Source: Betaproteobacteria bacterium
Lineage (GTDB): Bacteria; Pseudomonadota; Gammaproteobacteria; Burkholderiales; Ga0077523
Length of the DNA stretch: 64,000 nucleotides
Assembly: GCA_016125475.1 (NCBI GenBank)
Contig: WGLR01000040.1
Location: 1 to 64,000, forward strand
Direction: 5' to 3'
The position numbers and the translations under genes are program-made. Every line of letters begins with the position of its first letter. The first letter of the stretch is position 1. Shown here in pieces: positions 1 to 64,000 of the stretch. The notes beneath the pieces were generated by a model, which was not told the origin of the DNA, searched no databases, and saw only the letters and a program-made list of their open reading frames with translations.

Positions 1-1
1 A

Positions 2-493
2 GCGACCCGCTGGCTCGAGGCACATCCCGATGACGTGCTCGTGATGCGGGCGCTCGGCGACGTGCTGCTCTCCCGTCGCGAACTCGCCGGCGCCGAGCGG
101 TGGTACCGCCGGCTCCTCTCCAAGGCACCGGACGACGTGTCGGCGCTGAACAACCTGGCCTGGATCCTCGGCCAGCGCAACGATCCGGGGGCTCTGGCCT
201 TCGCGCGCAAGGCCCACGAGCTGGCCCCACGCGACGGTCTGATCCTGGACACCCTCGGTACCCTGAGTGCCGCAGCGGGTGATCTGAAGGCAGCAATGGC
301 CTATCACGAACAGGCGGTCAGTCTGCTGCCGGACGCAGGGCCGCTGCACCTGAACTATGCCCGCACGCTCGCGAAGGCCGGAATGGGGCAGAAAGCCCTG
401 GAGCAGCTCGATCTTGCCGCCAGGACGTCCCAGGGAAGCCGGCTCGCGTCGCAGATCACGGAACTGCGGTCGACGCTCGCGAACGGGGGCTGA
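2..493 (+). CDS. TPR-repeat protein, PrsT-like (5'-truncated by window edge)
   Basis: This is the last 163 residues of a protein whose start lies outside the window. The visible part is helical tetratricopeptide repeats: repeated blocks such as AERWYRRLLSKAPDDVSALNNLA, then AFARKAHELAPRDGLILDTLG, then AMAYHEQAVSLLPDAGPLHLNYA show the usual W/L-G-Y-A-P spacing of TPR units of about 34 residues. Large TPR proteins of this kind (PrsT) belong to the PEP-CTERM/exosortase exopolysaccharide systems, and the next gene downstream encodes a PEP-CTERM protein, which supports that assignment. Inferred role: scaffold or lipoprotein in surface polysaccharide or protein sorting. The N-terminus, including any lipoprotein signal, cannot be seen, so a general TPR protein remains possible. 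Confidence 0.6.
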   Translation, partial: ATRWLEAHPDDVLVMRALGDVLLSRRELAGAERWYRRLLSKAPDDVSALNNLAWILGQRNDPGALAFARKAHELAPRDGLILDTLGTLSAAAGDLKAAMAYHEQAVSLLPDAGPLHLNYARTLAKAGMGQKALEQLDLAARTSQGSRLASQITELRSTLANGG

Positions 494-633
494 GGGGCTC
501 GCGAAAGACGGGGCGGGGATGTCTTCGTCGCCGCGGAGGATGGCGGGCCATCGACGTCGCGATAGCTTACAGTCGCGAGAGCGAGCGGCCACGACGTTGC
601 GAAAAGCTCTGATTGCACGGGAATAAAATGTTC

Positions 634-647
634 GGCATGGCTCGTGC
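634..647 (+). promoter_or_regulatory. Sigma-54-like -24/-12 element before the PEP-CTERM gene
   Basis: The sequence CGGCATGGCTCGTGCT (633-648) places GG and GC exactly 10 bp apart, as in the -24/-12 consensus TGGCAC-N5-TTGCW. It matches GGCA and TGC but not the flanking positions. A start would fall near 659, giving a leader of about 36 nt to the ATG at 695. PEP-CTERM genes in some betaproteobacteria are known to be driven by RpoN with the PrsK/PrsR pair. The match is imperfect. Confidence 0.3.
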
Positions 648-694
648 TTGCATGGGCTCCAACGAGGTTGGGCCAGCGGTTCAGGAGCAGGAAG

Positions 695-1576
695 ATGTCG
701 ATATCGAGATTCGTACGTTGTGGAGTGGCCGGGGCGGTGCTGTTCGGGGTGTGCGCGGGTAGCGCACTCGCGATTCCACAGCTGCAGCTCGGCATCGCGG
801 GTGGCACCTACGACATGACGACACAGACGACCATCGCCCCGACCGGGACGAACTCGTTCACGGTGTACGCCTACCTCGCTCCGCCGAACAGGATCAGTTC
901 CTGGAACCTCGCGACACTCCTGAACGACACCTACTACATCTCGGTGGCTGCGCTCATCAATGGCAATCCTGTCGCCCAGAGCGCGGGCAGTTCGTACGGC
1001 TCGTTCACGGCTCAGGTGGGGGCGGGTTCCGTGAGCACGATCGCGGTCACGGACGACATGGTCTACGGCACACCGCCGGTCGATCTCGCGCTCGCGACCG
1101 GCGGGACGACGACGAACAACACGGACCTGCAGGCCCACGGCGTGTTCCCGACGTACTTCACGAGCTTCGGGTTCAAGTTCACGAGCGCGCAGATGATCTC
1201 GCCCTTCGATGCGCAGACGACCGTCGGTGCGGACCCCACGACCATGGGATCATGCTCGAACACGTGGAACAAGAAGTGCATGTACTACGTCGCGATGAAC
1301 GTGGACATCAGCGGCCTCACGGATCCCAATCTCGAACTCCACTTCGACCTGTACGACACGGCCGTCAAGAACTGCTCGACGACCATCACCATCAACGACT
1401 TCGCCCCGTTCTCGCACGATGCGCAGAGCAACGGCTGCGCTCCGGGAACGCCCGGTTGTGGGAATACCCCCTCGGGGTTCGGCACTCCGGAGCCGGCTGC
1501 TCTTGCGCTCATCGGTGTGGCGGTCCTGTCGGCCGGGTGGGCACGTCGCCGGCCCAAGGGAAAGACCCAGGCCTGA
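695..1576 (+). CDS. PEP-CTERM sorting domain exported protein
   Basis: This 293-residue protein begins with a clear Sec signal peptide (MSISRFVRC, hydrophobic core to about residue 24, cleavage near SALA-IPQ). It ends with a textbook PEP-CTERM tail: the Pro-Glu-Pro motif at 265-267, a hydrophobic helix ALALIGVAVLSAG and a basic ARRRPKGK end, the signal recognised by exosortase EpsH/XrtA. The mature part is rich in Thr, Gly and Asn, with four to six cysteines near the C-terminal half (SCSNTWNKKC, NCS, GCAPGTPGCG), suggesting disulphides. The start at 695 is preferred over 644 because AGGAG lies 8 nt upstream and the signal peptide starts there. Its surface or floc role is inferred; no catalytic domain was recognised. 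Confidence 0.85.
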   Translation: MSISRFVRCGVAGAVLFGVCAGSALAIPQLQLGIAGGTYDMTTQTTIAPTGTNSFTVYAYLAPPNRISSWNLATLLNDTYYISVAALINGNPVAQSAGSSYGSFTAQVGAGSVSTIAVTDDMVYGTPPVDLALATGGTTTNNTDLQAHGVFPTYFTSFGFKFTSAQMISPFDAQTTVGADPTTMGSCSNTWNKKCMYYVAMNVDISGLTDPNLELHFDLYDTAVKNCSTTITINDFAPFSHDAQSNGCAPGTPGCGNTPSGFGTPEPAALALIGVAVLSAGWARRRPKGKTQA

Positions 1577-1696
1577 CGTCCTTCCACCGTTCCCAGCTTC
1601 GCGGAGCGACGTGAGGCGGGGCCGCACGTTGCCGGCGTTCGTGGCTCAATGCGAACGGAATCCCCCCTGAACGTTTCGACCGCCTCCTGAGTCCCG

Positions 1697-1722
1697 GGCC
1701 GGATGGGTATACTCATCCGGCC
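1697..1722. repeat. 9-8-9 inverted repeat abutting the rmuC start codon
   Basis: A perfect 9-bp inverted repeat, GGCCGGATG and CATCCGGCC, is separated by 8 nt (GGTATACT). It ends at the base before the rmuC ATG (1723). The spacer contains TATACT (1708-1713), a good -10 hexamer, and there is no Shine-Dalgarno. It could be a repressor operator over a promoter making a leaderless mRNA, or a hairpin sitting on the initiation site. Confidence 0.6.
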
Positions 1723-3186
1723 ATGGATCTTTCCCTTTCCCTGATTGCCCTGATCACCTCGGCCGCAGTGGTCGTGGTCGTCGCCATAGTCGTTCTCGTG
1801 ATCGTGAACCGGCTCCGGCGCGAGCAGGCTGCGTTCTTCACGAAGTTCGCCGATTCGCTCGAGGCGAAGCACCGCGAAATGCTGCGCGACCTCGGCGAGG
1901 GGCTCAACACCCTGGGCGACCGGCTCGTCACGAGCGGACTCGGCCGTTCGGAGCAGCTGCGTTCCGTCGTCGAACAGCAGTTGCGTCAGACGCGCGACGC
2001 GCTGGTCGCGCTGCAGATCTCGAACAACCAGGAACTCGCGATCAGTCGGGAGACCATGCTCACGAATCTCGGCGAGCACCGTGATACGGTGTCCAGGAAG
2101 CTCGAAGCGATGCGTGGCGAGATCCTGGAAAAGGCGCTCGGAATGCTGGGCGAGCAGGGCAGGCACCAGTCGGAGACACTCCAGGACAGCGTCCGGTCCC
2201 TCGCCCAGCAACTCACCGGCAGCATCGAGGTGCTCACCCGTACCGCCGATTCGCGGCTCGAACAGATTCAGGGCCGCGTCAACGAGCGGCTCGAGGAAGG
2301 TTTCAGGAAGACCAACGAGACCTTTGCGAACGTCATGGCGAGACTCGCGACCATCGACGAGGCGCAACGCAAGATCGACGGACTGACGACGAACGTCGTG
2401 AGTCTCCAGGAGCTTCTCGGTGACAAGCGCTCGCGGGGCGCATTCGGGGAGATCCAGCTCGAGAATCTGGTCCGCAATATCCTGCCTCCGAGTTCCTACG
2501 AATTCCAGCACACGCTCGGTAACGGACATCGTGCGGACTGCGTCCTCCGGCTTCCCGAACCGACCGGCATCGTCGCGGTCGATTCCAAGTTTCCGCTCGA
2601 GAACTACCATCGAATGTTCGATGCCTCCGTCGGCGATCCGGATCGGCGCGACGCGCGGCGGATGTTCAGCGCGGATGTGAAGAAGCACGTCGACGACATT
2701 GCGGACCGCTACATCGTGCCCGGCGAGACGTCCGACGGCGCCGTGATGTTCGTGCCTGCCGAAGCCGTGTTCGCGGAAATCCACGCCTACCATGCGGAGG
2801 TCGTGGATCACGCCATGCAGCGGCGCGTCTGGATCGTTTCGCCCACGACCATGATGGCCGTGCTCAACACCGCGCGAGCCGTCATCAAGGACGTGGAGAC
2901 ACGCCGACAGGTTCACGTGATCAAGGACGAACTCGGCAAGCTCGGCAAGGATTTCGGCCGGTTCGAGGAGCGGATGCGCAAGCTCGCGACCCACATCCGG
3001 CAGGCGCACGAAGACGTCGAGAACGTACAGACGTCGAGCACCAAGATCGTCCGCCGGTTCCGCCAGATCGAACAGGTGGAACTGGATGCGTCGGCTGACC
3101 TCGAAAGGCTCGAGCACGCGCTGGCCGAGCCGGAAGGCAGCGACGGTGACGACGCGCTGAGCGACGAAGGGCGCCCCGGCGACTGA
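1723..3186 (+). CDS. rmuC: RmuC-family DNA recombination protein
   Basis: This 487-residue protein has an N-terminal membrane anchor (about residues 5-27), a long coiled coil (about 30-235) and the RmuC domain (about 225-430). The domain start LGDKRSRGAFGEIQLENLV and the endonuclease-fold core GIVAVDSKFPLENY are characteristic. RmuC proteins limit inversions between short inverted repeats and are thought to be nucleases; activity here is inferred from family membership. Length matches the family. No Shine-Dalgarno precedes the ATG; instead a perfect inverted repeat touches it. The stop is followed after 5 nt by the mtfA-like gene, so the two are probably cotranscribed. Confidence 0.9.
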   Translation: MDLSLSLIALITSAAVVVVVAIVVLVIVNRLRREQAAFFTKFADSLEAKHREMLRDLGEGLNTLGDRLVTSGLGRSEQLRSVVEQQLRQTRDALVALQISNNQELAISRETMLTNLGEHRDTVSRKLEAMRGEILEKALGMLGEQGRHQSETLQDSVRSLAQQLTGSIEVLTRTADSRLEQIQGRVNERLEEGFRKTNETFANVMARLATIDEAQRKIDGLTTNVVSLQELLGDKRSRGAFGEIQLENLVRNILPPSSYEFQHTLGNGHRADCVLRLPEPTGIVAVDSKFPLENYHRMFDASVGDPDRRDARRMFSADVKKHVDDIADRYIVPGETSDGAVMFVPAEAVFAEIHAYHAEVVDHAMQRRVWIVSPTTMMAVLNTARAVIKDVETRRQVHVIKDELGKLGKDFGRFEERMRKLATHIRQAHEDVENVQTSSTKIVRRFRQIEQVELDASADLERLEHALAEPEGSDGDDALSDEGRPGD

Positions 3187-3191
3187 CGACC

Positions 3192-3974
3192 GTGTTCAGC
3201 CTCAAGCGCTGGAGACGACGTCGTGCGATCGCGCGGGTCGTCATCGACGAGAACACGTGGCGTGTCGCGGTCGCGCGCTACGGTTTCGTGCGATCGCTTT
3301 CGTCGGAGGACATCACGCGACTGCGCGACCTCGTCGCGCTCTTTCTCGACGCGAAATCCTTCTCGGCCGCGGATGGTCTCGAGCTCACGGACGACATGAT
3401 GCTCGCGATCGCCATCCAGGCCTGCGTGCTGATCCTGAACCTCGACTTCGACTACTTCGACGGCTGGGTCGAGATCATCGTGTATCCCGTCGAATTCGTT
3501 CCCGCGCATTCGTGGGTGGACGACAGCGGTGTCGTGCACCACGATCACACGGCGAAGGCCGGTGAGGCGTGGCTTCACGGCCCGCTCGTCCTCTCGTGGG
3601 CCGACGTGGAGCGGGCCGACGCCGACGACGGCGTGAACGTGGTCATTCACGAATTCGCACACAAGCTCGACATGCTGAACGGTGACGCCAACGGCTATCC
3701 TCCCCTGCACAAGGGGATGCGTCGCGAGGACTGGGCCCGGGCACTCGGCGGCGCGTACGAAGATTTTCGTCACCGTGTCGCAAGACGCCGCCACACCGAA
3801 ATCGACCCCTACGCGGCCGAGTCCCCGGGAGAGTTCTTCGCGGTCTTCAGCGAGGCCTTCTTCGAGATTCCCGAGGTCGTCGCGCACGAGTATCCGGAGG
3901 TCTATGCACAGCTCAGCCTGTTCTATCGGCAGGATCCCCTTGCGCGGCTGGAAAGGGCGGAGGACCCATCGTGA
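3192..3974 (+). CDS. mtfA: MtfA-like zinc-dependent peptidase (M90 family)
   Basis: This 260-residue cytosolic protein starts at GTG, 5 nt after rmuC. The metallopeptidase motif HEFAH is at residues 153-157, followed by KLDMLNG, exactly as in MtfA (YeeI), a zinc aminopeptidase that binds the glucose-PTS repressor Mlc in E. coli. The C-terminal segment with ESPGEFFAVFSEAFFE supplies the further conserved Glu expected of the zinc site. The N-terminus is basic (WRRRRAIAR). No PTS gene is visible nearby, so only the peptidase fold is firm; the Mlc connection is not shown here. Confidence 0.88.
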   Translation: MFSLKRWRRRRAIARVVIDENTWRVAVARYGFVRSLSSEDITRLRDLVALFLDAKSFSAADGLELTDDMMLAIAIQACVLILNLDFDYFDGWVEIIVYPVEFVPAHSWVDDSGVVHHDHTAKAGEAWLHGPLVLSWADVERADADDGVNVVIHEFAHKLDMLNGDANGYPPLHKGMRREDWARALGGAYEDFRHRVARRRHTEIDPYAAESPGEFFAVFSEAFFEIPEVVAHEYPEVYAQLSLFYRQDPLARLERAEDPS

Positions 3975-4041
3975 AGGGAGCACGATGGGGTGCCGGCTTC
4001 CCGGGCGATCCTTCTGACGGTGAGCGAGCGGTGGTGACGTC

Positions 4042-4728
4042 GTGAGAATTCGAGCCGCTGCCCGTGACCCGAGGCCGGAGGGAGAGGCCTCCGGCGGCAC
4101 CGAACACGACAGGACGAGGTTCCACGTCCTGCTGCTCGTGACGTTCGGTGCGGTGCTCGTCTGGTCCGGCGTGTCGCCACGTGACCGGCTCACCTGGGTG
4201 CTCGAGGTCCTGCCGGCCGTGATCGGCGCCGCAGCTCTCGTCTGGACCTATCCGCGCTGGAGATTCACGACGCTCGTGTACGTGCTGATCTGCGTACACG
4301 CAGTGATCCTCTGCATCGGCGGGCACTACACCTATGCGGAGGTGCCCGCCTTCAACTGGCTCCGGGACGAGTTCGGTCTCGCGCGCAACTACTACGATCG
4401 GGTCGGGCACGTTGCCCAGGGGTTCGTTCCCGCGCTCATCGCACGCGAGATCCTGAGCCGGCTCGCGGTCGTCCGGGGCAGTCGGTGGCTCTTCTTCATC
4501 GTCACCTGCATCCGCCTGGCGATCAGCGCGTGCTACGAGTTCATCGAGTGGTGGGTCGCCGTTGCATCCGGTACCGCCGCTGACGCGTTCCTGGGTACGC
4601 AGGGTGACGTCTGGGATACGCAGTGGGACATGTTTCTGGCGCTGCTCGGTGCCATGGCAGGCCAGTTACTGCTCGGACGCTGGCAGGCGCGGCAGATCGC
4701 GCGCCTGACCGCGCAGGAAGAGGGCTGA
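4042..4728 (+). CDS. DUF2238 (YjdF-type) inner-membrane protein
   Basis: This 228-residue polytopic membrane protein has about six hydrophobic helices. The signature of the DUF2238/YjdF family is visible: FNWLRDEFGLARNYYDRVGH in the middle, and YEFIEWW followed by LGTQGDVWDTQWDM near the end. The function of the family is unknown. The start is a GTG with a charged N-terminal tail before the first helix (about residue 30). It follows mtfA by 67 nt on the same strand and converges with moeA; the 75 bp between shows no clear U-tract terminator. Confidence 0.8.
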   Translation: MRIRAAARDPRPEGEASGGTEHDRTRFHVLLLVTFGAVLVWSGVSPRDRLTWVLEVLPAVIGAAALVWTYPRWRFTTLVYVLICVHAVILCIGGHYTYAEVPAFNWLRDEFGLARNYYDRVGHVAQGFVPALIAREILSRLAVVRGSRWLFFIVTCIRLAISACYEFIEWWVAVASGTAADAFLGTQGDVWDTQWDMFLALLGAMAGQLLLGRWQARQIARLTAQEEG

Positions 4729-4803
4729 GAGTTTCGGCGCCGTCGGCCGCCAGGCCGCGTGACCGCGGCTCGTGGGCGCCGCCCTGCCGGCTGGGTCTCC
4801 CGC

Positions 4804-6078
4804 CTAGACGATGCCTTCGAACGGCTGCACGTCGACGAGCGCGCCCGCCTCGGCGTTTCCCTGCTCGGTCGGCAGTACCATGAAGCAGTTCGCCTGGCTC
4901 ATCGACGAGAGAATGCCCGAGCCCTGATTGCCGGTAGGCCGGACCGTCCATTCGCCATCGGGGCCGCGCGACAGGATTCCGCGCTGGAATTCCGTGCGGC
5001 CCGGCGCCTTCTTCGTCGGGGCGGTCAGGCGGGCCTTGAACGTCGGAACGGATTCGAGTGCCGTGCGACCCGCGATGATCTGCAGCGCGTCCCGGACGAA
5101 CTGGTAGAACGTGACCATCACGGCAACCGGATTTCCGGGCAGGCCGAAGAAGTGGGCCGTGCCGATTTTTCCGAACGCCAGGGGGCGGCCCGGTTTCATT
5201 GCAATCTTCCAGAACAGGACGTCTCCGAGTCGGTCGAGGATCTGCTTCACGTAGTCGGCCTCGCCTACCGACACGCCTCCGCTCGTGATCACGACGTCGG
5301 CAGCCTGCGCAGCCGACGCGAAGGCCGCTTCGACCGCCTCGGGCGTGTCGCGAATCACGCCCATGTCGAGCACCTCGCAGCCCAGCCGCTGGAGCATCCC
5401 GAAGAGGGTGTAGCGGTTGGAGTCGTAGATCTGGCCGGGTCCGAGCGAGCCCCCGAGCGGCACGAGCTCGTCACCCGTCGAAAAGAATGCGACGCGCAGC
5501 CTGCGATACACATCCACCTCGATGATCCCGAGCGAGGCGAGCATGCCGAGTTCCGCAGCGCGCACGAGCTGCCCGCGCCGGAAGACGACCTGGCCGATCC
5601 CGAGATCTTCGCCCGCGAGCCGGACGTTCTGGCCCTTGCGGGCACCTGCGCCGAGGGTGACCCTGCCGTCTGCGGCCTGTGCGCGCTCCTGCATGATGAC
5701 GGTGTCGCACTCCGGTGGCACGGTGGCACCGGTCATGATCCTGACCGCCTGACCCGGCTTCAGGGCTCCCTGGAACGGCTTGCCGGCAAAGGAGGCGCCC
5801 GCGATCTCGAGCGTCACGTCGCGGTCCGCCGCCAGATCCGCGTGCCTTACCGCATAGCCGTCCATGCCGGAGTTGTCGTGCGACGGCACGTTCACCGTCG
5901 AAGCGACGTCACTGGCGAGTACCCGGCCGAGCGCGTCGCGGATGTGCAGGCGTTCGACGGTCCCGATCGGCGTCAGGAAGGAACGGATGTGCTCGCGCGC
6001 CTTGTCCACGGGCATCGAGTTGGGATCGTAGTCGTCGGCGATCGCGAGATCGCGCAGGGTCGGTGCGGAGGAGGTCAT
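4804..6078 (-). CDS. moeA: Molybdopterin molybdenumtransferase MoeA
   Basis: MoeA inserts molybdenum into adenylylated molybdopterin, the last common step of Mo-cofactor synthesis. The 424-residue protein shows the expected order: N-terminal domain with HIRDALGRVLA, the HDNSGMDGYA segment that lines the active site, the GATVPPECDTVIM motif, the MogA-like domain with TSGGVSVGEADYV, and GLPGNPVAVM followed by the C-terminal beta-barrel. The start at 6078 is chosen because the open frame beyond it is non-homologous Arg/Ser-rich sequence and GGAGG sits just upstream on the coding strand. It lies 70 nt downstream of moaA, so the pair is likely cotranscribed. Confidence 0.93.
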   Translation of the reverse strand: MTSSAPTLRDLAIADDYDPNSMPVDKAREHIRSFLTPIGTVERLHIRDALGRVLASDVASTVNVPSHDNSGMDGYAVRHADLAADRDVTLEIAGASFAGKPFQGALKPGQAVRIMTGATVPPECDTVIMQERAQAADGRVTLGAGARKGQNVRLAGEDLGIGQVVFRRGQLVRAAELGMLASLGIIEVDVYRRLRVAFFSTGDELVPLGGSLGPGQIYDSNRYTLFGMLQRLGCEVLDMGVIRDTPEAVEAAFASAAQAADVVITSGGVSVGEADYVKQILDRLGDVLFWKIAMKPGRPLAFGKIGTAHFFGLPGNPVAVMVTFYQFVRDALQIIAGRTALESVPTFKARLTAPTKKAPGRTEFQRGILSRGPDGEWTVRPTGNQGSGILSSMSQANCFMVLPTEQGNAEAGALVDVQPFEGIV

Positions 6079-6148
6079 GGGTGTCGGGCCGAAATCGAGG
6101 TACGGGAACGGCCGCGAGCACGTTCGCGGCCGGGAAGGCGGGTGATGC

Positions 6149-7168
6149 TCACCCGCCGATGTAGGACATCTCCACCTTGCGGAGCTTCGCCGTTTCCGCA
6201 GTGCGGATCTCCGAATACCGGTCTGCCCGAGCAGACCAGACCTTCGCGATCGCGGCCGAGATTTCCTCGTCCGAAGCATCGGCGCGCAGCAGTGCCCGAA
6301 GGTCGGTGCCTCGCGTGGCGAACAGGCACGTGAACAGCTGGCCCTCCGCCGACAGCCGGGTGCGCGTGCAGTCCTTGCAGAATGCCTGCGTGACCGAAGA
6401 GATGAAGCCGACCTCGCCGCTGCCGTCCAGGTACCGCCAGCGTTCGGCGACTTCGCCCCGATAGTTCGCGTCCACGGGTTCGATCGGGAACTCCGCGCGG
6501 ATCTTCTCCACGAGCTCGCGCGAGGGGACGACGTGCTCCATCTGCCAGCCGTTCGTGCTGCCGACGTCCATGAACTCGATGAAGCGCACGATGTGGCCGG
6601 TGCCCTTGAAGAACCGGGCCATCTCCACGACGGAGTCGTCGTTCACGCCGCGCTTCACGACCATGTTGATCTTGACGGGCCGGAGTCCGACGCGATCCGC
6701 TTCCTCGATGCCTTCGAGCACCTTCGAGACGGGGAAGTCGACGTCGTTCATGCGCGTGAAGGTGTCGTTGTCCAGCGAGTCGAGGCTGACGGTCACGCGC
6801 TTGAGACCCGCGGCCTTGAGGTCTGCGGCCTTCTGCCTGAGCAGCGATCCGTTCGTCGTGAGCGTGAGATCGAGGTCCTCGTGGTAGGCGAGCATCTCGA
6901 TGAGTCGTTCGAGCTTCCGGCGCACGAGCGGTTCGCCGCCCGTGAGCCGCACCTTCTCGACGCCGTGGTCGCGGAAGATGCGGACGAGGCGGTGGATCTC
7001 GCCGAACGACAGCAGCTGTTCGCGCTCGAGAAACTGGAAGTCCTTCCCGAAGACCTCCTTGGGCATGCAGTATGTGCAGCGGAAGTTGCACCGGTCGGTC
7101 ACGGAGACGCGCAGGTCGCGCAGGGGGCGGCCGCGCGTGTCGATCAGGGTCGATGCGGAATGTGTCAT
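6149..7168 (-). CDS. moaA: GTP 3',8-cyclase MoaA (radical SAM)
   Basis: MoaA converts GTP to 3',8-cyclo-7,8-dihydro-GTP, the first step of molybdopterin synthesis. With the start at 7168 the protein is 339 residues. The radical-SAM cysteines are C27, C31 and C34 (CNFRCTYC); the second 4Fe-4S cluster, which binds the substrate, is C264, C267 and C281; the C-terminus ends in the conserved GG needed for activity. Two in-frame ATGs lie upstream (7183, 7216). The 7216 start would nearly coincide with the start point expected from the TATAAT at 7226-7231, so 7168 or 7183 is favoured. Confidence 0.93.
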
Positions 7169-7225
7169 GGGGTCACTGGGCATGTGTGCGAAACGTCCTG
7201 ACGCTTGCTCTTCCATCGGTGGACC

Positions 7226-7231
7226 ATTATA
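7226..7231 (-). promoter_or_regulatory. Candidate -10 box for moaA
   Basis: A perfect TATAAT lies on the minus strand, 10 nt before the furthest upstream in-frame ATG of moaA. No good -35 hexamer is found 16-18 bp upstream, so it is a candidate only. Used as a promoter, it would give a leader of roughly 35-50 nt to the ATGs at 7183 and 7168. Confidence 0.4.
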
Positions 7232-7284
7232 CCCGCCCGGACACAACGGTGGCTCCGGGCCCGAGACTCGAGGACGGGTAGGGT

Positions 7285-7743
7285 TCAGACGTACGCGATG
7301 AGGCGACCGAGCGCGATCACCGCGAACCAGAGCGTGAGCGAAACGAGCGCCTGGAAGCGGGCGACGCCGGACGACTCCGTACTGCCGGGGGCGAGCGAAT
7401 TTCCTGCCGGACCGAAATGAAAGACGAGTGCGTTGATCGTGATGGCGAAAAGCAGCAGCATCTTGAGCCGGAACGCGCGGTTCGAGAGCAGCGTCAGCGG
7501 ATCCGCAGCGAACAGGACCATGCCCGCCGGCGCGAGGATCATGAGACCGATCAGGCACCACGGCAGCAGCTGCCGCGCGAGCGCGTCGAGGGTCGTTGCC
7601 CGGAACACGCCGAGCACGCGCAGGTCGAAGAGTACCGCCGCACCGGCGACCACGACGACGCCCCAGAGGTGGGCGATCTGGATCGCCGGGTAGAGCCAGT
7701 GATGGCTGCGGATCGAGTGCGAGACTGCTTCGATGCCCGTCAT
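7285..7743 (-). CDS. Small integral membrane protein (DUF6644-like)
   Basis: This 152-residue protein has four predicted membrane helices: about residues 17-42 ([20 protein letters not shown]), 58-80, 90-108 and 128-150. The pattern, with an early conserved-looking His in an AHLWG helix, resembles the small heme-like or uncharacterised DUF6644 family; that assignment is from memory of the pattern and not firm. It lies on the same strand upstream of moaA, but a TATAAT between the two suggests moaA has its own promoter. No function is proposed. Confidence 0.6.
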
Positions 7744-7906
7744 CGGCGCAGGGCGGCCGGAGCGCGCCGGACGCTCTCCGCCGGTTCGGGTGCGACCTTC
7801 GTCGCCAGGGGCGCGGGACAGCGGCCGGTCATGCAGTTCATCCTGAGTGGGGCGGGTGAGACTCGGACCGCTGCCGGCGCCGGAAATTCCTGGGCCCGGA
7901 CGACAC

Positions 7907-7912
7907 TATAAT
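7907..7912 (+). promoter_or_regulatory. Candidate -10 box for mobB
   Basis: TATAAT occurs on the plus strand 24 nt upstream of the mobB ATG (7937), in the 193-bp divergent region between the DUF6644-like gene and mobB. No strong -35 is seen. The position fits a short leader of about 17 nt. Confidence 0.4.
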
Positions 7913-7936
7913 TGGCACACACTCCATGCGATCCTC

Positions 7937-8452
7937 ATGAAAGTTTTCGGTTTCGCCGGCTACTCCGGCAGCGGCAAGACGACGCTTCTCGAGCAGGTGC
8001 TCCCGCGATGTGTCGGCCAGGGGCTTCGTGTCTCCGTGATCAAGCACGCCCATCACGACTTCGACATCGATCGGCCAGGCAAGGATTCGTGGCGCCACCG
8101 CGAGGCGGGCGCAGCGGAGGTCCTCGTGACCGGAGGGCGTCGCTGGGCCCTGCTGCACGAGCTGAAGGATGGCCACGAACCTGCGCTCGCCGAACATCTC
8201 GGCCGCCTTTCGCCGTGCGATCTCGTGCTCGTGGAAGGGTTCAAGCGAGAGCCGTTTCCGAAGATGGAAGTCCATCGGCGCGCGAGCGGGACGCCCTGTC
8301 TCTGGGAGACGGATGATAATATCGTCGCGGTGGCGACGGACGAGCCTCTGCCGACCGACCTTCCGCAGTTCGGTCTCGAGGACTATCAGGGCGTCGTCCA
8401 GTTCATTCTCGGGTACGTGGGCCTGTCGTCCGGCTCCGAACCCCCCCTCTGA
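7937..8452 (+). CDS. mobB: Molybdopterin-guanine dinucleotide biosynthesis adaptor MobB
   Basis: This 171-residue P-loop protein has GYSGSGKTTLLEQ at residues 7-19, KHAHHDFDID and LVEGFKREPFPKMEVHR, all typical of MobB, the GTP-binding partner of MobA in converting molybdopterin to MGD. MGD is the form of cofactor used by the formate dehydrogenase encoded 2 kb downstream. No mobA is present in the window. The start at 7937 is where homology begins; the frame extends 30 residues upstream but without family character. moaD follows 14 nt after the stop, giving a mobB-moaD-moaE unit. Confidence 0.9.
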   Translation: MKVFGFAGYSGSGKTTLLEQVLPRCVGQGLRVSVIKHAHHDFDIDRPGKDSWRHREAGAAEVLVTGGRRWALLHELKDGHEPALAEHLGRLSPCDLVLVEGFKREPFPKMEVHRRASGTPCLWETDDNIVAVATDEPLPTDLPQFGLEDYQGVVQFILGYVGLSSGSEPPL

Positions 8453-8466
8453 GTCGGATTCGATCG

Positions 8467-8721
8467 ATGTTGAACGTGCTGTATTTCGCCCGCCTGAAGG
8501 ACGCACTCGGCCGCGATGCCGAGCAGATCGACCTGCCTCACGACGTGCGCGACGTCTCGAGCCTCATGGCGTGGCTGCGGCTGCGCGGCGACGCCTGGGA
8601 GCGCGAGCTTCAGCCTGGTCGTGCCGTGCGCGCGGCAGTCAATCAGGACATGGCCGATCCCGACACACCGGTGCGGGACGGTGACGAAGTGGCGTTCTTT
8701 CCTCCGGTCACGGGAGGCTGA
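8467..8721 (+). CDS. moaD: Molybdopterin synthase sulfur carrier subunit MoaD
   Basis: This 84-residue ubiquitin-like protein ends in VTGG. The C-terminal double glycine is thiocarboxylated and donates sulfur to precursor Z in the MoaD2-MoaE2 molybdopterin synthase. The N-terminal LNVLYFARLKDALGRD strand and helix pattern is typical, and the length matches the family (about 80). The stop is 3 nt before the moaE ATG, so the two subunits are translated from one message. Confidence 0.92.
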   Translation: MLNVLYFARLKDALGRDAEQIDLPHDVRDVSSLMAWLRLRGDAWERELQPGRAVRAAVNQDMADPDTPVRDGDEVAFFPPVTGG

Positions 8722-8724
8722 CCC

Positions 8725-9216
8725 ATGAATGCCACGGGTTCTTCCGCCAGGACCGCCGCCGGGCAGACCTCGGTCCGCGTGCAGACGGCGGACTTCGATG
8801 CCGGGCGGGAGATCGCGGCTCTCCGCGCGGCCAATCCGGCCATCGGGGCGGTGGCGAGCTTCATCGGCGTCTGCCGGGATCTCAACGACGGTGCGGCGGT
8901 GGAGGAAATGGTGCTCGAGCACTATCCCGGCATGACGGAGAAGTCGCTCGCACGAATCGCGGCCGAGGCCCGCGAACGCTGGGACCTCATCGACATCCTG
9001 ATCATCCATCGTGTCGGGCGCATTCTCCCGACCGAACAGATCGTGCTCGTCGTCGTGACGAGCGCACACCGGGGCGAGTCCTTCGCCGCGTGCGAGTACC
9101 TCATGGACTATCTCAAGACCAGGGCGCCGTTCTGGAAGAAGGAGCACACACCGGACGGATCGCGCTGGGTGGATGCCCGGGCTTCGGACGATGCGGCCGC
9201 GGACCGGTGGAAATGA
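8725..9216 (+). CDS. moaE: Molybdopterin synthase catalytic subunit MoaE
   Basis: This 163-residue large subunit of molybdopterin synthase shows the family landmarks GAVASFIGVCRDLNDG, LEHYPGMTEKSL, the HRVGRILPTEQIVLV segment and the active-site lysine region KTRAPFWKKE near residue 135. It pairs with the adjacent MoaD to add two sulfurs to precursor Z. An N-terminal extension of about 20 residues precedes the fold. Confidence 0.92.
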   Translation: MNATGSSARTAAGQTSVRVQTADFDAGREIAALRAANPAIGAVASFIGVCRDLNDGAAVEEMVLEHYPGMTEKSLARIAAEARERWDLIDILIIHRVGRILPTEQIVLVVVTSAHRGESFAACEYLMDYLKTRAPFWKKEHTPDGSRWVDARASDDAAADRWK

Positions 9217-9273
9217 CGTGCGTGGCGCGCCGCCCCGGACGCGGGCTCCGGCTCGGGCCGACAGGGTCCTCCC

Positions 9274-9660
9274 ATGACGCGCGCGCGTGACGTCGGGGCG
9301 CCTGGCCGGGTACCGAAACCCCAGATACGCATCCTCTTCCGCAAGGCCATCGCCATGGGGCCGGGCAAGGCCGAACTGCTCCAGGCCATCGGGCGGTCAG
9401 GGTCGATCTCTGCCGCGGCCCGCGAGATGGGCATGTCGTACCGTCGTGCGTGGCTCCTCGTCGACACGATGAACCAGAGCTTCAGGCACCCGCTCGTGGT
9501 GACCGAGACTGGGGGGCAGCGCGGCGGCGGCGCGACGGTCACCGAATTCGGGCAGGAAGTACTGCGTCGCTACCTCGACATGGAGGAGAAGGCCGCCGAG
9601 GCCGTTGAGGGCGAGATGTCCGAGTTCGTGAAGATGATGGCCAGGTTGCCCATCATCTAG
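9274..9660 (+). CDS. ModE-type winged-helix regulator, DNA-binding domain only
   Basis: This 128-residue protein consists of the N-terminal winged helix-turn-helix of ModE: GPGKAELLQAIGRSGSISAAAREMGMSYRRAWLLVDTMN, then PLVVTETGGQRGGGATVTEFG. It lacks the two C-terminal molybdate-binding (molbindin) domains of E. coli ModE (about 260 residues). Single-domain versions of this kind are known in proteobacteria. It lies 57 nt after moaE on the same strand, so its gene context is Mo-cofactor synthesis. It is a natural candidate to bind the palindromes near 17.0, 17.2 and 18.8 kb, but how it would sense molybdate without the molbindin part is unclear. Confidence 0.85.
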   Translation: MTRARDVGAPGRVPKPQIRILFRKAIAMGPGKAELLQAIGRSGSISAAAREMGMSYRRAWLLVDTMNQSFRHPLVVTETGGQRGGGATVTEFGQEVLRRYLDMEEKAAEAVEGEMSEFVKMMARLPII

Positions 9661-9721
9661 ACGGGGCCGCTGCGGGCCGCGCGGGGCTGCGACGACTTCC
9701 GCGACCCGCGGGTACGTCGCG

Positions 9722-9955
9722 TCAGGCGGTACGGGCCTCCGTGACGGGGGGCAGCCTGGACACGGCCTCGCGGGCGAGATCGGTCAAGCCCGAACCGCCC
9801 GCGGCGGCGTGTTCGGCGATCTCGCGCCGCATGCGCGGGTCCCAGAACCGGGAAATGTGTCCCAGCACCCCCTTCACGGCTTCATCGTGGTCCGGTTCGG
9901 CTTCGAAGAAGCGGCTGATGTCGTTGGCCATCTTGACCAGGCGCTGAATTTCCAT
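9722..9955 (-). CDS. fdsD: NAD-linked formate dehydrogenase delta subunit FdsD
   Basis: This small acidic 77-residue protein contains LVKMANDISRFFEAEPDHDEAVKGVLGHISRFWDPRMRREI, the hallmark of FdsD. In Cupriavidus the fds operon order is fdsGBACD, and this gene is in the expected last place. Its role is in assembly or stability of the soluble FDH; it contains no cofactor motif. It is the promoter-distal gene of the operon, 27 nt after fdhD. Confidence 0.9.
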   Translation of the reverse strand: MEIQRLVKMANDISRFFEAEPDHDEAVKGVLGHISRFWDPRMRREIAEHAAAGGSGLTDLAREAVSRLPPVTEARTA

Positions 9956-9982
9956 GTGGTTGGCTCGTCGTCTATCGATGGG

Positions 9983-10810
9983 TCAGGGAAGAAGGGAAGG
10001 GGCCGGGCGCGCGTACACCGTATGACGGTCTTCGCGCGTGAATCCCACGAGCGTGAGTCCTGCTGCCGAAGCCGAGCGCACCGCCAGTGCGGTCGGTGCG
10101 GACACCGCGCAGAGCACGGAAACCCCGGCAGCGGCCGTCTTGTGCACCATTTCGTAGCTCGCGCGACTGGTCACGATGATCATGCCTTCGGAAGCCTCGA
10201 TGGCCGGATCCGCGAGGAGGGCGCCGACGAGCTTGTCCAGGGCATTGTGGCGTCCCACGTCCTCGCGCACCACGCGCACCGTGCCGGCTGCGTCGGCCCA
10301 CGCCGCAGCGTGGACGGCGCCCGTCAGGGAATTCAGTGCCTGCCTCGACGCGAGCGCGTCGTGCGCGCGCTGGATCGCCTCGGGGCCGATGGTCGTCGAC
10401 GCACGCACGGGCTGGATCGGGCGGATCGCGTCGGCGAGCATCTGGGTGCCACAGAGACCGCAGCCGGTCCTGCCCGCGAGGGAACGCCGACGTGCCGCAA
10501 GGGCTTCGGTACGTTCCCGCGGCACGCTCACGTAGAGCGAGTACCCGGTTTCCTCCGGCACGATCTCCAGGCCCTGGATTTCGGCCGGCGAGTCGACGAT
10601 GCCCTCCGTCAGCGAGAATCCCCTCGCGAAATCCTCGAGATCCAGCGGTGTCGCGAGCATCACCGAAAAGGGCACGCCGTTGTAGACGAACGCGACGGGA
10701 CATTCCTCGGCGACGTCGTCCCGACCGGGCTCGAAGGTGCCGCCCTTCCAGCGGGAGACGGGCACCGGGACATGCGCGGGCCTCAGCCCGCGCACATCAC
10801 CTGGCTTCAC
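9983..10810 (-). CDS. fdhD: Formate dehydrogenase accessory sulfurtransferase FdhD (FdsC)
   Basis: FdhD transfers sulfur from IscS to the molybdenum cofactor before it is loaded into formate dehydrogenase. In this 275-residue protein the cysteine loop is GCGLCGTQ (C117 and C120), and conserved stretches include ARGFSLTEGI, RASYEMVHKTAAAGV and DVGRHNALDKLVG. In the fds operon of Cupriavidus the equivalent gene is called fdsC. It begins 4 nt after the fdsA stop, so it is translationally tied to the large subunit. Confidence 0.93.
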   Translation of the reverse strand: MKPGDVRGLRPAHVPVPVSRWKGGTFEPGRDDVAEECPVAFVYNGVPFSVMLATPLDLEDFARGFSLTEGIVDSPAEIQGLEIVPEETGYSLYVSVPRERTEALAARRRSLAGRTGCGLCGTQMLADAIRPIQPVRASTTIGPEAIQRAHDALASRQALNSLTGAVHAAAWADAAGTVRVVREDVGRHNALDKLVGALLADPAIEASEGMIIVTSRASYEMVHKTAAAGVSVLCAVSAPTALAVRSASAAGLTLVGFTREDRHTVYARPAPSLLP

Positions 10811-10814
10811 GTGG

Positions 10815-13661
10815 TCACGCCTCCTGGGATTCCTGCCGGGCGAGCAGCGCGAGCTGCTCGTCGCTGAAACTGCGGAAGCGCTTCTGCCATTCGGAGGGCT
10901 GGGTGACCGGCTCCACCTGCACGGCCGTCACCTTGTATTCCGGGCAGTTCGTGGCCCAGTCCGAGTTGTCCGTCGTGATCACGTTCGCGCCGGACTCCGG
11001 AAAATGGAACGTCGTGTAGACGACGCCCGGCTGCACGCGCTCCGTGATCACCGCGCGCAGCACCGTCTCGCCCGCACGGCTGCGCACGCCGACCCAGTCT
11101 CCGTCCCTGACGCCGCGCACCTCCGCATCGCTCGGATGGATCTCGAGCCTGTCCTCGTCGTGCCAGACCACGTTCGGGGTCCGTCGGGTCTGCGCACCGA
11201 CGTTGTACTGGCTCAGGATGCGCCCCGTCGTGAGGATCAGCGGGTACTTGCGGCTCGTGCGTTCCTCGGTGGGCACGTAGCGCGTGACCACGAAGTTGCC
11301 CTTGCCGCGCACGAACTCGTGCACGTGCATCGTCGGCGTGCCCTCCGGGGCCTCGGCGTTGCAGGGCCACTGCAGGCTGCCGAGCCTTTCGAGCTTGTCG
11401 TAGCTCACGCCCGCAAAGGTCGGCGTGAGCCGCGCGATCTCGTCCATGATCTCGGACGGATGCGAGTAGTTCATGGGGTAGCCGAGCGCGTTGGAGAGCA
11501 TCTGCGTGACTTCCCAGTCCTCCTTGCCGCACAGGGGTGGCATCACCTTGCGTACCGGCGAGATGCGCCGCTCGGCGTTCGTGAACGTGCCGTTCTTCTC
11601 GAGGAACGTGGCACCGGGCAGGAACACGTGGGCGTACTTGGCCGTCTCGTTCAGGAAGATGTCCTGGACCACGACGCACTCCATGGCTTCGAGCGCGGCG
11701 GTCACGTGCTGCGTGTCCGGATCGGACTGCGCGATGTCCTCGCCCTCGATGTAGATGCCGCGGAAGCTGCCGTCGAGCGCGGCGTCGAGCATGTTCGGGA
11801 TCCGCAGGCCCGGTTCGGGTTCGAGGCGGACCGACCATTCCCCTTCGAAGAGCTGACGCGTGATCTGGTCCGAGACGTGGCGATAGCCGGGCAGTTCGTG
11901 CGGGAAGGATCCCATGTCGCACGAGCCCTGCACGTTGTTCTGGCCCCGCAACGGGTTCACGCCGACGCCCTCGCGCCCGATGTTTCCGGTCGCCATCGCG
12001 AGGTTCGCGATGCCCATCACCATCGTCGAGCCCTGGCTGTGCTCCGTCACGCCCAGGCCGTAGTAGATCGCGGCGTTGCCGCCGGTCGCGAACAGCCTCG
12101 CCGCTCCGCGGATCTGCTCCGCGGGAACGCCGGTTTCCGACTCGAGGGCTTCCGGCGAATTCTGCGGGTCGACGATGAAGTCACGCCACTTCGCGAATGC
12201 GTGGCCGTCGCAGCGTGCCTCGACGAACGACTCGTTCCAGAGGCCTTCGGTCATGACGACGTGCGCGAGCGCGTTGACGACGGCCACGTTGGTGCCGGGC
12301 CGCAGCTTCAGGTGGTAGGACGCGCTCACGTGCGGCGAGCGCACCAGGTCGATCGTGCGCGGGTCGATCACGATGAGCTTCGCGCCCTCGCGCAGCCGCC
12401 GCTTCATGCGCGACCCGAACACGGGGTGACCGTCCGTGGGGTTCGCGCCGATGACCATGATCACGTCGGACTTCTCGACGGAATCGAAGGCCTGCGTACC
12501 CGCGGATTCACCGAGCGTGGTCTTGAGTCCGTAGCCGGTCGGCGAGTGACACACGCGCGCGCACGTGTCGACGTTGTTGTTGCCGAACGCGGCGCGGACC
12601 AGCTTCTGGACGAGATAGGTTTCCTCGTTCGTGCAGCGCGACGAGGTGATGCCGCCGACGGCGCCGCGGCCGTGCTCGGCCTGGATGCGCCTGAATTCGG
12701 AGGCCGCGTGCGCGATGGCCTCGTCCCACGTCACCTGTTTCCAGGGGTCGTGGATGCTCGCGCGGATCATCGGCTGCGTGATGCGGTCCTTGTGCGTGGC
12801 GTAGCCGATCGCGAACCGGCCTTTCACGCACGAATGGCCGTGGTTCGCGTGACCGTCCTTGTTCGGGACCATCCGCACGACCTCGGTGCCCTGCATCTCC
12901 GCACGGAACGAACAGCCCACGCCGCAGTACGCGCAGGTCGTCACGACGCTGCGTTCGGCCTGTCCCTTCTCGATGACGGACTTTTCCATGAGCGTGGCTG
13001 TCGGGCAGGCCTGCACGCACGCACCGCAACTCACGCACTCGGAGTCCATGAAATCCTCGTTCTGGCCCGCCGACACGACCGAGCCGAAACCCCGGCCGTC
13101 GATCGTGAGCGCGAACGTGCCCTGGGTCTCCTCGCAGGCGCGCACGCAGCGCGAGCAGACGATGCACTTCGACGGATCGAACGTGAAGTAGGGGTTCGAG
13201 GTGTCCTTCGGGGAGTCCAGGTGGTTCGCGCCTTCGTAGCCGTAGCGCACCTCGCGCAATCCGACGACACCCGCCATGTCCTGGAGCTCGCAGTTGCCGT
13301 TCGCGGAGCAGGTCAGGCAGTCGAGGGGGTGGTCGGAGATGTACAGTTCCATCACGTTGCGGCGGATCTTCGCGAGCGCGGACGACTGCGTCCGCACGAC
13401 GAGTCCCTCGGCCACCGGCGTCGTGCACGACGCCGGGAAGCCCTTGCGGCCCTCGATCTCGACGAGACAGAGCCGGCAGGAGCCGAAGGGTTCGAGAGAA
13501 TCCGTGGCGCACAGCTTCGGAATCGAGAAGCCGGCCTCGGCGGCCGCGCGCATGATCGACGTGCCTTCGGGAACGGTGACCTGCGTGCCGTCGATCTCGA
13601 GGGTGACTTCCCGCTCGCTCGTGCGGACCGGCGTGCCCAGATCGATGTAACGAATACCCAT
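10815..13661 (-). CDS. fdsA: NAD-linked formate dehydrogenase alpha (molybdopterin) subunit FdsA
   Basis: This 948-residue catalytic subunit oxidises formate to CO2 at a bis-MGD molybdenum site. The iron-sulfur wires are visible in order: 2Fe-2S (C51, C62, C65, C79), a His-Cys3 4Fe-4S (H111, C115, C118, C124), two ferredoxin-type clusters (C166-C176 and C209-C219), and CAYCGVGC (C243, C246, C250 with C278). The molybdenum ligand is the Cys followed by His in RVCHSPTGYG (C371). MGD-binding motifs such as GANPTDGHPVFGSRMK and the C-terminal GD-rich dinucleotide domain follow. Cys rather than Sec at the active site and the NuoG-like N-terminus mark the soluble cytoplasmic Fds type. Confidence 0.95.
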   Translation of the reverse strand: MGIRYIDLGTPVRTSEREVTLEIDGTQVTVPEGTSIMRAAAEAGFSIPKLCATDSLEPFGSCRLCLVEIEGRKGFPASCTTPVAEGLVVRTQSSALAKIRRNVMELYISDHPLDCLTCSANGNCELQDMAGVVGLREVRYGYEGANHLDSPKDTSNPYFTFDPSKCIVCSRCVRACEETQGTFALTIDGRGFGSVVSAGQNEDFMDSECVSCGACVQACPTATLMEKSVIEKGQAERSVVTTCAYCGVGCSFRAEMQGTEVVRMVPNKDGHANHGHSCVKGRFAIGYATHKDRITQPMIRASIHDPWKQVTWDEAIAHAASEFRRIQAEHGRGAVGGITSSRCTNEETYLVQKLVRAAFGNNNVDTCARVCHSPTGYGLKTTLGESAGTQAFDSVEKSDVIMVIGANPTDGHPVFGSRMKRRLREGAKLIVIDPRTIDLVRSPHVSASYHLKLRPGTNVAVVNALAHVVMTEGLWNESFVEARCDGHAFAKWRDFIVDPQNSPEALESETGVPAEQIRGAARLFATGGNAAIYYGLGVTEHSQGSTMVMGIANLAMATGNIGREGVGVNPLRGQNNVQGSCDMGSFPHELPGYRHVSDQITRQLFEGEWSVRLEPEPGLRIPNMLDAALDGSFRGIYIEGEDIAQSDPDTQHVTAALEAMECVVVQDIFLNETAKYAHVFLPGATFLEKNGTFTNAERRISPVRKVMPPLCGKEDWEVTQMLSNALGYPMNYSHPSEIMDEIARLTPTFAGVSYDKLERLGSLQWPCNAEAPEGTPTMHVHEFVRGKGNFVVTRYVPTEERTSRKYPLILTTGRILSQYNVGAQTRRTPNVVWHDEDRLEIHPSDAEVRGVRDGDWVGVRSRAGETVLRAVITERVQPGVVYTTFHFPESGANVITTDNSDWATNCPEYKVTAVQVEPVTQPSEWQKRFRSFSDEQLALLARQESQEA

Positions 13662-13682
13662 GTCCTTCCTCCTCGCCCGGAC

Positions 13683-15242
13683 TTATGCGGCTGCAGCGAG
13701 AGCGCTGCGCGGCAGTCCGAAATCTTCGGGAAAATGTTTGAGCGCACTCTGCACGGGGAACGGCGTCATGCCTCCCAGCGCACAGAGGGATCCGTGCAGC
13801 ATCGTGTCGCAGAGCTCGCGGAGCAGGTCGGCCTGCCCGGCACGGTCGGTTCCCGCGATGATCCTGTCCATCACCTCGACCCCGCGCGTGGAACCGATGC
13901 GGCACGGCGTGCACTTCCCGCAGGACTCGATCGCGCAGAACTCCATCGCGTAGCGCGCGAGCCGGGCCATGTTCGCGGTGTCGTCGAACACCACGATGCC
14001 GCCGTGACCCACCATCGCGCCGACGGCCGCGAATGCCTCGTAGTCGAACGGCAGGTCGAACTGGGATTCCGGCACGTAGGCGCCCAGCGGCCCCCCGACC
14101 TGCACGGCCTTGATCGGGCGTCCCGAAGCCGAGCCGCCGCCGTAGTCGTGGAGGAGTTCGCGCAGCGTCACGCCGAAGGCCTTCTCGACGAGTCCGCCGT
14201 GACGGATGTTGCCGGTGAGCTGGATCGGCAGCGTTCCCCGGGACCGGCCCATGCCGTAGTCGCGGTAGAAGTCCGCACCACGGTCGAGGATGATCGGTAC
14301 CGATGCGAACGTGATCACGTTGTTGAGCACGGTCGGGCGGCCGAACAGGCCCGACACGGCCGGCACGGGCGGCTTGAATCGCACGACACCGCGCTTGCCC
14401 TCGAGACTCTCGAGCAGGGACGTCTCCTCGCCGCAGATGTAGGCGCCCGCGCCACGGCGCACCTCGAGCTCGAAGCGCCGGCCGGAGCCGAGCACGTCGT
14501 CGCCGAGGATGCCGTGCTTCCGGGCGGCCGCGATCGCCTCGAGCAGCGCGCGTTCCGCGTCGGGATACTCGGAGCGCAGGTAGATGTAGCCCTGGGTCGC
14601 GCCCGTCGCGAGACCCGCGATGAGCATGCCCTCGACGAGCACGAGCGGGTCGCCTTCCATGATCATCCGGTCGGAGAAGGTCCCGGAATCGCCTTCGTCC
14701 GCGTTGCAGACGACGTACTTCTGCGTCGAGGGCGTGTCGAGTACGGTCTTCCACTTGATGCCGGTCGGGAATGCTGCACCGCCGCGACCACGGAGACCCG
14801 ACCCGGCGATCGCGGCCACGATGTCCGCGCTGCCCATCTCGAGAGCGCGGCGCAGTCCGCGGAGCCCGCCGTGCGCCTCGTAGTCCGCCACGGACACGGG
14901 ATCGGTGATGCCCACACGCGCGAAACAGAGCCGCTCCTGTTTCGCGAAGTAGGGGTGGTCCTCGATGTCGCCGACGCGCAGGGGATGCGGACCGCCGGCC
15001 GGCAGGCCCGCGTCGAACAGGGCAGGCACGTCCGCCGCCGTCACCGGGCCGTAGGCCACGCGGCCGGCGGACGTCACGACCTCGACGAGCGGTTCCAGCC
15101 ACATGAGGCCGCGCGAGCCGTTCCGGACGATCTCCACGTCGATCGCCCGTGCCCGGGCTTCGGCCTGGATGGCCGCGGCCACGCGATCCGCGCCGAGGCT
15201 CCGCGCGGAGGCGTCCCGCGGGACGAAGATGCGCACGCTCAT
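13683..15242 (-). CDS. fdsB: NAD-linked formate dehydrogenase beta subunit FdsB (FMN, NADH site)
   Basis: This 519-residue NuoF-like subunit carries FMN and reduces NAD+. Visible features are a thioredoxin-like N-terminal domain (about 1-120), the FMN/NADH motif GLRGRGGAAFPTGIKWK, YVVCNADEGDSGTFSDR, EETSLLESLEGKRG, and the 4Fe-4S ligands in ESCGKCTPCRIGSTRG with a fourth Cys near SLCALGG. The start at 15242 overlaps the fdsG stop by 4 nt (ATGA), which fixes it against the longer open frame extending further upstream. It sits between fdsG and fdsA as in other fds operons. Confidence 0.94.
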   Translation of the reverse strand: MSVRIFVPRDASARSLGADRVAAAIQAEARARAIDVEIVRNGSRGLMWLEPLVEVVTSAGRVAYGPVTAADVPALFDAGLPAGGPHPLRVGDIEDHPYFAKQERLCFARVGITDPVSVADYEAHGGLRGLRRALEMGSADIVAAIAGSGLRGRGGAAFPTGIKWKTVLDTPSTQKYVVCNADEGDSGTFSDRMIMEGDPLVLVEGMLIAGLATGATQGYIYLRSEYPDAERALLEAIAAARKHGILGDDVLGSGRRFELEVRRGAGAYICGEETSLLESLEGKRGVVRFKPPVPAVSGLFGRPTVLNNVITFASVPIILDRGADFYRDYGMGRSRGTLPIQLTGNIRHGGLVEKAFGVTLRELLHDYGGGSASGRPIKAVQVGGPLGAYVPESQFDLPFDYEAFAAVGAMVGHGGIVVFDDTANMARLARYAMEFCAIESCGKCTPCRIGSTRGVEVMDRIIAGTDRAGQADLLRELCDTMLHGSLCALGGMTPFPVQSALKHFPEDFGLPRSALAAAA

Positions 15243-15709
15243 GGCCGTCCCCCCACTTCGGAGAGCAGGGCCGAGACGGCGCCCGCGGCGACCCGACCGC
15301 GCAGTTCGCCGTCGATCATCACGGACGGGCCGCAGGCGCAGTTGCCGAGGCAGTAGATCGGCTCGAGCGTGAATGCACCGTCCTTCGTGGTCTGGTGCAG
15401 ATCGATGCCGAGGGCTTCGCGCAGGCTCTCGAGGGTGTCCTCCGCGCCAACCGACTGACAGGCCTCGGCCCGACACACCTGCACCACGTGTCGCCCTGCG
15501 GGGTTGCTGCGGAAGTGGTGATAGAACGAAATCACGCCGTGAACTTCGGCACGCGACAGATTCAGGGCCGCGGCGATCGCGGGAACCGCGGTTTCGGGTA
15601 CGTACCCGACCCGGTCCTGGATATCATGCAGAAGGGGCAGGAGCCCTCCCGGCACGGACTTGTGTCGATCGATGGCGGCATCGATCAAGACATTCAGGTC
15701 CTCCGGCAT
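15239..15709 (-). CDS. fdsG: NAD-linked formate dehydrogenase gamma subunit FdsG (2Fe-2S)
   Basis: This 156-residue NuoE-like subunit has a thioredoxin-fold 2Fe-2S cluster bound by C79, C84, C120 and C124 (VCRAEACQ and CLGNCACGPS). N-terminal LLPLLHDIQDRVGYVP and SRAEVHGVISFYHHF are typical of the family. It is the promoter-proximal gene of the fdsGBAC(fdhD)D operon, preceded by a 166-bp divergent regulatory region shared with the HTH/PBP regulator gene. Confidence 0.94.
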   Translation of the reverse strand: MPEDLNVLIDAAIDRHKSVPGGLLPLLHDIQDRVGYVPETAVPAIAAALNLSRAEVHGVISFYHHFRSNPAGRHVVQVCRAEACQSVGAEDTLESLREALGIDLHQTTKDGAFTLEPIYCLGNCACGPSVMIDGELRGRVAAGAVSALLSEVGGRP

Positions 15710-15837
15710 CGTGTCCTCCTAGGGGCGTGAATCCGGCACAGGCCGTCCGCCGTTATCGACATGGAAACGGAGCGCTTCATAGGAACACGCCGACATATCC
15801 TGCTGTCCGACCCCGTTCCGGAATTCGGCAAACTATC

Positions 15838-15855
15838 AGGTGACGTTTGACACCT
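15838..15855. promoter_or_regulatory. Inverted repeat in the putative fdsG promoter spacer
   Basis: AGGTG and CACCT form an inverted repeat with an 8-nt spacer. On the minus strand it lies between a -35-like TTGAGG (15858-15853) and a -10-like GATAGT (15837-15832); on the plus strand a perfect TTGACA (15847-15852) overlaps it. The position would let a regulator such as the divergently encoded 15876 product control fdsG and itself. The arms are only 5 bp, so this is tentative. Confidence 0.35.
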
Positions 15856-15875
15856 CAATATGAAAAACTGTTCAC

Positions 15876-16964
15876 ATGAAGAGGATAGCGGTCAGGCCCA
15901 CATGGATTCTCGAGGACGAATCCGGCCAGCGCGTCGGCCCTGAGGTCTTCGCGCTGCTCGCGGCGATCAACCGGAGCCGTAAGCTCACCGAGGCGGCCGG
16001 GGCCGTCGGGGTGTCGTACCGGCACGCCTGGGGGCTGGTGGAGAGCTGGAGCGCCTTCTTCGGGCAGCCGCTCGTGCGGTTCGAGCGCGGCAAGGGCACG
16101 GCGCTCACGCCGCTCGGAGAGAAGATCCTCTGGGCGGAGCAGCGTGCGAAGGCGCGCATGGGCCTGCAGCTCGAGTCGCTGGCGTCCGAGATCAACCTCG
16201 AGATCAACCAGCTTCTCGACGCGGCGAAGGCCACGCTGCGCATCCATGCGAGCCACGGTTTCGCGGTCGCCCGCGTGCCGGAGCTCCTGCAGGACCATCC
16301 GCGCATCCAGCTCGACCTGCGGTATCTCGGCACGCAGGACTCCCTGTCCTCGCTCGTGCGGGGCGCGTGCGACCTCGCGGGGTTCCATGTGCCGGTCGGA
16401 GATCTCGGTGCCCTTGCAGCGCAGCAATATCTGCACTGGCTGCGCCCGGAAGAGCACAGGGTCGTGCACCTCGTCACGCGGACCCAGGGTCTGTTTCTCG
16501 CGGCAGGCAATCCGAAGGGCATCACGGCTCTCGGAGACCTGTCCCGGCCCGACGTCGTCTTCGTGAACCGGCAGAAAGGGTCCGGCACGCGGCTGCTGTT
16601 CGACCAGCTGCTGGCCGCGGCAGGACTCGACGGGGAAGAGATCGAGGGCTACACGACCGAGGAATACACGCACGCCGCGATCGCGGCCTACGTCGCGAGC
16701 GGCATGGCCGACGTGGGATTCGGTGTCCAGCCGGCCGCTCATCAGCTGCGCCTCGACTTCGTGCCGATCGCCTACGAGCAGTACTTCTTCGCGCTGCCCG
16801 TCGCGGCGCTGGAGCGTCAGGAGATCCGGGAATTCCTGGACCTGCTGAAGAGCGACCGGTTCACGCGGATCGTGGCGGACCTGCCCGGGTACTCGGCGCC
16901 GCGTGCCGGGGACGTCGACGAGATCGAGGCCGTCTTCCGGACGGCGCAGCGGACGAACTCCTGA
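15876..16964 (+). CDS. ModE-type HTH regulator fused to a PBP-like domain (FdsR-like)
   Basis: This 362-residue protein joins an N-terminal ModE/LysR-like winged helix (GPEVFALLAAINRSRKLTEAAGAVGVSYRHAWGLV, residues 20-55) to a periplasmic-binding-protein-like domain (about 100-345: DLAGFHVPVG, VNRQKGSGTRLLFDQLL, YTTEEYTHAAIAAYVASGMADVGFGV). Such HTH plus PBP_like proteins occur with molybdenum enzymes and probably bind molybdate or a cofactor-related ligand. It is transcribed divergently from fdsG with 166 bp between, so it most likely regulates the formate dehydrogenase operon, in the position where Cupriavidus has fdsR. Orthology to FdsR is inferred from position, not tested. Confidence 0.8.
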   Translation: MKRIAVRPTWILEDESGQRVGPEVFALLAAINRSRKLTEAAGAVGVSYRHAWGLVESWSAFFGQPLVRFERGKGTALTPLGEKILWAEQRAKARMGLQLESLASEINLEINQLLDAAKATLRIHASHGFAVARVPELLQDHPRIQLDLRYLGTQDSLSSLVRGACDLAGFHVPVGDLGALAAQQYLHWLRPEEHRVVHLVTRTQGLFLAAGNPKGITALGDLSRPDVVFVNRQKGSGTRLLFDQLLAAAGLDGEEIEGYTTEEYTHAAIAAYVASGMADVGFGVQPAAHQLRLDFVPIAYEQYFFALPVAALERQEIREFLDLLKSDRFTRIVADLPGYSAPRAGDVDEIEAVFRTAQRTNS

Positions 16965-17046
16965 GGCAATGCATTCCGCGCGCGATGCGCACCGCGGTTC
17001 CATCCGATTCCGTTCGACCGGACTCGACCCAGGCAGGTTGACCTCT

Positions 17047-17070
17047 CGCTATATCTGTAAGAACATAACG
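17047..17070. promoter_or_regulatory. ModE-box-like palindrome 1
   Basis: CGCTATAT, 8-nt spacer, ACATAACG. This fits the E. coli-type ModE operator, which reduces to CGNTATAT-N8-ATATAACG, with one mismatch (C for T in the right arm). It lies just after a -35-like TTGACC (17038-17043), about 200 bp before modB. Confidence 0.65.
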
Positions 17071-17192
17071 ACTCCGCTTGCCCCCGGCCGGTCCCCGGGG
17101 CGGGCGGTCTTGCCCGTGCTCCCGTCGGGCAGGAGGCGGCGGCTGCACCGGCCCCGCCTCCAGTACTTCCTGCAACGGCGGTCCGTTTGTCG

Positions 17193-17222
17193 TTGACGTC
17201 CGCAGCGGTCCGCCGCTAGCAT
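17193..17222 (+). promoter_or_regulatory. Predicted modB promoter
   Basis: TTGACG (17193-17198), an 18-bp spacer and TAGCAT (17217-17222). The expected start, about 7 bp downstream of the -10, falls at the left edge of ModE-box 2, the arrangement used for Mo-dependent repression of modABC in E. coli. The -35 matches 5 of 6 and the -10 matches 4 of 6 consensus bases. Confidence 0.5.
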
Positions 17223-17227
17223 GCGTT

Positions 17228-17251
17228 CGCTGTATACAAAGAGATATGACG
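17228..17251. promoter_or_regulatory. ModE-box-like palindrome 2 at the modB start point
   Basis: CGCTGTAT, 8-nt spacer, ATATGACG: the same 8-8-8 layout as boxes 1 and 3. It covers the predicted transcription start of modBC, 25 bp before the modB GTG, which favours repression when molybdate is sufficient. Confidence 0.65.
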
Positions 17252-17276
17252 AAACCTGAGAGGGAGTCCGCGCGAG

Positions 17277-17945
17277 GTGTCGGGAGATGTCTGGGTTCCG
17301 CTGGCCCTGTCCCTGCGCGTGACGGGCTGGGCAACGATGATCGTCCTCGTGACGGGCGTCGCGACGGCGCACGTCGTCGTGCGAAGCCGCTTCCGCGGGC
17401 GCGAGGTACTGGATGCCATCCTCACGCTGCCGATGGTGATGCCTCCCACGGTTCTCGGCTACTACCTGCTCGTGCTGATCGGCCGTCGCGGGTGGCTCGG
17501 CCACTGGCTCGACGAACACTTCGGGATCGTCCTGATCTTCACGTGGCAGGGCGCGGTGATCGCGGCGTCCGTCGTCGCGTTTCCGCTCGTGTACAAGGCG
17601 GCACGGGCGGCGTTCGAGGACGTCTCCCGGCAGGCGGAGAATGCGGCCCGCGTGCTCGGGGCCTCGGAGTGGCGGGTCTTCGTGACCGTTTCGCTGCCGC
17701 TCGCCTGGCGCGGCATCCTGGCCGGGACGATGCTCGCGTTCGCGCGGGCGCTCGGTGAGTTCGGGGCCACCCTCATGGTCGCTGGCAGCATCCCCGGCAA
17801 GACCCAGACACTTTCCATCGCGATCTACGAGGCGGTCCAGGCCGGCCAGGACGACGTCGCGAACTTCCTCGTGATCGTGACGTCGACGGTCTGCGTGATC
17901 GTGCTCGTGGCCTCCGGCCAGCTGCTCAAGGTGCGGCGTGCATGA
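17277..17945 (+). CDS. modB: Molybdate ABC transporter permease ModB
   Basis: This 222-residue inner-membrane permease has about five helices. The EAA loop AFEDVSRQAENAARVLGASEWRVFVTVSLPLAWRGI (about 118-153) contacts ModC, and ARALGEFGATLMVAGSIPGKTQTL is the standard ModB signature. The GTG start gives MSGDVWVPLALSLRVTG, as in the family. It overlaps modC by 4 nt (ATGA). Confidence 0.93.
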   Translation: MSGDVWVPLALSLRVTGWATMIVLVTGVATAHVVVRSRFRGREVLDAILTLPMVMPPTVLGYYLLVLIGRRGWLGHWLDEHFGIVLIFTWQGAVIAASVVAFPLVYKAARAAFEDVSRQAENAARVLGASEWRVFVTVSLPLAWRGILAGTMLAFARALGEFGATLMVAGSIPGKTQTLSIAIYEAVQAGQDDVANFLVIVTSTVCVIVLVASGQLLKVRRA

Positions 17946-18754
17946 AGCTCGCCGTGGAGATCGGCCTGCACCTGGCGTCCCGCAACCGTGCATTCGATCT
18001 GGACGCGCGGTTCGAATGTCACCGTGACGTCACGGTCATCTTCGGGGCGTCCGGGTCGGGGAAGAGCCTGACCCTGCAGTCGATCGCGGGCCTTCACAGG
18101 CCCGATCGCGGTCGCGTGGTGCTGGGTTCGCGCGTCCTCTTCGATGCCTCGGCGAGGGTCGACGTGCCGATGCGCGAGCGACGCGTGGCCTACGTGTTCC
18201 AGGATTTCGCACTGTTTCCGCACATGACGGTCGCGCAGAACGTGGCCTACCCGTTCATGAAGTGGTGGCAGAGATCCGTGCCGAAACCGGTGTGGCCGCG
18301 CGTGCGGAGCATGCTGGAACTGTTCGAGATCGCTCACCTCGCCGACGGCTATCCGCTGGAACTGTCCGGCGGTCAGCGCCAGCGCGTCGCGCTCGCGCGT
18401 GCGCTCGTCGGCGAACCCGAACTGCTGCTGCTCGACGAGCCGTTCAGCGCGCTGGACCCGCTGCTGCGCGAGCGCATGCGGCACGAACTGCTCGGGCTCC
18501 GCGCGCGCATCGGCGTGCCGCTGCTCGTGATCACCCACGACCCGGACGACGTCGCGACGCTCGCGGAGGACGTCATCGTGTTCCGGGACGGGCGGGTCGT
18601 CGCAGAAGAGGCGGGCGAGGCCGTGATCGCGCACGCACACGTGGAGTCCGGGCCGCAGGTGAGGCGCGCGGTGCGCCGCTATCTCGCCGAACTGAGCGGT
18701 GCGGCCGCGCGTGACGAAGCCGAGCGCCACGAAGCCGCAGACACCCCTCAGTGA
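17942..18754 (+). CDS. modC: Molybdate ABC transporter ATP-binding protein ModC (no TOBE/Mop domain)
   Basis: This 270-residue ABC ATPase has Walker A GASGSGKS (about 36-43), signature LSGGQRQRVALARAL, Walker B LLLLDEPFSALD and switch His in ITHD. E. coli ModC is about 350 residues, the extra length being a C-terminal molybdate-binding Mop domain; this protein ends soon after the ATPase, so that regulatory domain is absent. It follows modB with a 4-nt overlap and powers the ModB channel. The next gene, a porin, begins 49 nt later behind a ModE-like box. Confidence 0.92.
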   Translation: MKLAVEIGLHLASRNRAFDLDARFECHRDVTVIFGASGSGKSLTLQSIAGLHRPDRGRVVLGSRVLFDASARVDVPMRERRVAYVFQDFALFPHMTVAQNVAYPFMKWWQRSVPKPVWPRVRSMLELFEIAHLADGYPLELSGGQRQRVALARALVGEPELLLLDEPFSALDPLLRERMRHELLGLRARIGVPLLVITHDPDDVATLAEDVIVFRDGRVVAEEAGEAVIAHAHVESGPQVRRAVRRYLAELSGAAARDEAERHEAADTPQ

Positions 18755-18768
18755 GTTTTTTTGTCCAT

Positions 18769-18792
18769 CGTTATATATCCCTGAATACTACG
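18769..18792. promoter_or_regulatory. ModE-box-like palindrome 3 before the porin gene
   Basis: CGTTATAT, 8-nt spacer, ATACTACG: again 8-8-8. The right arm ends at the first base of the porin's GAGGAGG ribosome-binding site (18792-18798). A bound ModE-type protein would block transcription into, or translation initiation of, the porin-modA pair. No separate strong -35 is seen upstream. Confidence 0.6.
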
Positions 18793-18803
18793 AGGAGGCG
18801 CCG

Positions 18804-20531
18804 ATGTCGAAACCGAATCCGTATCCCCCGCGACCCGCCGCGGCCCTGATGGCACTGGCGGTGGGGGTACTGCCATGTCTGGCCCACGGCGCGACCGATT
18901 TCGAGACCGAGTCGCGCATGAAGGCGCTCGAGACACTCGTCCAGGAGCTCCGGCAGGAAGTGCACGACCTTCGCAGCCGGCTGGGCGAGACCGGCCCGGC
19001 GAAGGGGGAAGCGGCGTCGAGCGCCGGGCAGGGCACGGCCGAAGCGGTCGCGCCAGCAAAGGCCGTGGCGCCGGCACCGGTTGCCGCACCTACCGCCGCG
19101 CAGGCGGACAAGGCAGTCCGGGACGTTCAGTTCGAGGTCCGGCAGACCGATCGCAAGGTGTCGGCCCTGGAGTCGAAGGTCACGAACGAGATGCCCACGG
19201 CGCGCCTCGCGAACGGACTCATCATCGACGATCCGCTCGGGAGGTGGTCCCTGCGTGCCACGGCACGCATGGAATTCGACTATCGGGACTACGGCAACAA
19301 CGGCGTCAACGCGGACACCTTCTCGGTCCGGCGTGCGCGCACGGGTCTCGGGCTCACCCTCGGGAAGATGTTCACGGTATACGTCGAGGCCGAGCATTCC
19401 TCGGGATCGGGGACACAGGCCGGCACGTCCGCGAAGGGCGGTCTCCACCAGGCCTATATCGATTTCACGCCGGCCGCGTCGGCGAAGCTCCGGGTCGGGC
19501 AGTTCAAGCCGCAGTTCGGGCTGGAGAACACGATGTCCACGTGGCAGCACGACTTCCAGGAGCGCAGTCTTGCCTCGAACCTCGTTTCGAGCACGCAGAA
19601 CAACGTGCTCTTCGACCGCGGCGTCATGCTCTACGGCGCGCCGAAGAAGGGTATCGACTACGGGATCAGCATCACGAACGGTACCGGAACGGGCCTCGAC
19701 GAGTACCAGCGTGCCAGTGCCGAGGCGTCCTCGCACAGCAAGGATCTCACGGCACGCCTCACCGCCAACATCGCCGAGCTCGCGGGCCTGTCGGACTGGG
19801 TCCTGCACGTCGGCGCGAGCTACAAGAGCGGCGACCAGGCGAACTACTGCCCGCCGACCGGCACCATCAGCGCGACGAACCCGTGCGGATTCCGTGCCTC
19901 GTCGGCGACGACCGAATCGCGGAGTCTCACGTTCTTCAATCCGCGGCCCTTCAACGCGCAGGGCAGCACGACCGCAGCTTCGTCGGTCCAGCGGCAGATC
20001 CGTGGCCTGGAGGCCGCGATCGCGTGGCGCAACGTGAAGTTCCAGGCGGAAGGTCTCGAAGCCTCGTACGCCGGGGAACTCATCGGCGGAGGCGGATTCG
20101 ACCGCAAGATCGAGGCGGGCTATTTCGCGCTCAACTGGCTCGCGACCGGCGAGATGTTCGCGGATGCCTACAAGAGCGGCCACTTCGGGCGGATCCGGCC
20201 GAACGACGAGTTCGGCACCGGACCCGGTACCGGCTGGGGTGCCCTCGAGGCCGGCCTGCGGTTCAGCTACTGGGATGCGCACGAGTTCCAGCCCGGACCC
20301 GCGACGGACGTGACCGGCGTCGACGGCACGAACAGCGCATCGCCTGCGGTCACGCAGTCCGCCAACAAGGCGAACGCGTGGACGGTCGCACTCAAGTGGA
20401 TGCCCACGGCCTACACCGCGTACATGGTCAACGTCGTGCGCACGAACTTCGGCAATCCCGTCATCGCGAACGGCCGCACGCTCGAGAACGAGAACGCGGT
20501 TCTCATGCGCGCGCAGTTCGACTTCTTCTGA
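18804..20531 (+). CDS. Outer-membrane porin of the OprO/OprP (phosphate-selective porin) type
   Basis: This 575-residue protein has a signal peptide (about 1-29, ending near LAHG-ATD), a short N-terminal coiled coil (ESRMKALETLVQELRQEVHDLRSRLG) and an Ala/Pro-rich linker. The beta-barrel part, from residue 130 onward, resembles OprP-like porins: SLRATARMEFDYRDYG, KLRVGQFKPQFGLE, FDRGVMLYG, and a terminal aromatic RAQFDFF for barrel insertion. The start at 18804 has GAGGAGG 5 nt upstream; the longer open frame runs back into modC. Lying between modC and modA and behind a ModE-like box, it probably passes molybdate or related oxyanions across the outer membrane. That substrate is inference. Confidence 0.85.
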   Translation: MSKPNPYPPRPAAALMALAVGVLPCLAHGATDFETESRMKALETLVQELRQEVHDLRSRLGETGPAKGEAASSAGQGTAEAVAPAKAVAPAPVAAPTAAQADKAVRDVQFEVRQTDRKVSALESKVTNEMPTARLANGLIIDDPLGRWSLRATARMEFDYRDYGNNGVNADTFSVRRARTGLGLTLGKMFTVYVEAEHSSGSGTQAGTSAKGGLHQAYIDFTPAASAKLRVGQFKPQFGLENTMSTWQHDFQERSLASNLVSSTQNNVLFDRGVMLYGAPKKGIDYGISITNGTGTGLDEYQRASAEASSHSKDLTARLTANIAELAGLSDWVLHVGASYKSGDQANYCPPTGTISATNPCGFRASSATTESRSLTFFNPRPFNAQGSTTAASSVQRQIRGLEAAIAWRNVKFQAEGLEASYAGELIGGGGFDRKIEAGYFALNWLATGEMFADAYKSGHFGRIRPNDEFGTGPGTGWGALEAGLRFSYWDAHEFQPGPATDVTGVDGTNSASPAVTQSANKANAWTVALKWMPTAYTAYMVNVVRTNFGNPVIANGRTLENENAVLMRAQFDFF

Positions 20532-20565
20532 GATCCTTGTCCCGACACTACACGGAGCACGATAC

Positions 20566-21315
20566 ATGTCCAGACTGATCAGGCTGTTTCTCCTCGCGGC
20601 GGTGATTGCCAGCCCGCCCGCGATGGCCGCCGACGTCACGGTGAGCGCCGCCGCGAGCCTCAGGGATGCCTTCACCGACGTTGCCGCGGCATTCCGCAAG
20701 GCGCATCCCGAACACCGTGTGCTGCTCAACACCGGTGCGTCGGGGCAACTGCTGCAACAGATCTCCCGGGGGGCTCCGGTCGACGTGTTCGCGTCCGCGG
20801 ACCAGGCCACGATGGACAAGGCCGCGAGGGCGGGCCTGCTCGTGGCGGGTACGCGCGTCGATTTCGCGCGAAACGGTCTCGTCGTGGCCGTTTCGGCGGA
20901 CGCCTCGGCGGTGCCGTCGAAGCTCGCCGACCTCGAGTCGCCCGACGTGCACCGGATCGCGATCGGCAACCCTGCGTACGTCCCGGCCGGCGAATACGCG
21001 AAACTCGCACTCGAGGCGGCGGGCCTCTGGGAGGCTCTCCGGCCCAAGTACGTGAACACCCAGAACGTGCGCCAGGCGCTCGATTACGTCGCGCGCGGCG
21101 AGACGGACGCAGGTTTCGTCTACCGGACCGACGCGCTGCTCATGGCTTCGCGCGTGAAGGTCGCGTTCGAGGTGCCCACGCCGAAACCCATCGTGTACCC
21201 GGTCGCGCTCGTGAAGGGAGGCGGTCACGAGAAGGTCGGTCGGCTGTTCCTGCAGTTCGTGCGGACCCCCGAGGCGCAAAAGATTCTCGCGAAGTACGGT
21301 TTCGCCTCGCCCTGA
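20566..21315 (+). CDS. modA: Periplasmic molybdate-binding protein ModA
   Basis: This 249-residue protein has a signal peptide (cleavage near AMA-ADV). The mature protein starts VTVSAAASLRDAFTDVAAAF and contains NTGASGQLLQQISRGAPVDVFASAD and TDAGFVYRTDA, the oxyanion-binding pattern of ModA. It delivers molybdate (and probably tungstate) to ModBC. The gene is 34 nt downstream of the porin rather than ahead of modB, so the transporter operon order is modB-modC-porin-modA, which is atypical. Confidence 0.93.
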   Translation: MSRLIRLFLLAAVIASPPAMAADVTVSAAASLRDAFTDVAAAFRKAHPEHRVLLNTGASGQLLQQISRGAPVDVFASADQATMDKAARAGLLVAGTRVDFARNGLVVAVSADASAVPSKLADLESPDVHRIAIGNPAYVPAGEYAKLALEAAGLWEALRPKYVNTQNVRQALDYVARGETDAGFVYRTDALLMASRVKVAFEVPTPKPIVYPVALVKGGGHEKVGRLFLQFVRTPEAQKILAKYGFASP

Positions 21316-21329
21316 CTGGCGGGGCGTAG

Positions 21330-21472
21330 GATAATCCGGGCCCGAGAGACCGGCAGGGTGCCGGGGCGATTGGCCCCGCTCGGCCGGTCCGCGTCCGCTT
21401 TCCCGCGGCGGACGCCCGTTCCACTGGCATCGCCGGCGCGACGCGCCGGCCCGGGTCTTCCAGGTTAGACGC
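21330..21472 (+). ncRNA. Hairpin-rich leader of queD (candidate structured RNA)
   Basis: After a -10-like GATAAT (21330-21335) come four successive hairpins in about 110 nt: CCGGCA/TGCCGG (21350-21364), GGGGC/GCCCC (21363-21377, overlapping the first), GCGTCCGC/GCGGACGC (21391-21415) and GCCGGCGCG/CGCGCCGGC (21432-21450). The queD start follows at 21473. No known preQ1 riboswitch pattern was recognised. It could be a terminator for modA, a regulatory leader, or merely GC-rich folding. Confidence 0.35.
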
Positions 21473-22567
21473 TTGACTGAACATCTCTGGCACGCCGCGG
21501 CCGTTCCGTTCGAGGCGGCGCGGCACGTGACCATCCTGCCCGCGGACCACCCCGCGAGGCGTCTGCACGGACACAGCTTCGTCGCGCGGGTGCGCGCCGA
21601 GCTGCCTCGGGGCTGGGCGACGTTCGACGGTGCCGAGGTCGACGACCTCCGGGCGCGCCTGGGGTCCTGCGTCGCGCCGCTCGACTACCGCCTGCTGAAC
21701 GAGATCGTGGAGTGTCCGACCGACGAGAACCTCGCGCGATGGGTCCGGAATCACGTCGGCGTGCCCGGTGTCCGGTCGATCGGCATCCAGAGCACGGCCG
21801 ACCAGGGCGTCGATCTCGACGCAGACGATCACGCGCACATCTGGCGGCGCTATCGCTTCGAGTCCGCGCACCGGCTGCCGCACGTTCCCCCCGGGCACAA
21901 GTGCGGCAGGATGCACGGGCACGGGTTCGAGGTGATCGTGCACGCGGACCAGGACCTGGGCGCGCGCGCGATGGGCGTGGACTTCGCGCGGCTCGACGCG
22001 CTCTGGGCGCCGCTGCACGCAGAGCTCGACCACGCGTGCCTGAACGACATCCCGGGTCTCGAGAATCCCACGAGCGAGACGATCTCGAGCTGGCTCTGGG
22101 CGCGGCTCGCTCCGGACCTTCCCGAACTGTCGTGGATCACCGTCTACGAGACCGCGAGCTGCGGTGCGCACTTCGACGGGGAGTCCTACCGGATCTGGAA
22201 GGAGATGACTCTGGACAGCGCCGTGCGGCTCGACCGGGCGCCACCGGGCGATCCCCGTCGCCGTGTCCATGGACACACCTTCACGCTCCGCCTGCACCTG
22301 CACGCACCGCTGGATCGCGTGCTCGGCTGGACGATCGACTTCGGGGACGTGAAGGCGTGCTTCGATCCCGTCTTCAGACTGCTGGACCATCACCCGCTCC
22401 ACGAGCTCGCCGGTGCCCACGGGAGTGACTGCACGAGCCTCGCGCGGTGGATTCGCACCCGGGCGGAGCCGGTCCTGCCCCAGCTCGACCGGGTCGATCT
22501 CTACGAGACCCGCGGCTGCGGAGCGATCCTCGGATGGGCCGGGGACGGTCCCGCGCTGCCGGTCTGA
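21473..22567 (+). CDS. queD: Three-domain 6-carboxytetrahydropterin synthase (QueD-like)
   Basis: QueD makes 6-carboxy-5,6,7,8-tetrahydropterin, the second step of 7-deazaguanine (queuosine) synthesis. Ordinary QueD is about 120 residues; this protein is 364 and holds three PTPS folds. Domain 1 (1-115): AARH and LHGH but no catalytic Cys. Domain 2 (about 120-245): ESAHRL, KCGRMHGH with C144, and VYETASCGAHF, so it keeps both zinc histidines and the catalytic Cys. Domain 3 (about 246-364): VHGH is kept but the first zinc His is replaced (DSAVRL) and there is no Cys. Only domain 2 looks active. The TTG start codes for MTEHLWHAA. queE follows 7 nt later. Confidence 0.85.
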   Translation: MTEHLWHAAAVPFEAARHVTILPADHPARRLHGHSFVARVRAELPRGWATFDGAEVDDLRARLGSCVAPLDYRLLNEIVECPTDENLARWVRNHVGVPGVRSIGIQSTADQGVDLDADDHAHIWRRYRFESAHRLPHVPPGHKCGRMHGHGFEVIVHADQDLGARAMGVDFARLDALWAPLHAELDHACLNDIPGLENPTSETISSWLWARLAPDLPELSWITVYETASCGAHFDGESYRIWKEMTLDSAVRLDRAPPGDPRRRVHGHTFTLRLHLHAPLDRVLGWTIDFGDVKACFDPVFRLLDHHPLHELAGAHGSDCTSLARWIRTRAEPVLPQLDRVDLYETRGCGAILGWAGDGPALPV

Positions 22568-22574
22568 TCCGCTC

Positions 22575-23216
22575 ATGTACGCCGTCAAGGAAATCTACTT
22601 CACGCTGCAGGGGGAGGGCGCCCAAGCGGGCCGTGCCGCCGTCTTCTGCCGGTTCACGGGATGCAATCTCTGGTCGGGCGAGGAACGCCACCGTGCAGGC
22701 GCGGTCTGCCGGTTCTGCGACACGGACTTCGTGGGTACCGACGGGCCTGGCGGTGGGCGGTTCGAGAGCGCCGGTCTGCTCGCGCAGGCGATCGACGACG
22801 CCTGGACGGCCGCGACCAGCGACGCGCGCGGCCGAAGACTCGTCGTCTGTACCGGTGGCGAGCCGCTGCTCCAGGTGGACGCGGACCTCGTCGGGGCGCT
22901 CCACGCGTGCGGATTCGAAGTCGCGGTCGAGACGAACGGCACGCAGCCGCCGCCCGAGGGGCTCGACTGGATCTGCGTGAGCCCCAAAGCGGGTGCCGAG
23001 CTCGTGCTGCGCGCGGGTCACGAACTGAAACTGGTGTTCCCGCAGGCTGATGCACCGCCGGAACGTTTCGCGGACCTCGATTTCCGGCATTTCCTGCTCC
23101 AGCCGATGGACGGCCCCGATCGCGCGCGCAACACGGAACTCGCCGTCGCCTACTGCATGCGGCACCCGCAGTGGCGGCTGAGTCTCCAGACACACAAGTA
23201 CCTCGGCATTCCCTGA
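22575..23216 (+). CDS. queE: 7-carboxy-7-deazaguanine synthase QueE (radical SAM)
   Basis: This 213-residue radical SAM enzyme converts the QueD product to 7-carboxy-7-deazaguanine. It has the long-spaced cluster motif found in proteobacterial QueE: GCNLWSGEERHRAG followed by VCRFCDTDF, where the first Cys is separated from the CxxC pair by 14 residues. VCTGGEPLLQVD and VSPKAG are also typical. The ATG at 22575 begins MYAVKEIYFTLQGEG, the conserved N-terminus; the longer open frame overlaps queD and is not used. Confidence 0.93.
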   Translation: MYAVKEIYFTLQGEGAQAGRAAVFCRFTGCNLWSGEERHRAGAVCRFCDTDFVGTDGPGGGRFESAGLLAQAIDDAWTAATSDARGRRLVVCTGGEPLLQVDADLVGALHACGFEVAVETNGTQPPPEGLDWICVSPKAGAELVLRAGHELKLVFPQADAPPERFADLDFRHFLLQPMDGPDRARNTELAVAYCMRHPQWRLSLQTHKYLGIP

Positions 23217-23274
23217 GGCAGCGCGCGCGGGACCCGCTGCTATCATCGGCGATCCGAAGACCGAGGAGGCACAA

Positions 23275-23661
23275 GTGACATTCGGAGGATTCCTGGCGGT
23301 CGGGGCAGGCGCCGCATGCGGCGCGTGGATGCGATGGCTGCTCGGCGTGCTGCTCAACCCCGTGATGCCGACGTTGCCGATCGGCACACTCGTCGCGAAC
23401 TGGCTGGGCGGATACCTGATCGGTCTCGCGGTGGAGTTCTTCGGCACACGGGCAGGGCTGCCGCCCGAGTACAGACTGTTCGTCGTGACCGGGTTCCTGG
23501 GTGCACTCACCACCTTCTCGACGTTCTCGGCCGAGGCGGTGAACCTGCTGTCGCGCGGTCAGGTCCTCTGGGCGGTCACGCACATCGGCAGTCATCTCGC
23601 GGGATCGCTTTTCATGACGGTGCTCGGCATCTACTCGATGCGCGCCATGCACGGAGGGTGA
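23275..23661 (+). CDS. crcB: Fluoride channel CrcB (Fluc)
   Basis: This 128-residue protein has four membrane helices and the Fluc signature GFLGALTTFSTFSAEAVNLL (phenylalanine box), with GTLVANWLGGYLIG supplying the conserved Asn. Dimers export fluoride. The start is GTG with GAGGAGG upstream. The 58 bp before it show no recognisable fluoride-riboswitch (crcB motif). It is followed after 3 nt by a DUF190 gene, a common partner. Confidence 0.93.
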   Translation: MTFGGFLAVGAGAACGAWMRWLLGVLLNPVMPTLPIGTLVANWLGGYLIGLAVEFFGTRAGLPPEYRLFVVTGFLGALTTFSTFSAEAVNLLSRGQVLWAVTHIGSHLAGSLFMTVLGIYSMRAMHGG

Positions 23662-23664
23662 GAA

Positions 23665-23994
23665 TTGGATACGGTCATTCTGACGATGTACGTCCAGGAA
23701 AACGCACGTCACAAGGGCGAGCTCACCTACGAATGGGTGCTCGAGCGCGCGAAGTCACTCGGCATTCCCGGCGGCACCGCGCTGCGCGGGATCGCGGGCT
23801 ACGGTCGCCACGGCGTGCTGGAGCAGGAGGGCGTCTTCGAACTCGCGCCCAATCTGCCGATCCTGCTGCAGTTCGTGTGCTCGCCCGATCAGGCCGACCG
23901 GCTCACGAGCCTGCTCGGCGCCGAGAACGTGAGCATCTTCTATACGCGCGCCGTCGTGCAGGCGGGGTGGACGCGCTCAGAAACCCAGGAGTGA
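23665..23994 (+). CDS. DUF190 family protein
   Basis: This 109-residue protein of PII-like fold (DUF190) contains HKGELTYEWVLERAKSLGIPGGTALRGIAGYGRHG, the conserved core of this family. DUF190 genes are often next to crcB, and their role is taken to be connected with fluoride response, without a known biochemical activity. The start appears to be TTG, 3 nt after crcB with the sequence GGAGGG 8-13 nt before. The gene stops 2 nt before the ATG of the ThDP enzyme. Confidence 0.85.
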   Translation: MDTVILTMYVQENARHKGELTYEWVLERAKSLGIPGGTALRGIAGYGRHGVLEQEGVFELAPNLPILLQFVCSPDQADRLTSLLGAENVSIFYTRAVVQAGWTRSETQE

Positions 23995-23996
23995 AC

Positions 23997-25685
23997 ATGG
24001 ACCGAGTTTCCGCCAGACCGTCCCGCCTCCTGAGCGGGCGCGCAGCATTTCTGGAGCTGCTCTCGTCGGAAGGCGCCGACGCGCTCTTCGGCAATCCGGG
24101 CACGACCGAGCTCGCGATCATGGAGGCGCTCGGCGAGCAGTCGAGGATCGAATACGTGCTCGGGCTGCAGGAATCCGTCGTCGTCGCGATGGCCGACGGC
24201 TACGCGCGCGCGTCGGGGCGTCTCGCCGCCTGCAACGTGCACGTGGCGCCGGGGCTCGGGAACGCCATGGGGTCCCTGTACAACGCGAAGTTCTATGGCT
24301 CGCCCATGCTCGTGACGGCGGGGCAGCAGGAACAGGGTCACGGTCTCATGGAGCCCATGCTCTACGATCCACTCGTCCCGATCGCGAGTCCCCTCGTGAA
24401 GTGGGCGGTCGAGTGCACGCGCGTGGAGGACCTGCCGCGCATCGTGCGACGCGCTGCCAAGGTCGCGCTCACGCCCCCGACGGGGCCCGTGTTCCTGAGC
24501 CTGCCCGGCGACGTGCTGGATGGCGAGGCCCCGCTCGATCTCGGGGCCCCCACGCGTGTCGAGCTGGCGGTGCGTCCGTCCGACGCGGTGCTCGAGCGAC
24601 TCGCGGACCGGCTGCTCGCGGCCGGGAATCCGGTGCTGGTGGCCGGACACGAGCTGGCCGTCCGGGACGCGCTGGCCGAGGCCGCGGAACTCGCCGAAGT
24701 GCTCGGCGCGCCCGTCTACCAGCAGACCGTGCCGTATGCCGCGCATTTCCTGTCGGAACACCCGGCGTTCATGGGTGCACTCACGCGCAACCAGCAGCAG
24801 GTGCGCGCCGCACTGGATCCCTACGACACGCTGGTCTTCCTGGGGGCCGACGTGCTCAGGATGTCCGTGCACAGCCCGATCGACGCGATGCCCGAGGGCA
24901 AGGCGGTCATCCAGATCAGCGAACGGGACTGGGAACTGGGCAAGAACTATCCCGCGGAGGTCGCGATACGCGCCGACGTGAAGACGACGCTGCGCGCGCT
25001 CGTGGAACGTCTCCGCGCACGCATGAGCCCCGACGCGATCGCCACCGCGCGCATGCGGCTCGAGGCGGTGGCTGCCGGCAACTGGTCGGCGAAGCGGTCG
25101 GGTGCGGCCGAAGAAGCCCTCAAGTTGTCCGACAGGATGCCGTTGGCACCCGCATTCCTGTCGAAGGTTCTTTCGGATGCGATCCCCCGCGACGCCGTCG
25201 TGCTCGAAGAGGCACTCACCGCCGGTTTTCCGCTGCTCGGTTTCCTGCGGCTGCGGGATCCCCGGTGTTTCTTCGGCCTCGCGTCGGGCGGCATCGGCTT
25301 CGCGATGGGTGGTGCGGTCGGCGTCAGCCTCGCGCTCCCGGATCGGCCGGTGGTCGCCATGGTGGGTGACGGCAGCGCCATGTACTCCATCCAGGCCCTC
25401 TGGACCGCGGCGCACATGCGGCGTCCGATCACCTACGTCATCCCGAACAACCGCAGCTACCGCATTCTCAAGGAGCGACTCCGGTCGTTCCGGAAGACCG
25501 ATCGCTTCATCGGCATGGATCTGCGCGAACCCGAGATCGATTTCGTCGCGCTCGCCCGGTCCATGGGTGTCCGATCGGTGCGGATATCGGAGCCCGGGCA
25601 GCTCGAGCCTGCGCTGCGCGAGGCCACGGCCAGCGGCGAGACCTGGCTCCTGGACGTACCGGTCAGCGACGGGTTCGGCCAGTGA
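23997..25685 (+). CDS. ThDP-dependent benzoylformate-decarboxylase-like enzyme
   Basis: This 562-residue three-domain thiamine-diphosphate enzyme has an N-terminal Pyr domain with FGNPGTTEL (activating Glu follows), ADGYARASG and the His in NVHVAPGLGNAMG that corresponds to the catalytic His70 of benzoylformate decarboxylase. A central domain with VFLGADVL follows. The C-terminal PP domain has GDGSAMYSIQALWTAAHMRRPITYVIPNN, the Mg-ThDP motif. Similarity to MdlC is clearer than to acetolactate synthase. The substrate is not known; no aromatic-degradation genes are nearby. It starts 2 nt after the DUF190 stop and so may be cotranscribed with crcB, though no functional link is evident. Confidence 0.82.
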   Translation: MDRVSARPSRLLSGRAAFLELLSSEGADALFGNPGTTELAIMEALGEQSRIEYVLGLQESVVVAMADGYARASGRLAACNVHVAPGLGNAMGSLYNAKFYGSPMLVTAGQQEQGHGLMEPMLYDPLVPIASPLVKWAVECTRVEDLPRIVRRAAKVALTPPTGPVFLSLPGDVLDGEAPLDLGAPTRVELAVRPSDAVLERLADRLLAAGNPVLVAGHELAVRDALAEAAELAEVLGAPVYQQTVPYAAHFLSEHPAFMGALTRNQQQVRAALDPYDTLVFLGADVLRMSVHSPIDAMPEGKAVIQISERDWELGKNYPAEVAIRADVKTTLRALVERLRARMSPDAIATARMRLEAVAAGNWSAKRSGAAEEALKLSDRMPLAPAFLSKVLSDAIPRDAVVLEEALTAGFPLLGFLRLRDPRCFFGLASGGIGFAMGGAVGVSLALPDRPVVAMVGDGSAMYSIQALWTAAHMRRPITYVIPNNRSYRILKERLRSFRKTDRFIGMDLREPEIDFVALARSMGVRSVRISEPGQLEPALREATASGETWLLDVPVSDGFGQ

Positions 25686-25736
25686 TCTGACCTTCCCCCC
25701 CTCCCGGCCCGCGGCCCGTCGCCGCGAAGGAGTCGC

Positions 25737-26714
25737 ATGAACCATCCGCATTCCCTTCCCGTCGACGCCGCGCCCGCCCTGGGACCGAGCGGACTGTTCA
25801 CGAACGAAGACGAGGACGCCCTGTGTTCCGTGTTCGAGAGCTGGCCCAGGCTCGCGGAGTCGGAGCACTCGATGCCGCCCGTGTCGCCCCTGATCTTCAG
25901 GCTGCTGCAGGTGGACCGCGACGCGCCGCTCGCCGTCGCCGAGGTCGCCGAGATCGTCGAGAGCGACCCGATCCTCACTGCGCGCCTGCTCGGTCTCGCG
26001 AACTCCGCGGCCTTCGTGCGCGCAGGCCGGCCGATCAACGACGTGCGGAGCGCCGTGCTCAGGCTGGGCCTCTACAACGCCTTCGAATCCACGTTCACGC
26101 AACTGTTCGGCATGTGGGTACGCCATGCGTCGCGCATGCCCGACGACGGCCTGCTCGACGTGCTCTGGCTCGAATACCTGCTCACGGCGTTCTCCGCGCG
26201 CGAGATCGCGAGGACGCTCGGCGATCGCGTCGTCGATCCCGGGACGAGCTATACCTCGGCCCTGCTGCACGACGTGGGCACGCTCGCGCTGTGCTGGGCG
26301 GAGCCCTGGGCCATGCAGCGGTTCGTGGCGCAGGGCTATGCCCGGGGTACCGGACTGCACGAACAGTTCGTGGAGGCCCACACGAGGCTCGGCGCGTCGC
26401 TGCTCGAATCGTGGAACGCACCCGCCGAACTCGCACGCGTGGCGGGCGAACACCACCGGGGGCTGCGGGATTCCGTCTCGCCCGTGGCGTCGATCGTGTA
26501 CATCGCGGACCACCTGCACGATGCGGTGCTCGCCAACGAGCACGCGGAGTTCCGGGTGCCGGAGGGGTATCGCCCCGGCTGCTTCGGACCCGTCTCGGAA
26601 GAGGTGACCGCAGCGTTGTGCGCACTCGGACTCGAGAACAGGATCGAAGAGATCATCGAACGGGTCGCGAAACAGAGCGGCCGGATCGACGCGCTCGCGG
26701 GGGCTTCGCGCTGA
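25737..26714 (+). CDS. HDOD-domain signalling protein
   Basis: In this 325-residue protein the HDOD fold spans about 40-240: PPVSPLIFRLLQVDRD, VAEIVESDPILTARLLGLANSAAF, INDVRSAVLRLGLYNAFEST and SALLHDVGTLAL. HDOD proteins lack HD-hydrolase activity and act as scaffolds in motility, chemotaxis and stress signalling. Here one HD-like pair remains (HDVG, followed by EHHRG). A Shine-Dalgarno GAAGGAG precedes the ATG. The specific partner is unknown. Confidence 0.85.
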   Translation: MNHPHSLPVDAAPALGPSGLFTNEDEDALCSVFESWPRLAESEHSMPPVSPLIFRLLQVDRDAPLAVAEVAEIVESDPILTARLLGLANSAAFVRAGRPINDVRSAVLRLGLYNAFESTFTQLFGMWVRHASRMPDDGLLDVLWLEYLLTAFSAREIARTLGDRVVDPGTSYTSALLHDVGTLALCWAEPWAMQRFVAQGYARGTGLHEQFVEAHTRLGASLLESWNAPAELARVAGEHHRGLRDSVSPVASIVYIADHLHDAVLANEHAEFRVPEGYRPGCFGPVSEEVTAALCALGLENRIEEIIERVAKQSGRIDALAGASR

Positions 26715-26821
26715 ACGTGACCATGCGGCTCCGGACGGCGTCGATTCCGCGATAATCTCCCGCACCAACAGTGACCCGGTGCCCGCCGTTGCCCGGCGGG
26801 CCCACCCGGCGGGAGGAACCC

Positions 26822-27673
26822 ATGCATTCACCACGCAGCCATACGGCTCAGGTCGTCGGCTATTACGACGCGCACCCCATCAACGAAGACCAGATCCTTC
26901 GGGCACTGTCCGAGCGAGGCCTCGATCTCGACCGCATCACGCAGGACGACCTGCAGACGCTCGATCAGGACCACTACGGCGGGCTCGAGGCCAACGACGC
27001 GCTGATCTCGGCCGCGGGCATTCGTCCCGGGCATCTCGTGCTCGACGTGTGCAGCGGGATGGGCGGGCCGTCGCGCTATGTCGCACACCGGATCGGATGC
27101 CGCGTGGTCGGCCTCGACCTCACGCCGAGCCGGTACGAGTCCGCGCAGCGACTCACGAAGCGCGTGGGGCTGGACCATCTCGTGAGTTTCCGGCTCGGGA
27201 GCGCGCTCGACATGCCGTTCGAGGACGCAAGCTTCGACGTGATCATGGGTCAGGAAGCCTGGTGTCACGTCCCGGAGAAGCCCCGCCTGATCGCCGAGTG
27301 CGCGCGGGTGCTCCGCCCCGGGGGCGTCATCGCGTTCACGGACATCCTTCGGAAGGCGGGCCTCACGGAGAGCGAGATGGATCGGCTCCGGGCGGAAATG
27401 ACGTTCCCCGAGCTTGGTACGCTGGACGGCTACGCGGCACTGCTGGAGGAGCAGGGCTGTCGCGTGGAGCGTCGTGACGATCTGAGCGCCGAGTGGACCC
27501 GGATCCTCGTCGATCGCCTCGCGATGTATCGCGGCCTCGGCCGGGAGACGGCGCGCAAGTTCGGCGAAGGGCGGTCGAAGGACTGGGACGCTTACTACAC
27601 GTTCTTCGTCGGTCTCTACGAGGCCGGGAAACTCGGCGGCGGGCGGTTCGTGGCGCGGAAGGGCGGCGACTGA
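26822..27673 (+). CDS. Class I SAM-dependent methyltransferase
   Basis: In this 283-residue protein motif I is VLDVCSGMGGPSRYVA (about 75-90), then VVGLDLTPSRYE (acidic SAM-binding strand), MGQEAWCHVPEKPRLIAECARVLRPGGVIAFTDI, as in Methyltransf_11 enzymes. The upstream TLDQDHYGGLEANDALISAAGI resembles sarcosine/dimethylglycine and related small-molecule N- or C-methyltransferases. The exact substrate cannot be read from sequence. The start has GGAGGAA 6 nt upstream. This is the last gene before the defence island; its stop lies 58 bp from the jetD stop on the other strand. Confidence 0.8.
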   Translation: MHSPRSHTAQVVGYYDAHPINEDQILRALSERGLDLDRITQDDLQTLDQDHYGGLEANDALISAAGIRPGHLVLDVCSGMGGPSRYVAHRIGCRVVGLDLTPSRYESAQRLTKRVGLDHLVSFRLGSALDMPFEDASFDVIMGQEAWCHVPEKPRLIAECARVLRPGGVIAFTDILRKAGLTESEMDRLRAEMTFPELGTLDGYAALLEEQGCRVERRDDLSAEWTRILVDRLAMYRGLGRETARKFGEGRSKDWDAYYTFFVGLYEAGKLGGGRFVARKGGD

Positions 27674-27722
27674 CAGGCACGGAGGTGGTGCGGGGCGATG
27701 CGCTGGCGGGTGCTACAGCGAG

Positions 27723-27733
27723 CGCCCGAGCTT
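27723..27733 (+). repeat. Left copy of an 11-bp direct repeat flanking the defence operon
   Basis: CGCCCGAGCTT, overlapping the end of jetD. The same 11 bp occurs at 39229-39239, upstream of the first gene of the island. In both places GGGGCGG follows within 6-9 bp. Confidence 0.4.
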
Positions 27734-28955
27734 ACGAGCGAGGGGGCGGGGCTACGAGGGCTCCCAAGGGGCTACACGCCAGTCGATCGCACAGCCAGCC
27801 AAAGCCCACGCGCTCCTGCTCCAGTCGCAGCCGGGGCTGGTGGCGATCGAATCGGAGGTCGTCATAGACGGCCGTCTCCTCGGGTGTGAGACGCGACAAG
27901 TCGTGGCGCGCAGGGTCGGGCTCCTCGCCCCAGTGCAGGCGGTGGGCAAGGAGAGTCTCGTGGTCCATTAGGAAGGACACCGCCCCGGGAAAGTAGCCAC
28001 GCAGCTGGTCGAGGATGGCGAATCCATGGGTATCGATGTCACCCCAATAGAGCAGCTGGCATCGATGCAGCCACGCGGCGCGCGCCAGCGCCTCCCAACC
28101 GTAGCCAGCGCCGAAGACGACAATGGATCCCGCGACGGCCGGGAAGGCGAGGAAGTTGGTCTCGTTCTCGGTGATGAAGACTCGTTCGACGGGCAAGGCC
28201 AGCGCCCCGAAGCTGGTGGCATCCAGCGTGATGTCAGCCAGTACACCGGGCAAGGCTTGGCAGCCCGGCAGACTGGGCAGCGCCGGGTCGAGCAGCCGAA
28301 ACCGGATCGGCACAGGCTTGTCCCGGAAGCCGAATCGGCGAGCGAACTGTGCGACGCCGATCGATCCAGTCTCGATGACCTCGGGTGGTAGGCCCAAGTC
28401 CAGCAACTCGGCCAAAACGCCTCGGTGGGCCTCGATGAACTTGCTGTCCACCCCGGGTGCGTCCACCTGGCGCAGGTAAACGCCCGGGCGCGGATGTGCT
28501 TGCAGCCATGCCACGATGGCCAGGAGTCGCTCCCAGCGGTCGGCCAGCTCCAGCGCCTGGATCGGCCGCCGGGACAGCCACGCCAGCAGCGCTGGCTGCG
28601 CGACCGCCGTCTGCTGCCACAAAGCCTCGAAGCGTTGCGCGTGACGAGCCTTGCCGATGAATGCCAAGGCTTCCTGTAGGCTGTCGAGCCAGACTGCTGC
28701 AGGAAGACGCTGCGTCCCTTGGACGCGATGGTTCCATTCCCGCCACTCGATGCGAACCTGCGGAGTCTCGGCGACGGCGCGCACCCAGTCGCGCACGGCC
28801 TCGAAGCGATCGGACAGGTCCGAGGCGCCGGGCGTCTTCAAGCTCAGGCGCAGGGGCCACGCAATGGCGCCCGTGACCGTCGCACGCAGCAACTCGCCCC
28901 GGTCCCACAGGCGTTGGGCCTGGGCTCGGAGGTCTGCCGGCATGGTCCAGCTCAT
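27732..28955 (-). CDS. jetD: Wadjet anti-plasmid system nuclease subunit JetD
   Basis: This 407-residue protein has a DUF3322 N-terminal part (about 1-190) and a DUF2220 C-terminal toprim-like domain. The metal-binding acidic residues are visible as ITENETN (E263) and YWGDIDTHG (D306, D308). JetD is the topoisomerase-VI/Spo11-like nuclease that cuts closed circular DNA once the JetABC motor has extruded it. The start at 28955 overlaps the jetC stop by 4 nt (ATGA), which decides it against a longer frame. It is the promoter-distal gene of the operon, and its stop codon lies in the left flanking repeat. Confidence 0.92.
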
Positions 28956-31900
28956 GGTGCCGCGTCGCCTTCCGCCGCGCCTGCGGCGGCCATCCCGTCC
29001 GCTGTGCCCGATGCCGTCCCTGCTGCCTTGTGCGTCCGGTACTCCTCGATCGACAGGCAGCGCAGCCGCGAGTCGCGACCGCCCTCGTTGTGCACGAAGC
29101 CAACGCTGGCCACGAAGGGCTCGATGATGTGGATCTTCTGCAGCGGCGTGACGATCAACAACTGCAGGTTGAGCTGCTGGAACAGGCGCAGCCCGTACTG
29201 CGCCGACTCGTCCGACCCGCGCCCGAATGCTTCGTCGATGACGACGAAGCGGAACGACCGCGAACGCACAGCGCCCCACTCTAGCCCGAACTGGTAGGCC
29301 AGGCTCGCCGCCAGCACGGTGTAGGCCAGCTTCTCCTTCTGACCTCCTGACTTGCCGCCCGAGTCCGAGTAGTGCTCGTGTTCGGCCTCGTCGGCGCGCC
29401 AGCGCTCGCTGGCCGAGAACAAGAACCAGTTGCGCACGTCGGTGACCTTGGCAGCCCAGCGCCGGTCGGCGTCCGACAGTCCTTCGCGGCCCCGGAATCG
29501 ATCAATGATGGCCTTCACCTGCAGGAACTTGGCTTCCGAATACTGTTCGTCCGTCGAGCCCGTCATCGCGCCCTCGGTGCACGCCCGCAGATCCTGCTGG
29601 AAGTCGCGGATCTCCGCATCCGGGCTGGGCAGCGCCACCAGCTTGATGTACCGGCCGGGGTTGTAGTCGATGGCTTGGAGCGACTGGTTGATGAAGTCGA
29701 CGCGCTCCTTGATCGTCTCGCGCTCGCGGGCGAGCTGGGCGTTGAAGTTGGCGATCTCGTTGATCGTGTTGACGTTGAGCAGCTCCTTGAAGCGCGCCTC
29801 GAATCGCGGCAGGTCGTCGCTCTTCAATCCGGTGAGCATCCGCTCGTACTCCGGCAGCGCCGCCAGGCTCACGTCCATCTCGACGGTCTCGGCCTTGAAC
29901 TCCTCCTTGAAGCCGCGCATGGCATTGACGATGCGCTCGGTCAGACGGGCCAGGCGCTTGTCCTCCGCGTCGATGCGCTCCTGCAGCCACTTGCGCACCT
30001 CCTGCTCCCGGTTGTCGCAGGACTCGACCGACAGTTGATGCTCGCCCAGCGTCTGCGAGCGCCAGCCATCCAGGCGCTCAATCTGCGTCGCGGTCAGCGG
30101 CAAGTCGTTCCACACGCTGCCGGCCTGATCCCGCATCGCCTGCGCTGTCTCACGCTTGCTCTTGACCTCGCCTCGCTTGCCCAACGCGTCGGACCGCTTG
30201 ACCTCCAGCTCGCCAAACCGCTCCTGTGCGGCCTTGAGCTGGCGCCCCAACTCTTGCAGGGTGTCGGATGCGGCTTCCAGCCGCGCGCGCTCCTCGGTGA
30301 GTCCAGCAATCTGGCGGGCCAGGCTCATCCAGTCGATGTCCGCAAAGCGCGTGAACTCCTCCAGCTTGCTGAGTGCATCGAGGCGGCCCCGCAGTTCGTT
30401 GCGCGCCTGCTGGATCTCGCCAATGCGCTGCCCGAGCAGGGCCAGCTTTGCCTCCAGACGCTCCCGCTGGTCTCGCAGGGCCCGCAGCTTGTCGGCATTG
30501 CTCCAGCCGAGCACATAGCGGCTGCGGTCGTCGATCCGGCTGCGGTCGTCCTTCTCGTGGCGACCGCTCGGGTCCTTGATCTGACCGGAGCGCGTGATGG
30601 CGCGCGCCTCGCGGCGAAACTGCTCTCCGGTGTCGCAGCACGCGACGTCGAAGCGCTGGCGAAGCTCCTGTTCCAGCCACTCATAGTGTGGTGAATCGTT
30701 CTTGATGGCGAGCTTGCGCACCAGCGACTGCGGATGCAGCGCCGCGCTTTGCGCCGCCTTTCGCGGACGCACATGGAAGTACACCAGGCGGGCACCCAGA
30801 TGCTGGCGGTCCACCCAGTCCGCAACGGCCTTGTAGTGCCCGTCCGGAACCAGCAGCGCGAGGCCGAAGCCGCGCAGCAGCCGCTCGGCGGCACCCTCCC
30901 AATCGCGCTCCTCGTCGCGCACCTGGATGAGCTCGCCCGCGAAAGGCAGTTCGTCCTCTCCGATCGCCAGCGCCGCACACAGCGCATCGCGAATGCGGAT
31001 CTGGGCGGCGTCGATGTTGCTCTTGCGCCGCTGGAGACTGTCGATCTCCTCGGACAGGGCGGCGTGCTCTTCACGGCCCTTGCGGAAAGTGAAGTCCTCT
31101 TCGCGCTCGCGGTTGTCCAAGTCGGCAATGCGCTCGCGCAAGCCTTCGGCACGCTGGCTGATGCTTTGCTGCTGGATGAGGAAGCCTGCTTCATCCCCTG
31201 GCGCCGACTCATCGATGCGGGCCAGCAGCTCTTGGAAGCGGTCTGACCTTTTCTGGCGTTGAACCTTGTCGCTCTCCAGACGGCGAATCTCTGCCGCCAG
31301 CTCCTCCAGGCGGTCGCCGCCGTTGTCGCGCAGGGCCCGCTCCAGGCGGCCGACTTCAACGCGCTCGGTCTCACGCTGCGCGTCCAGGCGCTCGATCTGT
31401 GCATCGAGCCGGGCCGCATCCTCCGCCAGCAAGTCGAGGCGGCGGTCCAGCAGCTCGCCCTTGAGCCGGGCGAAATACGGTCGAAGCCGATCGCGCGCAT
31501 CCCGCCAGCCCTGAATCTCGGCCGCGAGCAGCTGGTGGCGCGCGCCGTCCTCTACCAGGGGCGTCAGCAAGTCCACCTGCCGCTTGGCCTTGAGCACGGC
31601 CTGGTGCGCCCGGTCCAGGTCGTCGAAGTGGCGGATCAGGGCCTCGATGCGGCTGCCCACGTCGAAGGGTTCCAGCATGTGGCTGCGCACGAAGTCAGTG
31701 AGGTTGCCCACCGACTTCATCGAGACCGTCTGGTGGAACAGCTCCAAGGCCTGCTCGTGCTCGATGCCGAAGCGCCGGCGGAACCAGGCCCCATACGGCG
31801 GGAAGCTGTCGAACAGTTCGCAGCCCGCGCCCCGCAGCTTCTTGCGCAGGGCAGTGATGTCACTGCCGAAGCCGTTGAAGTCATCAGTGATGGTCAATCC

Positions 31901-32389
31901 CCGCTCAGCCGCCACGAACAGGCGTGCGGGTTGGCCCTGCGGGTCCTTCAGCCAGAAGACCTGTGCCAGCGTCACGGCCTGGTCATAGCCCTCGTTGCGG
32001 AAGACACCGAGGATGACCGAGTAGCTCGACGCATCGCGCAGCGCCACGGGCCGGGTACTGCCCGTGACCTCATTGCGCTCGCTCTTGTAGTGGCCCAGCA
32101 CGTACGACCGCAATGAGCGCTCGCGGGAATCCGCCCCGGCCGCCTTGTTGTACGCCACGCGATGCGCCGGCACGAGCAAGGTCGTGATGGCATCGACCAG
32201 CGTGGACTTGCCCGAACCGATGTCGCCCGTGAGCAGGCCATTGCGCCCATCGAGCTCATAGCGCCACACGCGTTTGTCGAAGGTGCCCCAGTTGAGCACT
32301 TCCAGCCGCTGCAGACGTAAGCCGACGCGGCTGTCGTCGGCCACGAAGTCCAGCCCCAATGTCCCAGCGTCCATCGGTGCCTCAAGCAT
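28952..32389 (-). CDS. jetC: Wadjet SMC/MukB-like ATPase JetC
   Basis: This protein of about 1145 residues has Walker A GDIGSGKS at 55-62, long coiled-coil arms (roughly 250-490 and 640-900, full of E/K/R/L heptads), ABC signature SGGQKEK at 1014-1020, and Walker [12 protein letters not shown] with D1052 and E1053. This is the MukB-like motor of type I Wadjet, which extrudes DNA loops to judge whether DNA is a small circle. The tail from about 1122 is Ala/Gly-rich low complexity. The start at 32389 overlaps jetB by 8 nt; an ATG at 32374 is an alternative with GAGG upstream. The stop overlaps the jetD start. Confidence 0.93.
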
Positions 32390-33071
32390 CCGCCTTCTCC
32401 TGGCCGGCATCTTGACCGGTGCCGCCCGACAGCGCCGTGCGGTAAACCTCCAGCCGCCCATCGAACTCCGCCAGCCACTGTGCGTCGACGAATGCCTTCA
32501 GGATGCGCCGCACCTCATAGTGGCCTCTGTCCTGCCCACCGCCAGCAGCAGGCTTGAGCCGGCGCAGAAAGCCCAGATCGACCACCTTGGTGATCGTCGC
32601 GTCCACCTGGTCGATCAGCCGAGCCTCATTCGTGCCATCGGGCAGAAACACCCGCATCAGCTCGGCGATGTCGTCGCGCGAGAGCACCAGTCGGGTGTCC
32701 CCACCGCCGGCGTCAAACTCGGCCATGCGCTTGCGCAGCAGCGCCAGCATCAGGCTCACCGGGTAGGAAAGCGGCCGGCGTGCGACGAGCCGTGGCAGGC
32801 GGGGGGCTCCCTCGGCCTCGTCCGGGTCCGGGCGGCTCTTCAGAAAGGCGTGGCCTTCGGCCTCGTCCAGCACCAGGTCGAGCAGCAGCACGGCGGCCTG
32901 TTCCCGCACCCGCGCCTGCAGGCGCAGCAGGCTGGCCCACAGGCGCTCATCGTCGTCGCGGTAGAGCACACCCTTAAGCAGGTGCACCATCAGCTGCGAC
33001 AATTCGGGCACCGCCGGCAGCACGCTGGGCGGCGGCTCCACCGAATCGTCGTCGTGCAGTGCGTCGTCCAT
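32382..33071 (-). CDS. jetB: Wadjet subunit JetB (DUF4194, MukE-like)
   Basis: JetB is a small winged-helix (KITE/MukE-like) protein of about 229 residues, DUF4194 family: [44 protein letters not shown] and [31 protein letters not shown] are recognisable. It bridges JetA and the JetC arms in the Wadjet motor. The ATG at 33071 has GGGAG 8 nt before it; a GTG at 33098, 2 nt after the jetA stop, would add nine residues but lacks a ribosome-binding site. It overlaps jetC by 8 nt. Confidence 0.9.
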
Positions 33072-33100
33072 GTTCATGTCTCCCTGGCCGCTCGACACCG

Positions 33101-34570
33101 TCAGCGCGTAAAGATCACGCGCGGCAAGCGCGCCTCGCGCGTCACGGCTTCACCCACTGCGTTGCGGGCCAGCCAACGGATCGGCTCTTCCACGGCCTCG
33201 TCGACCAGGGCGCGCAGGCCCTCCAGACCGTCGCCGTCCCCGGCGTGGGCCAGCTCCAGGTAGGCCACCAGTTCGGCCAGGCCCTGGTGCAGAGGCTCGG
33301 CATCCAGCAGCTCACGCAGCGTGATCTGCGGCTGGCGGCGCAGTGCGCGTTGCACGGTTGACCGCAGGCGCGCCTTGTCCACCACGATCTGGTCGAACAA
33401 GCGCCCGGTGTCAATGTCGTCCTCGCCAGCGACGAGCGCCATATCAGCCAGGCGCGGCTTCACGCTCGGCGTGAACAACGGCCTCTCCAGCGGCAGCTCG
33501 ATGTCCGCCGCCATCGCGTCGATGTGCATCACTATGCCGGAGGGCGTCGCCCCGCGCAGCGCCAGCGCCTTGCTCTCGATGCCGTGCAGCAAGTCCAGGA
33601 TGCGGCGGTTCTCCAGAAAGGCCCGGTCGTCCAGGAAGCGGCGCAACTGCTGCGACAGTTGGGCCACCGTGCGCTGCGTGTGTTCGCCGGCTTCCAGCCA
33701 GTCGTGATGCACGCGGCGGGTGCGCGGTTCGGGCTTCAGCGCCACGACGGCGGGCAGCGCCAGCACCTGATCCAGCCGCTCGGCGAGTTCCTCCTGTCGC
33801 CGGCTGGACATGAGGAAGTCCCAGAAAGCGCGGAAGCTGCGGCCCTGGTCGGAGTCGCCGATGGCATCGCGCTCGCCCATGATCTCGTCGAGCAGCGCAC
33901 CCTTGGCGCCTTCCCACAGCGCGATCTTCTCGCGCACCTTGCGGTCGAGCCCGCGGAAGTTGTGCTCCACCTCGCGGAAATCGGCCAGCAGCTCGCGCGC
34001 CAGTTGCTGGAACTGCTGAAAGCGGTCCTTGACCGCCGTGTCGTCCAGCAGGGGCACGTCACCGGCCAGCACGCGGGCGATTTCGGCGTCCAGCTCGTCG
34101 CGCTTCTTGCGCAGATCAGCTACGCGCTTGATCGGGTCGGCCTCGGTGCCGGCGCTGATCTGATCCAACAACGCGAACAGCGTGAGCAGGCGCGACTCGG
34201 TGCCGACGAATGGGCGCTCGGTCAGCGTCAGCAACCAGGCGACGGCCTTCTCGGTGGCCGGCGTCAGGTCGAACTGCGCCTCGTCCGTGCCCGGCTTGTA
34301 GAACTTGCGCAGCCAACCCTTGTCGGGCGCGGCCCAGTCGTTCAGGTAGTCCTGCGCGCCCTTGGGGTAAGCCTCGGGCCCCAACTGCTCACGCAGGGCG
34401 TACAGCTCGTCCTCCAGCGCCTCCGCAAGATCGGCCTCGCTCATCACGCGCACGTTGGGCGCCACGTACGCGCGGTGCAGGAAGCTCGCCACCAGCGGCG
34501 CATGCGGCGAGGCCAGCAGCCGCCAGGCGGGGTGGCGGTCGCGCAGGGTCGAGAGGGATGCGTGGTCCAC
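33101..34570 (-). CDS. jetA: Wadjet subunit JetA (DUF3375, kleisin/MukF-like)
   Basis: This 489-residue DUF3375 protein has an N-terminal winged-helix region (HPAWRLLASPHAPLVASFLHRAYV), a central alpha-helical bundle (about 150-330) and a C-terminal winged helix. It is the kleisin-like link of the Wadjet SMC complex. The start is a GTG 18 nt after the stop of the upstream helicase gene, so translation probably follows from the same message as the restriction-modification genes. The order jetA-jetB-jetC-jetD is the type I Wadjet order. Confidence 0.92.
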   Translation of the reverse strand: MDHASLSTLRDRHPAWRLLASPHAPLVASFLHRAYVAPNVRVMSEADLAEALEDELYALREQLGPEAYPKGAQDYLNDWAAPDKGWLRKFYKPGTDEAQFDLTPATEKAVAWLLTLTERPFVGTESRLLTLFALLDQISAGTEADPIKRVADLRKKRDELDAEIARVLAGDVPLLDDTAVKDRFQQFQQLARELLADFREVEHNFRGLDRKVREKIALWEGAKGALLDEIMGERDAIGDSDQGRSFRAFWDFLMSSRRQEELAERLDQVLALPAVVALKPEPRTRRVHHDWLEAGEHTQRTVAQLSQQLRRFLDDRAFLENRRILDLLHGIESKALALRGATPSGIVMHIDAMAADIELPLERPLFTPSVKPRLADMALVAGEDDIDTGRLFDQIVVDKARLRSTVQRALRRQPQITLRELLDAEPLHQGLAELVAYLELAHAGDGDGLEGLRALVDEAVEEPIRWLARNAVGEAVTREARLPRVIFTR

Positions 34571-34588
34571 CGCGATGAACTCTCGGAA

Positions 34589-37315
34589 TCAGCTCTGCCG
34601 AACCAGCGATGGGGATAGCTTCTCCTCGAGCCAATCCCACCGCTTGTCCTTGACCATTACGAAGCGGCAGCGCCCCCCGGACAGGTTTGCCCATAGGCCG
34701 CCAATCAACCGGTCATCCTCCGCACCAGCCCAACGATCCGCTCCCTTGTATTCGACGGCCAGGATCGGGCCGGGCTTGTTTGCGCTGCCCGGCAACTGAC
34801 ACAGGAAGTCAGGGTAGAAGCGCCCGTCCGCCTTTTGCAGGAAGAACGAACTTCCTTCGCGTCGAACGAGGTTGCGAACCCAGAACTGGACGCGCCCCTG
34901 CTGCGCCTGAATGTCGAGCCAGCAGGCGCACTCGAACTCCTCCTTGCTATCGAAGTCGCCGATGCGGCCATAGAAATGCTTGCGGAAGTCAAAGTGCCCG
35001 AAACGGCCGTCGTAGTCACGGCTGGGCGCGTAGGCCTGCGCGTGGCACTCAAAGGCGTACTGATCCGTCACCGCGACGCGCGATGCCGCATCGTCGCCGA
35101 ACAGTGCCTGCTGGAACGCCTTGCCAACAGCCAGCCTGTGCAGCTCACGAATGCGTGCTTCCAACAGGTTGCGCAGCATGAACTTCTGCAGATTCGCACG
35201 GGCCAGCGTGAAGCCCTCACGGCGCAACAGTTCGGTCAGCCACTTGGCCACGAAGGCTTGCTTGCTCGCGTGGGTGAGTGACGGCTCCGGCAGATTCCGG
35301 CACAGCCACGTCGCGAGGCGCACCTCGTCCCAGTGCTCGGGCTGATAGACCAGCCCCAGGTCACGCTGCAAATCGGGCAGGAATCGCGAGACGACTTTGC
35401 CGCTCTCGCCATCGACATCGATCTCGCCGCCTTCGGACACCTTGAGGCCCGCGGCCAGCGCGGTGATGTCGTCACCTGTCGGCGCGGCGTCGTACGTCGA
35501 CAAGTCCCACGGGTAGTCGAGCACCTCCGGGTCGTCGAACAGTTGCAGCTCACCTTGTACGCGCAGCGCCAGCTGCGGCACGCGGAGGCGGTCACCCAAC
35601 TCGGCCGGCGTCCGGAAGAACTCGATGGCCGTTGTACGGCTGATCTCGGCCGCCTCTACGATGGCAGCCGCCGCCGAATCGCTCGTGACTGAAGCCTTCA
35701 GCACGTCGGCCTCGTCCTCGGTCAGCGGCGTGGTGATGGTCAGCGTGTTGAGCTTGCCGTCCCAGCTCACCTTGTCGCGCACCGGCTTTGGCACGCTCTT
35801 GAGATCGGGCTTCTCGGTCAACGTGATCGCCACCGGACGAACCACGACGCGCCCAGCGTGACCTTCCAAGTCCAGCCTTGCCTGCTCGGACTTGGCGGCG
35901 GTGACGAACTCGGTCACCTCGCGTCGCTCGAAGCCCGCGCCCGCCACCAGACGGTCTCGCAGCGCGCCTGCCGTCTCGGCAAAGTTGCGTGACACCACGA
36001 AGGCGTAGGACTGATTCAAAGCCTTGGCCTGCCGATGGCTGGCGCCGGGTTGACGCAACACGCGCCCGAGCAATTGCTCCACCGCCGTGGCCGATGACAG
36101 CGAGGCCATGCTCACCAGGATGTAGGCGAACGGGCAGTCCCAGCCCTCGGCCAGCGCTTTCTGGGTGATCACAAACCTCACCGGGCAGGCCGGGTCGGCA
36201 ATGCCCAGCTTGTAGTCGGTATCGATCTGCTCCAGCCCCTTTTCCTCGCCGGTGGCTACGACGATCTCGCTGGCCGGAATGCCGTGGTTGGCGATCAGTT
36301 CGTTCTTGACGCGCTCGAAATCCAGCGTCTCCACTCCAGCACGGCGGGGCTCCGATTGAATCAACACCAGCGGCCGGAGGTAGGGGTTGCCCGCCCGGCG
36401 TTCCTCATCGGCCAGCTTGTGCAGGGCGTCGCGGCGGCCGATGGCGTCGGCCAGACACTGTTGCCAGTTCGGCTCGGTTTCCAGCACCACGGGCAGCTTG
36501 ATCATTTCCTCCGCCTTCAATTCGGCGGCGGAGACGCTGTGCAGCACATTGCTCGGCGTGCGTTCCAGGTCGGGCGTGGCGGTCAGTTCCATCACGCCGC
36601 TGGGGCGGAAGCGCGCCAGCATGTCGAAGGCCAGTTCGGTGCGGCTGTTGTGCGCCTCGTCCACCACCACGAAGGGCCGACGCAGGCGCAGCACGTTGGC
36701 CAGCGAGCACGGCGTCGTGCGGTCGGCACCTTCCCCTTCGCTCAACAAGCCGTCGCGCTGCGTGGGTGACAGGTTGTCGAAGTGGTGCATCAGTGCGCCG
36801 CTGCTCTGGTACACCTTGCGGGACTCCTCGTCCTCCACCTGAAACGCCTGCCGGGTGGCGACGATGATCGTGGTCGAGGTGTCCAGCGTCGCGCGGGTCA
36901 CGCTCTTGGCCTCGTCGAGGTCCATCACCGTGATGGGCCCGGCCTCGCGCAGCGCCGTGTGGTACGGATGCAGGCGGTCGCGCAGGGCCCGCAAGGTCTG
37001 CTCGCGGATGGGTTTGCTCGGCACCAGCCACAGGATCACGCTGTGCTCGCAGCGCAGCAGATGCGTGTTGACCAACGCCACGCTCTTCGCCGCCAGCCAG
37101 GTCTTGCCGCCGCCGGTTGGTACGCGCAGGCAGAAGTACGGCATGTCGGGCGGAAAGCCCGAAAGCGGGCTGTACGCATTGCCACGCCCCCACAGGCGCT
37201 CCGTGGTGGCGGTGAAAGCAATCGAGGGGGACGGCAGCTCGTGGCAGGCCTTGAAGTAGGCCTCGACGCTGTCGAGCACCTGCTGCTGGTAAGTCTTGGG
37301 TGCGAACGTACTCAT
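34589..37315 (-). CDS. res: Type III restriction-like DEAH helicase-nuclease (Res)
   Basis: This 908-residue SF2 helicase has Walker A PTGGGKT (66-72), DEAH (219-222), TATP (245-248), ALAEGWDCP (388-396) and QLLGRVLR (414-421). The C-terminal PD-(D/E)xK nuclease is visible as D836 in YPDF, then E855 and K857 in VEYKG. This is the architecture of the Res subunit of type III restriction enzymes, which translocates from unmethylated sites and cuts. The ATG is 3 nt after the stop of the methyltransferase gene, and jetA begins 18 nt after its stop, so it lies in one operon with both systems. Confidence 0.88.
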   Translation of the reverse strand: MSTFAPKTYQQQVLDSVEAYFKACHELPSPSIAFTATTERLWGRGNAYSPLSGFPPDMPYFCLRVPTGGGKTWLAAKSVALVNTHLLRCEHSVILWLVPSKPIREQTLRALRDRLHPYHTALREAGPITVMDLDEAKSVTRATLDTSTTIIVATRQAFQVEDEESRKVYQSSGALMHHFDNLSPTQRDGLLSEGEGADRTTPCSLANVLRLRRPFVVVDEAHNSRTELAFDMLARFRPSGVMELTATPDLERTPSNVLHSVSAAELKAEEMIKLPVVLETEPNWQQCLADAIGRRDALHKLADEERRAGNPYLRPLVLIQSEPRRAGVETLDFERVKNELIANHGIPASEIVVATGEEKGLEQIDTDYKLGIADPACPVRFVITQKALAEGWDCPFAYILVSMASLSSATAVEQLLGRVLRQPGASHRQAKALNQSYAFVVSRNFAETAGALRDRLVAGAGFERREVTEFVTAAKSEQARLDLEGHAGRVVVRPVAITLTEKPDLKSVPKPVRDKVSWDGKLNTLTITTPLTEDEADVLKASVTSDSAAAAIVEAAEISRTTAIEFFRTPAELGDRLRVPQLALRVQGELQLFDDPEVLDYPWDLSTYDAAPTGDDITALAAGLKVSEGGEIDVDGESGKVVSRFLPDLQRDLGLVYQPEHWDEVRLATWLCRNLPEPSLTHASKQAFVAKWLTELLRREGFTLARANLQKFMLRNLLEARIRELHRLAVGKAFQQALFGDDAASRVAVTDQYAFECHAQAYAPSRDYDGRFGHFDFRKHFYGRIGDFDSKEEFECACWLDIQAQQGRVQFWVRNLVRREGSSFFLQKADGRFYPDFLCQLPGSANKPGPILAVEYKGADRWAGAEDDRLIGGLWANLSGGRCRFVMVKDKRWDWLEEKLSPSLVRQS

Positions 37316-37318
37316 GGC

Positions 37319-38923
37319 TTACACCTCCAGCGCGTAAGGGGTTTGCTTGAAGGTGATGCCCTCGCGTGCCGCGCGGCCACCGATGCGGTTGGCAGCGGCG
37401 TAGATCACTTTGGGGCCGGCGAATTTCGGCAGCACATCGAACACCGGGCCGGTGAGCACGTTGCCGCCAGCAGCCGAGCGGTCTTTGAGGATGCCGTTGT
37501 AGAGCAAGTAGATCGCGCGGCCCTCGTGTAGGCCGAGCAGCGGCGAATCGGCTTGGCCCGTGTAGCCCGTGCCGGTCTCGGCGAACCACACGAACTCGGC
37601 CAGTTGGGCGAAGGTCACATCGCGCCGGATCTGGCCCTCGGCATCGAACAGAGGTTCCGCAGAGAGGCGGCAGAACTGGAAGCCGCCTCCGAGGCCTGTA
37701 ATCTGTTCGCCCTTTGAATTCGAATAGCCTGCGATGGCCCGCGCCGCCCGGCTGGCAGTGATCTTCGTCGCCACACTGGGCAGCATTTCCACCTGGATGA
37801 ATCGGCGCGAACCCCCGTCCTCGACGTTCTGCTTGAGCACCGCGTGGCCGGTCGTGCCCGAACCCGCGAAGCTGTCAAGGACGATGGAGTCTCTGTCGGT
37901 CGCGATCTGAAGAATGCGCTGTATCAGACGTGTGGGCTTCGGAGTAATGAAAACGTCATCGCTCGACTCGAAGTCTACGAGTTCAAGCAGTTCCTTCTTA
38001 GCTTCCTGCGTATGACCGACATCCTTGTGAAACCACATCGTCTGCGGCACGACCCCGTCTTTGACGTCGGACAGAAACCGCTTGAGCCGCGGCATGTTGC
38101 TTCCATCGTCGCCCCACCAGATGCGACGATCACGGTCGAGCTCGGCGAACTTCTCTTTTGACACGCGCCAGTACATCCCACGACCAGGTCCGGGAATAAC
38201 GCGGCCAGACGGGCAAGTCACCGGATACGTGCCCTCGCCGTAGTAGTTCCGCGCCTGTAGATCGCCAGACGTCCACGGACCTCGAGGATCGTTGTCAGGA
38301 TTCTTGTACCTCGCAGTTGCCTCTTCCGCGCGCGGTATGAGGTTGGGCCGCCATCTGTCTGCTTTCGCTGCGTAGACGACGATGTAGTCGTGATCTTCCG
38401 ATAGGTGGCGCGCGCTGTTCTTCGGCGCAAAGACCTTCTGCCAAAGAACTGTGGCCACGAAATTGCGCGCACCGAAGATCTCGTCCATCAAGAGCCGAAG
38501 CGTCGCAATCTCGTTGTCGTCGATGGATACGAAGATCGCGCCATCCTCGCGAAGGAACTGCCTCAACAGAACCAAGCGCGGGTACATCATCGATAGCCAG
38601 CGGTCGTGCCGGTCCAGCGTCTCACCTTCCTTGCCGACCACCTCGCCCAGCCACTTGCGGATCTCTGGGCTGTTGACGTTGTCGTTGTAAACCCAGCCCT
38701 CGTTGCCGGTGTTGTAGGGCGGGTCGATGTAGATGCACTTAACCTGGCCGGCATAGCGGGGCAGCAGGGCCTTGAGCGCATGCAGGTTGTCGCCCTGCAC
38801 GATGAGGTTGCCGCTCCCGCTGTCGCCGCAGGAGAGGTCGGGCGCCGGCTCCAACAGGCGGAAGGGCACTTCCTTGTAATGCTTGACGACGGCTTCCTTG
38901 CCGATCCAGTTCAGTGTGGGCAT
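37319..38923 (-). CDS. mod: Type III-like beta-class DNA adenine-N6 methyltransferase (Mod)
   Basis: In this 534-residue protein the catalytic motif DPPYNTGN (67-74) comes before the SAM-binding motif FAGSGTTGH (352-360), the beta-class order. PKPTRLIQRIL (328-338) is motif X. The variable middle (about 185-300) should be the target-recognition domain; its DNA, near 37.9-38.5 kb, is visibly poorer in G+C than the surroundings, which suggests exchange of recognition domains. It methylates one strand of an asymmetric site, protecting host DNA from the adjacent Res. The recognition site cannot be read from sequence. The C-terminal extension (about 430-534) is less conserved. Confidence 0.9.
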   Translation of the reverse strand: MPTLNWIGKEAVVKHYKEVPFRLLEPAPDLSCGDSGSGNLIVQGDNLHALKALLPRYAGQVKCIYIDPPYNTGNEGWVYNDNVNSPEIRKWLGEVVGKEGETLDRHDRWLSMMYPRLVLLRQFLREDGAIFVSIDDNEIATLRLLMDEIFGARNFVATVLWQKVFAPKNSARHLSEDHDYIVVYAAKADRWRPNLIPRAEEATARYKNPDNDPRGPWTSGDLQARNYYGEGTYPVTCPSGRVIPGPGRGMYWRVSKEKFAELDRDRRIWWGDDGSNMPRLKRFLSDVKDGVVPQTMWFHKDVGHTQEAKKELLELVDFESSDDVFITPKPTRLIQRILQIATDRDSIVLDSFAGSGTTGHAVLKQNVEDGGSRRFIQVEMLPSVATKITASRAARAIAGYSNSKGEQITGLGGGFQFCRLSAEPLFDAEGQIRRDVTFAQLAEFVWFAETGTGYTGQADSPLLGLHEGRAIYLLYNGILKDRSAAGGNVLTGPVFDVLPKFAGPKVIYAAANRIGGRAAREGITFKQTPYALEV

Positions 38924-38938
38924 GGCGCCTCGTGACCT

Positions 38939-39154
38939 TCAGTTTTTGCGGGCGTTGTGGACGCCCGCGCTTTGTTCTTCATCCGCGCCCCCGGCGCGCA
39001 CCCAGTCGTCCACCTCAGACAGCTTGAACTTCCACAGCCGCCCGACGCGGTGCGCCGGCAGTCCCCGGTGTTCCCGCCAGCGATAGACGGTGTCCTTAGC
39101 CACGCCCAGGTGCTGGGCGACCTGCTCGACGGAAACCCACGGTTCTGTGGTCAT
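38939..39154 (-). CDS. Small excisionase-like HTH DNA-binding protein
   Basis: This 71-residue protein of the HTH_17 type has WVSVEQVAQHLGVAKDTVYRWREHRGLPAHRVGRLWKFKLSEVDDWV, a MerR/Xis-like winged helix. Such small proteins act as excisionases or local regulators. It is the first gene of the minus-strand island, 15 nt before mod, so it could regulate the operon. The ATG at 39154 begins MTTEPWVSV; an upstream ATG (39187) would add 11 unremarkable residues. No clear -35/-10 pair was seen in the 100 bp upstream. Confidence 0.8.
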   Translation of the reverse strand: MTTEPWVSVEQVAQHLGVAKDTVYRWREHRGLPAHRVGRLWKFKLSEVDDWVRAGGADEEQSAGVHNARKN

Positions 39155-39228
39155 GGTGTCCGCGCTTGCCAACTGGAAGCGCCTCAAGTCGATTAAACCG
39201 GATGAAAGTCTATCAGGGGGAGTGCGCT

Positions 39229-39239
39229 CGCCCGAGCTT
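39229..39239 (+). repeat. Right copy of the 11-bp direct repeat flanking the defence operon
   Basis: CGCCCGAGCTT, 75 bp upstream of the HTH gene start, identical to 27723-27733, with GGGGCGG at 39246-39252. Confidence 0.4.
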
Positions 39240-39260
39240 GGCTTCGGGGCGGAACAGCGC

Positions 39261-39497
39261 GTGAATCAGGGCATCGCGATCAACCCAGACACCCCGATGC
39301 GCCACACCGATCCCGGCACCGCATACGCCGCGCGCACCACGCAGATCCACGTCAAGCTGGCGCGGCTGCAGCAGCTGGCCGCCGACCACTTCGGCCATGA
39401 CCCGGATGCCATCCAGTGGGGCCACGTCGCCGACCTGGGGCGGGTGGAGCAGGCGCTCGACGAGCTGCTCGCCATCTTCGACGGTCCGCCCGAGTGA
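39261..39497 (+). CDS. Small hypothetical protein on the island flank
   Basis: This is a 78-residue reading frame from GTG 39261 (an internal ATG at 39297 would give 66). The C-terminal part QIHVKLARLQQLAADHFGHDPDAIQWGHVADLGRVEQALDELLAIF looks like real protein: amphipathic helices and GC3-rich codons. Similar small proteins are found beside DUF3489 genes and recombinases on mobile islands, as far as I recall, and a DUF3489 relic does follow here. It has no known function. It is divergent from the HTH gene. Confidence 0.5.
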   Translation: MNQGIAINPDTPMRHTDPGTAYAARTTQIHVKLARLQQLAADHFGHDPDAIQWGHVADLGRVEQALDELLAIFDGPPE

Positions 39498-39508
39498 CGG
39501 AGGCCGCG

Positions 39509-39755
39509 ATGGAAACGCTGCCCGGCTCAAACTTCTGGAGGAAATCCCGGTCCGCCCCGGCAACAAGCTAGCTGCCCTCGTGGTGGCGTTACACCGCTCG
39601 CAGGGCGCGACCAACCTGCAACTGATGCTGGCCACCGAATGGCAACTGCATTAGGGGTGTTCGGTGCGATCTCGGGCCTGCTGCGCAAACGCCTCGGCTT
39701 GAACGTCGTGCTGACTCTCAATGTCGCCGGCGAACGGGTGTGCCGCATGCGGTGA
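39509..39755 (+). pseudogene. Broken DUF3489 gene
   Basis: Two fragments in different frames together match the DUF3489 domain: GNKLAALVVALHRSQGATNLQLMLATEWQLH up to a stop at 39652-39654, then VFGAISGLLRKRLGLNVVLTLNVAGERVCRM from 39657 to a stop at 39753-39755. In intact members the two halves run on as WQ-x-H-(S/T)VRG-x-(I/L)SG. Here five bases instead of three separate the H codon from the next, an apparent 2-nt insertion that also creates the stop. The N-terminus is unclear. Confidence 0.65.
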
Positions 39756-39795
39756 CCGACGCGCCGCAAAGACTTGGAATTCAATTCATACTTTT

Positions 39796-39820
39796 GGGGT
39801 ACACACGATCTGCGTACCCC
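39796..39820. repeat. Inverted repeat GGGGTAC/GTACCCC
   Basis: This is a perfect 7-bp inverted repeat with an 11-nt spacer in an AT-richer pocket between the DUF3489 and ParD relics. It has no T-tract on either side in the right orientation, so it is not a standard terminator. It may be a recombination or regulatory remnant. Confidence 0.4.
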
Positions 39821-39863
39821 AGCACTAGATTTCAGCGGGCGGCTGTTCCAGCGGGGCGCGGAC

Positions 39864-40155
39864 CTACGAGAGCACTCGGCGACCCCGCAGACGAACCGTC
39901 ACGCGACGCCGGGTTCCTGCATCCACCCGGGGGCGTGCTGCCGGCCGAGCCGCGCTGCGCACACGCTCACGCAGTCCCTCGAAGTAGCTCTCGGTCACCC
40001 CCCGCAGCGCCCGCGAGGAGCAGGTCCCGCAACTGCAACCGGTCCTGATTGTGGCTGATCAGTTCGTGCACGTACTCGCTGCTGGTCCCGTAGGCGCGCA
40101 GATCGGCGCCGAACCCCCGCGTGATGCCACGGAACCCGGAAATGAAAACGCCCAA
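39864..40155 (-). pseudogene. Frameshifted, N-terminally replaced ParD-type antitoxin fragment
   Basis: The frame contains YGTSSEYVHELISHNQDRLQLRDLLLAGAA, the C-terminal half of the ParD (CC2985) ribbon-helix-helix antitoxin family. The expected continuation AYFEALRERV appears as SYFEGLRERV, but in another frame; the break lies at a run of six C (39998-40003). The ribbon-helix-helix N-terminus is missing, replaced by MGVFISGFRGITRGFGADLRA. No ParE toxin was found. A homopolymer sequencing error could account for the frameshift, but not for the missing N-terminus. Confidence 0.55.
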
Positions 40156-40172
40156 CCGACGAAGGTTGGGCG
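40145..40172 (-). terminator. Rho-independent terminator downstream of lysS
   Basis: CGCCCAACC and GGTTGGGCG form a 9-bp stem with a 6-nt loop, followed on the minus strand by TTTTC. It is oriented to end transcription coming from lysS. Confidence 0.8.
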
Positions 40173-40177
40173 CTGAA

Positions 40178-40210
40178 TGGTAGTGGGCAGAGGGGTAATC
40201 GAACCGCCTG
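40178..40210 (-). other. tRNA-3'-end-like segment (possible integration scar)
   Basis: On the minus strand, directly after lysS, the sequence reads GGCGGTTCGATTACC and ends CACTACCA. GGTTCGATT is the usual T-loop region and the end resembles acceptor-CCA; GGCGGTTCGATT is the same as typical tRNA-Phe T-arms as I recall them. The T-stem does not pair properly and no 5' half of a tRNA is present, so it is not a functional gene. Confidence 0.3.
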
Positions 40211-40221
40211 CGCGCGGACCT

Positions 40222-41724
40222 TCAGTCCTCCGGACGCATGTGCGGAAACAGGATCACGTCGCGAATGCTGGGGCTGTCGGTGAGCAGCATCACGAAGCGG
40301 TCGATGCCGATGCCTTCGCCCGCGGTCGGCGGCAGACCGTATTCCAGCGCACGGATGTAGTCGGTGTCGTAGTGCATGGCTTCCTGGTCGCCCGCGTCCT
40401 TCTGGCGGACCTGTTCCATGAAACGTTCGGCCTGGTCCTCGGGGTCGTTCAGCTCCGAGAAACCGTTCGCAATCTCGCGTCCCGCGATGTAGAGCTCGAA
40501 ACGGTCCGTGACGTCCGGATTCGCGTCGTTGCGGCGTGCGAGCGGCGAGACCTCGGCCGGATAGTCCACGATGAACGTCGGCTGCACGAGCTTCGATTCC
40601 GTCGTCTCCTCGAAGTAGGTGAGCTGGAGGCCGCCGAGTCCGTCCGAGGGCTTGTAGTGCGCGCCCATGCGCTCGAGCGACGCGACCAGCCAGCCCCGGT
40701 CGTTGAGCTGATCCTCGGTCACCTCGGGGTGGTAACGGCACACGGCTTCGGTCACGGTCAGTCGCGCGTAGGGTGCGCCGAGGTCGATGGTTTCTCCCTG
40801 ATAGGTGACACGCGTCGTGCCGAGGACCTGCTCCGCCGCGTTGCGGAACATGGCTTCGGTGAGGTCCATGAGGTAGCGGTAGTCCTGATAGGCCTCGTAG
40901 AACTCCAGCATCGTGAACTCGGGATTGTGGCGGGGCGAGATCCCCTCGTTGCGGAAGTTCCGGTTGATCTCGAACACCTTCTCGAAGCCCCCGGTCACGA
41001 GTCGTTTCAGGTAGAGCTCCGGCGCGATGCGCAGGTAGAGCGGCATGTCGAGCGCGTTGTGGTGGGTCGCGAACGGCCGCGCCGAGGCGCCGCCCGGGAT
41101 CGGGTGCATCATGGGCGTCTCGACCTCGAGGTAGCCGCGACCGACGAGGAACTCGCGGATCGCCTGGATGACCTTCGAGCGGGTCACGAACGTGCGGCGG
41201 GTCTCTTCGCTGACGATCAGGTCGACGTAGCGCTGGCGATACTTCTGTTCCTGGTCAGTGAGCCCGTGGAATTTCTCCGGGAGGGGTCGCAGCGATTTCG
41301 TGAGCAGGCGCACGCCCGTCACCTTGATCGTGAGTTCGCCCGTTCGCGTGCGAAAGAGCGTGCCTTCCGCGCCGAGTATGTCCCCGAGGTCCCAGTGCTT
41401 GAACTGCTCGTGTGCCTCGGCACCCACACCGTCGTTGCTCACGTAGAGCTGGATGCGGCCCGACATGTCCTGGATCGTCGCGAAGCTCGCCTTGCCCATC
41501 ACGCGCTTGAGGACCATGCGGCCGGCGACGCGCACGCGCACCGGCTCGGCTTCGAGGGTGTCGTTCTCCTTGCCCTCGAACGTGCGCTGGAGTTCGGCAC
41601 AGAGGTGCTCGCGGCGGAAGTCGTTCGGGAACGCCTGACCGGACGCGCGCAGGTCCGCGAGCTTCCGTCGTCGTTCGGCGATGATCTGGTTGTCGTCGGT
41701 GGGGGGCTGCTGGGAGGCGGTCAT
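40222..41724 (-). CDS. lysS: Lysyl-tRNA synthetase (class II)
   Basis: This 500-residue enzyme charges tRNA-Lys. It has an OB-fold anticodon-binding domain (about 60-170: [18 protein letters not shown]), then class II motifs: motif 1 near [13 protein letters not shown], motif 2 [24 protein letters not shown], motif 3 [10 protein letters not shown]. The length equals the family norm. It is last in the recJ-DUF4010-prfB-lysS minus-strand series, 73 nt after prfB, and is followed by a strong terminator. Confidence 0.96.
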
Positions 41725-41797
41725 CTCTCGTGCCTGCTGTCTGGTGATGGGGGTGAGGCGTGTCGTGCGGGGTGCCCGGGCGGGCGGCCCCCCACGC

Positions 41798-42902
41798 TCA
41801 GACGCCCTGCTTGAGGCTCGCGGCGATGAAGTTGTCGAGGTCGCCGTCGAGCACGGCCTGCGTGTTGCCGACTTCCACGTTCGTGCGGAGATCCTTGATC
41901 CGCGACTGGTCGAGCACGTAGGAGCGGATCTGGTGGCCCCAGCCGATGTCGGTCTTGGAGTCCTCGAGGGCCTGCTTCTCCTCGTTGCGCTTGCGCATCT
42001 CGAGCTCGAACAGCCGCGCCTTCAGCATCGCCATCGCCTCGGCGCGGTTGCGGTGCTGCGAACGGTCGTTCTGGCACTGGACCACGATGCCCGTCGGCTC
42101 GTGGGTGATGCGCACCGCGGAGTCCGTCTTGTTGATGTGCTGACCACCGGCGCCGCTCGCGCGGAAGGTGTCGATGCGCAGGTCGGCCGGATTGATCTCG
42201 ACCTCGACCGACTCGTCCACCTCGGGATACACGAACACGCTCGCGAAGGAGGTGTGGCGCCGGGCATTGGAGTCGAAGGGCGACTTGCGTACGAGGCGGT
42301 GAACGCCGGTCTCGGTCCGCAACGTCCCGAAGGCGTATTCGCCGCTCACCTTGATCGTCGCGCTCTTGATGCCTGCGACGTCTCCCTCGGATTCCTCCAG
42401 GACCTCGACCTGGAAGTCCCGGCGCTCGCAGAACCTGAGGTACATCCGCTCGAGCATCGACGCCCAGTCCTGGGCCTCGGTCCCGCCGGACCCTGCCTGG
42501 ATGTCGATGAAGCAGTTGTTGGGATCCATCGGGTTCGAGAACATGCGCCGGAACTCGAGGTCCCCGACCTGTTTCTCGACGTCGCCGAGGTCCCCCTCGA
42601 CCGATTCGAGCGTGGCGTCGTCGTCATCGGCCTCCGCGAGTTCGAAGAGCTCGCGGGCGTCGCGCAGCGCCGTGTCGATGCCCTCCAGCGCGACCACCAC
42701 GGTCTCGAGCGACTTGCGTTCGCGCCCGAGGTCCTGCGCGCGCCTGGGGTCGTCCCAGACCGCCGGATCTTCCGTCAGGCGGGCGACTTCGGCGAGGCGG
42801 GCCTGCTTCGCATCGAAGTCAAAGATACCTCCGCAGTTCGCGGGCACGCTTGCCCAGGTCTTCGATGTGATCCGAGATGGCGTTCTGTCGTTCGGCTTCC
42901 AT
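41798..42902 (-). CDS. prfB: Peptide chain release factor 2 (programmed +1 frameshift)
   Basis: RF2 recognises UGA and UAA stops. Translation starts at ATG 42902 ([27 protein letters not shown]), meets UGA at 42821-42819 and continues in the +1 frame from GAC at 42820; joined length 367 residues. The GGQ hydrolysis motif is in [14 protein letters not shown] and the stop-reading SPF tripeptide is in KSPFDSN. The frame-0 part is 27 codons, as in E. coli (25). Annotating only the downstream frame would lose the true N-terminus. Confidence 0.95.
42818..42833 (-). promoter_or_regulatory. RF2 autoregulatory +1 frameshift site
   Basis: CGGAGGTATCTTTGAC contains all known elements: an internal Shine-Dalgarno GGAGG, 3 nt of spacing, the slippery CTT, and the stop TGA followed by C. 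When RF2 is scarce, ribosomes shift and make more RF2. Confidence 0.93.
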
Positions 42903-43014
42903 GTTCTCGCGCGTCGTCCTGTTGCGGCGGGCCCCCCTTGCGCGCCGGGCGAGCATTCGTCCGGGCAAGGCGCGATGCCTTCCGCTGATTGGGAAAACTT
43001 GGGATTCTAGCCGC

Positions 43015-44262
43015 TCAGATCGGGAACAGCCAGCCGATGCCCATGCCCGCCATCGTGGCGGCCATCGGAATCGCGCAGCGCAACGCGAGGCGGCGGCCGC
43101 CCGTGAAGAACGCCATCGCGAACTTGAAGACGTTGTTCGCGAAGATCGCGAGGACGATCACGGTCCGCACGTTGTCCGCACCGATCTGCCCGAGGTCCTC
43201 GAGGCGCAGCGAGGACAGCGTGATCGCGTCGACGTCGGTCAGGCCGGAAACGAAGGCAAGCCAGTAGAGGCCGGTCTCGCCCGTGGCGTGACGCAGCCAC
43301 GCCGCCGCGAGCAGGACGAGTCCGTACATGCAGCCGAAGACGAGGGATGCGCGGATCGCGGCGGGGTTGTGCACTTCCGGCATCGGTGGCGGTGTGTCGT
43401 GATTGAGCCGGCGCCAGAGCAGCGCGGAGCCCGCGGCTCCGACGACCAGCCCGCCCGCGAGCGCGGGCAGCACGGCGACGATCAGGGAAGGCGCGGCGAC
43501 GCCCACGATGACGGCGATCCGCGCGAACACGATGACGTTGGCGATCACGATCACGGGTGCCGCCAGGCGCGTGGCGTCGGGTGACGTGCGGGCGTGTCGT
43601 GCATACACGAGCGTCGTGGCGGTACTCGAGACGAGACCGCCGAACAGCCCCAGCAGCCAGGCTCCGTAGCGCTGGCCGACGAACTTCAGCGCGATGTAGC
43701 CGGCGAGGCTGACGCCCGATATCAGCACCACCATGAGCCAGATCTGGCGCGGATTGAGTGCGTCGTAGGGGCCGTAGTTGCGGTCCGGGAGCAGCGGGAG
43801 CACGACGAGGGAGACGACCCCGAACTGCAGGATCGATATGAGCTCCTCCCGCTCGAGCTTCAGCGTGACGCCGCGCAGTTCGGACTTGAAGTAGAGCAGG
43901 ACCGTCGCGCCGATCGCGAGCATCACCGCGAGCTGTGCGAGGTCGAACCAGACCATCACGGAGAGCGAGTAGCACAGCAGGGCGGCCACGACGGTCGTGG
44001 TGCCGGGATCGTCCGAGATCGGCGAGGTCGCGTAGACCGCGATCAGCATGACTCCGACGAGCACGAGACCGACGACCGGGAGCCAGGCTATGCCGATCTT
44101 CTCGCCGAGCAGGCAGAGGCTCGTGCCGAGCAGCGCGATCAGCGCGAACGTGCGCAGTCCGGCCTTCGCGCTGGGCCGGCGTTCGCGCTCCGCACCCATG
44201 AGCAGACCGATGGCGGCGCTGGTCGCGAACGCGTCGAGTTCGTGGAATCCCAGCAGAGGCAT
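43015..44262 (-). CDS. MgtC/SapB N-terminal plus DUF4010 membrane protein
   Basis: This polytopic inner-membrane protein of about 415 residues has roughly 12 helices. The N-terminal part FATSAAIGLLMGAERERR and AGLRTFALIALLGT is the MgtC-like signature; the C-terminal DUF4010 part has GLFGGLVSSTATTLVYARHAR and WLAFVSGLTDVDAITLS. The transport substrate is unknown; a link with Mg2+ or other cations is only suggested by the MgtC part. The start at 44262 (MPLLGFHELDAFA) is chosen over 44289. It lies between recJ and prfB in a co-directional series. Confidence 0.85.
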   Translation of the reverse strand: MPLLGFHELDAFATSAAIGLLMGAERERRPSAKAGLRTFALIALLGTSLCLLGEKIGIAWLPVVGLVLVGVMLIAVYATSPISDDPGTTTVVAALLCYSLSVMVWFDLAQLAVMLAIGATVLLYFKSELRGVTLKLEREELISILQFGVVSLVVLPLLPDRNYGPYDALNPRQIWLMVVLISGVSLAGYIALKFVGQRYGAWLLGLFGGLVSSTATTLVYARHARTSPDATRLAAPVIVIANVIVFARIAVIVGVAAPSLIVAVLPALAGGLVVGAAGSALLWRRLNHDTPPPMPEVHNPAAIRASLVFGCMYGLVLLAAAWLRHATGETGLYWLAFVSGLTDVDAITLSSLRLEDLGQIGADNVRTVIVLAIFANNVFKFAMAFFTGGRRLALRCAIPMAATMAGMGIGWLFPI

Positions 44263-44368
44263 GTCGTCCGTCCGTGAATTGCAGATCAAGAGTATCGGTT
44301 TTGCGCGGCGCCCGGTAGGCGGTCGGGGAAGGTCCGGGTCGTCCCGGCCACGATGACGGGCGGCCGAT

Positions 44369-46072
44369 TCAGGACGGCTCCCAGTGTTCGAGGGTGAGCT
44401 GGACCGACCGGGCCCCGTTCCACTCGTTCACCTCGAGGCGATAGGCCGCGCGAATCCGTTCGGGCACGGGCTCGGCATGCCGGAAGAGCATGGCGGTCAG
44501 CGGCGCGGACCGGCCGTCGCCTGCGGGAACGAGCTCGAGCCGCGTGTGGGCACCGCCCACGAGGCGCTGCGTGCGGACGCGAAAGTCTCCCGCGAATACC
44601 GGGGCGGCGAACCCCTGACCCCAGACCTGTTCCCGCAGTTGCTCGGCCAGGGCCAGCGTGAGGCTGTCGGGGCCGAGTTCGCCGTCGGTCTCGATGACCT
44701 GCTCGAGATCCGCGGGGCTCAGCAGGGCCGCGACCGTATCGTCGAACGCGCCGCGGAAGCGGTCGAAGTCCGCGGCCCGGATGCCGACGCCGGCCGCGGC
44801 GGCGTGACCGCCGAAGCGAACGATGAGGCCTGGGTGACGACGGTCGACGAGGTCCAGCGCGTCCCGGAGATGGAGGGCGCGGATCGAGCGGCCCGATCCC
44901 TTGATCTCGCCGTCCGGTCCGGGCGCGAAGCACACGGTCGGTACGTGAAAGCGCTCGCGGAGCCGCGAGGCGAGCAGACCCACGACCCCGGGGTGCCAGC
45001 CTTCGTCGAACATCACGAGGCTCGCGCGTCCGCGGGGCGGCGCCGCGCCGATCGCGTCGAGCGCCGCCGCCTGCATGTCGGCCTCGACCTCGCGCCGTTC
45101 GCGGTTCAGGCCATCGAGCTGTCCGGCCAGTGCGAGCGCATGGTCCGCGTCGTTCGTGATGAGGCACTCGATCCCCTGTGCCATGTCTTCCATGCGGCCC
45201 GCGGCGTTCAGGCGGGGGCCGAGCACGAACCCGAGGTCGTGACAGGTCGCCGACGCGAGGGGTCGTCCGGCGACCCGGGCCAGCGCCTGGATGCCCGGGC
45301 GGGTTCGGCCGGCACGCATCCGGCGCAGTCCCTGCGTCACGAGCACACGGTTGTTGCGGTCGAGCCGGACGACGTCCGCGACGGTCCCGAGCGCGACGAG
45401 ATCCAGAAGGTCCGCGAGGTTGGGCTCCTCCCTGCGTGCGAAGGCGCCACGCTTCCGGAGTTCCGCGCGCAGCGCGAGCATCACGTAGAACATGACACCC
45501 ACCCCCGCCAGATGCTTGCTCGGGAAGCCGCAGTCCGGCTGGTTGGGGTTCACGATCGCGAGGGCATCCGGCAGTTCGGGCCCGGGCAGATGATGGTCCG
45601 TCACCAGCACCGGGATCCCGAGGCGGGATGCCTCGCGCACGCCTTCGAGGCTCGCGATGCCGTTGTCCACCGTGATGATGAAGTCCGGCGAGGACTCTGC
45701 GGCGATGCGCACGATCTCGGGTGTCAGGCCATAGCCGAACTCGAATCGGTTCGGGACGAGTGTCTCGACCCGCGCACCGAATCGCCGCAGGGCGAGCGCA
45801 CCGACCGCGGACGCCGTCGCACCGTCGGCGTCGTAGTCGCCGACGATCAGCAGTCGCCGGTCGGCCGCGATGGCGTCGGCAAGTACGGATGCCATGTCCT
45901 CGGCATGGGCGAGCAGCGTGAACGGGAGCAGGGTCTGGAGCCCCGTGTCGAGCTCGGTCGTGGCCTCGATGCCCCGGGCGGCAAAGATTCGGGCAAGCAC
46001 CGGATCGACGCCGGCCTCCGCGAGGCGGGCCACGATGGCCGGGGGGACGGAACGCTGCTGCAGTCGCGGCAT
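44369..46072 (-). CDS. recJ: Single-strand-specific 5'-3' exonuclease RecJ
   Basis: In this 567-residue DHH-family nuclease, GDYDADG (78-84) and the TDHHLPG motif (about 150-160) supply the Mn-binding acids and histidines. DHHA1 motif GGHAAAAGVGI is near residue 420, followed by an OB-fold. RecJ acts in RecF-pathway recombination and mismatch repair. The protein length matches E. coli RecJ (577). It is first in a minus-strand series ending with lysS, a linkage also seen in other proteobacteria. Confidence 0.95.
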   Translation of the reverse strand: MPRLQQRSVPPAIVARLAEAGVDPVLARIFAARGIEATTELDTGLQTLLPFTLLAHAEDMASVLADAIAADRRLLIVGDYDADGATASAVGALALRRFGARVETLVPNRFEFGYGLTPEIVRIAAESSPDFIITVDNGIASLEGVREASRLGIPVLVTDHHLPGPELPDALAIVNPNQPDCGFPSKHLAGVGVMFYVMLALRAELRKRGAFARREEPNLADLLDLVALGTVADVVRLDRNNRVLVTQGLRRMRAGRTRPGIQALARVAGRPLASATCHDLGFVLGPRLNAAGRMEDMAQGIECLITNDADHALALAGQLDGLNRERREVEADMQAAALDAIGAAPPRGRASLVMFDEGWHPGVVGLLASRLRERFHVPTVCFAPGPDGEIKGSGRSIRALHLRDALDLVDRRHPGLIVRFGGHAAAAGVGIRAADFDRFRGAFDDTVAALLSPADLEQVIETDGELGPDSLTLALAEQLREQVWGQGFAAPVFAGDFRVRTQRLVGGAHTRLELVPAGDGRSAPLTAMLFRHAEPVPERIRAAYRLEVNEWNGARSVQLTLEHWEPS

Positions 46073-46145
46073 TGAAGGGCTGGCTGGATGGCGAAGATTC
46101 GGATGCTGGTCGATGGGCCGCGGGCGTGTCCTCGCCGGTCGGCGC

Positions 46146-46172
46146 TAAAGACCGACTGCCACGCTCCGATAT
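46146..46172 (+). promoter_or_regulatory. Sigma-28 (FliA)-like promoter of the chemoreceptor gene
   Basis: TAAAG (46146-46150), 14 nt, then TCCGATAT (46165-46172) against the consensus TAAAG-N14-GCCGATAA: the -35 is perfect, the -10 matches 6 of 8, and the spacing is exact. It lies 104 bp before the receptor ATG, consistent with control by the flagellar sigma factor. Confidence 0.6.
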
Positions 46173-46275
46173 TACCCCGCAAGAATGTCTTTTCCAGCCG
46201 GATTCGTCCGTTGCCGGGCTCGGCCACGCGGGCGCACACGATCGCCCGGTGACCACGCTCTGGAGGTAACCACTC

Positions 46276-48273
46276 ATGAAACTGAAGCGCACCCAGGGGA
46301 TTTCCACGCAGCTCACGCTGCTCGCGTGCGGAATCCTGATCCTCGCCGTGACGTGCCTGTCGATGCTGGCCTATTTCCGGGCCTCGGCGGCGCTGGACCG
46401 TCGCTGGCGTGAGGACCTTTCGGCGCAGGTACGCCTGCTCGCGCACCAGTTCCAGACCTTCGATGCGACCGCGAAGGCGAACACCGACCGGCTCTCGCAG
46501 GTCTTCGTGAACATGCTGGGCGGTCACGTCCGGGTGGACCCCGGTCGCGTCGTCCGGATCGGCCAGCACGAGGCACCCGTGGTGATGTCGGATTCGGGCG
46601 TGCTCAACCTGGACTTCTCCGACGTGGACGCGTTCACGAGGATGACGGGCGGCAACGCGACGGTCTTCGTGCGCACGGGGGACGATTTCCTGCGTGTGAC
46701 CACCTCGCTCAAGAAGCAGGACGGCAGCCGCGCGCTCGGCACGCTGCTCGGCACCGGGCACCCGGGTTACGACGCACTCATTCACGGCCGTCCCTACGTC
46801 GGCAAGGCGCACCTGTTCGGTCGCGACTACATGACGAAGTACTCGCCCGTCGTGGACGCGAGCGGCAGGACGGTCGCCATCCTCTACGTCGGCTTCGACA
46901 TCACCGAGGGACTCGCCGCCCTGTTCGACGGCGTGGCCAGCTCGCGGGTGGGTGAGAACGGCTACTACTTCGTGCTGGATGCTTCCGACGGTCCGTCGCG
47001 AGGCGAACTGGTCGTCCGCCCCGAGGCAAGGAGCGGGGCGGTCCCCGCGGCACCGTCGCCGGCCGCCCTCGCCGAGGTCCTGAAGAACGGAGACGACGTC
47101 TTCTCGAGGGACGGGCGTCTCTACGTGTCCTATCCGTTCCCCGCGTGGCACCAGATCTTCGGTGCGAGCGTTTCCGACGAGGAACTGCACGCCGATGCGG
47201 TCCGTGTGCGGAATGTCCTGCTGCTGATCGGCATTCTCGTGACGGTCGTCGGGTGCGTGGTGACGTACCTGGCCGTGACGCGCCGACTGCGTCCGCTCGC
47301 GCAGCTCGCGGACGATGCGGAGCGTATCGGGGCGGGCGATCTCACGGTGCGCTCCGACGTGACGACGCCCGACGAGATCGGTGACGTCGCCCGCGCGTTC
47401 AACCACATGGCCGGGCAGGTGCAGGACATCGTCGTGCGTCTGAAACGGATGGTAGACGGCCTCGGCGAAGCCGTCACGAGCGTGCGCGAGGAATCCCGGC
47501 AGGTACGGGCAGGGTCGGAATCGCAGAGCGAGGCGGCCTCGCGTGCCGCCGCGGCACTCGAGGAGGTCACCGCGAGTCTCTCTCAGGTGAGCGAGAACGC
47601 GCGCGACTCCCGTCGTCTCTCGGAACGCACGAACGACCTGTCGGTGGAAGGCGAGTCCGTCGCGGCGCGGGCCGCGGACGAGACCGCGGCGATCGCGGCC
47701 GCCGTGCGCGATTCCGCCGAGCGGATCTCGGCGCTCAGCGTCCGCTCGGATCAGATCAGCGAGGTCGTGAAGGTGATCAAGGACATCGCCGACCAGACCA
47801 ATCTCCTCGCGCTGAACGCCGCGATCGAGGCGGCACGCGCCGGGGAACAGGGTCGTGGATTCGCGGTCGTGGCCGACGAGGTGCGCAAGCTCGCGGAGCG
47901 CACGAGTCAGGCCACCATCGAGATCGGCGAGATGATCTCGGCGATCCAGGCGGAGACCGGTGGGGCCGTGACGGGCATGCAGGAGGGATCCGGTCGCGTG
48001 GAAGAGGGCGTGAGGCTCGTGCGTCAGGCCGCGACCGCGCTGAACGAGATCCGGGCCGCCGCGGCGGAGACGGTCGCGAAGGCGGCCGAGATCTCGCACG
48101 CCATGGCGGAACAGAGCGCCGCCGGCACGGAGATCTCGAGCAACGTCGAGAACATCGCCATGATGGCGGATCGCAACAGCGGCGCGGCCTCGCGCAACGA
48201 GGAGGTCGTCGCGCAGATCGAGCGCCTCGCCGCGGAGCTGACCAGTCTGACCGCCGGGCTACGCGTGGCTTAA
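46276..48273 (+). CDS. Methyl-accepting chemotaxis protein with periplasmic Cache domain
   Basis: This 665-residue receptor has TM1 at about 13-35, a periplasmic Cache-type sensor (about 40-305, with [21 protein letters not shown] and AILYVGFDI), TM2 at about 313-335, HAMP ([24 protein letters not shown]), and a C-terminal signalling hairpin with [39 protein letters not shown] at about 504-543. The ligand is unknown; Cache_3/Cache_2 sensors often bind carboxylates. GGAGG precedes the ATG and a sigma-28-like promoter lies upstream. The 3' end overlaps the convergent rpfE-like gene by 15 nt. Confidence 0.92.
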
Positions 48274-49311
48274 CCGCTTCTCGGTACCCAGCAGCTGCAG
48301 TCCGAGCTGCGCGGCTCGGCGCCAGAAGCGCAGCGCGTCGAGCCGCTGGAGGTTTGCGTGGATGCCATGGCGTCCCGACAGGCCGACGAGTTCTATCCGG
48401 TCCACGATCCCGGCGCCGAGCGCACCGAGAGCGGGCCCGACACAGTCGCCATCCAGCGTCACCAGCGAGGCGCGCCAGGCGTCCAGATCGCCGCTGTCGG
48501 CGGCTCTTGCGCAGAACGGGTAGTGCATCAGCACCGGGCCACGGCTCGCGGCACCCAGCACGGTCTGCATGGATTCCGGCAGCGCCTCGACCTCGATGCC
48601 CGATGCGTGCGCGAACGCACGCAGGAGCGCATCGTCGGCGTACACCTTCTCGAACGGGTGTCCGGGCGGGGCCGAGAAGCGCCCGCCTCCCCAGAACCAC
48701 AGGCTGTTGACCGGGGGCCTTCCCTGTTCTTCCCGGGCGGCGTTCACCGCGTGGGAATGCATGAGCATCTGCGCTTCGTTGAGGCGCCGGATCCACGTCA
48801 TGGCCTCGTCGCCGCGCGGCAACAGCGGGTCGATCGCACGACCGTGCGCTTCGGAGAGGGGGACGGTCTGAAGCCGCGGTGACTTCCCGATGCGCGCGAT
48901 CCACCGGTCGGGCCGCAACGCGTGCACGCGGATGCCGTCTTCCTCGAAGAACGCGTTGAGCGCGTGCACGAGTTCCTCGGCCTCGTCCGCCCGGATGTCG
49001 AGCGCGTGGCCCGCCGTCAGGAAGAGTTCCGTGCCGCGAGGCCCGAGATGGACCGGGTCGGCGCAGATCCAGGTGTCCGCGCCGGTCTCGTGACCGTGCG
49101 CATGCGCGAGGACGGGGGCGGCGGGCACGTCGGCGGCCTCGTATCCCCAGGTCCGCGCAAGCCACGTCTCGAGCCCCGTCGTCCCCAGACGGCGCAGACG
49201 GCCCTTTCCGAGCAGCCGCTGGATCTTCGGCAGCGACAGTCCGGCATAGGGGCGTTCGTCGCTGAGATCGGGCCAGAAGAGGCCGGGGACGAGGATGTAT
49301 AGCGTTCGCAT
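48259..49311 (-). CDS. RpfE-like / phosphoglycerate-mutase-related protein
   Basis: This 350-residue protein starts [16 protein letters not shown], which resembles the alkaline-phosphatase/iPGM superfamily entry strand, and contains [27 protein letters not shown], the most conserved part of the family called RpfE in Xanthomonas. There rpfE also lies close to recJ, prfB and lysS, as here. The metal-binding residues of true phosphoglycerate mutases are not obvious, so catalytic activity is doubtful. The longer open frame upstream of 49311 is rejected as it lacks homology and overlaps the lolC upstream region. Confidence 0.7.
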
Positions 49312-49486
49312 GGTCTGTCGCGTCGGCGATCTGGAGTCAGGGTTGCAGTGTTGCACGGACCGCGTGCATTCCGCCACTTCGCGCGGGGCGGACGGCATCC
49401 CGATCGCATGCAAGTCCGGTTCCAGGAGAGACGCGGGGCGGCCCGCTCTGGCAGAATGCGGCGTTTGCAAGCCTCACGCGCGCGCC

Positions 49487-50731
49487 GTGCTTCCCTTCGA
49501 ATACTTCATCGGCCTCCGCTATACGCGGGCCAAGCGCAGGAATCACTTCATCTCCTTCATCTCGATGACCTCCATGGCCGGAATCGCGCTGGGGGTCGCG
49601 GCGCTCATCGTGGTGCTGTCCGTGATGAACGGTTTCCAGCAGGAACTCCGGTCCCGCATCCTGGGTGTCGCCGCCCACATACAGCTGGTCGGCTTCGACG
49701 GCGGTCTCGCCGACTGGCAGAAGGTCTCCGAGATCGCGAGGCGTCACCCCCAGGTGATCGGCGCAGCCCCCTACATCAACGCACAGGCGCTGCTTTCGTT
49801 CGACCAGACGGTTCAGGGAGCGCTCGTGCGGGGTGTGCTGCCCGACCTCGAGTACACCGTCGCGGACATCGGCAGGAAGATGAAGGCCGGTCGCTTCTCC
49901 GATCTCCGACCCGGCGCGTTCGGCATCGTTCTCGGCAGCGAACTCGCGAGGAACCTCGGCGCGCGCCTGGGCGACAAGGTCACGGTCATCGCTCCCCAGG
50001 GCATGGTGACGGCCGCAGGCGTGCTGCCGCGCCTCAAGCAGTTCCGCGTGGTCGGCATCTTCGAGGTCGGGATGTACGAATACGACTCCGGGCTCGCGAT
50101 CATGGATCTCGCCGATGCCCAGAAGCTCTACCGCATGGGCGACCGGGTGACCGGCGTGCGCCTCAAGCTGAAGGACATGTTCGACGCGCCACGGGTGGTG
50201 CGCGAGCTCGCGCCGACCATGCCCGACAACGTCTACCTCACGGACTGGACGCGCAGCCACGGCAACTTCTTCCGGGCCGTGCAGATCGAGAAGCGCGTGA
50301 TGTTCATCATCCTCACGCTGATCGTCGCCGTCGCGGCGTTCAACATCGTGTCCACGCTCGTGATGGCCGTGACCGACAAGCAGGCGGACATCGCGATCCT
50401 GCGCACCCTCGGTGCCTCGCCGGGCTCGATCATGAAGCTCTTCATCGTCCAGGGCACGCTGATCGGGGTCATCGGCACGCTGATCGGGGTCATCGGCGGC
50501 GTGACGCTCGCACTGAACATCGACGTCGTCGTGCCCTTCATCGAGCACACGTTCGGCGTGCAGTTCCTCGCGAAGGATGTCTACTACATCAGCGAGCTGC
50601 CGTCCGAGCTGAAGATGTCGGACGTCGTGACGATCGCCCTCGTGTCACTCGGGCTCAGTCTCGTCGCGACGATCTACCCGAGCTACCGCGCCTCCCGCGT
50701 CAACCCCGCCGCCGCCCTGCGCTATGAGTGA
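49487..50731 (+). CDS. lolC: Lipoprotein-releasing ABC transporter permease LolC/LolE
   Basis: This 414-residue inner-membrane protein, with LolD, releases lipoproteins to LolA. TM1 (about 25-45) follows [23 protein letters not shown], the family N-terminus; a large periplasmic MacB-like domain occupies about 50-270; the last three helices include [34 protein letters not shown] and end with [18 protein letters not shown]. The start is a GTG at 49487. A perfect 21-bp tandem repeat (50456-50497) encodes LIGVIGT twice. It overlaps lolD by 8 nt. Only one permease gene is present, so the complex may be LolF-like or homodimeric. Confidence 0.93.
50456..50497 (+). repeat. 21-bp perfect tandem duplication inside lolC
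   Basis: Two head-to-tail copies of a 21-bp unit starting ACGCTGATCGGGGTC encode [14 protein letters not shown] in a membrane helix. The reading frame is kept. Confidence 0.85.
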
Positions 50732-51419
50732 AACCTCCATGAACGTGCCCGTGATCCGGTGCCACGCGCTTGCCAAGACCTACCGCGAAGGAACCGCACC
50801 GGTCGACGTGCTGCGCGCGGTGAGCCTCGACGTCGCGCGTGGCGAGACGCTCGCGATCGTGGGCGCCTCGGGGTCCGGAAAGAGCACACTGCTGCATCTG
50901 CTCGGCGGGCTCGACGACCCCAGCGCGGGGCAGGTGGAACTGATGGGGCGGCCGGTGGCCGGGCTGTCGGCGAAGGCGCTCGGCGAGCTGCGCAACCGGA
51001 CGCTCGGATTCGTCTACCAGTTCCATCACCTCCTGCCCGAGTTCACGGCACTCGAGAACGTCGCGATGCCCCTGTACATCCGGCGCATGCCTGCAGCGGA
51101 GGCGCACGAGGCCGCCCGGACGATGCTCGAGCGCGTGGGCCTCGGGGCGCGCCTGGAGCACGTGCCCGGCGAACTGTCGGGCGGGGAGCGTCAGCGCGCC
51201 GCGCTCGCACGCGCGCTCGTGACGCGGCCCGCGTGCCTGCTCGCCGACGAGCCGACGGGCAATCTCGACCGGCGCAACGCGGAGGGCGTGCTGGAGCTCA
51301 TGCTGTCCCTGAACCGGGACCTGGACACCAGCCTCGTGATCGTCACGCACGATCCCGCGATCGCCGAACGCATGGACCGCGTCCTGAAGCTGGACGACGG
51401 CGTGCTCTCGGCGGACTGA
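50724..51419 (+). CDS. lolD: Lipoprotein-releasing ABC transporter ATPase LolD
   Basis: This 231-residue ABC ATPase has Walker [17 protein letters not shown] (about 48-63), the Q-loop region [21 protein letters not shown], signature [15 protein letters not shown], Walker [13 protein letters not shown] and VTHDP. The LolD motif FHHLLPEF is present. It energises LolC. The ATG overlaps the end of lolC by 8 nt. Confidence 0.95.
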
Positions 51420-51426
51420 CGCCCGG

Positions 51427-51442
51427 GCCTCTCCGGAGAGGC
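51427..51442. terminator. 16-bp perfect palindrome between convergent lolD and alkA-like genes
   Basis: GCCTCTCCGGAGAGGC fills the 25 bp between the two stop codons. It could act as a bidirectional transcription barrier, but there is no T-tract on either side, so intrinsic termination is uncertain. Confidence 0.45.
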
Positions 51443-51444
51443 GT

Positions 51445-52080
51445 TCACGGCGCGGCGTCGAGGCTGCGCCAGAGGTACCAGGAAGCGACCGACCGCCACG
51501 GCCGCCAGGGAGCGCTTACCGTGGTGAGCCGCCGTGCGGACAGGTCCCGGCCACGTCCGTAGTGCGTCCGGAGTGCGCGCTGTATGCCGACGTCCCCGAG
51601 CGGGAGGATGTCCGGACGCACGAGATGGAAGATCAGGAACATCTCGGCGGTCCAGCGTCCGATCCCGGGAATCCGGATCAGATCGGTCACGACGGCTTCG
51701 TCGTCCATGGCGGCCCAGCGCGCCGGGTCGATCGTGCCGTCCGTGAAGTCGCGGGCGAGCGTGACGACGTAGCGCAGCTTGCGCTCGGACAGGCCGCACG
51801 CGCGCAGGCGCGCGGGATCCGCCGTCGCCACCGAAACGGCATCGACGTGTCCCGTGAGATCCCCGATGCGTGCCCAGATGGTTCCGGCCGCCTTCGTCGA
51901 CAGCTGCTGGCCGACGATCGCACGGGCGAGCGACACGAACGGATCGGGGCGCGGCACGAGCCGGTGCCGGCCCGTCTGCCGGATCAGCGTGGCCATCACG
52001 GGATCTGCCGCGGCGAGTTCCCGGCACGCGCGCGTCCAGAACGCCGGCGAGGCGGCGGAAGGGGGGACATCCGGTTTCAC
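51445..52080 (-). CDS. alkA: DNA-3-methyladenine glycosylase II-like (HhH-GPD)
   Basis: This 211-residue base-excision glycosylase has PDPFVSLARAIVGQQLSTKAAGTIW (QQLS is the family motif), the helix-hairpin-helix IRIPGIGRWTAEMFLIF, and the catalytic Asp in LPLGDVGIQRAL. It is the short bacterial AlkA form lacking the N-terminal TBP-like domain of E. coli AlkA. The likely start is GTG at 52080 (V/M-KPDVPPSAAS). It removes alkylated bases such as 3-methyladenine. Confidence 0.88.
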   Translation of the reverse strand: MKPDVPPSAASPAFWTRACRELAAADPVMATLIRQTGRHRLVPRPDPFVSLARAIVGQQLSTKAAGTIWARIGDLTGHVDAVSVATADPARLRACGLSERKLRYVVTLARDFTDGTIDPARWAAMDDEAVVTDLIRIPGIGRWTAEMFLIFHLVRPDILPLGDVGIQRALRTHYGRGRDLSARRLTTVSAPWRPWRSVASWYLWRSLDAAP

Positions 52081-52163
52081 GTGGTCTGCATCCTTTCGTG
52101 CGGCAGCGGAGAACTGGCTTCGGAGTGTAGTCCTCGTGCATCGATTCGGAGGATCGGGACGAC

Positions 52164-54524
52164 ATGATGCTCGGCGCCTGCCTGTTCGCCGCCGGCGCGT
52201 GGCTCCTTCAGCAGCAGGCGAGCCTGCCGGGGGTCGCGGGAACGGTCGTGCTGGTGCCGCTGCTGCTGGCGGGTGTGCACTGGCGTGCTCGCCGCGAACG
52301 CGTGCTGCGCGGATGTGCCCGCGCCTGTCTGGGCCTCGCGTGCCTGGTGGCCGGGTTCGAGTGGGCGGCACTGCAGGCACACTGGCGACTGTCCGACGCG
52401 CTCCCGGAGCGAATCGAGGGACGCGACGTACGCGTGCGCGGCGAGGTGGTGTCACTGCCGGTCCGCGCGTCGCGCGGCTGGCGCTTCGAGTTCGAGGTCG
52501 AGCGCACGCTCGCTGCGGAGGGGCACGTGCCTCGCCACGTGCTGCTCACGATGCTGGACGACCCTGGCGACCAGGCGGAGCCCGGCAGCGTGCCGGTGGT
52601 CCCCGGCGAGCAGCTCGAACTGACCGCGCGTTTCCGCCGGCCGCACGGCACGGCCAACCCCCACGGCTTCGACGTCGAGGCGCGGCTGCTCGAGCACGGC
52701 ATCCGCGCCACCGGGTACGTCCGCCCGCGGGAGCCCGTCCGGCGGCTGGGTGTGTCGGCCTGGAATCCGATGCGGCTGATCGACCGGTGGCGTCTCCACA
52801 TCCGCGAGCGCCTTCAGCGTGTCCTCGACGGTTCGCCCGAATCCGGCGTCGTCGTCGCGCTCGCGATCGGCGACCAGCAATCGATCCCGCGCGAGCGGTG
52901 GCAGCTCTACACCACCACCGGGATCAATCACCTCGTCAGCATCTCCGGACTGCACGTGACGCTGTTCGCGGTCCTGGCAGGATGGCTCGCGCGCCGGGCC
53001 TGGCGCCTGTTCCCGCGCGCGGCCCGGTGCTTCCCGGCGCCGGATGCCGGGGCCTGGATCGGCCTCGCGGCAGCCGCCGCGTACGCACTTCTGGCCGGCT
53101 TTGCGGTGCCCGCGCAGCGAACCCTCTGGATGCTCGGGACCGCGACCATTGCGGGACGCGTGCGCGTGCTGGTCGATCCCTGGGACGTGCTCGGCATCGC
53201 GCTCGCGACCGTCCTCGTGGCCGATCCGTTCGCGGTGACCGCGCCCGGGTTCTGGCTTTCCTTCGGCGCCGTGGCGCTGCTCGTCTTTTCCGGCGGTGCG
53301 GAGCGTTCCCGCGCTGCGTGGTGGCTGCGCTGGGGCCGCGCGCAATGGGCCCTGTTCCTCGGTCTCGCCCCGCTGCTGCTCGCGCTGTTCCGGCAGGTGT
53401 CGCTGGTCGCGCCGCTCGCGAACGCCGTTGCCGTGCCGGTCGTCGGTACGGTCGTCGTGCCTCTCACGCTCCTCGGTGCCGTCGTTCCCTGGCACTGGCC
53501 GGTGCGACTCGCGGCCGGCGTGCTGGAACTGCTCGACGTGTTCCTGCGCTGGCTCGCGGCGCTGCCGTTGGCCACCTACGTGCAGCACGCCCCCGTCTGG
53601 TGGTCGATTCCGCTCGCGCTCGCTGCGGCCGCCTGGCTGCTCCTCCCGCGCGGATTTCCGTCTCGCTGGCTCGGCTGGCTCGGGTTGCTGCCGCTGGTCT
53701 TCGTGAGGCCGGATGCGCCACCGGCAGGCCATGCGGACGTGACGCTGCTCGACGTGGGTCAGGGCCTGGCCGCCGTCGTGCGCACGCAGTCCTCGACGCT
53801 GCTCTTCGACGCCGGGCCCGCGTGGACCGCCGACTCGGATTCCGGCGGCAGGATCGTGGTGCCGTACCTGCGCGGTCAGGGCATCACGCGCCTCGAGATG
53901 CTCGTGGTGAGCCACGACGACCGGGATCACACCGGCGGTGTCGCCTCCGTACTTGCCGCCGTGCCGGTGAGCACGGTGCTCACGTCGCTGCCGCGCGCGA
54001 GCCCCGTCCTCTCGGGGGCGGGTCGCGTCCTGCGCTGCGCGGCGGGCCAGAGCTGGTCGTGGGACGGCGTGGAATTCCAGATCCTGCATCCGGCCCCGGG
54101 CGCGGCCGGACCGGGCGGGCGCGACAACGCGAGGAGCTGCGTTCTCCGCATCGTGGCCGGATCAGACAGCCTGCTTCTGCCTGCGGATATCGAGCGGGAT
54201 TCGGAGCAGGCATTGATCGCGGCCGGAGCGCCCCTATCTTCCACGCTGCTGGTCGCGCCGCACCACGGCTCTGCCACGTCGTCCACGGAGCGCTTCATCG
54301 CGGCGGTGTCCCCGGAAGCGGTGCTCTTTCCCGTGGGGTACCGGAACCGGTTCGGTCACCCGCACGACGATGTCGTTTCGCGGTATCGTGAACGAGGCAT
54401 CCTGATGGTGAGGACGGACGACGCAGGCGCGGTGTCCGCGCGGATCGGGGGGGGCGACTGGTCCCTCGACCGGTTCCGCGAGTCGCGTCCGCGGTACTGG
54501 CGTGCGCCGGCAGGCCGGCGGTGA
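52164..54524 (+). CDS. comEC: DNA internalisation competence protein ComEC/Rec2
   Basis: This 786-residue membrane channel carries transforming single-stranded DNA across the inner membrane. The N-terminal region has DUF4131 features, the Competence domain lies at about 215-480 (YTTTGINHLVSISGLHVTLFAVLAGWLARR) with several helices, and the C-terminal metallo-beta-lactamase-like domain has DVTLLDVGQGLAAVVRTQSSTLLFDAGP, SHDDRDHTGG and APHHGSATSS. GGAGG precedes the ATG. This implies at least the potential for natural transformation; other competence genes are not in the window. Confidence 0.93.
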   Translation: MMLGACLFAAGAWLLQQQASLPGVAGTVVLVPLLLAGVHWRARRERVLRGCARACLGLACLVAGFEWAALQAHWRLSDALPERIEGRDVRVRGEVVSLPVRASRGWRFEFEVERTLAAEGHVPRHVLLTMLDDPGDQAEPGSVPVVPGEQLELTARFRRPHGTANPHGFDVEARLLEHGIRATGYVRPREPVRRLGVSAWNPMRLIDRWRLHIRERLQRVLDGSPESGVVVALAIGDQQSIPRERWQLYTTTGINHLVSISGLHVTLFAVLAGWLARRAWRLFPRAARCFPAPDAGAWIGLAAAAAYALLAGFAVPAQRTLWMLGTATIAGRVRVLVDPWDVLGIALATVLVADPFAVTAPGFWLSFGAVALLVFSGGAERSRAAWWLRWGRAQWALFLGLAPLLLALFRQVSLVAPLANAVAVPVVGTVVVPLTLLGAVVPWHWPVRLAAGVLELLDVFLRWLAALPLATYVQHAPVWWSIPLALAAAAWLLLPRGFPSRWLGWLGLLPLVFVRPDAPPAGHADVTLLDVGQGLAAVVRTQSSTLLFDAGPAWTADSDSGGRIVVPYLRGQGITRLEMLVVSHDDRDHTGGVASVLAAVPVSTVLTSLPRASPVLSGAGRVLRCAAGQSWSWDGVEFQILHPAPGAAGPGGRDNARSCVLRIVAGSDSLLLPADIERDSEQALIAAGAPLSSTLLVAPHHGSATSSTERFIAAVSPEAVLFPVGYRNRFGHPHDDVVSRYRERGILMVRTDDAGAVSARIGGGDWSLDRFRESRPRYWRAPAGRR

Positions 54525-54568
54525 GACGCACGAATCCCTCCGATCGGGTGCATCCGACGCATGAGCCC

Positions 54569-56758
54569 ATGACAGCTTCCCACGACATCGAACCGACGCA
54601 GACATCCGCTCTCGACCCCGAGGCGCTGATCCGGCACTGGCGCGAGGCCGGGGCACGCATCGCACCTGGCGAAGAGGCCGTCCTGATGCGCGCGATCGGC
54701 GTGGTGGCGGTCGCCGCGGATCCGGCGCCGCACGATGCGCTGGGAATGGCAGACGTGATCGCGGGCCTGCATCTGGATGCGGAAACGCTGACCGCCGCGC
54801 TGCTGCTCGCGCTGCCGCCGGAGGCCCCGGTCCTTCGCGACGGGGCACTCGAGTGGGGCGATGCGATCGCGAGTCTCGTCGAGGGCGCCCGGCGGATGCC
54901 CGAGATTCACGCGCTGCTGCCCGACGCCTCCGGCAAGAAGGTCGCCGATCACGCGCAACAGCTCGAGCGCCTGCGCAAGATGCTCCTCGCGATGGCGCAG
55001 GACGCACGCGTCGTGCTGCTGCATCTCGCGGCACATCTGAACCGGCTGCGGGGGCTCGTGAAGCACGGCACAGCCGCACAGAAGGCGGAAATCGCACGCG
55101 AGACGTTCGACCTGCTCGCGCCGCTCGCGAACCGGCTCGGTGTCTGGCAGATCAAGTGGGAGCTCGAGGACCTCGCGTTCCGCGCGCGGGATCCGGACAC
55201 CTACCGCGCCATCGCCCGGGAACTCGACGAGAAGCGGGTGGACCGGGAACGCTTCATCGCGCAGGTCACGTCGGTCCTGCGCGGCGAGCTCTCGTCGGCA
55301 GGGCTGCAGGCCGAGGTGACGGGCCGGCCCAAGCACATCTACAGCATCTGGAAGAAGATGCAGCGCAAGGACCTGGGCTTCAAGGATCTGTTCGACGTCA
55401 GGGCCGTACGCATCCTGGTCGACGAAGTTCGCGAGTGCTACACGGCGCTCGGGATCGTGCACAACCTCTGGACGCCGATACCACGGGAATTCGACGACTA
55501 CATCGCGCGACCCAAGGCGAACAGCTATCGATCCCTCCACACGGCCGTGATCGGTCCGGAGGACAAGGTGCTCGAGGTCCAGATCCGGACCCACGAGATG
55601 CACCAGGCGAACGAGCTCGGCATCGCGGCGCACTGGCGCTACAAGGAAGGCGGGCGTCGTGACGTGCACTTCGAGGAGCGAATCGCGTGGCTGCGTCAGG
55701 TGCTGGACTGGCGGCTCGGCGGCACGGACGCGGGTGAGCTCGCCGATTCCTTCCGGACGGAACTCTTCCAGGACACGGTATACGTGCTGACGCCGCAGGG
55801 GCGCGTGATCGCGCTGCCCGCGGGATCCACGCCCGTGGATTTCGCCTACCACGTGCACACGGATCTCGGTCACCGCTGCCGGGGCGCGAAGGTCAATGGC
55901 CAGATCGTGCCGCTCGGCCACAGGCTAGAGAACGGTCAGCGTGTCGAGATCATCGGTGCGAAGGAGGGCGGTCCCAGTCGGGACTGGCTGAACCCCGGCC
56001 TGGGGTTCCTGCAGAGCCACCGCGCACGCACGAAGGTGCGTCAGTGGTTCAACAGTCAGAACCTCGAGCAGTCGATCGCCCAGGGGCGCGCCGTGCTCGA
56101 CCGCGAGATCCATCGCGTCGGGGGCGCTCCCATCTCCACGGAGGAACTTGCCTCGTCGCTGGGGTACCCGCGGACCGAAGACCTGCTCGCGGCGCTCGGC
56201 CGGGGCGATGTCGGCCCGCGTGTACTGCAGAACGCGTTGCGCGCGAGGAGCGACGAAGCGCGCGCGGAGCCCGCGCCGGAGGCCGAACTGCCGTCGACCG
56301 ACGCAGTCGCGCCGCACGGTCGGTCGGACGGCGTGCTCATCGTCGGGGTCGACCGGCTGCTCACGCAGCTCGCCCGCTGCTGTCGACCGTTGCCGCCAGA
56401 CCCGATCGTCGGATACGTCACGCGTGCACGGGGCGTCTCCGTGCATCGTTCGGACTGTCCGAACATCCGGTCACTGCCTGCCGACCGCCGGCTCGACGCC
56501 GCATGGGGCAAGCTCGCGCCCGACGCCCGTTTCCCCGTCGACGTCGAAGTGACGGGCGAGACCGACGGCGGCCTGCTGCGCGGCGTGGTGGATGCACTGG
56601 GCCGGGAACGGATCAAGGTCCGCGCCGCACGCACGGCGGGTCGCGGACACAGCGAACGGGTGCGAGTAAGCATCGATCTCACCGATGGTGCCGCACTCGA
56701 GCGTGTGGTCACGGTTCTTCGCGCGCTGCCGGGGACGTCGTCCGTTCGACGCTGCTAG
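54569..56758 (+). CDS. relA: (p)ppGpp synthetase RelA (hydrolase domain degenerate)
   Basis: In this 729-residue RelA/SpoT homologue, the N-terminal HD hydrolase motif is missing (region 55-85 has ALGMADVIAGLHLD where bifunctional enzymes have the HD pair), so hydrolysis is not expected. The synthetase domain (about 245-365) contains RPKHIYSIWKKM and EFDD (307-310), the acidic signature of monofunctional RelA. TGS (about 395-455), a zinc-finger-like CCRPLPPDPIVGYVTRARGVSVHRSDC and a C-terminal ACT domain follow. It responds to uncharged tRNA on ribosomes. The start at 54569 is chosen over 54521. Its TAG stop overlaps the convergent regulator's stop in a CTAG. Confidence 0.92.
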   Translation: MTASHDIEPTQTSALDPEALIRHWREAGARIAPGEEAVLMRAIGVVAVAADPAPHDALGMADVIAGLHLDAETLTAALLLALPPEAPVLRDGALEWGDAIASLVEGARRMPEIHALLPDASGKKVADHAQQLERLRKMLLAMAQDARVVLLHLAAHLNRLRGLVKHGTAAQKAEIARETFDLLAPLANRLGVWQIKWELEDLAFRARDPDTYRAIARELDEKRVDRERFIAQVTSVLRGELSSAGLQAEVTGRPKHIYSIWKKMQRKDLGFKDLFDVRAVRILVDEVRECYTALGIVHNLWTPIPREFDDYIARPKANSYRSLHTAVIGPEDKVLEVQIRTHEMHQANELGIAAHWRYKEGGRRDVHFEERIAWLRQVLDWRLGGTDAGELADSFRTELFQDTVYVLTPQGRVIALPAGSTPVDFAYHVHTDLGHRCRGAKVNGQIVPLGHRLENGQRVEIIGAKEGGPSRDWLNPGLGFLQSHRARTKVRQWFNSQNLEQSIAQGRAVLDREIHRVGGAPISTEELASSLGYPRTEDLLAALGRGDVGPRVLQNALRARSDEARAEPAPEAELPSTDAVAPHGRSDGVLIVGVDRLLTQLARCCRPLPPDPIVGYVTRARGVSVHRSDCPNIRSLPADRRLDAAWGKLAPDARFPVDVEVTGETDGGLLRGVVDALGRERIKVRAARTAGRGHSERVRVSIDLTDGAALERVVTVLRALPGTSSVRRC

Positions 56759-57852
56759 CCTTTGGGGTTTCGTCCCGTCGCCGTGGCGCCCCTGCGCCTG
56801 CGCGGCGCAGCCGGAGCGGCCGTCTCGCGTTTGCGTGCCGGCCGGCGACGGCCCGCACGCGTGCGCCGCAGGGTGTGCGAGGGCAGTTCACCGAAGAGTT
56901 CCCGATACTGGCGTGCGAACTGGCTCGAATGCCAGAACCCCCAGCGCAGCGCGATCTGGGCGACGGACATTCCCGCCCGCGCGTCCGGGCCGAGCAGGTC
57001 TTCGCGGACCCGGTTCATCCTGAGAATCCGAAGATACTCCGCCGCGCTCGTCCCGACCGCGTGCTGGCACGCGTAGTTGAGTGTGCGCAGTCCGACGTGC
57101 AGGCGCTGACACGCGTCCGTCAGCGTCGGCGCCAGATGCGGTTCACCCGTGACGAGTTCCCGCATGCGGGAGACGAGGCGGTCGTAGGAGGCACGCGGCC
57201 GCCCGACGGCACGCTGCCGCGAGCGGCCCAGGAAAGCGACCAGGAGCAGGACGGCGGCCTGCACTTCGAGGTGTGATGCCATGGCCGCGGGCAGCGGACT
57301 GTCACCGAGCTGACCACACCGGCTCAGCGTACCGAGGCACAGGCGTCGCATTTCCTCGATGCGGATCGTCGGCGGCCGAAGCACGCGCGGCATGTCGCGA
57401 AGGGCCTCGGCGGGCGCGATCTGGAGGGTTTCCGCGTGGTATTCCAGCCGGGCGCGCGACATGAGGGCCGTCACGAATTCGGTTTCCCCGTCACCCACGA
57501 GCCAGAATCTCGCGTCGGGTTCGAAGGTGAGGAGGGCGCCCGGCGGGAGGGGCTGTCCGAAGTAACGTCCGCTGCCCCAGGAATCCATTGCGACACATGC
57601 ACCGAAGACCGGTTCGTCACCGACCGCGTGCACTTCCGTCGGGGAGGCGACCCGCAGCCGCACGACTTCGAGGGCCCCGGCCCGTGCCGTCTCACCGCGC
57701 ACGTGGAAGTGGCCTCCCCGCAGGGCATCGAAGTGCAGTGTCGACAGATAGTCGTGTCCGGGCCCGAATCCGGCAGGATCTTCCGTCACGAGCCCCGTGT
57801 TCCAGAAGGATCTGGGGGCGCCCAGGCGGGGAACCTGTTCGCCACGGTTCAC
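56755..57852 (-). CDS. AraC-family transcriptional regulator
   Basis: With the GTG start at 57852 the protein is 365 residues. The C-terminal AraC DNA-binding domain shows two helix-turn-helix units: [44 protein letters not shown], then [34 protein letters not shown]. The N-terminal part, with [18 protein letters not shown], resembles the EutR/GadX-like effector domain of these regulators. The C-terminal tail is very basic ([14 protein letters not shown]). The open frame runs 103 codons further upstream but is Arg/Thr-rich and not family-like. The regulated genes are unknown. Confidence 0.85.
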
Positions 57853-58164
57853 GTGCCCGCCGTCCGGGGTGCCTCGTGCGGCGCCTGTCCTCTTCCGCGC
57901 AGGTCGCGTCGCGTCCCGCCCTTCGGTGCGCCTGCTCGTCACGACGGCCTCCGGTGTGGTCCGGACGGCCGACAGTTGCCCCGTGCACGCGCGTGCGCAC
58001 ATCGCCCGCAAGAGCACAAATCGGCAATTAAACGTCTCAAGACGGCCATCCCGGCTGCATTGGCTCAAGTCTATATGGAATCGCGTCGTTTCCGGGACAC
58101 GGAAAGGGTCGGGCACGTTTTCCTGCGGAAACGCCCCGTCCGGCCCATAAGAAGAGGTCATTCA
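57853..58164. other. Divergent intergenic region between araC-type gene and receptor gene
   Basis: These 312 bp separate the AraC-family gene from the receptor at 58165. The stretch 58016-58090 is distinctly AT-richer than its surroundings and holds a small inverted repeat CGTCT-CA-AGACG (58033-58044 region), probably promoter and operator sequence. No sigma-28 match and no RNA gene was recognised. Confidence 0.45.
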
Positions 58165-59307
58165 GTGAGCAGATGGTGGATAGGATCGGTTGCGGGGGGT
58201 ATTCCGGGCGCACTGGCCGTGGCATGGATTCCGTCCGGAGTAGCGCGAGCGGCGGTTCTGGTCGTCGTGGTGTTCCTCGTCGCATGGACGAGTCGCCCGC
58301 GGAAGCCGGGCTGGGAGGCCTCCGAGCCGCACGTGGACCCGCGGGAGCAGGCCGAGCCGGCAGTCGGCGAGGCCGGCACCGCGAGGCTATGTTCCGCCGT
58401 AGTGCCGATATGGTCCCGGCACATCGTGTCCGCGCGAGACCTGACCCGAACGTCCGTGGAGGAACTCGCGTCCGGCTTCGGATCCCTGGTCGCGCGGCTC
58501 CAGGACGCCGGCCGTGGCAAGGCCCGTGAGCCGGCCGGGCCGGACGGCGAGCACGAGGTCGTGGACACGCTGAACGCGTGCGAGACCCGCCTGCGCAAGG
58601 CGAGCGCGACGCTGGCCGACGCGCACTCGATGCAGGGCGAGGTCATTGGCGCAGTGACCACCATGTCCGCCTTCACCGGCGAGATGCAGGCAATGGTCGC
58701 CGAGGTGGGACGACTCGCCGCGCAGACGAACCTGCTCGCGCTGAACGCGGCGATCGAAGCCGCCCGAGCGGGTGAGTCGGGACGGGGATTTGCCGTCGTG
58801 GCCGACGAAGTACGGCGGCTGTCGAGCCAGTCCGCCGACACCGGGAAGCGCATTGCCGAGAAGGTCCAGACCATCGCGGACGCCATCGAGACGACCGTCG
58901 CGACGGTGACCCGTGCGGGCGACGTTCAGTCGCGCGCCGCGCAGGATGCGCAGGGGGCCGTCGGTGACGTGATGTCGCGCTTCGAACATCTGGCACGGGG
59001 TCTCGTGCAGGGCGCGGACACCCTGGCCCAGGAGAACGCACACATTCGTGACGAGATCTCGAACCTGCTCGTGAGCTTCCAGTTCCAGGACCGGGTCGAT
59101 CAGATCCTCACGCACACGCTCGACGACATGGGGCGTCTCGCCTCGCTCGCGGAGGAGATCGCCGCCGAGCGGGCGCGCGCCCGGGAGATCGACGCGCGAG
59201 CGTGGTGCGACGCCCTCGCCAACCGGTATGCGACCGACGAGGAGCGCAGCAACCACGCTTCCGCCGCGAGGACCGGTCGAACCGTTTCCGGCGTGAGCTT
59301 CTTCTGA
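58165..59307 (+). CDS. Methyl-accepting chemotaxis protein without periplasmic sensor
   Basis: This 380-residue protein has two adjacent N-terminal hydrophobic helices (about 3-19 and 24-42) with almost no loop between them, no HAMP and no recognisable sensor domain. The signalling tip [36 protein letters not shown] is at about 184-219. The C-terminal region [24 protein letters not shown] resembles receptors that associate with internal partners. It probably senses a cytoplasmic or membrane-energy cue. The start is GTG with AAGAGG 8 nt upstream. It is the first gene of a chemosensory cluster. Confidence 0.85.
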
Positions 59308-59356
59308 AACCGGACGCGTGTCCGGAGATGCATTGACTGGTGGCTGGAGAGAGAAA

Positions 59357-59725
59357 TTGGCGAAGACGATCATGGTGGTCGACGACTCCGCGAGCCTGCG
59401 GCAGATGGTCGGCATCGCACTGCGAGGTGCGGGTTACGACGTCATCGAAGGGTCGGATGGCAGGGACGCGCTCGGGAAGCTCGACGGGCGAAAGGTGCAC
59501 CTCATCGTGAGCGACGTGAACATGCCGAACATGGACGGCATCGCGTTCGTGAAGGCGGTCAAGGCGCACCCCGGTTACAAGTTCACGCCCGTCGTGATGC
59601 TCACGACGGAAAACCAGGAAGCGCGGATGCTCGAGGGCAGGAACGCCGGCGCGAAGGCGTGGATCGTGAAGCCCTTCAAGCCGCCGGAACTGCTCGATGC
59701 CGTCTCGCGGCTCGTGCTGCCCTGA
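59357..59725 (+). CDS. cheY: CheY-like response regulator
   Basis: This 122-residue single receiver domain has acidic pocket VVDDSAS (D9, D10), phosphoacceptor Asp in IVSDVNMPNMDG (about D54), Thr in VVMLTTENQ and Lys in WIVKPFKPPEL. The start is a TTG with GGAGAG 8 nt upstream; a GTG at 59318 would add 13 residues. There is no output domain, so it acts by protein contact, as expected for CheY. The TGA stop overlaps the next ATG (TGATG). Confidence 0.92.
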   Translation: MAKTIMVVDDSASLRQMVGIALRGAGYDVIEGSDGRDALGKLDGRKVHLIVSDVNMPNMDGIAFVKAVKAHPGYKFTPVVMLTTENQEARMLEGRNAGAKAWIVKPFKPPELLDAVSRLVLP

Positions 59726-60027
59726 TGGTCACGGAGGCTCGGATGGAACGGGTACCTTACGTGGTCGCGGGCGAGTTCACGATCTATCAAGTGGCCGAAC
59801 AGAAGGCGCCGCTTCTCGCCATGGCCGCCGACGCCGACGAGCCGGAGCTCGATCTGGGCGGCGTGACGGAGTTCGACGCCGCCGGCATGCAGCTCGTGCT
59901 CGTGGCGGAGCAGCTCGCCCGCGACGCGGGAAAGAGCCTTCGCCTCGTCGCCGCGAGCCCGGCCGTCGCCGAAGCATTCCGCGTCGCCGGGCTCGACGAC
60001 CGACTGCCGCGCGAGGTGTCGGCATGA
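59725..60027 (+). CDS. STAS-domain protein of the chemosensory cluster
   Basis: This 100-residue STAS protein contains LDLGGVTEFDAAGMQLVLVAEQLARDAGKSLRLVAASPAVAEAFRVAGLDD, the anti-sigma-antagonist-like fold. The usual phosphorylatable Ser in the D-S-x-G motif is replaced by Ala (FDAAGM), so regulation by a kinase of the SpoIIAB type is not expected, as in several che-cluster STAS proteins. It sits between cheY and cheA, overlapping cheA by 4 nt (ATGA), so it is probably part of the same signalling array. Confidence 0.88.
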   Translation: MVTEARMERVPYVVAGEFTIYQVAEQKAPLLAMAADADEPELDLGGVTEFDAAGMQLVLVAEQLARDAGKSLRLVAASPAVAEAFRVAGLDDRLPREVSA

Positions 60028-62111
60028 ACGAATTCGATCAGGCGCGCCAGACGTTCTTCGACGAGAGTCGCGACATGCTGCGCGAGATCGAGGATGCACT
60101 CCTCGTGCTCGAAAGCGGAGGTGGCGATGCGGAGACGCTGAACGGGCTGTTCCGTGCGGCGCACACCATCAAGGGCTCCGCGGGACTGTTCGGCTACGAG
60201 GACGTCGTCGCGTTCACGCACGAGGTCGAGACCGTGCTGGACCGCCTCCGGGCCGGCGAACTCGCCTTCGGAGAAGAACTGGCCGGGCTCATGCTCGCGT
60301 GTGCGGATCACGTCTCCTCGCTGCTGGCCGAACTCGAGTCCGGGAACACCGGCGAGACGGCCGACAGGGACCGGGGCACAGGCCTCGTCACGCGACTGCG
60401 CAGTCTCTATGCGACGCCGGAGGCGACCACTCGCGCGGCATCCCCTGCGGTGGAAGCGTCGTCGGACGCTCCCGCTTCCGGACCGTGCCGCTGGCGTATC
60501 GACGTGCGGTTCGGTGCGGACGTCTTCCGCAACGGGATGGACCCGCTGTCGTTCATCCGCTATCTGGGCACGCGGGGCGAACTCGTCCGGGTCGTCACGC
60601 GGCTCTTCGACGTCCCGCCCGCCGACCGGTTCGATGCTGAAACGTGTCACCTGGCATTGGACATCCTGGTGCACACGACGGCGTCGCGCGAGGAACTCGA
60701 GAAGGTGTTCGATTTCGTGCGGGACGACTGCACGCTCGTCCTGACGCGGGTCACGGAAGGAGCGCCATCGGTGGAGACGACGGGCACCGGTGCCGTGCCC
60801 ACCGAGGGTGGGACGGAGCCGGTGGTCGCACCGGAGGTCGTCAACGTCGCGATGACGCGCCAGAAGGAACAGCGCGCGGAGGAGGCTCGCTTCATCCGTG
60901 TCCAGGCCGACAAGCTCGACGAGCTGATCTCGCTCGTGGGCGAGCTCGTGATCGCGGGGGCAGGTGCGACGCTCGTCGCGCGGCAGATCCGCCACATGGG
61001 CATGCTCGAGGCGACACAGTCCATCTCCGATCTGGTCGAGGAGATCCGCAACAGCGCCCTGCAGCTCCGGATGGTCCAGATCGGGGACACCTTCGCGCGC
61101 TTCAGGCGCGTGGTCCGCGACGTGAGTCACGACCTCGGCAAGGAGATCGAGCTTGAGATCCGCGGCGCGGACACGGAACTCGACAAGTCGGTCGTGGAGA
61201 AGATCGCGGATCCGCTCATGCATCTCGTGCGCAACGCGATGGATCACGGGATCGAGACCGGGGACGAGCGGGCGGCGGCGGGCAAACCGCGAGCGGGTCA
61301 CCTCCGCCTGAATGCTTACCACGATTCGGGTTCCATCGTGATCGAGGTCCAGGACGATGGTCGGGGGCTCGATCGTGCGCGCATCCTGCGGAAGGCGGTC
61401 GAACGCGGGATCGTGCCCGAGAACACCGAACTGCCCGAAGACGAGGTGTTCGGGCTCATCTTCATGCCGGGCTTCTCGACCGCGGAGACGGTGACGAACC
61501 TGTCCGGTCGTGGCGTCGGCATGGACGTCGTCAAGCGCAACATCGAGTCGCTGCGCGGCACGGTGCACGTGGCGAGCACGCCGGGAGCAGGCACGAAGAT
61601 GGCGATCCGTCTGCCGCTCACCCTGGCGATCATCGACGGATTCCTGGTGACGGTGGGACGTTCGTCCTACGTGATCCCGCTCGACATGGTCGTGGAGTGC
61701 ATCGAACTCCCGGCGGACATCCCCGCGCACGCCCAGCATTTCAACCTGCGGGGCGAGGTGCTGCCGTTCCTTCGCATGCGGGACGTCTTCCAGGTGGAGG
61801 ACAGCGTCGCGGGCCACGAGAGTGTCGTGGTGGTACGCAACGGCACGAGTCGCGCAGGGCTCGTCGTGGATCGGCTTCTCGGCGAACTCCAGGCGGTCAT
61901 CAAGCCGCTCGGTCGCATCTTCCGGGATCTTCAGGGCATCGGGGGTTCCACGATCCTCGGCAGCGGAGAAGTGGCGCTGATCCTCGATGTGCCGGCGCTC
62001 ATCGCGAGGGCCACGCGAAACAGCACCCTCGCAGGGCCCGCGACCGCCGGGATACCGCGGTCACCAGGCAGGTTACTCACCGAAATTCCATCATCGTTGG
62101 AGCGAGAATAA
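60024..62111 (+). CDS. cheA: Chemotaxis histidine kinase CheA
   Basis: This 695-residue CheA has an Hpt domain at 1-105 with phosphorylated H47 (AAHTIKGSAGLFG), a degenerate P2-like region (about 150-245), a dimerisation helix pair (about 285-350), and HATPase with N-box LVRNAMDHGIE, DDGRGLD, FMPGFSTAE and GRGVGMDVVKRNIESLRG. A C-terminal CheW-like domain begins at about 540 (IDGFLVTVGRSSYVIPLDMVVECIEL). It phosphorylates the CheY encoded two genes upstream. The start overlaps the STAS gene by 4 nt and the stop overlaps the next receptor (TAATG). Confidence 0.95.
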   Translation: MNEFDQARQTFFDESRDMLREIEDALLVLESGGGDAETLNGLFRAAHTIKGSAGLFGYEDVVAFTHEVETVLDRLRAGELAFGEELAGLMLACADHVSSLLAELESGNTGETADRDRGTGLVTRLRSLYATPEATTRAASPAVEASSDAPASGPCRWRIDVRFGADVFRNGMDPLSFIRYLGTRGELVRVVTRLFDVPPADRFDAETCHLALDILVHTTASREELEKVFDFVRDDCTLVLTRVTEGAPSVETTGTGAVPTEGGTEPVVAPEVVNVAMTRQKEQRAEEARFIRVQADKLDELISLVGELVIAGAGATLVARQIRHMGMLEATQSISDLVEEIRNSALQLRMVQIGDTFARFRRVVRDVSHDLGKEIELEIRGADTELDKSVVEKIADPLMHLVRNAMDHGIETGDERAAAGKPRAGHLRLNAYHDSGSIVIEVQDDGRGLDRARILRKAVERGIVPENTELPEDEVFGLIFMPGFSTAETVTNLSGRGVGMDVVKRNIESLRGTVHVASTPGAGTKMAIRLPLTLAIIDGFLVTVGRSSYVIPLDMVVECIELPADIPAHAQHFNLRGEVLPFLRMRDVFQVEDSVAGHESVVVVRNGTSRAGLVVDRLLGELQAVIKPLGRIFRDLQGIGGSTILGSGEVALILDVPALIARATRNSTLAGPATAGIPRSPGRLLTEIPSSLERE

Positions 62112-64000
62112 TGTTCAACAAGATCACCTCGTCGTTCGGGCTGTCGGGCCTGCTCTTCGCGGCCGTCGCAGTGTTCGGAGTGGGTGCCATGCAGGGAACG
62201 GGGACGCACACGGCCGGCCGCGCTCAGGCGGATCTCGCCGCACTCGACGCCATCTACCAGTGGCGTGCCGCCGCCGCCGACCGTGCCGCGGCCGTGCGCG
62301 CCAACGGCGGTGACCTCGTGGAATCGGCGTCTGCACGAGCCGCCGAAGCGCTCGCGAGGATGCCGGCGGACCTCGGCGAGACGGCGCAGCAGGCCCGCGC
62401 ACTCGAGACCGCCGCAGCTGTCGCGGCGACGGGAACGGGCGGGCGCAATGACGCCAGATCCTTCGCGAACGCGCATGCCGCGCTCGTGGCAGGTTCTCTC
62501 GAACTCGCCACGCGCCTGCGCGACGACGCGCAGGCGAGCGTTGCGGCGCTCGATGGCGCGGCGACCGGTACCGGCCTGCCGCTCGTACTGCTCGGACTCG
62601 CCGGAATCGGTCTGGCCGCATTCGGCTTTGCGAACGGCCGGGGCCAGAACTCCCGGGCCGTCGCCTCGGCTGCCGACGCGCTTGCACGCGGCGATTTCGA
62701 GCAGACCGTGGAGACCGACCGGGACGGTCCCCTGCACGCGCTGGACATGCTCCGCGCCGAACTGAGACGACTGCGACAGGCACTCGGCGAGATGGCGCGC
62801 GCGCATGAGTCCGGAGCCACCGACTACCGCCTGCCCGAGGAGCAGATGCCGGGGGCGTTCCGCGAGATGGCCGGCGTGGTGAACCAGGTCGTCGCGTCGC
62901 ACGTCGCGGTGAAGGGCAGGGTCGCCGAACTCGTGCAGGGTTACGCGACAGGCAACTTCGACGGTCGCATGGAACGTCTTGCGGGCCGGGACGCGGCACT
63001 CACCGACGCGATGGAGACCGCACGCGCGTCGCTCAAGGCCGCCACGGACGACGCCCAGGAAAGCGCGAGGATGCGCCACGCGCTGGACAGTGCGACCACG
63101 AACGTGATGATCGCCGACGGTGACGGGATCATCCGCTACATGAACGATTCTCTCGAGACGATGCTGACGGACGCGGAAACCGACATCCGCAAGGGCCTGC
63201 CGCAGTTCAGCGTCCAGAGCGTCGTCGGCGCGAACTTCGACCAGTTCCACCGGAATCCCGCGCATCAGCGGGGGCTGCTCGCGTCGCTGCGGGCACCCCA
63301 TCGCGCTCAGATCGACGTGGGCGGTCGCACGTTCTCGCTGATCGCGACACCTATCTTCAACGAGCAGCGGCAGCGTCTGGGCACGGTGGTCGAGTGGAAG
63401 GACCGTACGAGCGAACTGGTCACGGAGCGCGAGATCCACACGGTGCGCACCGCGCTCGATCGCGTGACGACGAACGTGATGATCGCCGATGCCGATGGCG
63501 TCATCCGCTACTGGAACGATTCCCTGAAGGAGATGCTGACCGGTGCCGAGGCGGACATCCGCAAGGCCCTGCCGGCATTCGACGTGCGGACGGTCGTCGG
63601 TACGAACTTCGACACGTTCCACCGCAACCCCGCGCATCAGCGCGGCCTGCTTTCCCGCCTGACCGGTACGCACCGCGCGCAGATCGAGGTCGGCGGACGC
63701 ACGTTCTCGCTGACGGCCAATCCGATCGTGGACGGTTGTGGTACCCGGCTCGGCACCGTCGTGGAGTGGAAGGACCGCACGATGGAGGTCGCGGTGGAGG
63801 GCGAGGTATCGAACGTCGTCACCGCGGCCGCTGCCGGAGACTTCAGCCGGCGCATCGCGACCCAGGGCAAGGAGGGCTTCTTCCTGACCCTGTCCGAGCG
63901 CATCAACACGCTCGTGCAGACCAGCGAGTTCGGGCTCAACGAAGTGGCGCGCGTGCTCTCGGCGCTCGCCGAAGGCGACCTCACGCAGCGCATCTCGGCC
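62111..64000 (+). CDS. Chemoreceptor with tandem PAS domains (3'-truncated by window edge)
   Basis: The first 630 residues of a methyl-accepting chemotaxis protein are visible. There is an N-terminal TM (about 6-28), a short helical sensor region, a second TM (about 157-176), and a HAMP-like segment. Two PAS domains of about 123 residues follow (about 320-443 and 444-565). They are close copies: both contain TTNVMIAD, IRY-x-NDSL, HRNPAHQRGLL, GGRTFSL and RLGTVVEWKDRT. After them comes a HAMP repeat (AAGDFSRRI and ALAEGDLTQRIS). The signalling hairpin lies past the window end. PAS domains of this type often bind haem or flavin and report redox or oxygen; the ligand here is not known. It overlaps cheA by 1 nt. 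Confidence 0.9.
   Translation, partial: MFNKITSSFGLSGLLFAAVAVFGVGAMQGTGTHTAGRAQADLAALDAIYQWRAAAADRAAAVRANGGDLVESASARAAEALARMPADLGETAQQARALETAAAVAATGTGGRNDARSFANAHAALVAGSLELATRLRDDAQASVAALDGAATGTGLPLVLLGLAGIGLAAFGFANGRGQNSRAVASAADALARGDFEQTVETDRDGPLHALDMLRAELRRLRQALGEMARAHESGATDYRLPEEQMPGAFREMAGVVNQVVASHVAVKGRVAELVQGYATGNFDGRMERLAGRDAALTDAMETARASLKAATDDAQESARMRHALDSATTNVMIADGDGIIRYMNDSLETMLTDAETDIRKGLPQFSVQSVVGANFDQFHRNPAHQRGLLASLRAPHRAQIDVGGRTFSLIATPIFNEQRQRLGTVVEWKDRTSELVTEREIHTVRTALDRVTTNVMIADADGVIRYWNDSLKEMLTGAEADIRKALPAFDVRTVVGTNFDTFHRNPAHQRGLLSRLTGTHRAQIEVGGRTFSLTANPIVDGCGTRLGTVVEWKDRTMEVAVEGEVSNVVTAAAAGDFSRRIATQGKEGFFLTLSERINTLVQTSEFGLNEVARVLSALAEGDLTQRISA

Follow-up and report, generated by a model that had tools for sequence, protein, structure and literature searches.

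A probable HTH-jetABCD frame around an exchangeable restriction-modification slot in a betaproteobacterial genome

The minus strand of the window (64,000 nt of contig WGLR01000040.1 from a Betaproteobacteria bacterium) carries, from 39154 to 27732, a row of seven genes encoding a small HTH protein, the Mod and Res subunits of a type III restriction-modification (RM) system and a complete type I Wadjet system, JetABCD (Table 1). Throughout the row, neighbouring genes overlap or are separated by at most 18 nt, with gaps of 15 nt (HTH-Mod), 3 nt (Mod-Res), 18 nt (Res-JetA) and 2 nt (JetA-JetB) and an overlap of 4 nt between JetC and JetD (jetD ATG 28955). A first-pass annotation had described these genes as a composite operon; all seven are present and tightly packed as it stated, and its spacings hold, the 8 nt jetB/jetC overlap being dependent on ATG 32389. 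From ATG 32374, where alignments of most jetC relatives start, the two genes lie 7 nt apart. The best PADLOC scores are 718 bits for MTase_III and 404 for REase_III among the RM genes, and 721, 316, 1656 and 504 for JetA1, JetB1, JetC1 and JetD1. Pfam matches agree with these assignments, confirming the annotated combination of a full type I Wadjet with a complete type III RM system. Every part of the row is a member of a known family; the novelty lies in the comparison with relatives.

Table 1. Coordinates of the features at the locus (positions in the window).
Feature	Position	Strand	Evidence or remark
jetD, toprim nuclease	27732..28955	-	15 protein letters (not shown); Pfam, PADLOC
jetC, SMC ATPase	28952..32374 (possible start 32389)	-	GSGKST, SGGQ, VIDEAF; Pfam, PADLOC
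jetB, DUF4194, MukE/MksE-like	32382..33098	-	Pfam, PADLOC
jetA, DUF3375, kleisin, GTG start	33101..34570	-	Pfam, PADLOC
res, type III restriction subunit, 908 aa	34589..37315	-	PTGGGKTW, DEAH, TATP; Pfam, PADLOC
mod, type III N6-adenine methyltransferase, 534 aa	37319..38923	-	DPPYNTG, FAGSGTTG motifs; Pfam, PADLOC
putative exchangeable RM slot	34571..38966	-	window vs L004 (different RM): homologous outside, not inside
HTH protein, 71 aa	38939..39154	-	HTH_17, excisionase-type domain, MAD1-like; ORF extendable to TTG 39187
conserved leader	39155..39368	-	contains inverted repeat
divergent small ORF	39213..39497	+	by eye, resembles N-terminus of the serine-recombinase ORF that precedes HTH in L061

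The gene spacing suggests that the row forms one transcription unit. A scan of positions 27300-40300 found no terminator-like sites between its minus-strand genes; the four such sites observed in all compare with 6.8 expected from shuffled sequence, so that the scan says little in either direction. One of them, a weak 5-pair stem, falls within the 3'-terminal part of jetA, and another follows lysS (40174-40147). The same region contains no promoter-like sites, where 0.8 would be expected.

Genes jetA, jetB, jetC and jetD are adjacent and in the order that defines type I Wadjet, and the ATPase motifs of JetC and the toprim acidic residues of JetD can be read in the sequence, so that the window shares all four subunits, their order and their active-site motifs with that system (PADLOC JetA1-D1). 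JetD was aligned with MksG (8b7f), with further matches to JetD chains 8q72 and 7til, and JetC matches solved chains 8dk2 and 8as8. The published Wadjet unit is jetABCD, whereas the row in the window adds HTH and RM genes in front (PMC10586767).

Mod contains an N6_N4_Mtase domain and matches solved Mod chains 6k0w and 4zcf; its alignment is variable from about position 150 to 400, with conserved ends. Res has a ResIII helicase domain and, at its C-terminus, the PDF...EYK of a PD-ExK nuclease (by eye only), but no match to solved chains at E 0.001. The pair therefore combines the Mod motifs and target-recognition region with the helicase-nuclease of a type III system, the nuclease motif being read by eye, and both subunits are of the EcoP15I-like kind. 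Type III systems methylate DNA and cut at paired asymmetric sites; in the window, unlike such systems, res is followed by jetA at 18 nt. In a tree of Res (12 rows, L010 left out; L numbers denote individual loci), Jet-linked and stand-alone proteins are not separated.

The HTH gene probably begins at ATG 39154 and not at the annotated TTG 39187, since the DNA ahead of this ATG is conserved leader. The leader holds an inverted repeat, GCGCTT-N9-AAGCGC (39182-39162, read by eye), that is a candidate operator and is not retained in L019. As a single strand the leader folds no better than its shuffles (z -0.14), so no hairpin is claimed. The divergent ORF that begins within it is probably what is left of a recombinase module, judging from its resemblance to the L061 ORF.

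The HTH protein scores above the cut-off of excisionase domain TIGR01764, with a weak RdfS match, while its best NCBIfam match is MAD1. Intact homologues lead the RM-Jet row in L004, L005, L006, L019 and L061. Assignment of the protein to the mod-res system itself was rejected, as none of the seven stand-alone type III loci has such an HTH gene upstream, in contrast to the window. A Jet-specific role was likewise rejected, since its relatives in viral contigs mostly lead RM operons without Jet: among the 33 with at least 1 kb downstream (near-copies among contigs kept in the count), a methyltransferase match starts within 1 kb downstream on the same strand in 24. Because the family leads RM operons elsewhere, the protein is likelier to be a regulator than an excisionase. 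The earlier description of it as excisionase-like, with a possible part in expression or mobility, is thus retained for the domain and narrowed towards regulation. No convincing direct repeats flank the unit among the best 20 of 24 repeat families, and the one trace of a recombinase beside the row is the putative remnant ORF.

Two known arrangements are comparable. In MADS, a small HTH gene, mad1, likewise heads a methylase-containing operon; the window protein reaches 66.7 bits against a MAD1 cut-off of 80, no other gene of the row matches a mad family among the PADLOC hits listed, which for Mod leave out nine weaker ones, and Mod and Res match type III families best, not mad, which places the row outside MADS. 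BrxR-type HTH/WYL regulators of defence islands are also first genes and presumed autoregulators, and their homologues are described as co-localizing with Wadjet among other systems (PMC9122601). The window protein differs in having HTH_17 and no WYL match in Pfam, and its regulatory role is predicted.

The linkage proposed from the window alone recurs, with HTH-Mod-Res-Jet or variants of it present in other genera. RM genes or remnants lie within 1500 nt upstream of jetA in 19 of 83 JetA relatives, window included and four near-copies dropped (20 of the 87 clade loci with near-copies), all co-directional, and in 16 of the 60 clade loci whose upstream sequence reaches 1500 nt or more; by the same references, no RM was seen upstream in the other 44, on the opposite strand within 1500 nt upstream of jetA in any of 87, or within 1500 nt downstream of jetD in any of 77. 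The references for type I, fused and Eco57I-like RM were taken from some of the surveyed loci, which match themselves by construction. A Pfam scan that used no references recovered, in the two closest upstream genes (121 proteins), ResIII six times, N6_Mtase three times, and N6_N4_Mtase, HSDR_N and HSDR_N_2 twice each; these families are absent from the best 25 of 165 in the downstream scan (124 proteins), and so have at most one member each there. An RM-Jet row is carried by isolate L019 (Variovorax dokdonensis CGMCC 1.12089, 250-kb contig), in the order HTH-HsdR-HsdS-HsdM-JetABCD, and by isolate L027 (1.1-Mb contig), and a scar by isolate L003 (633-kb contig). An assembly artefact was rejected, the pattern being present in isolates on long contigs.

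Beyond the clade, co-directional RM upstream was not seen in any of the 28 more distant JetA1 loci of the class sample, one of which has only 94 nt there; the type I matches of L084 are on the opposite strand. Order-level samples of 2 and 36 genomes added two JetA loci, L141 with a scar and L140 with none, and no JetA relative was confirmed in viral contigs. Among plasmids, JetA matches occur in 10 records, one above 60% identity and viewed in context, and Res matches in 50, all below 60%. A literature search found no published description of the HTH-RM-jetABCD arrangement.

An unlikely explanation of the row is that of plain defence-island neighbourhood, in which the spot before jetA tolerates insertions and offers a useful upstream promoter, with no shared regulation or function. 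It would account for the 44 loci without RM and the several with only scars, for plasmid pTs485, where Jet has a convergent methyltransferase-helicase pair on its downstream side, and for C. necator, whose type I and IV RM and type III Wadjet have near-consecutive locus tags (PMC12645576). The bias of strand and side beside jetA argues against it. That bias is weaker farther out, with oppositely oriented type I genes 3.5-7 kb upstream in L046 and L091 and, in L039, a Mod gene on the downstream side of jetD at a distance of 1.85 kb.

The kind of RM before jetA differs among relatives, being type III, type I, or a fused nuclease-methylase with a specificity subunit; the linkage is accordingly not confined to type III, the form described in the first-pass annotation. 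The fused form, in L004 and L061, carries PADLOC labels MTase_I and Specificity_I. Its reading as a methylase and specificity subunit without nuclease was rejected, and it is presumably BcgI-like, because the methylase ORF carries the nuclease-type domain HSDR_N_2. Across 13 compared locus pairs, those with different RM types and an HTH gene are homologous at the DNA level over leader and HTH, up to a point near the HTH end, and again from the jetA start. Between the window and L004, it covers 407 nt of leader and HTH at 86%, stops at -4396 (38966), is absent from the RM slot and returns at 90% from jetA position 1. The window shows the same pattern with L019 (283 nt at 78%) and likewise with L003, and L061 and L062 have 402 nt in common at 83% and match throughout from -7 onwards. 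Where both loci of a pair carry one RM type (window/L006, window/L005 and L018/L080), homology continues within the slot too. HTH identity follows JetA identity (r 0.93; as high in 118 of 5040 permutations, from seven rows only, in two clusters) and not the sharing of an RM type (r -0.22), and RM types are scattered over the JetA tree. These breakpoints, and the conservation of HTH and leader across RM types, speak further against mere neighbourhood.

Since the RM differs, homology brackets the slot and HTH divergence follows JetA, the window appears to carry one state of an HTH-[exchangeable RM]-jetABCD frame. Scars in L001, L003, L010, L062, L063, L070/L071 and L141 and an HTH fragment in L020 indicate that Jet outlives RM in relatives; L018 and L080 have Mod-Res-Jet without HTH, and L080 keeps Mod-Res-JetA without JetBCD. 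With RM unseen in 44 of 60 relatives and several bearing scars only, the coupling of RM to Jet is facultative, and with the slot also exchangeable, joint function is not obligatory. It is very improbable that Wadjet is directly guided by methylation or by the activity of Res, for instance through the linearization or marking of circles: the shared row is all that points to such coupling, the slot is occupied by RM types with different machinery, and Jet is retained without any detected RM.

It is also rather improbable, though compatible with an operon frame, that RM, with nearby toxin-antitoxin genes, stabilizes a mobile Wadjet island, its position serving retention and not defence. Genes of toxin-antitoxin type are repeatedly present nearby: by eye, a PIN-like ORF separates Mod from Res in both L018 and L080 and L006 has ParD/ParE-like ORFs upstream, and among genes downstream of jetD the Phd and ParE families have six members each. 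Also consistent with this reading are the serine recombinase upstream in L061 and the absence of any match to Jet, HTH or RM at the lysS locus in two relatives of the same genus with both flanks seen. The persistence of Jet in the 44 relatives without detected RM runs counter to it.

The preferred explanation, with a probability of about two in three, is that the row is one operon-like defence unit, in which a fixed frame, with leader and HTH at its 5' end and jetABCD at its 3' end, surrounds an exchangeable RM slot. It draws on the genes, their tight packing, the recurrence of the frame, the breakpoints, the scars and the tracking of JetA rather than RM by HTH. RM cassettes would be swapped by recombination in the common flanks, and the HTH protein would control a promoter ahead of its own gene, a single message yielding regulator, methylase, nuclease and then Wadjet. 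As RM would cut unmodified DNA at its own sequence and Wadjet small circles regardless of sequence, a constant and a variable defence arm may thereby be expressed together. In the first-pass annotation, one such message would deal with phages and plasmids alike. A more tentative extension, at somewhat less than even odds, is a Wadjet lineage with a built-in socket: leader-HTH and jetA would hold any arriving RM, exchanged by recombination, so that a constant, sequence-blind anti-circle arm is always co-expressed with a renewable sequence-specific one, under one regulator for types I, III and fused.

The usual picture of a defence island is one of complete systems in a loose neighbourhood. Several relatives here appear to have a common operon frame that keeps one defence system constant and swaps the other at breakpoints close to the HTH end and at the start of jetA. 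Such loci may offer a natural experiment on possible selection for the joint regulation of RM and anti-plasmid defence, and on the movement of RM systems, and they caution annotators against treating HTH, RM and Jet genes as separate items.

All seven genes that the first-pass annotation had placed in one minus-strand row, HTH-mod-res-jetABCD, were found and are closely spaced, with successive distances of 15, 3, 18 and 2 nt, then an overlap or 7 nt, and finally a 4-nt overlap. Pfam and PADLOC assign HTH_17 to the first gene. In PADLOC, Mod and Res score as MTase_III (718 bits) and REase_III (404 bits), and the Jet proteins as JetA1 (721 bits), JetB1 (316 bits), JetC1 (1656 bits) and JetD1 (504 bits). 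Among solved chains, Mod matches 6k0w and EcoP15I 4zcf, JetC matches 8dk2 and 8as8, and JetD aligns with the MksG chain 8b7f, with further matches to the JetD chains 8q72 and 7til; Res has no match at E 0.001. The motifs read in translation (Mod: DPPYNTG, FAGSGTTG; Res: PTGGGKTW, DEAH, TATP and a C-terminal PDF...EYK; JetC: GSGKST, SGGQ, VIDEAF; JetD: ENETNF, WGDIDTHGF) are in line with the earlier description of a type III enzyme and of the SMC and toprim-nuclease parts of Jet. Simple scans found no promoter, and no terminator-like site between genes on the row's strand apart from one weak stem within the jetA end; one such site follows lysS. The terminator scan is weak evidence, because it found 4 sites compared with 6.8 in shuffles. 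A single transcript, DNA binding and a defence function are predicted from sequence alone.

Coordinates of the gene row and of features at the compared loci (L-numbers, loci from other genomes)
Locus	Position	Strand	Feature
Window	39154-27732	-	HTH (ATG 39154), mod, res, jetA, jetB, jetC, jetD (end 27732)
Window	39967-40155	-	ParD-antitoxin-like fragment upstream of the row; by eye resembles ParD/ParE-like pair before L006 HTH
Window	39397-39654	+	Sub-threshold DUF3489 match (E 0.00084) beside recombinase-module remnant
L061	3809-5781	-	Serine recombinase ORF and partner ORF, divergent from HTH-RM-Jet row; partial copies in L004, L003
L039	9215-10816		Mod, 86% identity to window Mod, 1.85 kb downstream of jetD; no Res match in locus
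L080	9914-11491		Mod-(PIN-like)-Res-JetA; no JetB, JetC or JetD match in next 4.5 kb
L068	2-6137		Eco57I-like methylase, AAA/DUF3696 ATPase, 169-aa ORF, RNA ligase; one run before jetA
L015	15635		Extra ORF between jetC and jetD
L047	15245-16879		Extra ORFs between jetC and jetD

The genome search proposed earlier for the same gene order recovers HTH-RM-Jet rows elsewhere, including type III rows in L006 and L005. Restriction-modification (RM) genes or remnants lie on the same strand within 1500 nt upstream of jetA in 20 of 87 loci (the 80 closest of 562 confirmed JetA relatives, the window and six genome-sample loci at a JetA identity of at least 68.5%), or 19/83 once four near-copies are removed and two further pairs at 97.1% retained. 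RM genes were found on the opposite strand over this distance in 0/87 loci and downstream of jetD in 0/77. Many relatives are metagenome-assembled, with contigs often ending just upstream of jetA; among the 60 clade loci with at least 1500 nt of upstream sequence, 16 carry RM and none was seen in 44. These counts leave out L068, where the methylase stands farther up the same gene run. At 3-4.5 kb upstream, RM matches are co-directional in 10/56 loci and on the opposite strand in two (L046 and its copy L091). In the class sample (32 of 42 JetA places fetched, after setting aside the window's own, fragments and pieces at contig ends), co-directional RM just upstream of jetA occurs in 0/28 more distant JetA1 loci.

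Because the RM references were partly drawn from counted loci (L004, L019, L027, L061, L067, L068), a reference-free Pfam scan of the two nearest genes was added, omitting the window, the six extra loci, near-copies L052, L053, L060 and L071, and one very long L031 upstream protein; 8 loci had no upstream gene and 11 no downstream gene. The 121 upstream proteins include ResIII (6), N6_Mtase (3), N6_N4_Mtase (2), HSDR_N (2) and HSDR_N_2 (2); none of these families is among the best 25 of 165 for the 124 downstream proteins, which contain one McrBC component and six members each of Phd and ParE. A two-gene cluster just after jetD (c8/c10; L014, L061, L062, L063, L064, with c8 only at the contig end of L065) is read as a Phd/ParE toxin-antitoxin pair. 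Five of the upstream proteins match AbiEi_4. A ~200-aa family (c6), ~100-170 nt upstream of jetA in L050, L051, L052, L053, L056, L057 and L060, is perhaps another leader regulator for Wadjet.

The slot between HTH and jetA holds different RM types. Type III systems occur in the window, L006 (where a further 174-aa ORF separates Mod from Res), L018 and L080 (a PIN-like ORF in that place, by eye), L016 (at a contig edge) and L005 (where a deletion has shortened both mod and res). L004 and L061 carry a nuclease-methylase fusion, with HSDR_N_2 and N6_Mtase on a single protein, next to a specificity subunit; PADLOC labels the two MTase_I and Specificity_I, and we take these systems to be BcgI-like. 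Type I systems are found in L019, the isolate Variovorax dokdonensis CGMCC 1.12089 (order R-S-M; R and M by PADLOC, S by a weaker match), and in L027 and L067 (R by PADLOC in both; M in L027 and S by weaker matches). Scars, or RM remnants, comprise specificity-subunit ends (L001, L003, L063, L141), a Res end (L010), a Mod start (L062), methylase pieces (L070 and its copy L071) and an HTH piece (L020); at a contig edge, L045 weakly matches a specificity subunit. In 8/9 intact-looking rows the jetA-adjoining gene ends 2-26 nt before jetA (L067, 101 nt); in L027 this gene is a 180-aa ORF, with HsdR 649 nt from jetA.

The slot is framed by conserved DNA. By eye, the window, L003, L004, L005 and L006 have ~80 nt of conserved leader directly ahead of the HTH ATG, and L019 has it in weaker form, whichever RM comes next. 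In pairwise DNA comparison (13 pairs), leader and HTH are homologous between the window and L004 over 407 nt (86%), the slot shows no homology, and identity is 90% from the first base of jetA. The same breaks appear against L019 (283 nt at 78%) and L003 (50 nt at 90% plus 329 nt at 73%); L061 matches L062 over 402 nt (83%) and then throughout from 7 nt before jetA. Window-L001 and L062-L063 homology is confined to the jetA side, L001 and L063 having no HTH match, and in same-RM-type pairs homology continues within the slot.

Across seven usable HTH proteins (one internal stop in that of L062), HTH identity correlates with JetA identity (r 0.93, a value reached in 118/5040 permutations) and not with RM type (r -0.22; 4608/5040). 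As the seven rows form two clusters, this is modest evidence that HTH divergence goes with JetA. On a quick LG+G4 JetA tree, which leaves many forks open, RM types show no significant clustering (7 changes, with as few in 51/200 shuffles), which is what an exchange of types would predict. The window's nearest rows by path length are L001 (specificity scar), L006 (type III), L002, L003 (specificity scar) and L004 (fused).

The row sits between lysS and a methyltransferase gene. In seven same-genus relatives (both flanks visible in L126 and L129, the lysS side alone in five), the lysS-locus stretches match no Jet, HTH or RM reference (7/7), and other genes, their functions read by eye, occupy the interval in L126 and L129. 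Hence either the unit was acquired locally or the site is variable.

RM-Wadjet neighbourhood as such is already known, since a report on Cupriavidus necator gives nearly consecutive locus tags for type I RM, type IV RM and a type III Wadjet (PMC12645576). Plasmid pTs485 carries, downstream of its Jet genes and convergent with them, a site-specific methyltransferase and a DEAD/DEAH helicase. No report of RM genes inside a jet operon was found among the matches listed from open-licence literature, searched by titles and abstract starts with few subscription papers or preprints covered.

The small first gene had been called excisionase-like, and its protein does score above the cut-off of an excisionase-type domain model, with RdfS as best solved chain (E 0.0015); its role is now read differently. 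Against the model of MAD1, from the leader gene of the methylation-associated defence system (MADS), it scores below the cut-off (66.7 bits against 80). HTH relatives at E 1e-14 occur in 16 genomes of the 369-genome class sample, the window's included. Relatives also lie on 39 viral contigs, near-copies included, with 0/39 carrying Jet matches. In 24 of the 33 viral contigs with at least 1 kb downstream, a same-strand methylase match starts within 1 kb after HTH (20 to type I references, 4 to Mod). HTH is absent from stand-alone relatives of the window mod-res (0/7; two viral contigs, five genomes), as it is from composite rows L018 and L080, and 0/5 class-sample genomes whose Res reaches 60% identity, the window's excluded, have a JetA1 match. 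Together these counts indicate that HTH is a general leader of RM operons, which in this lineage also heads Wadjet.
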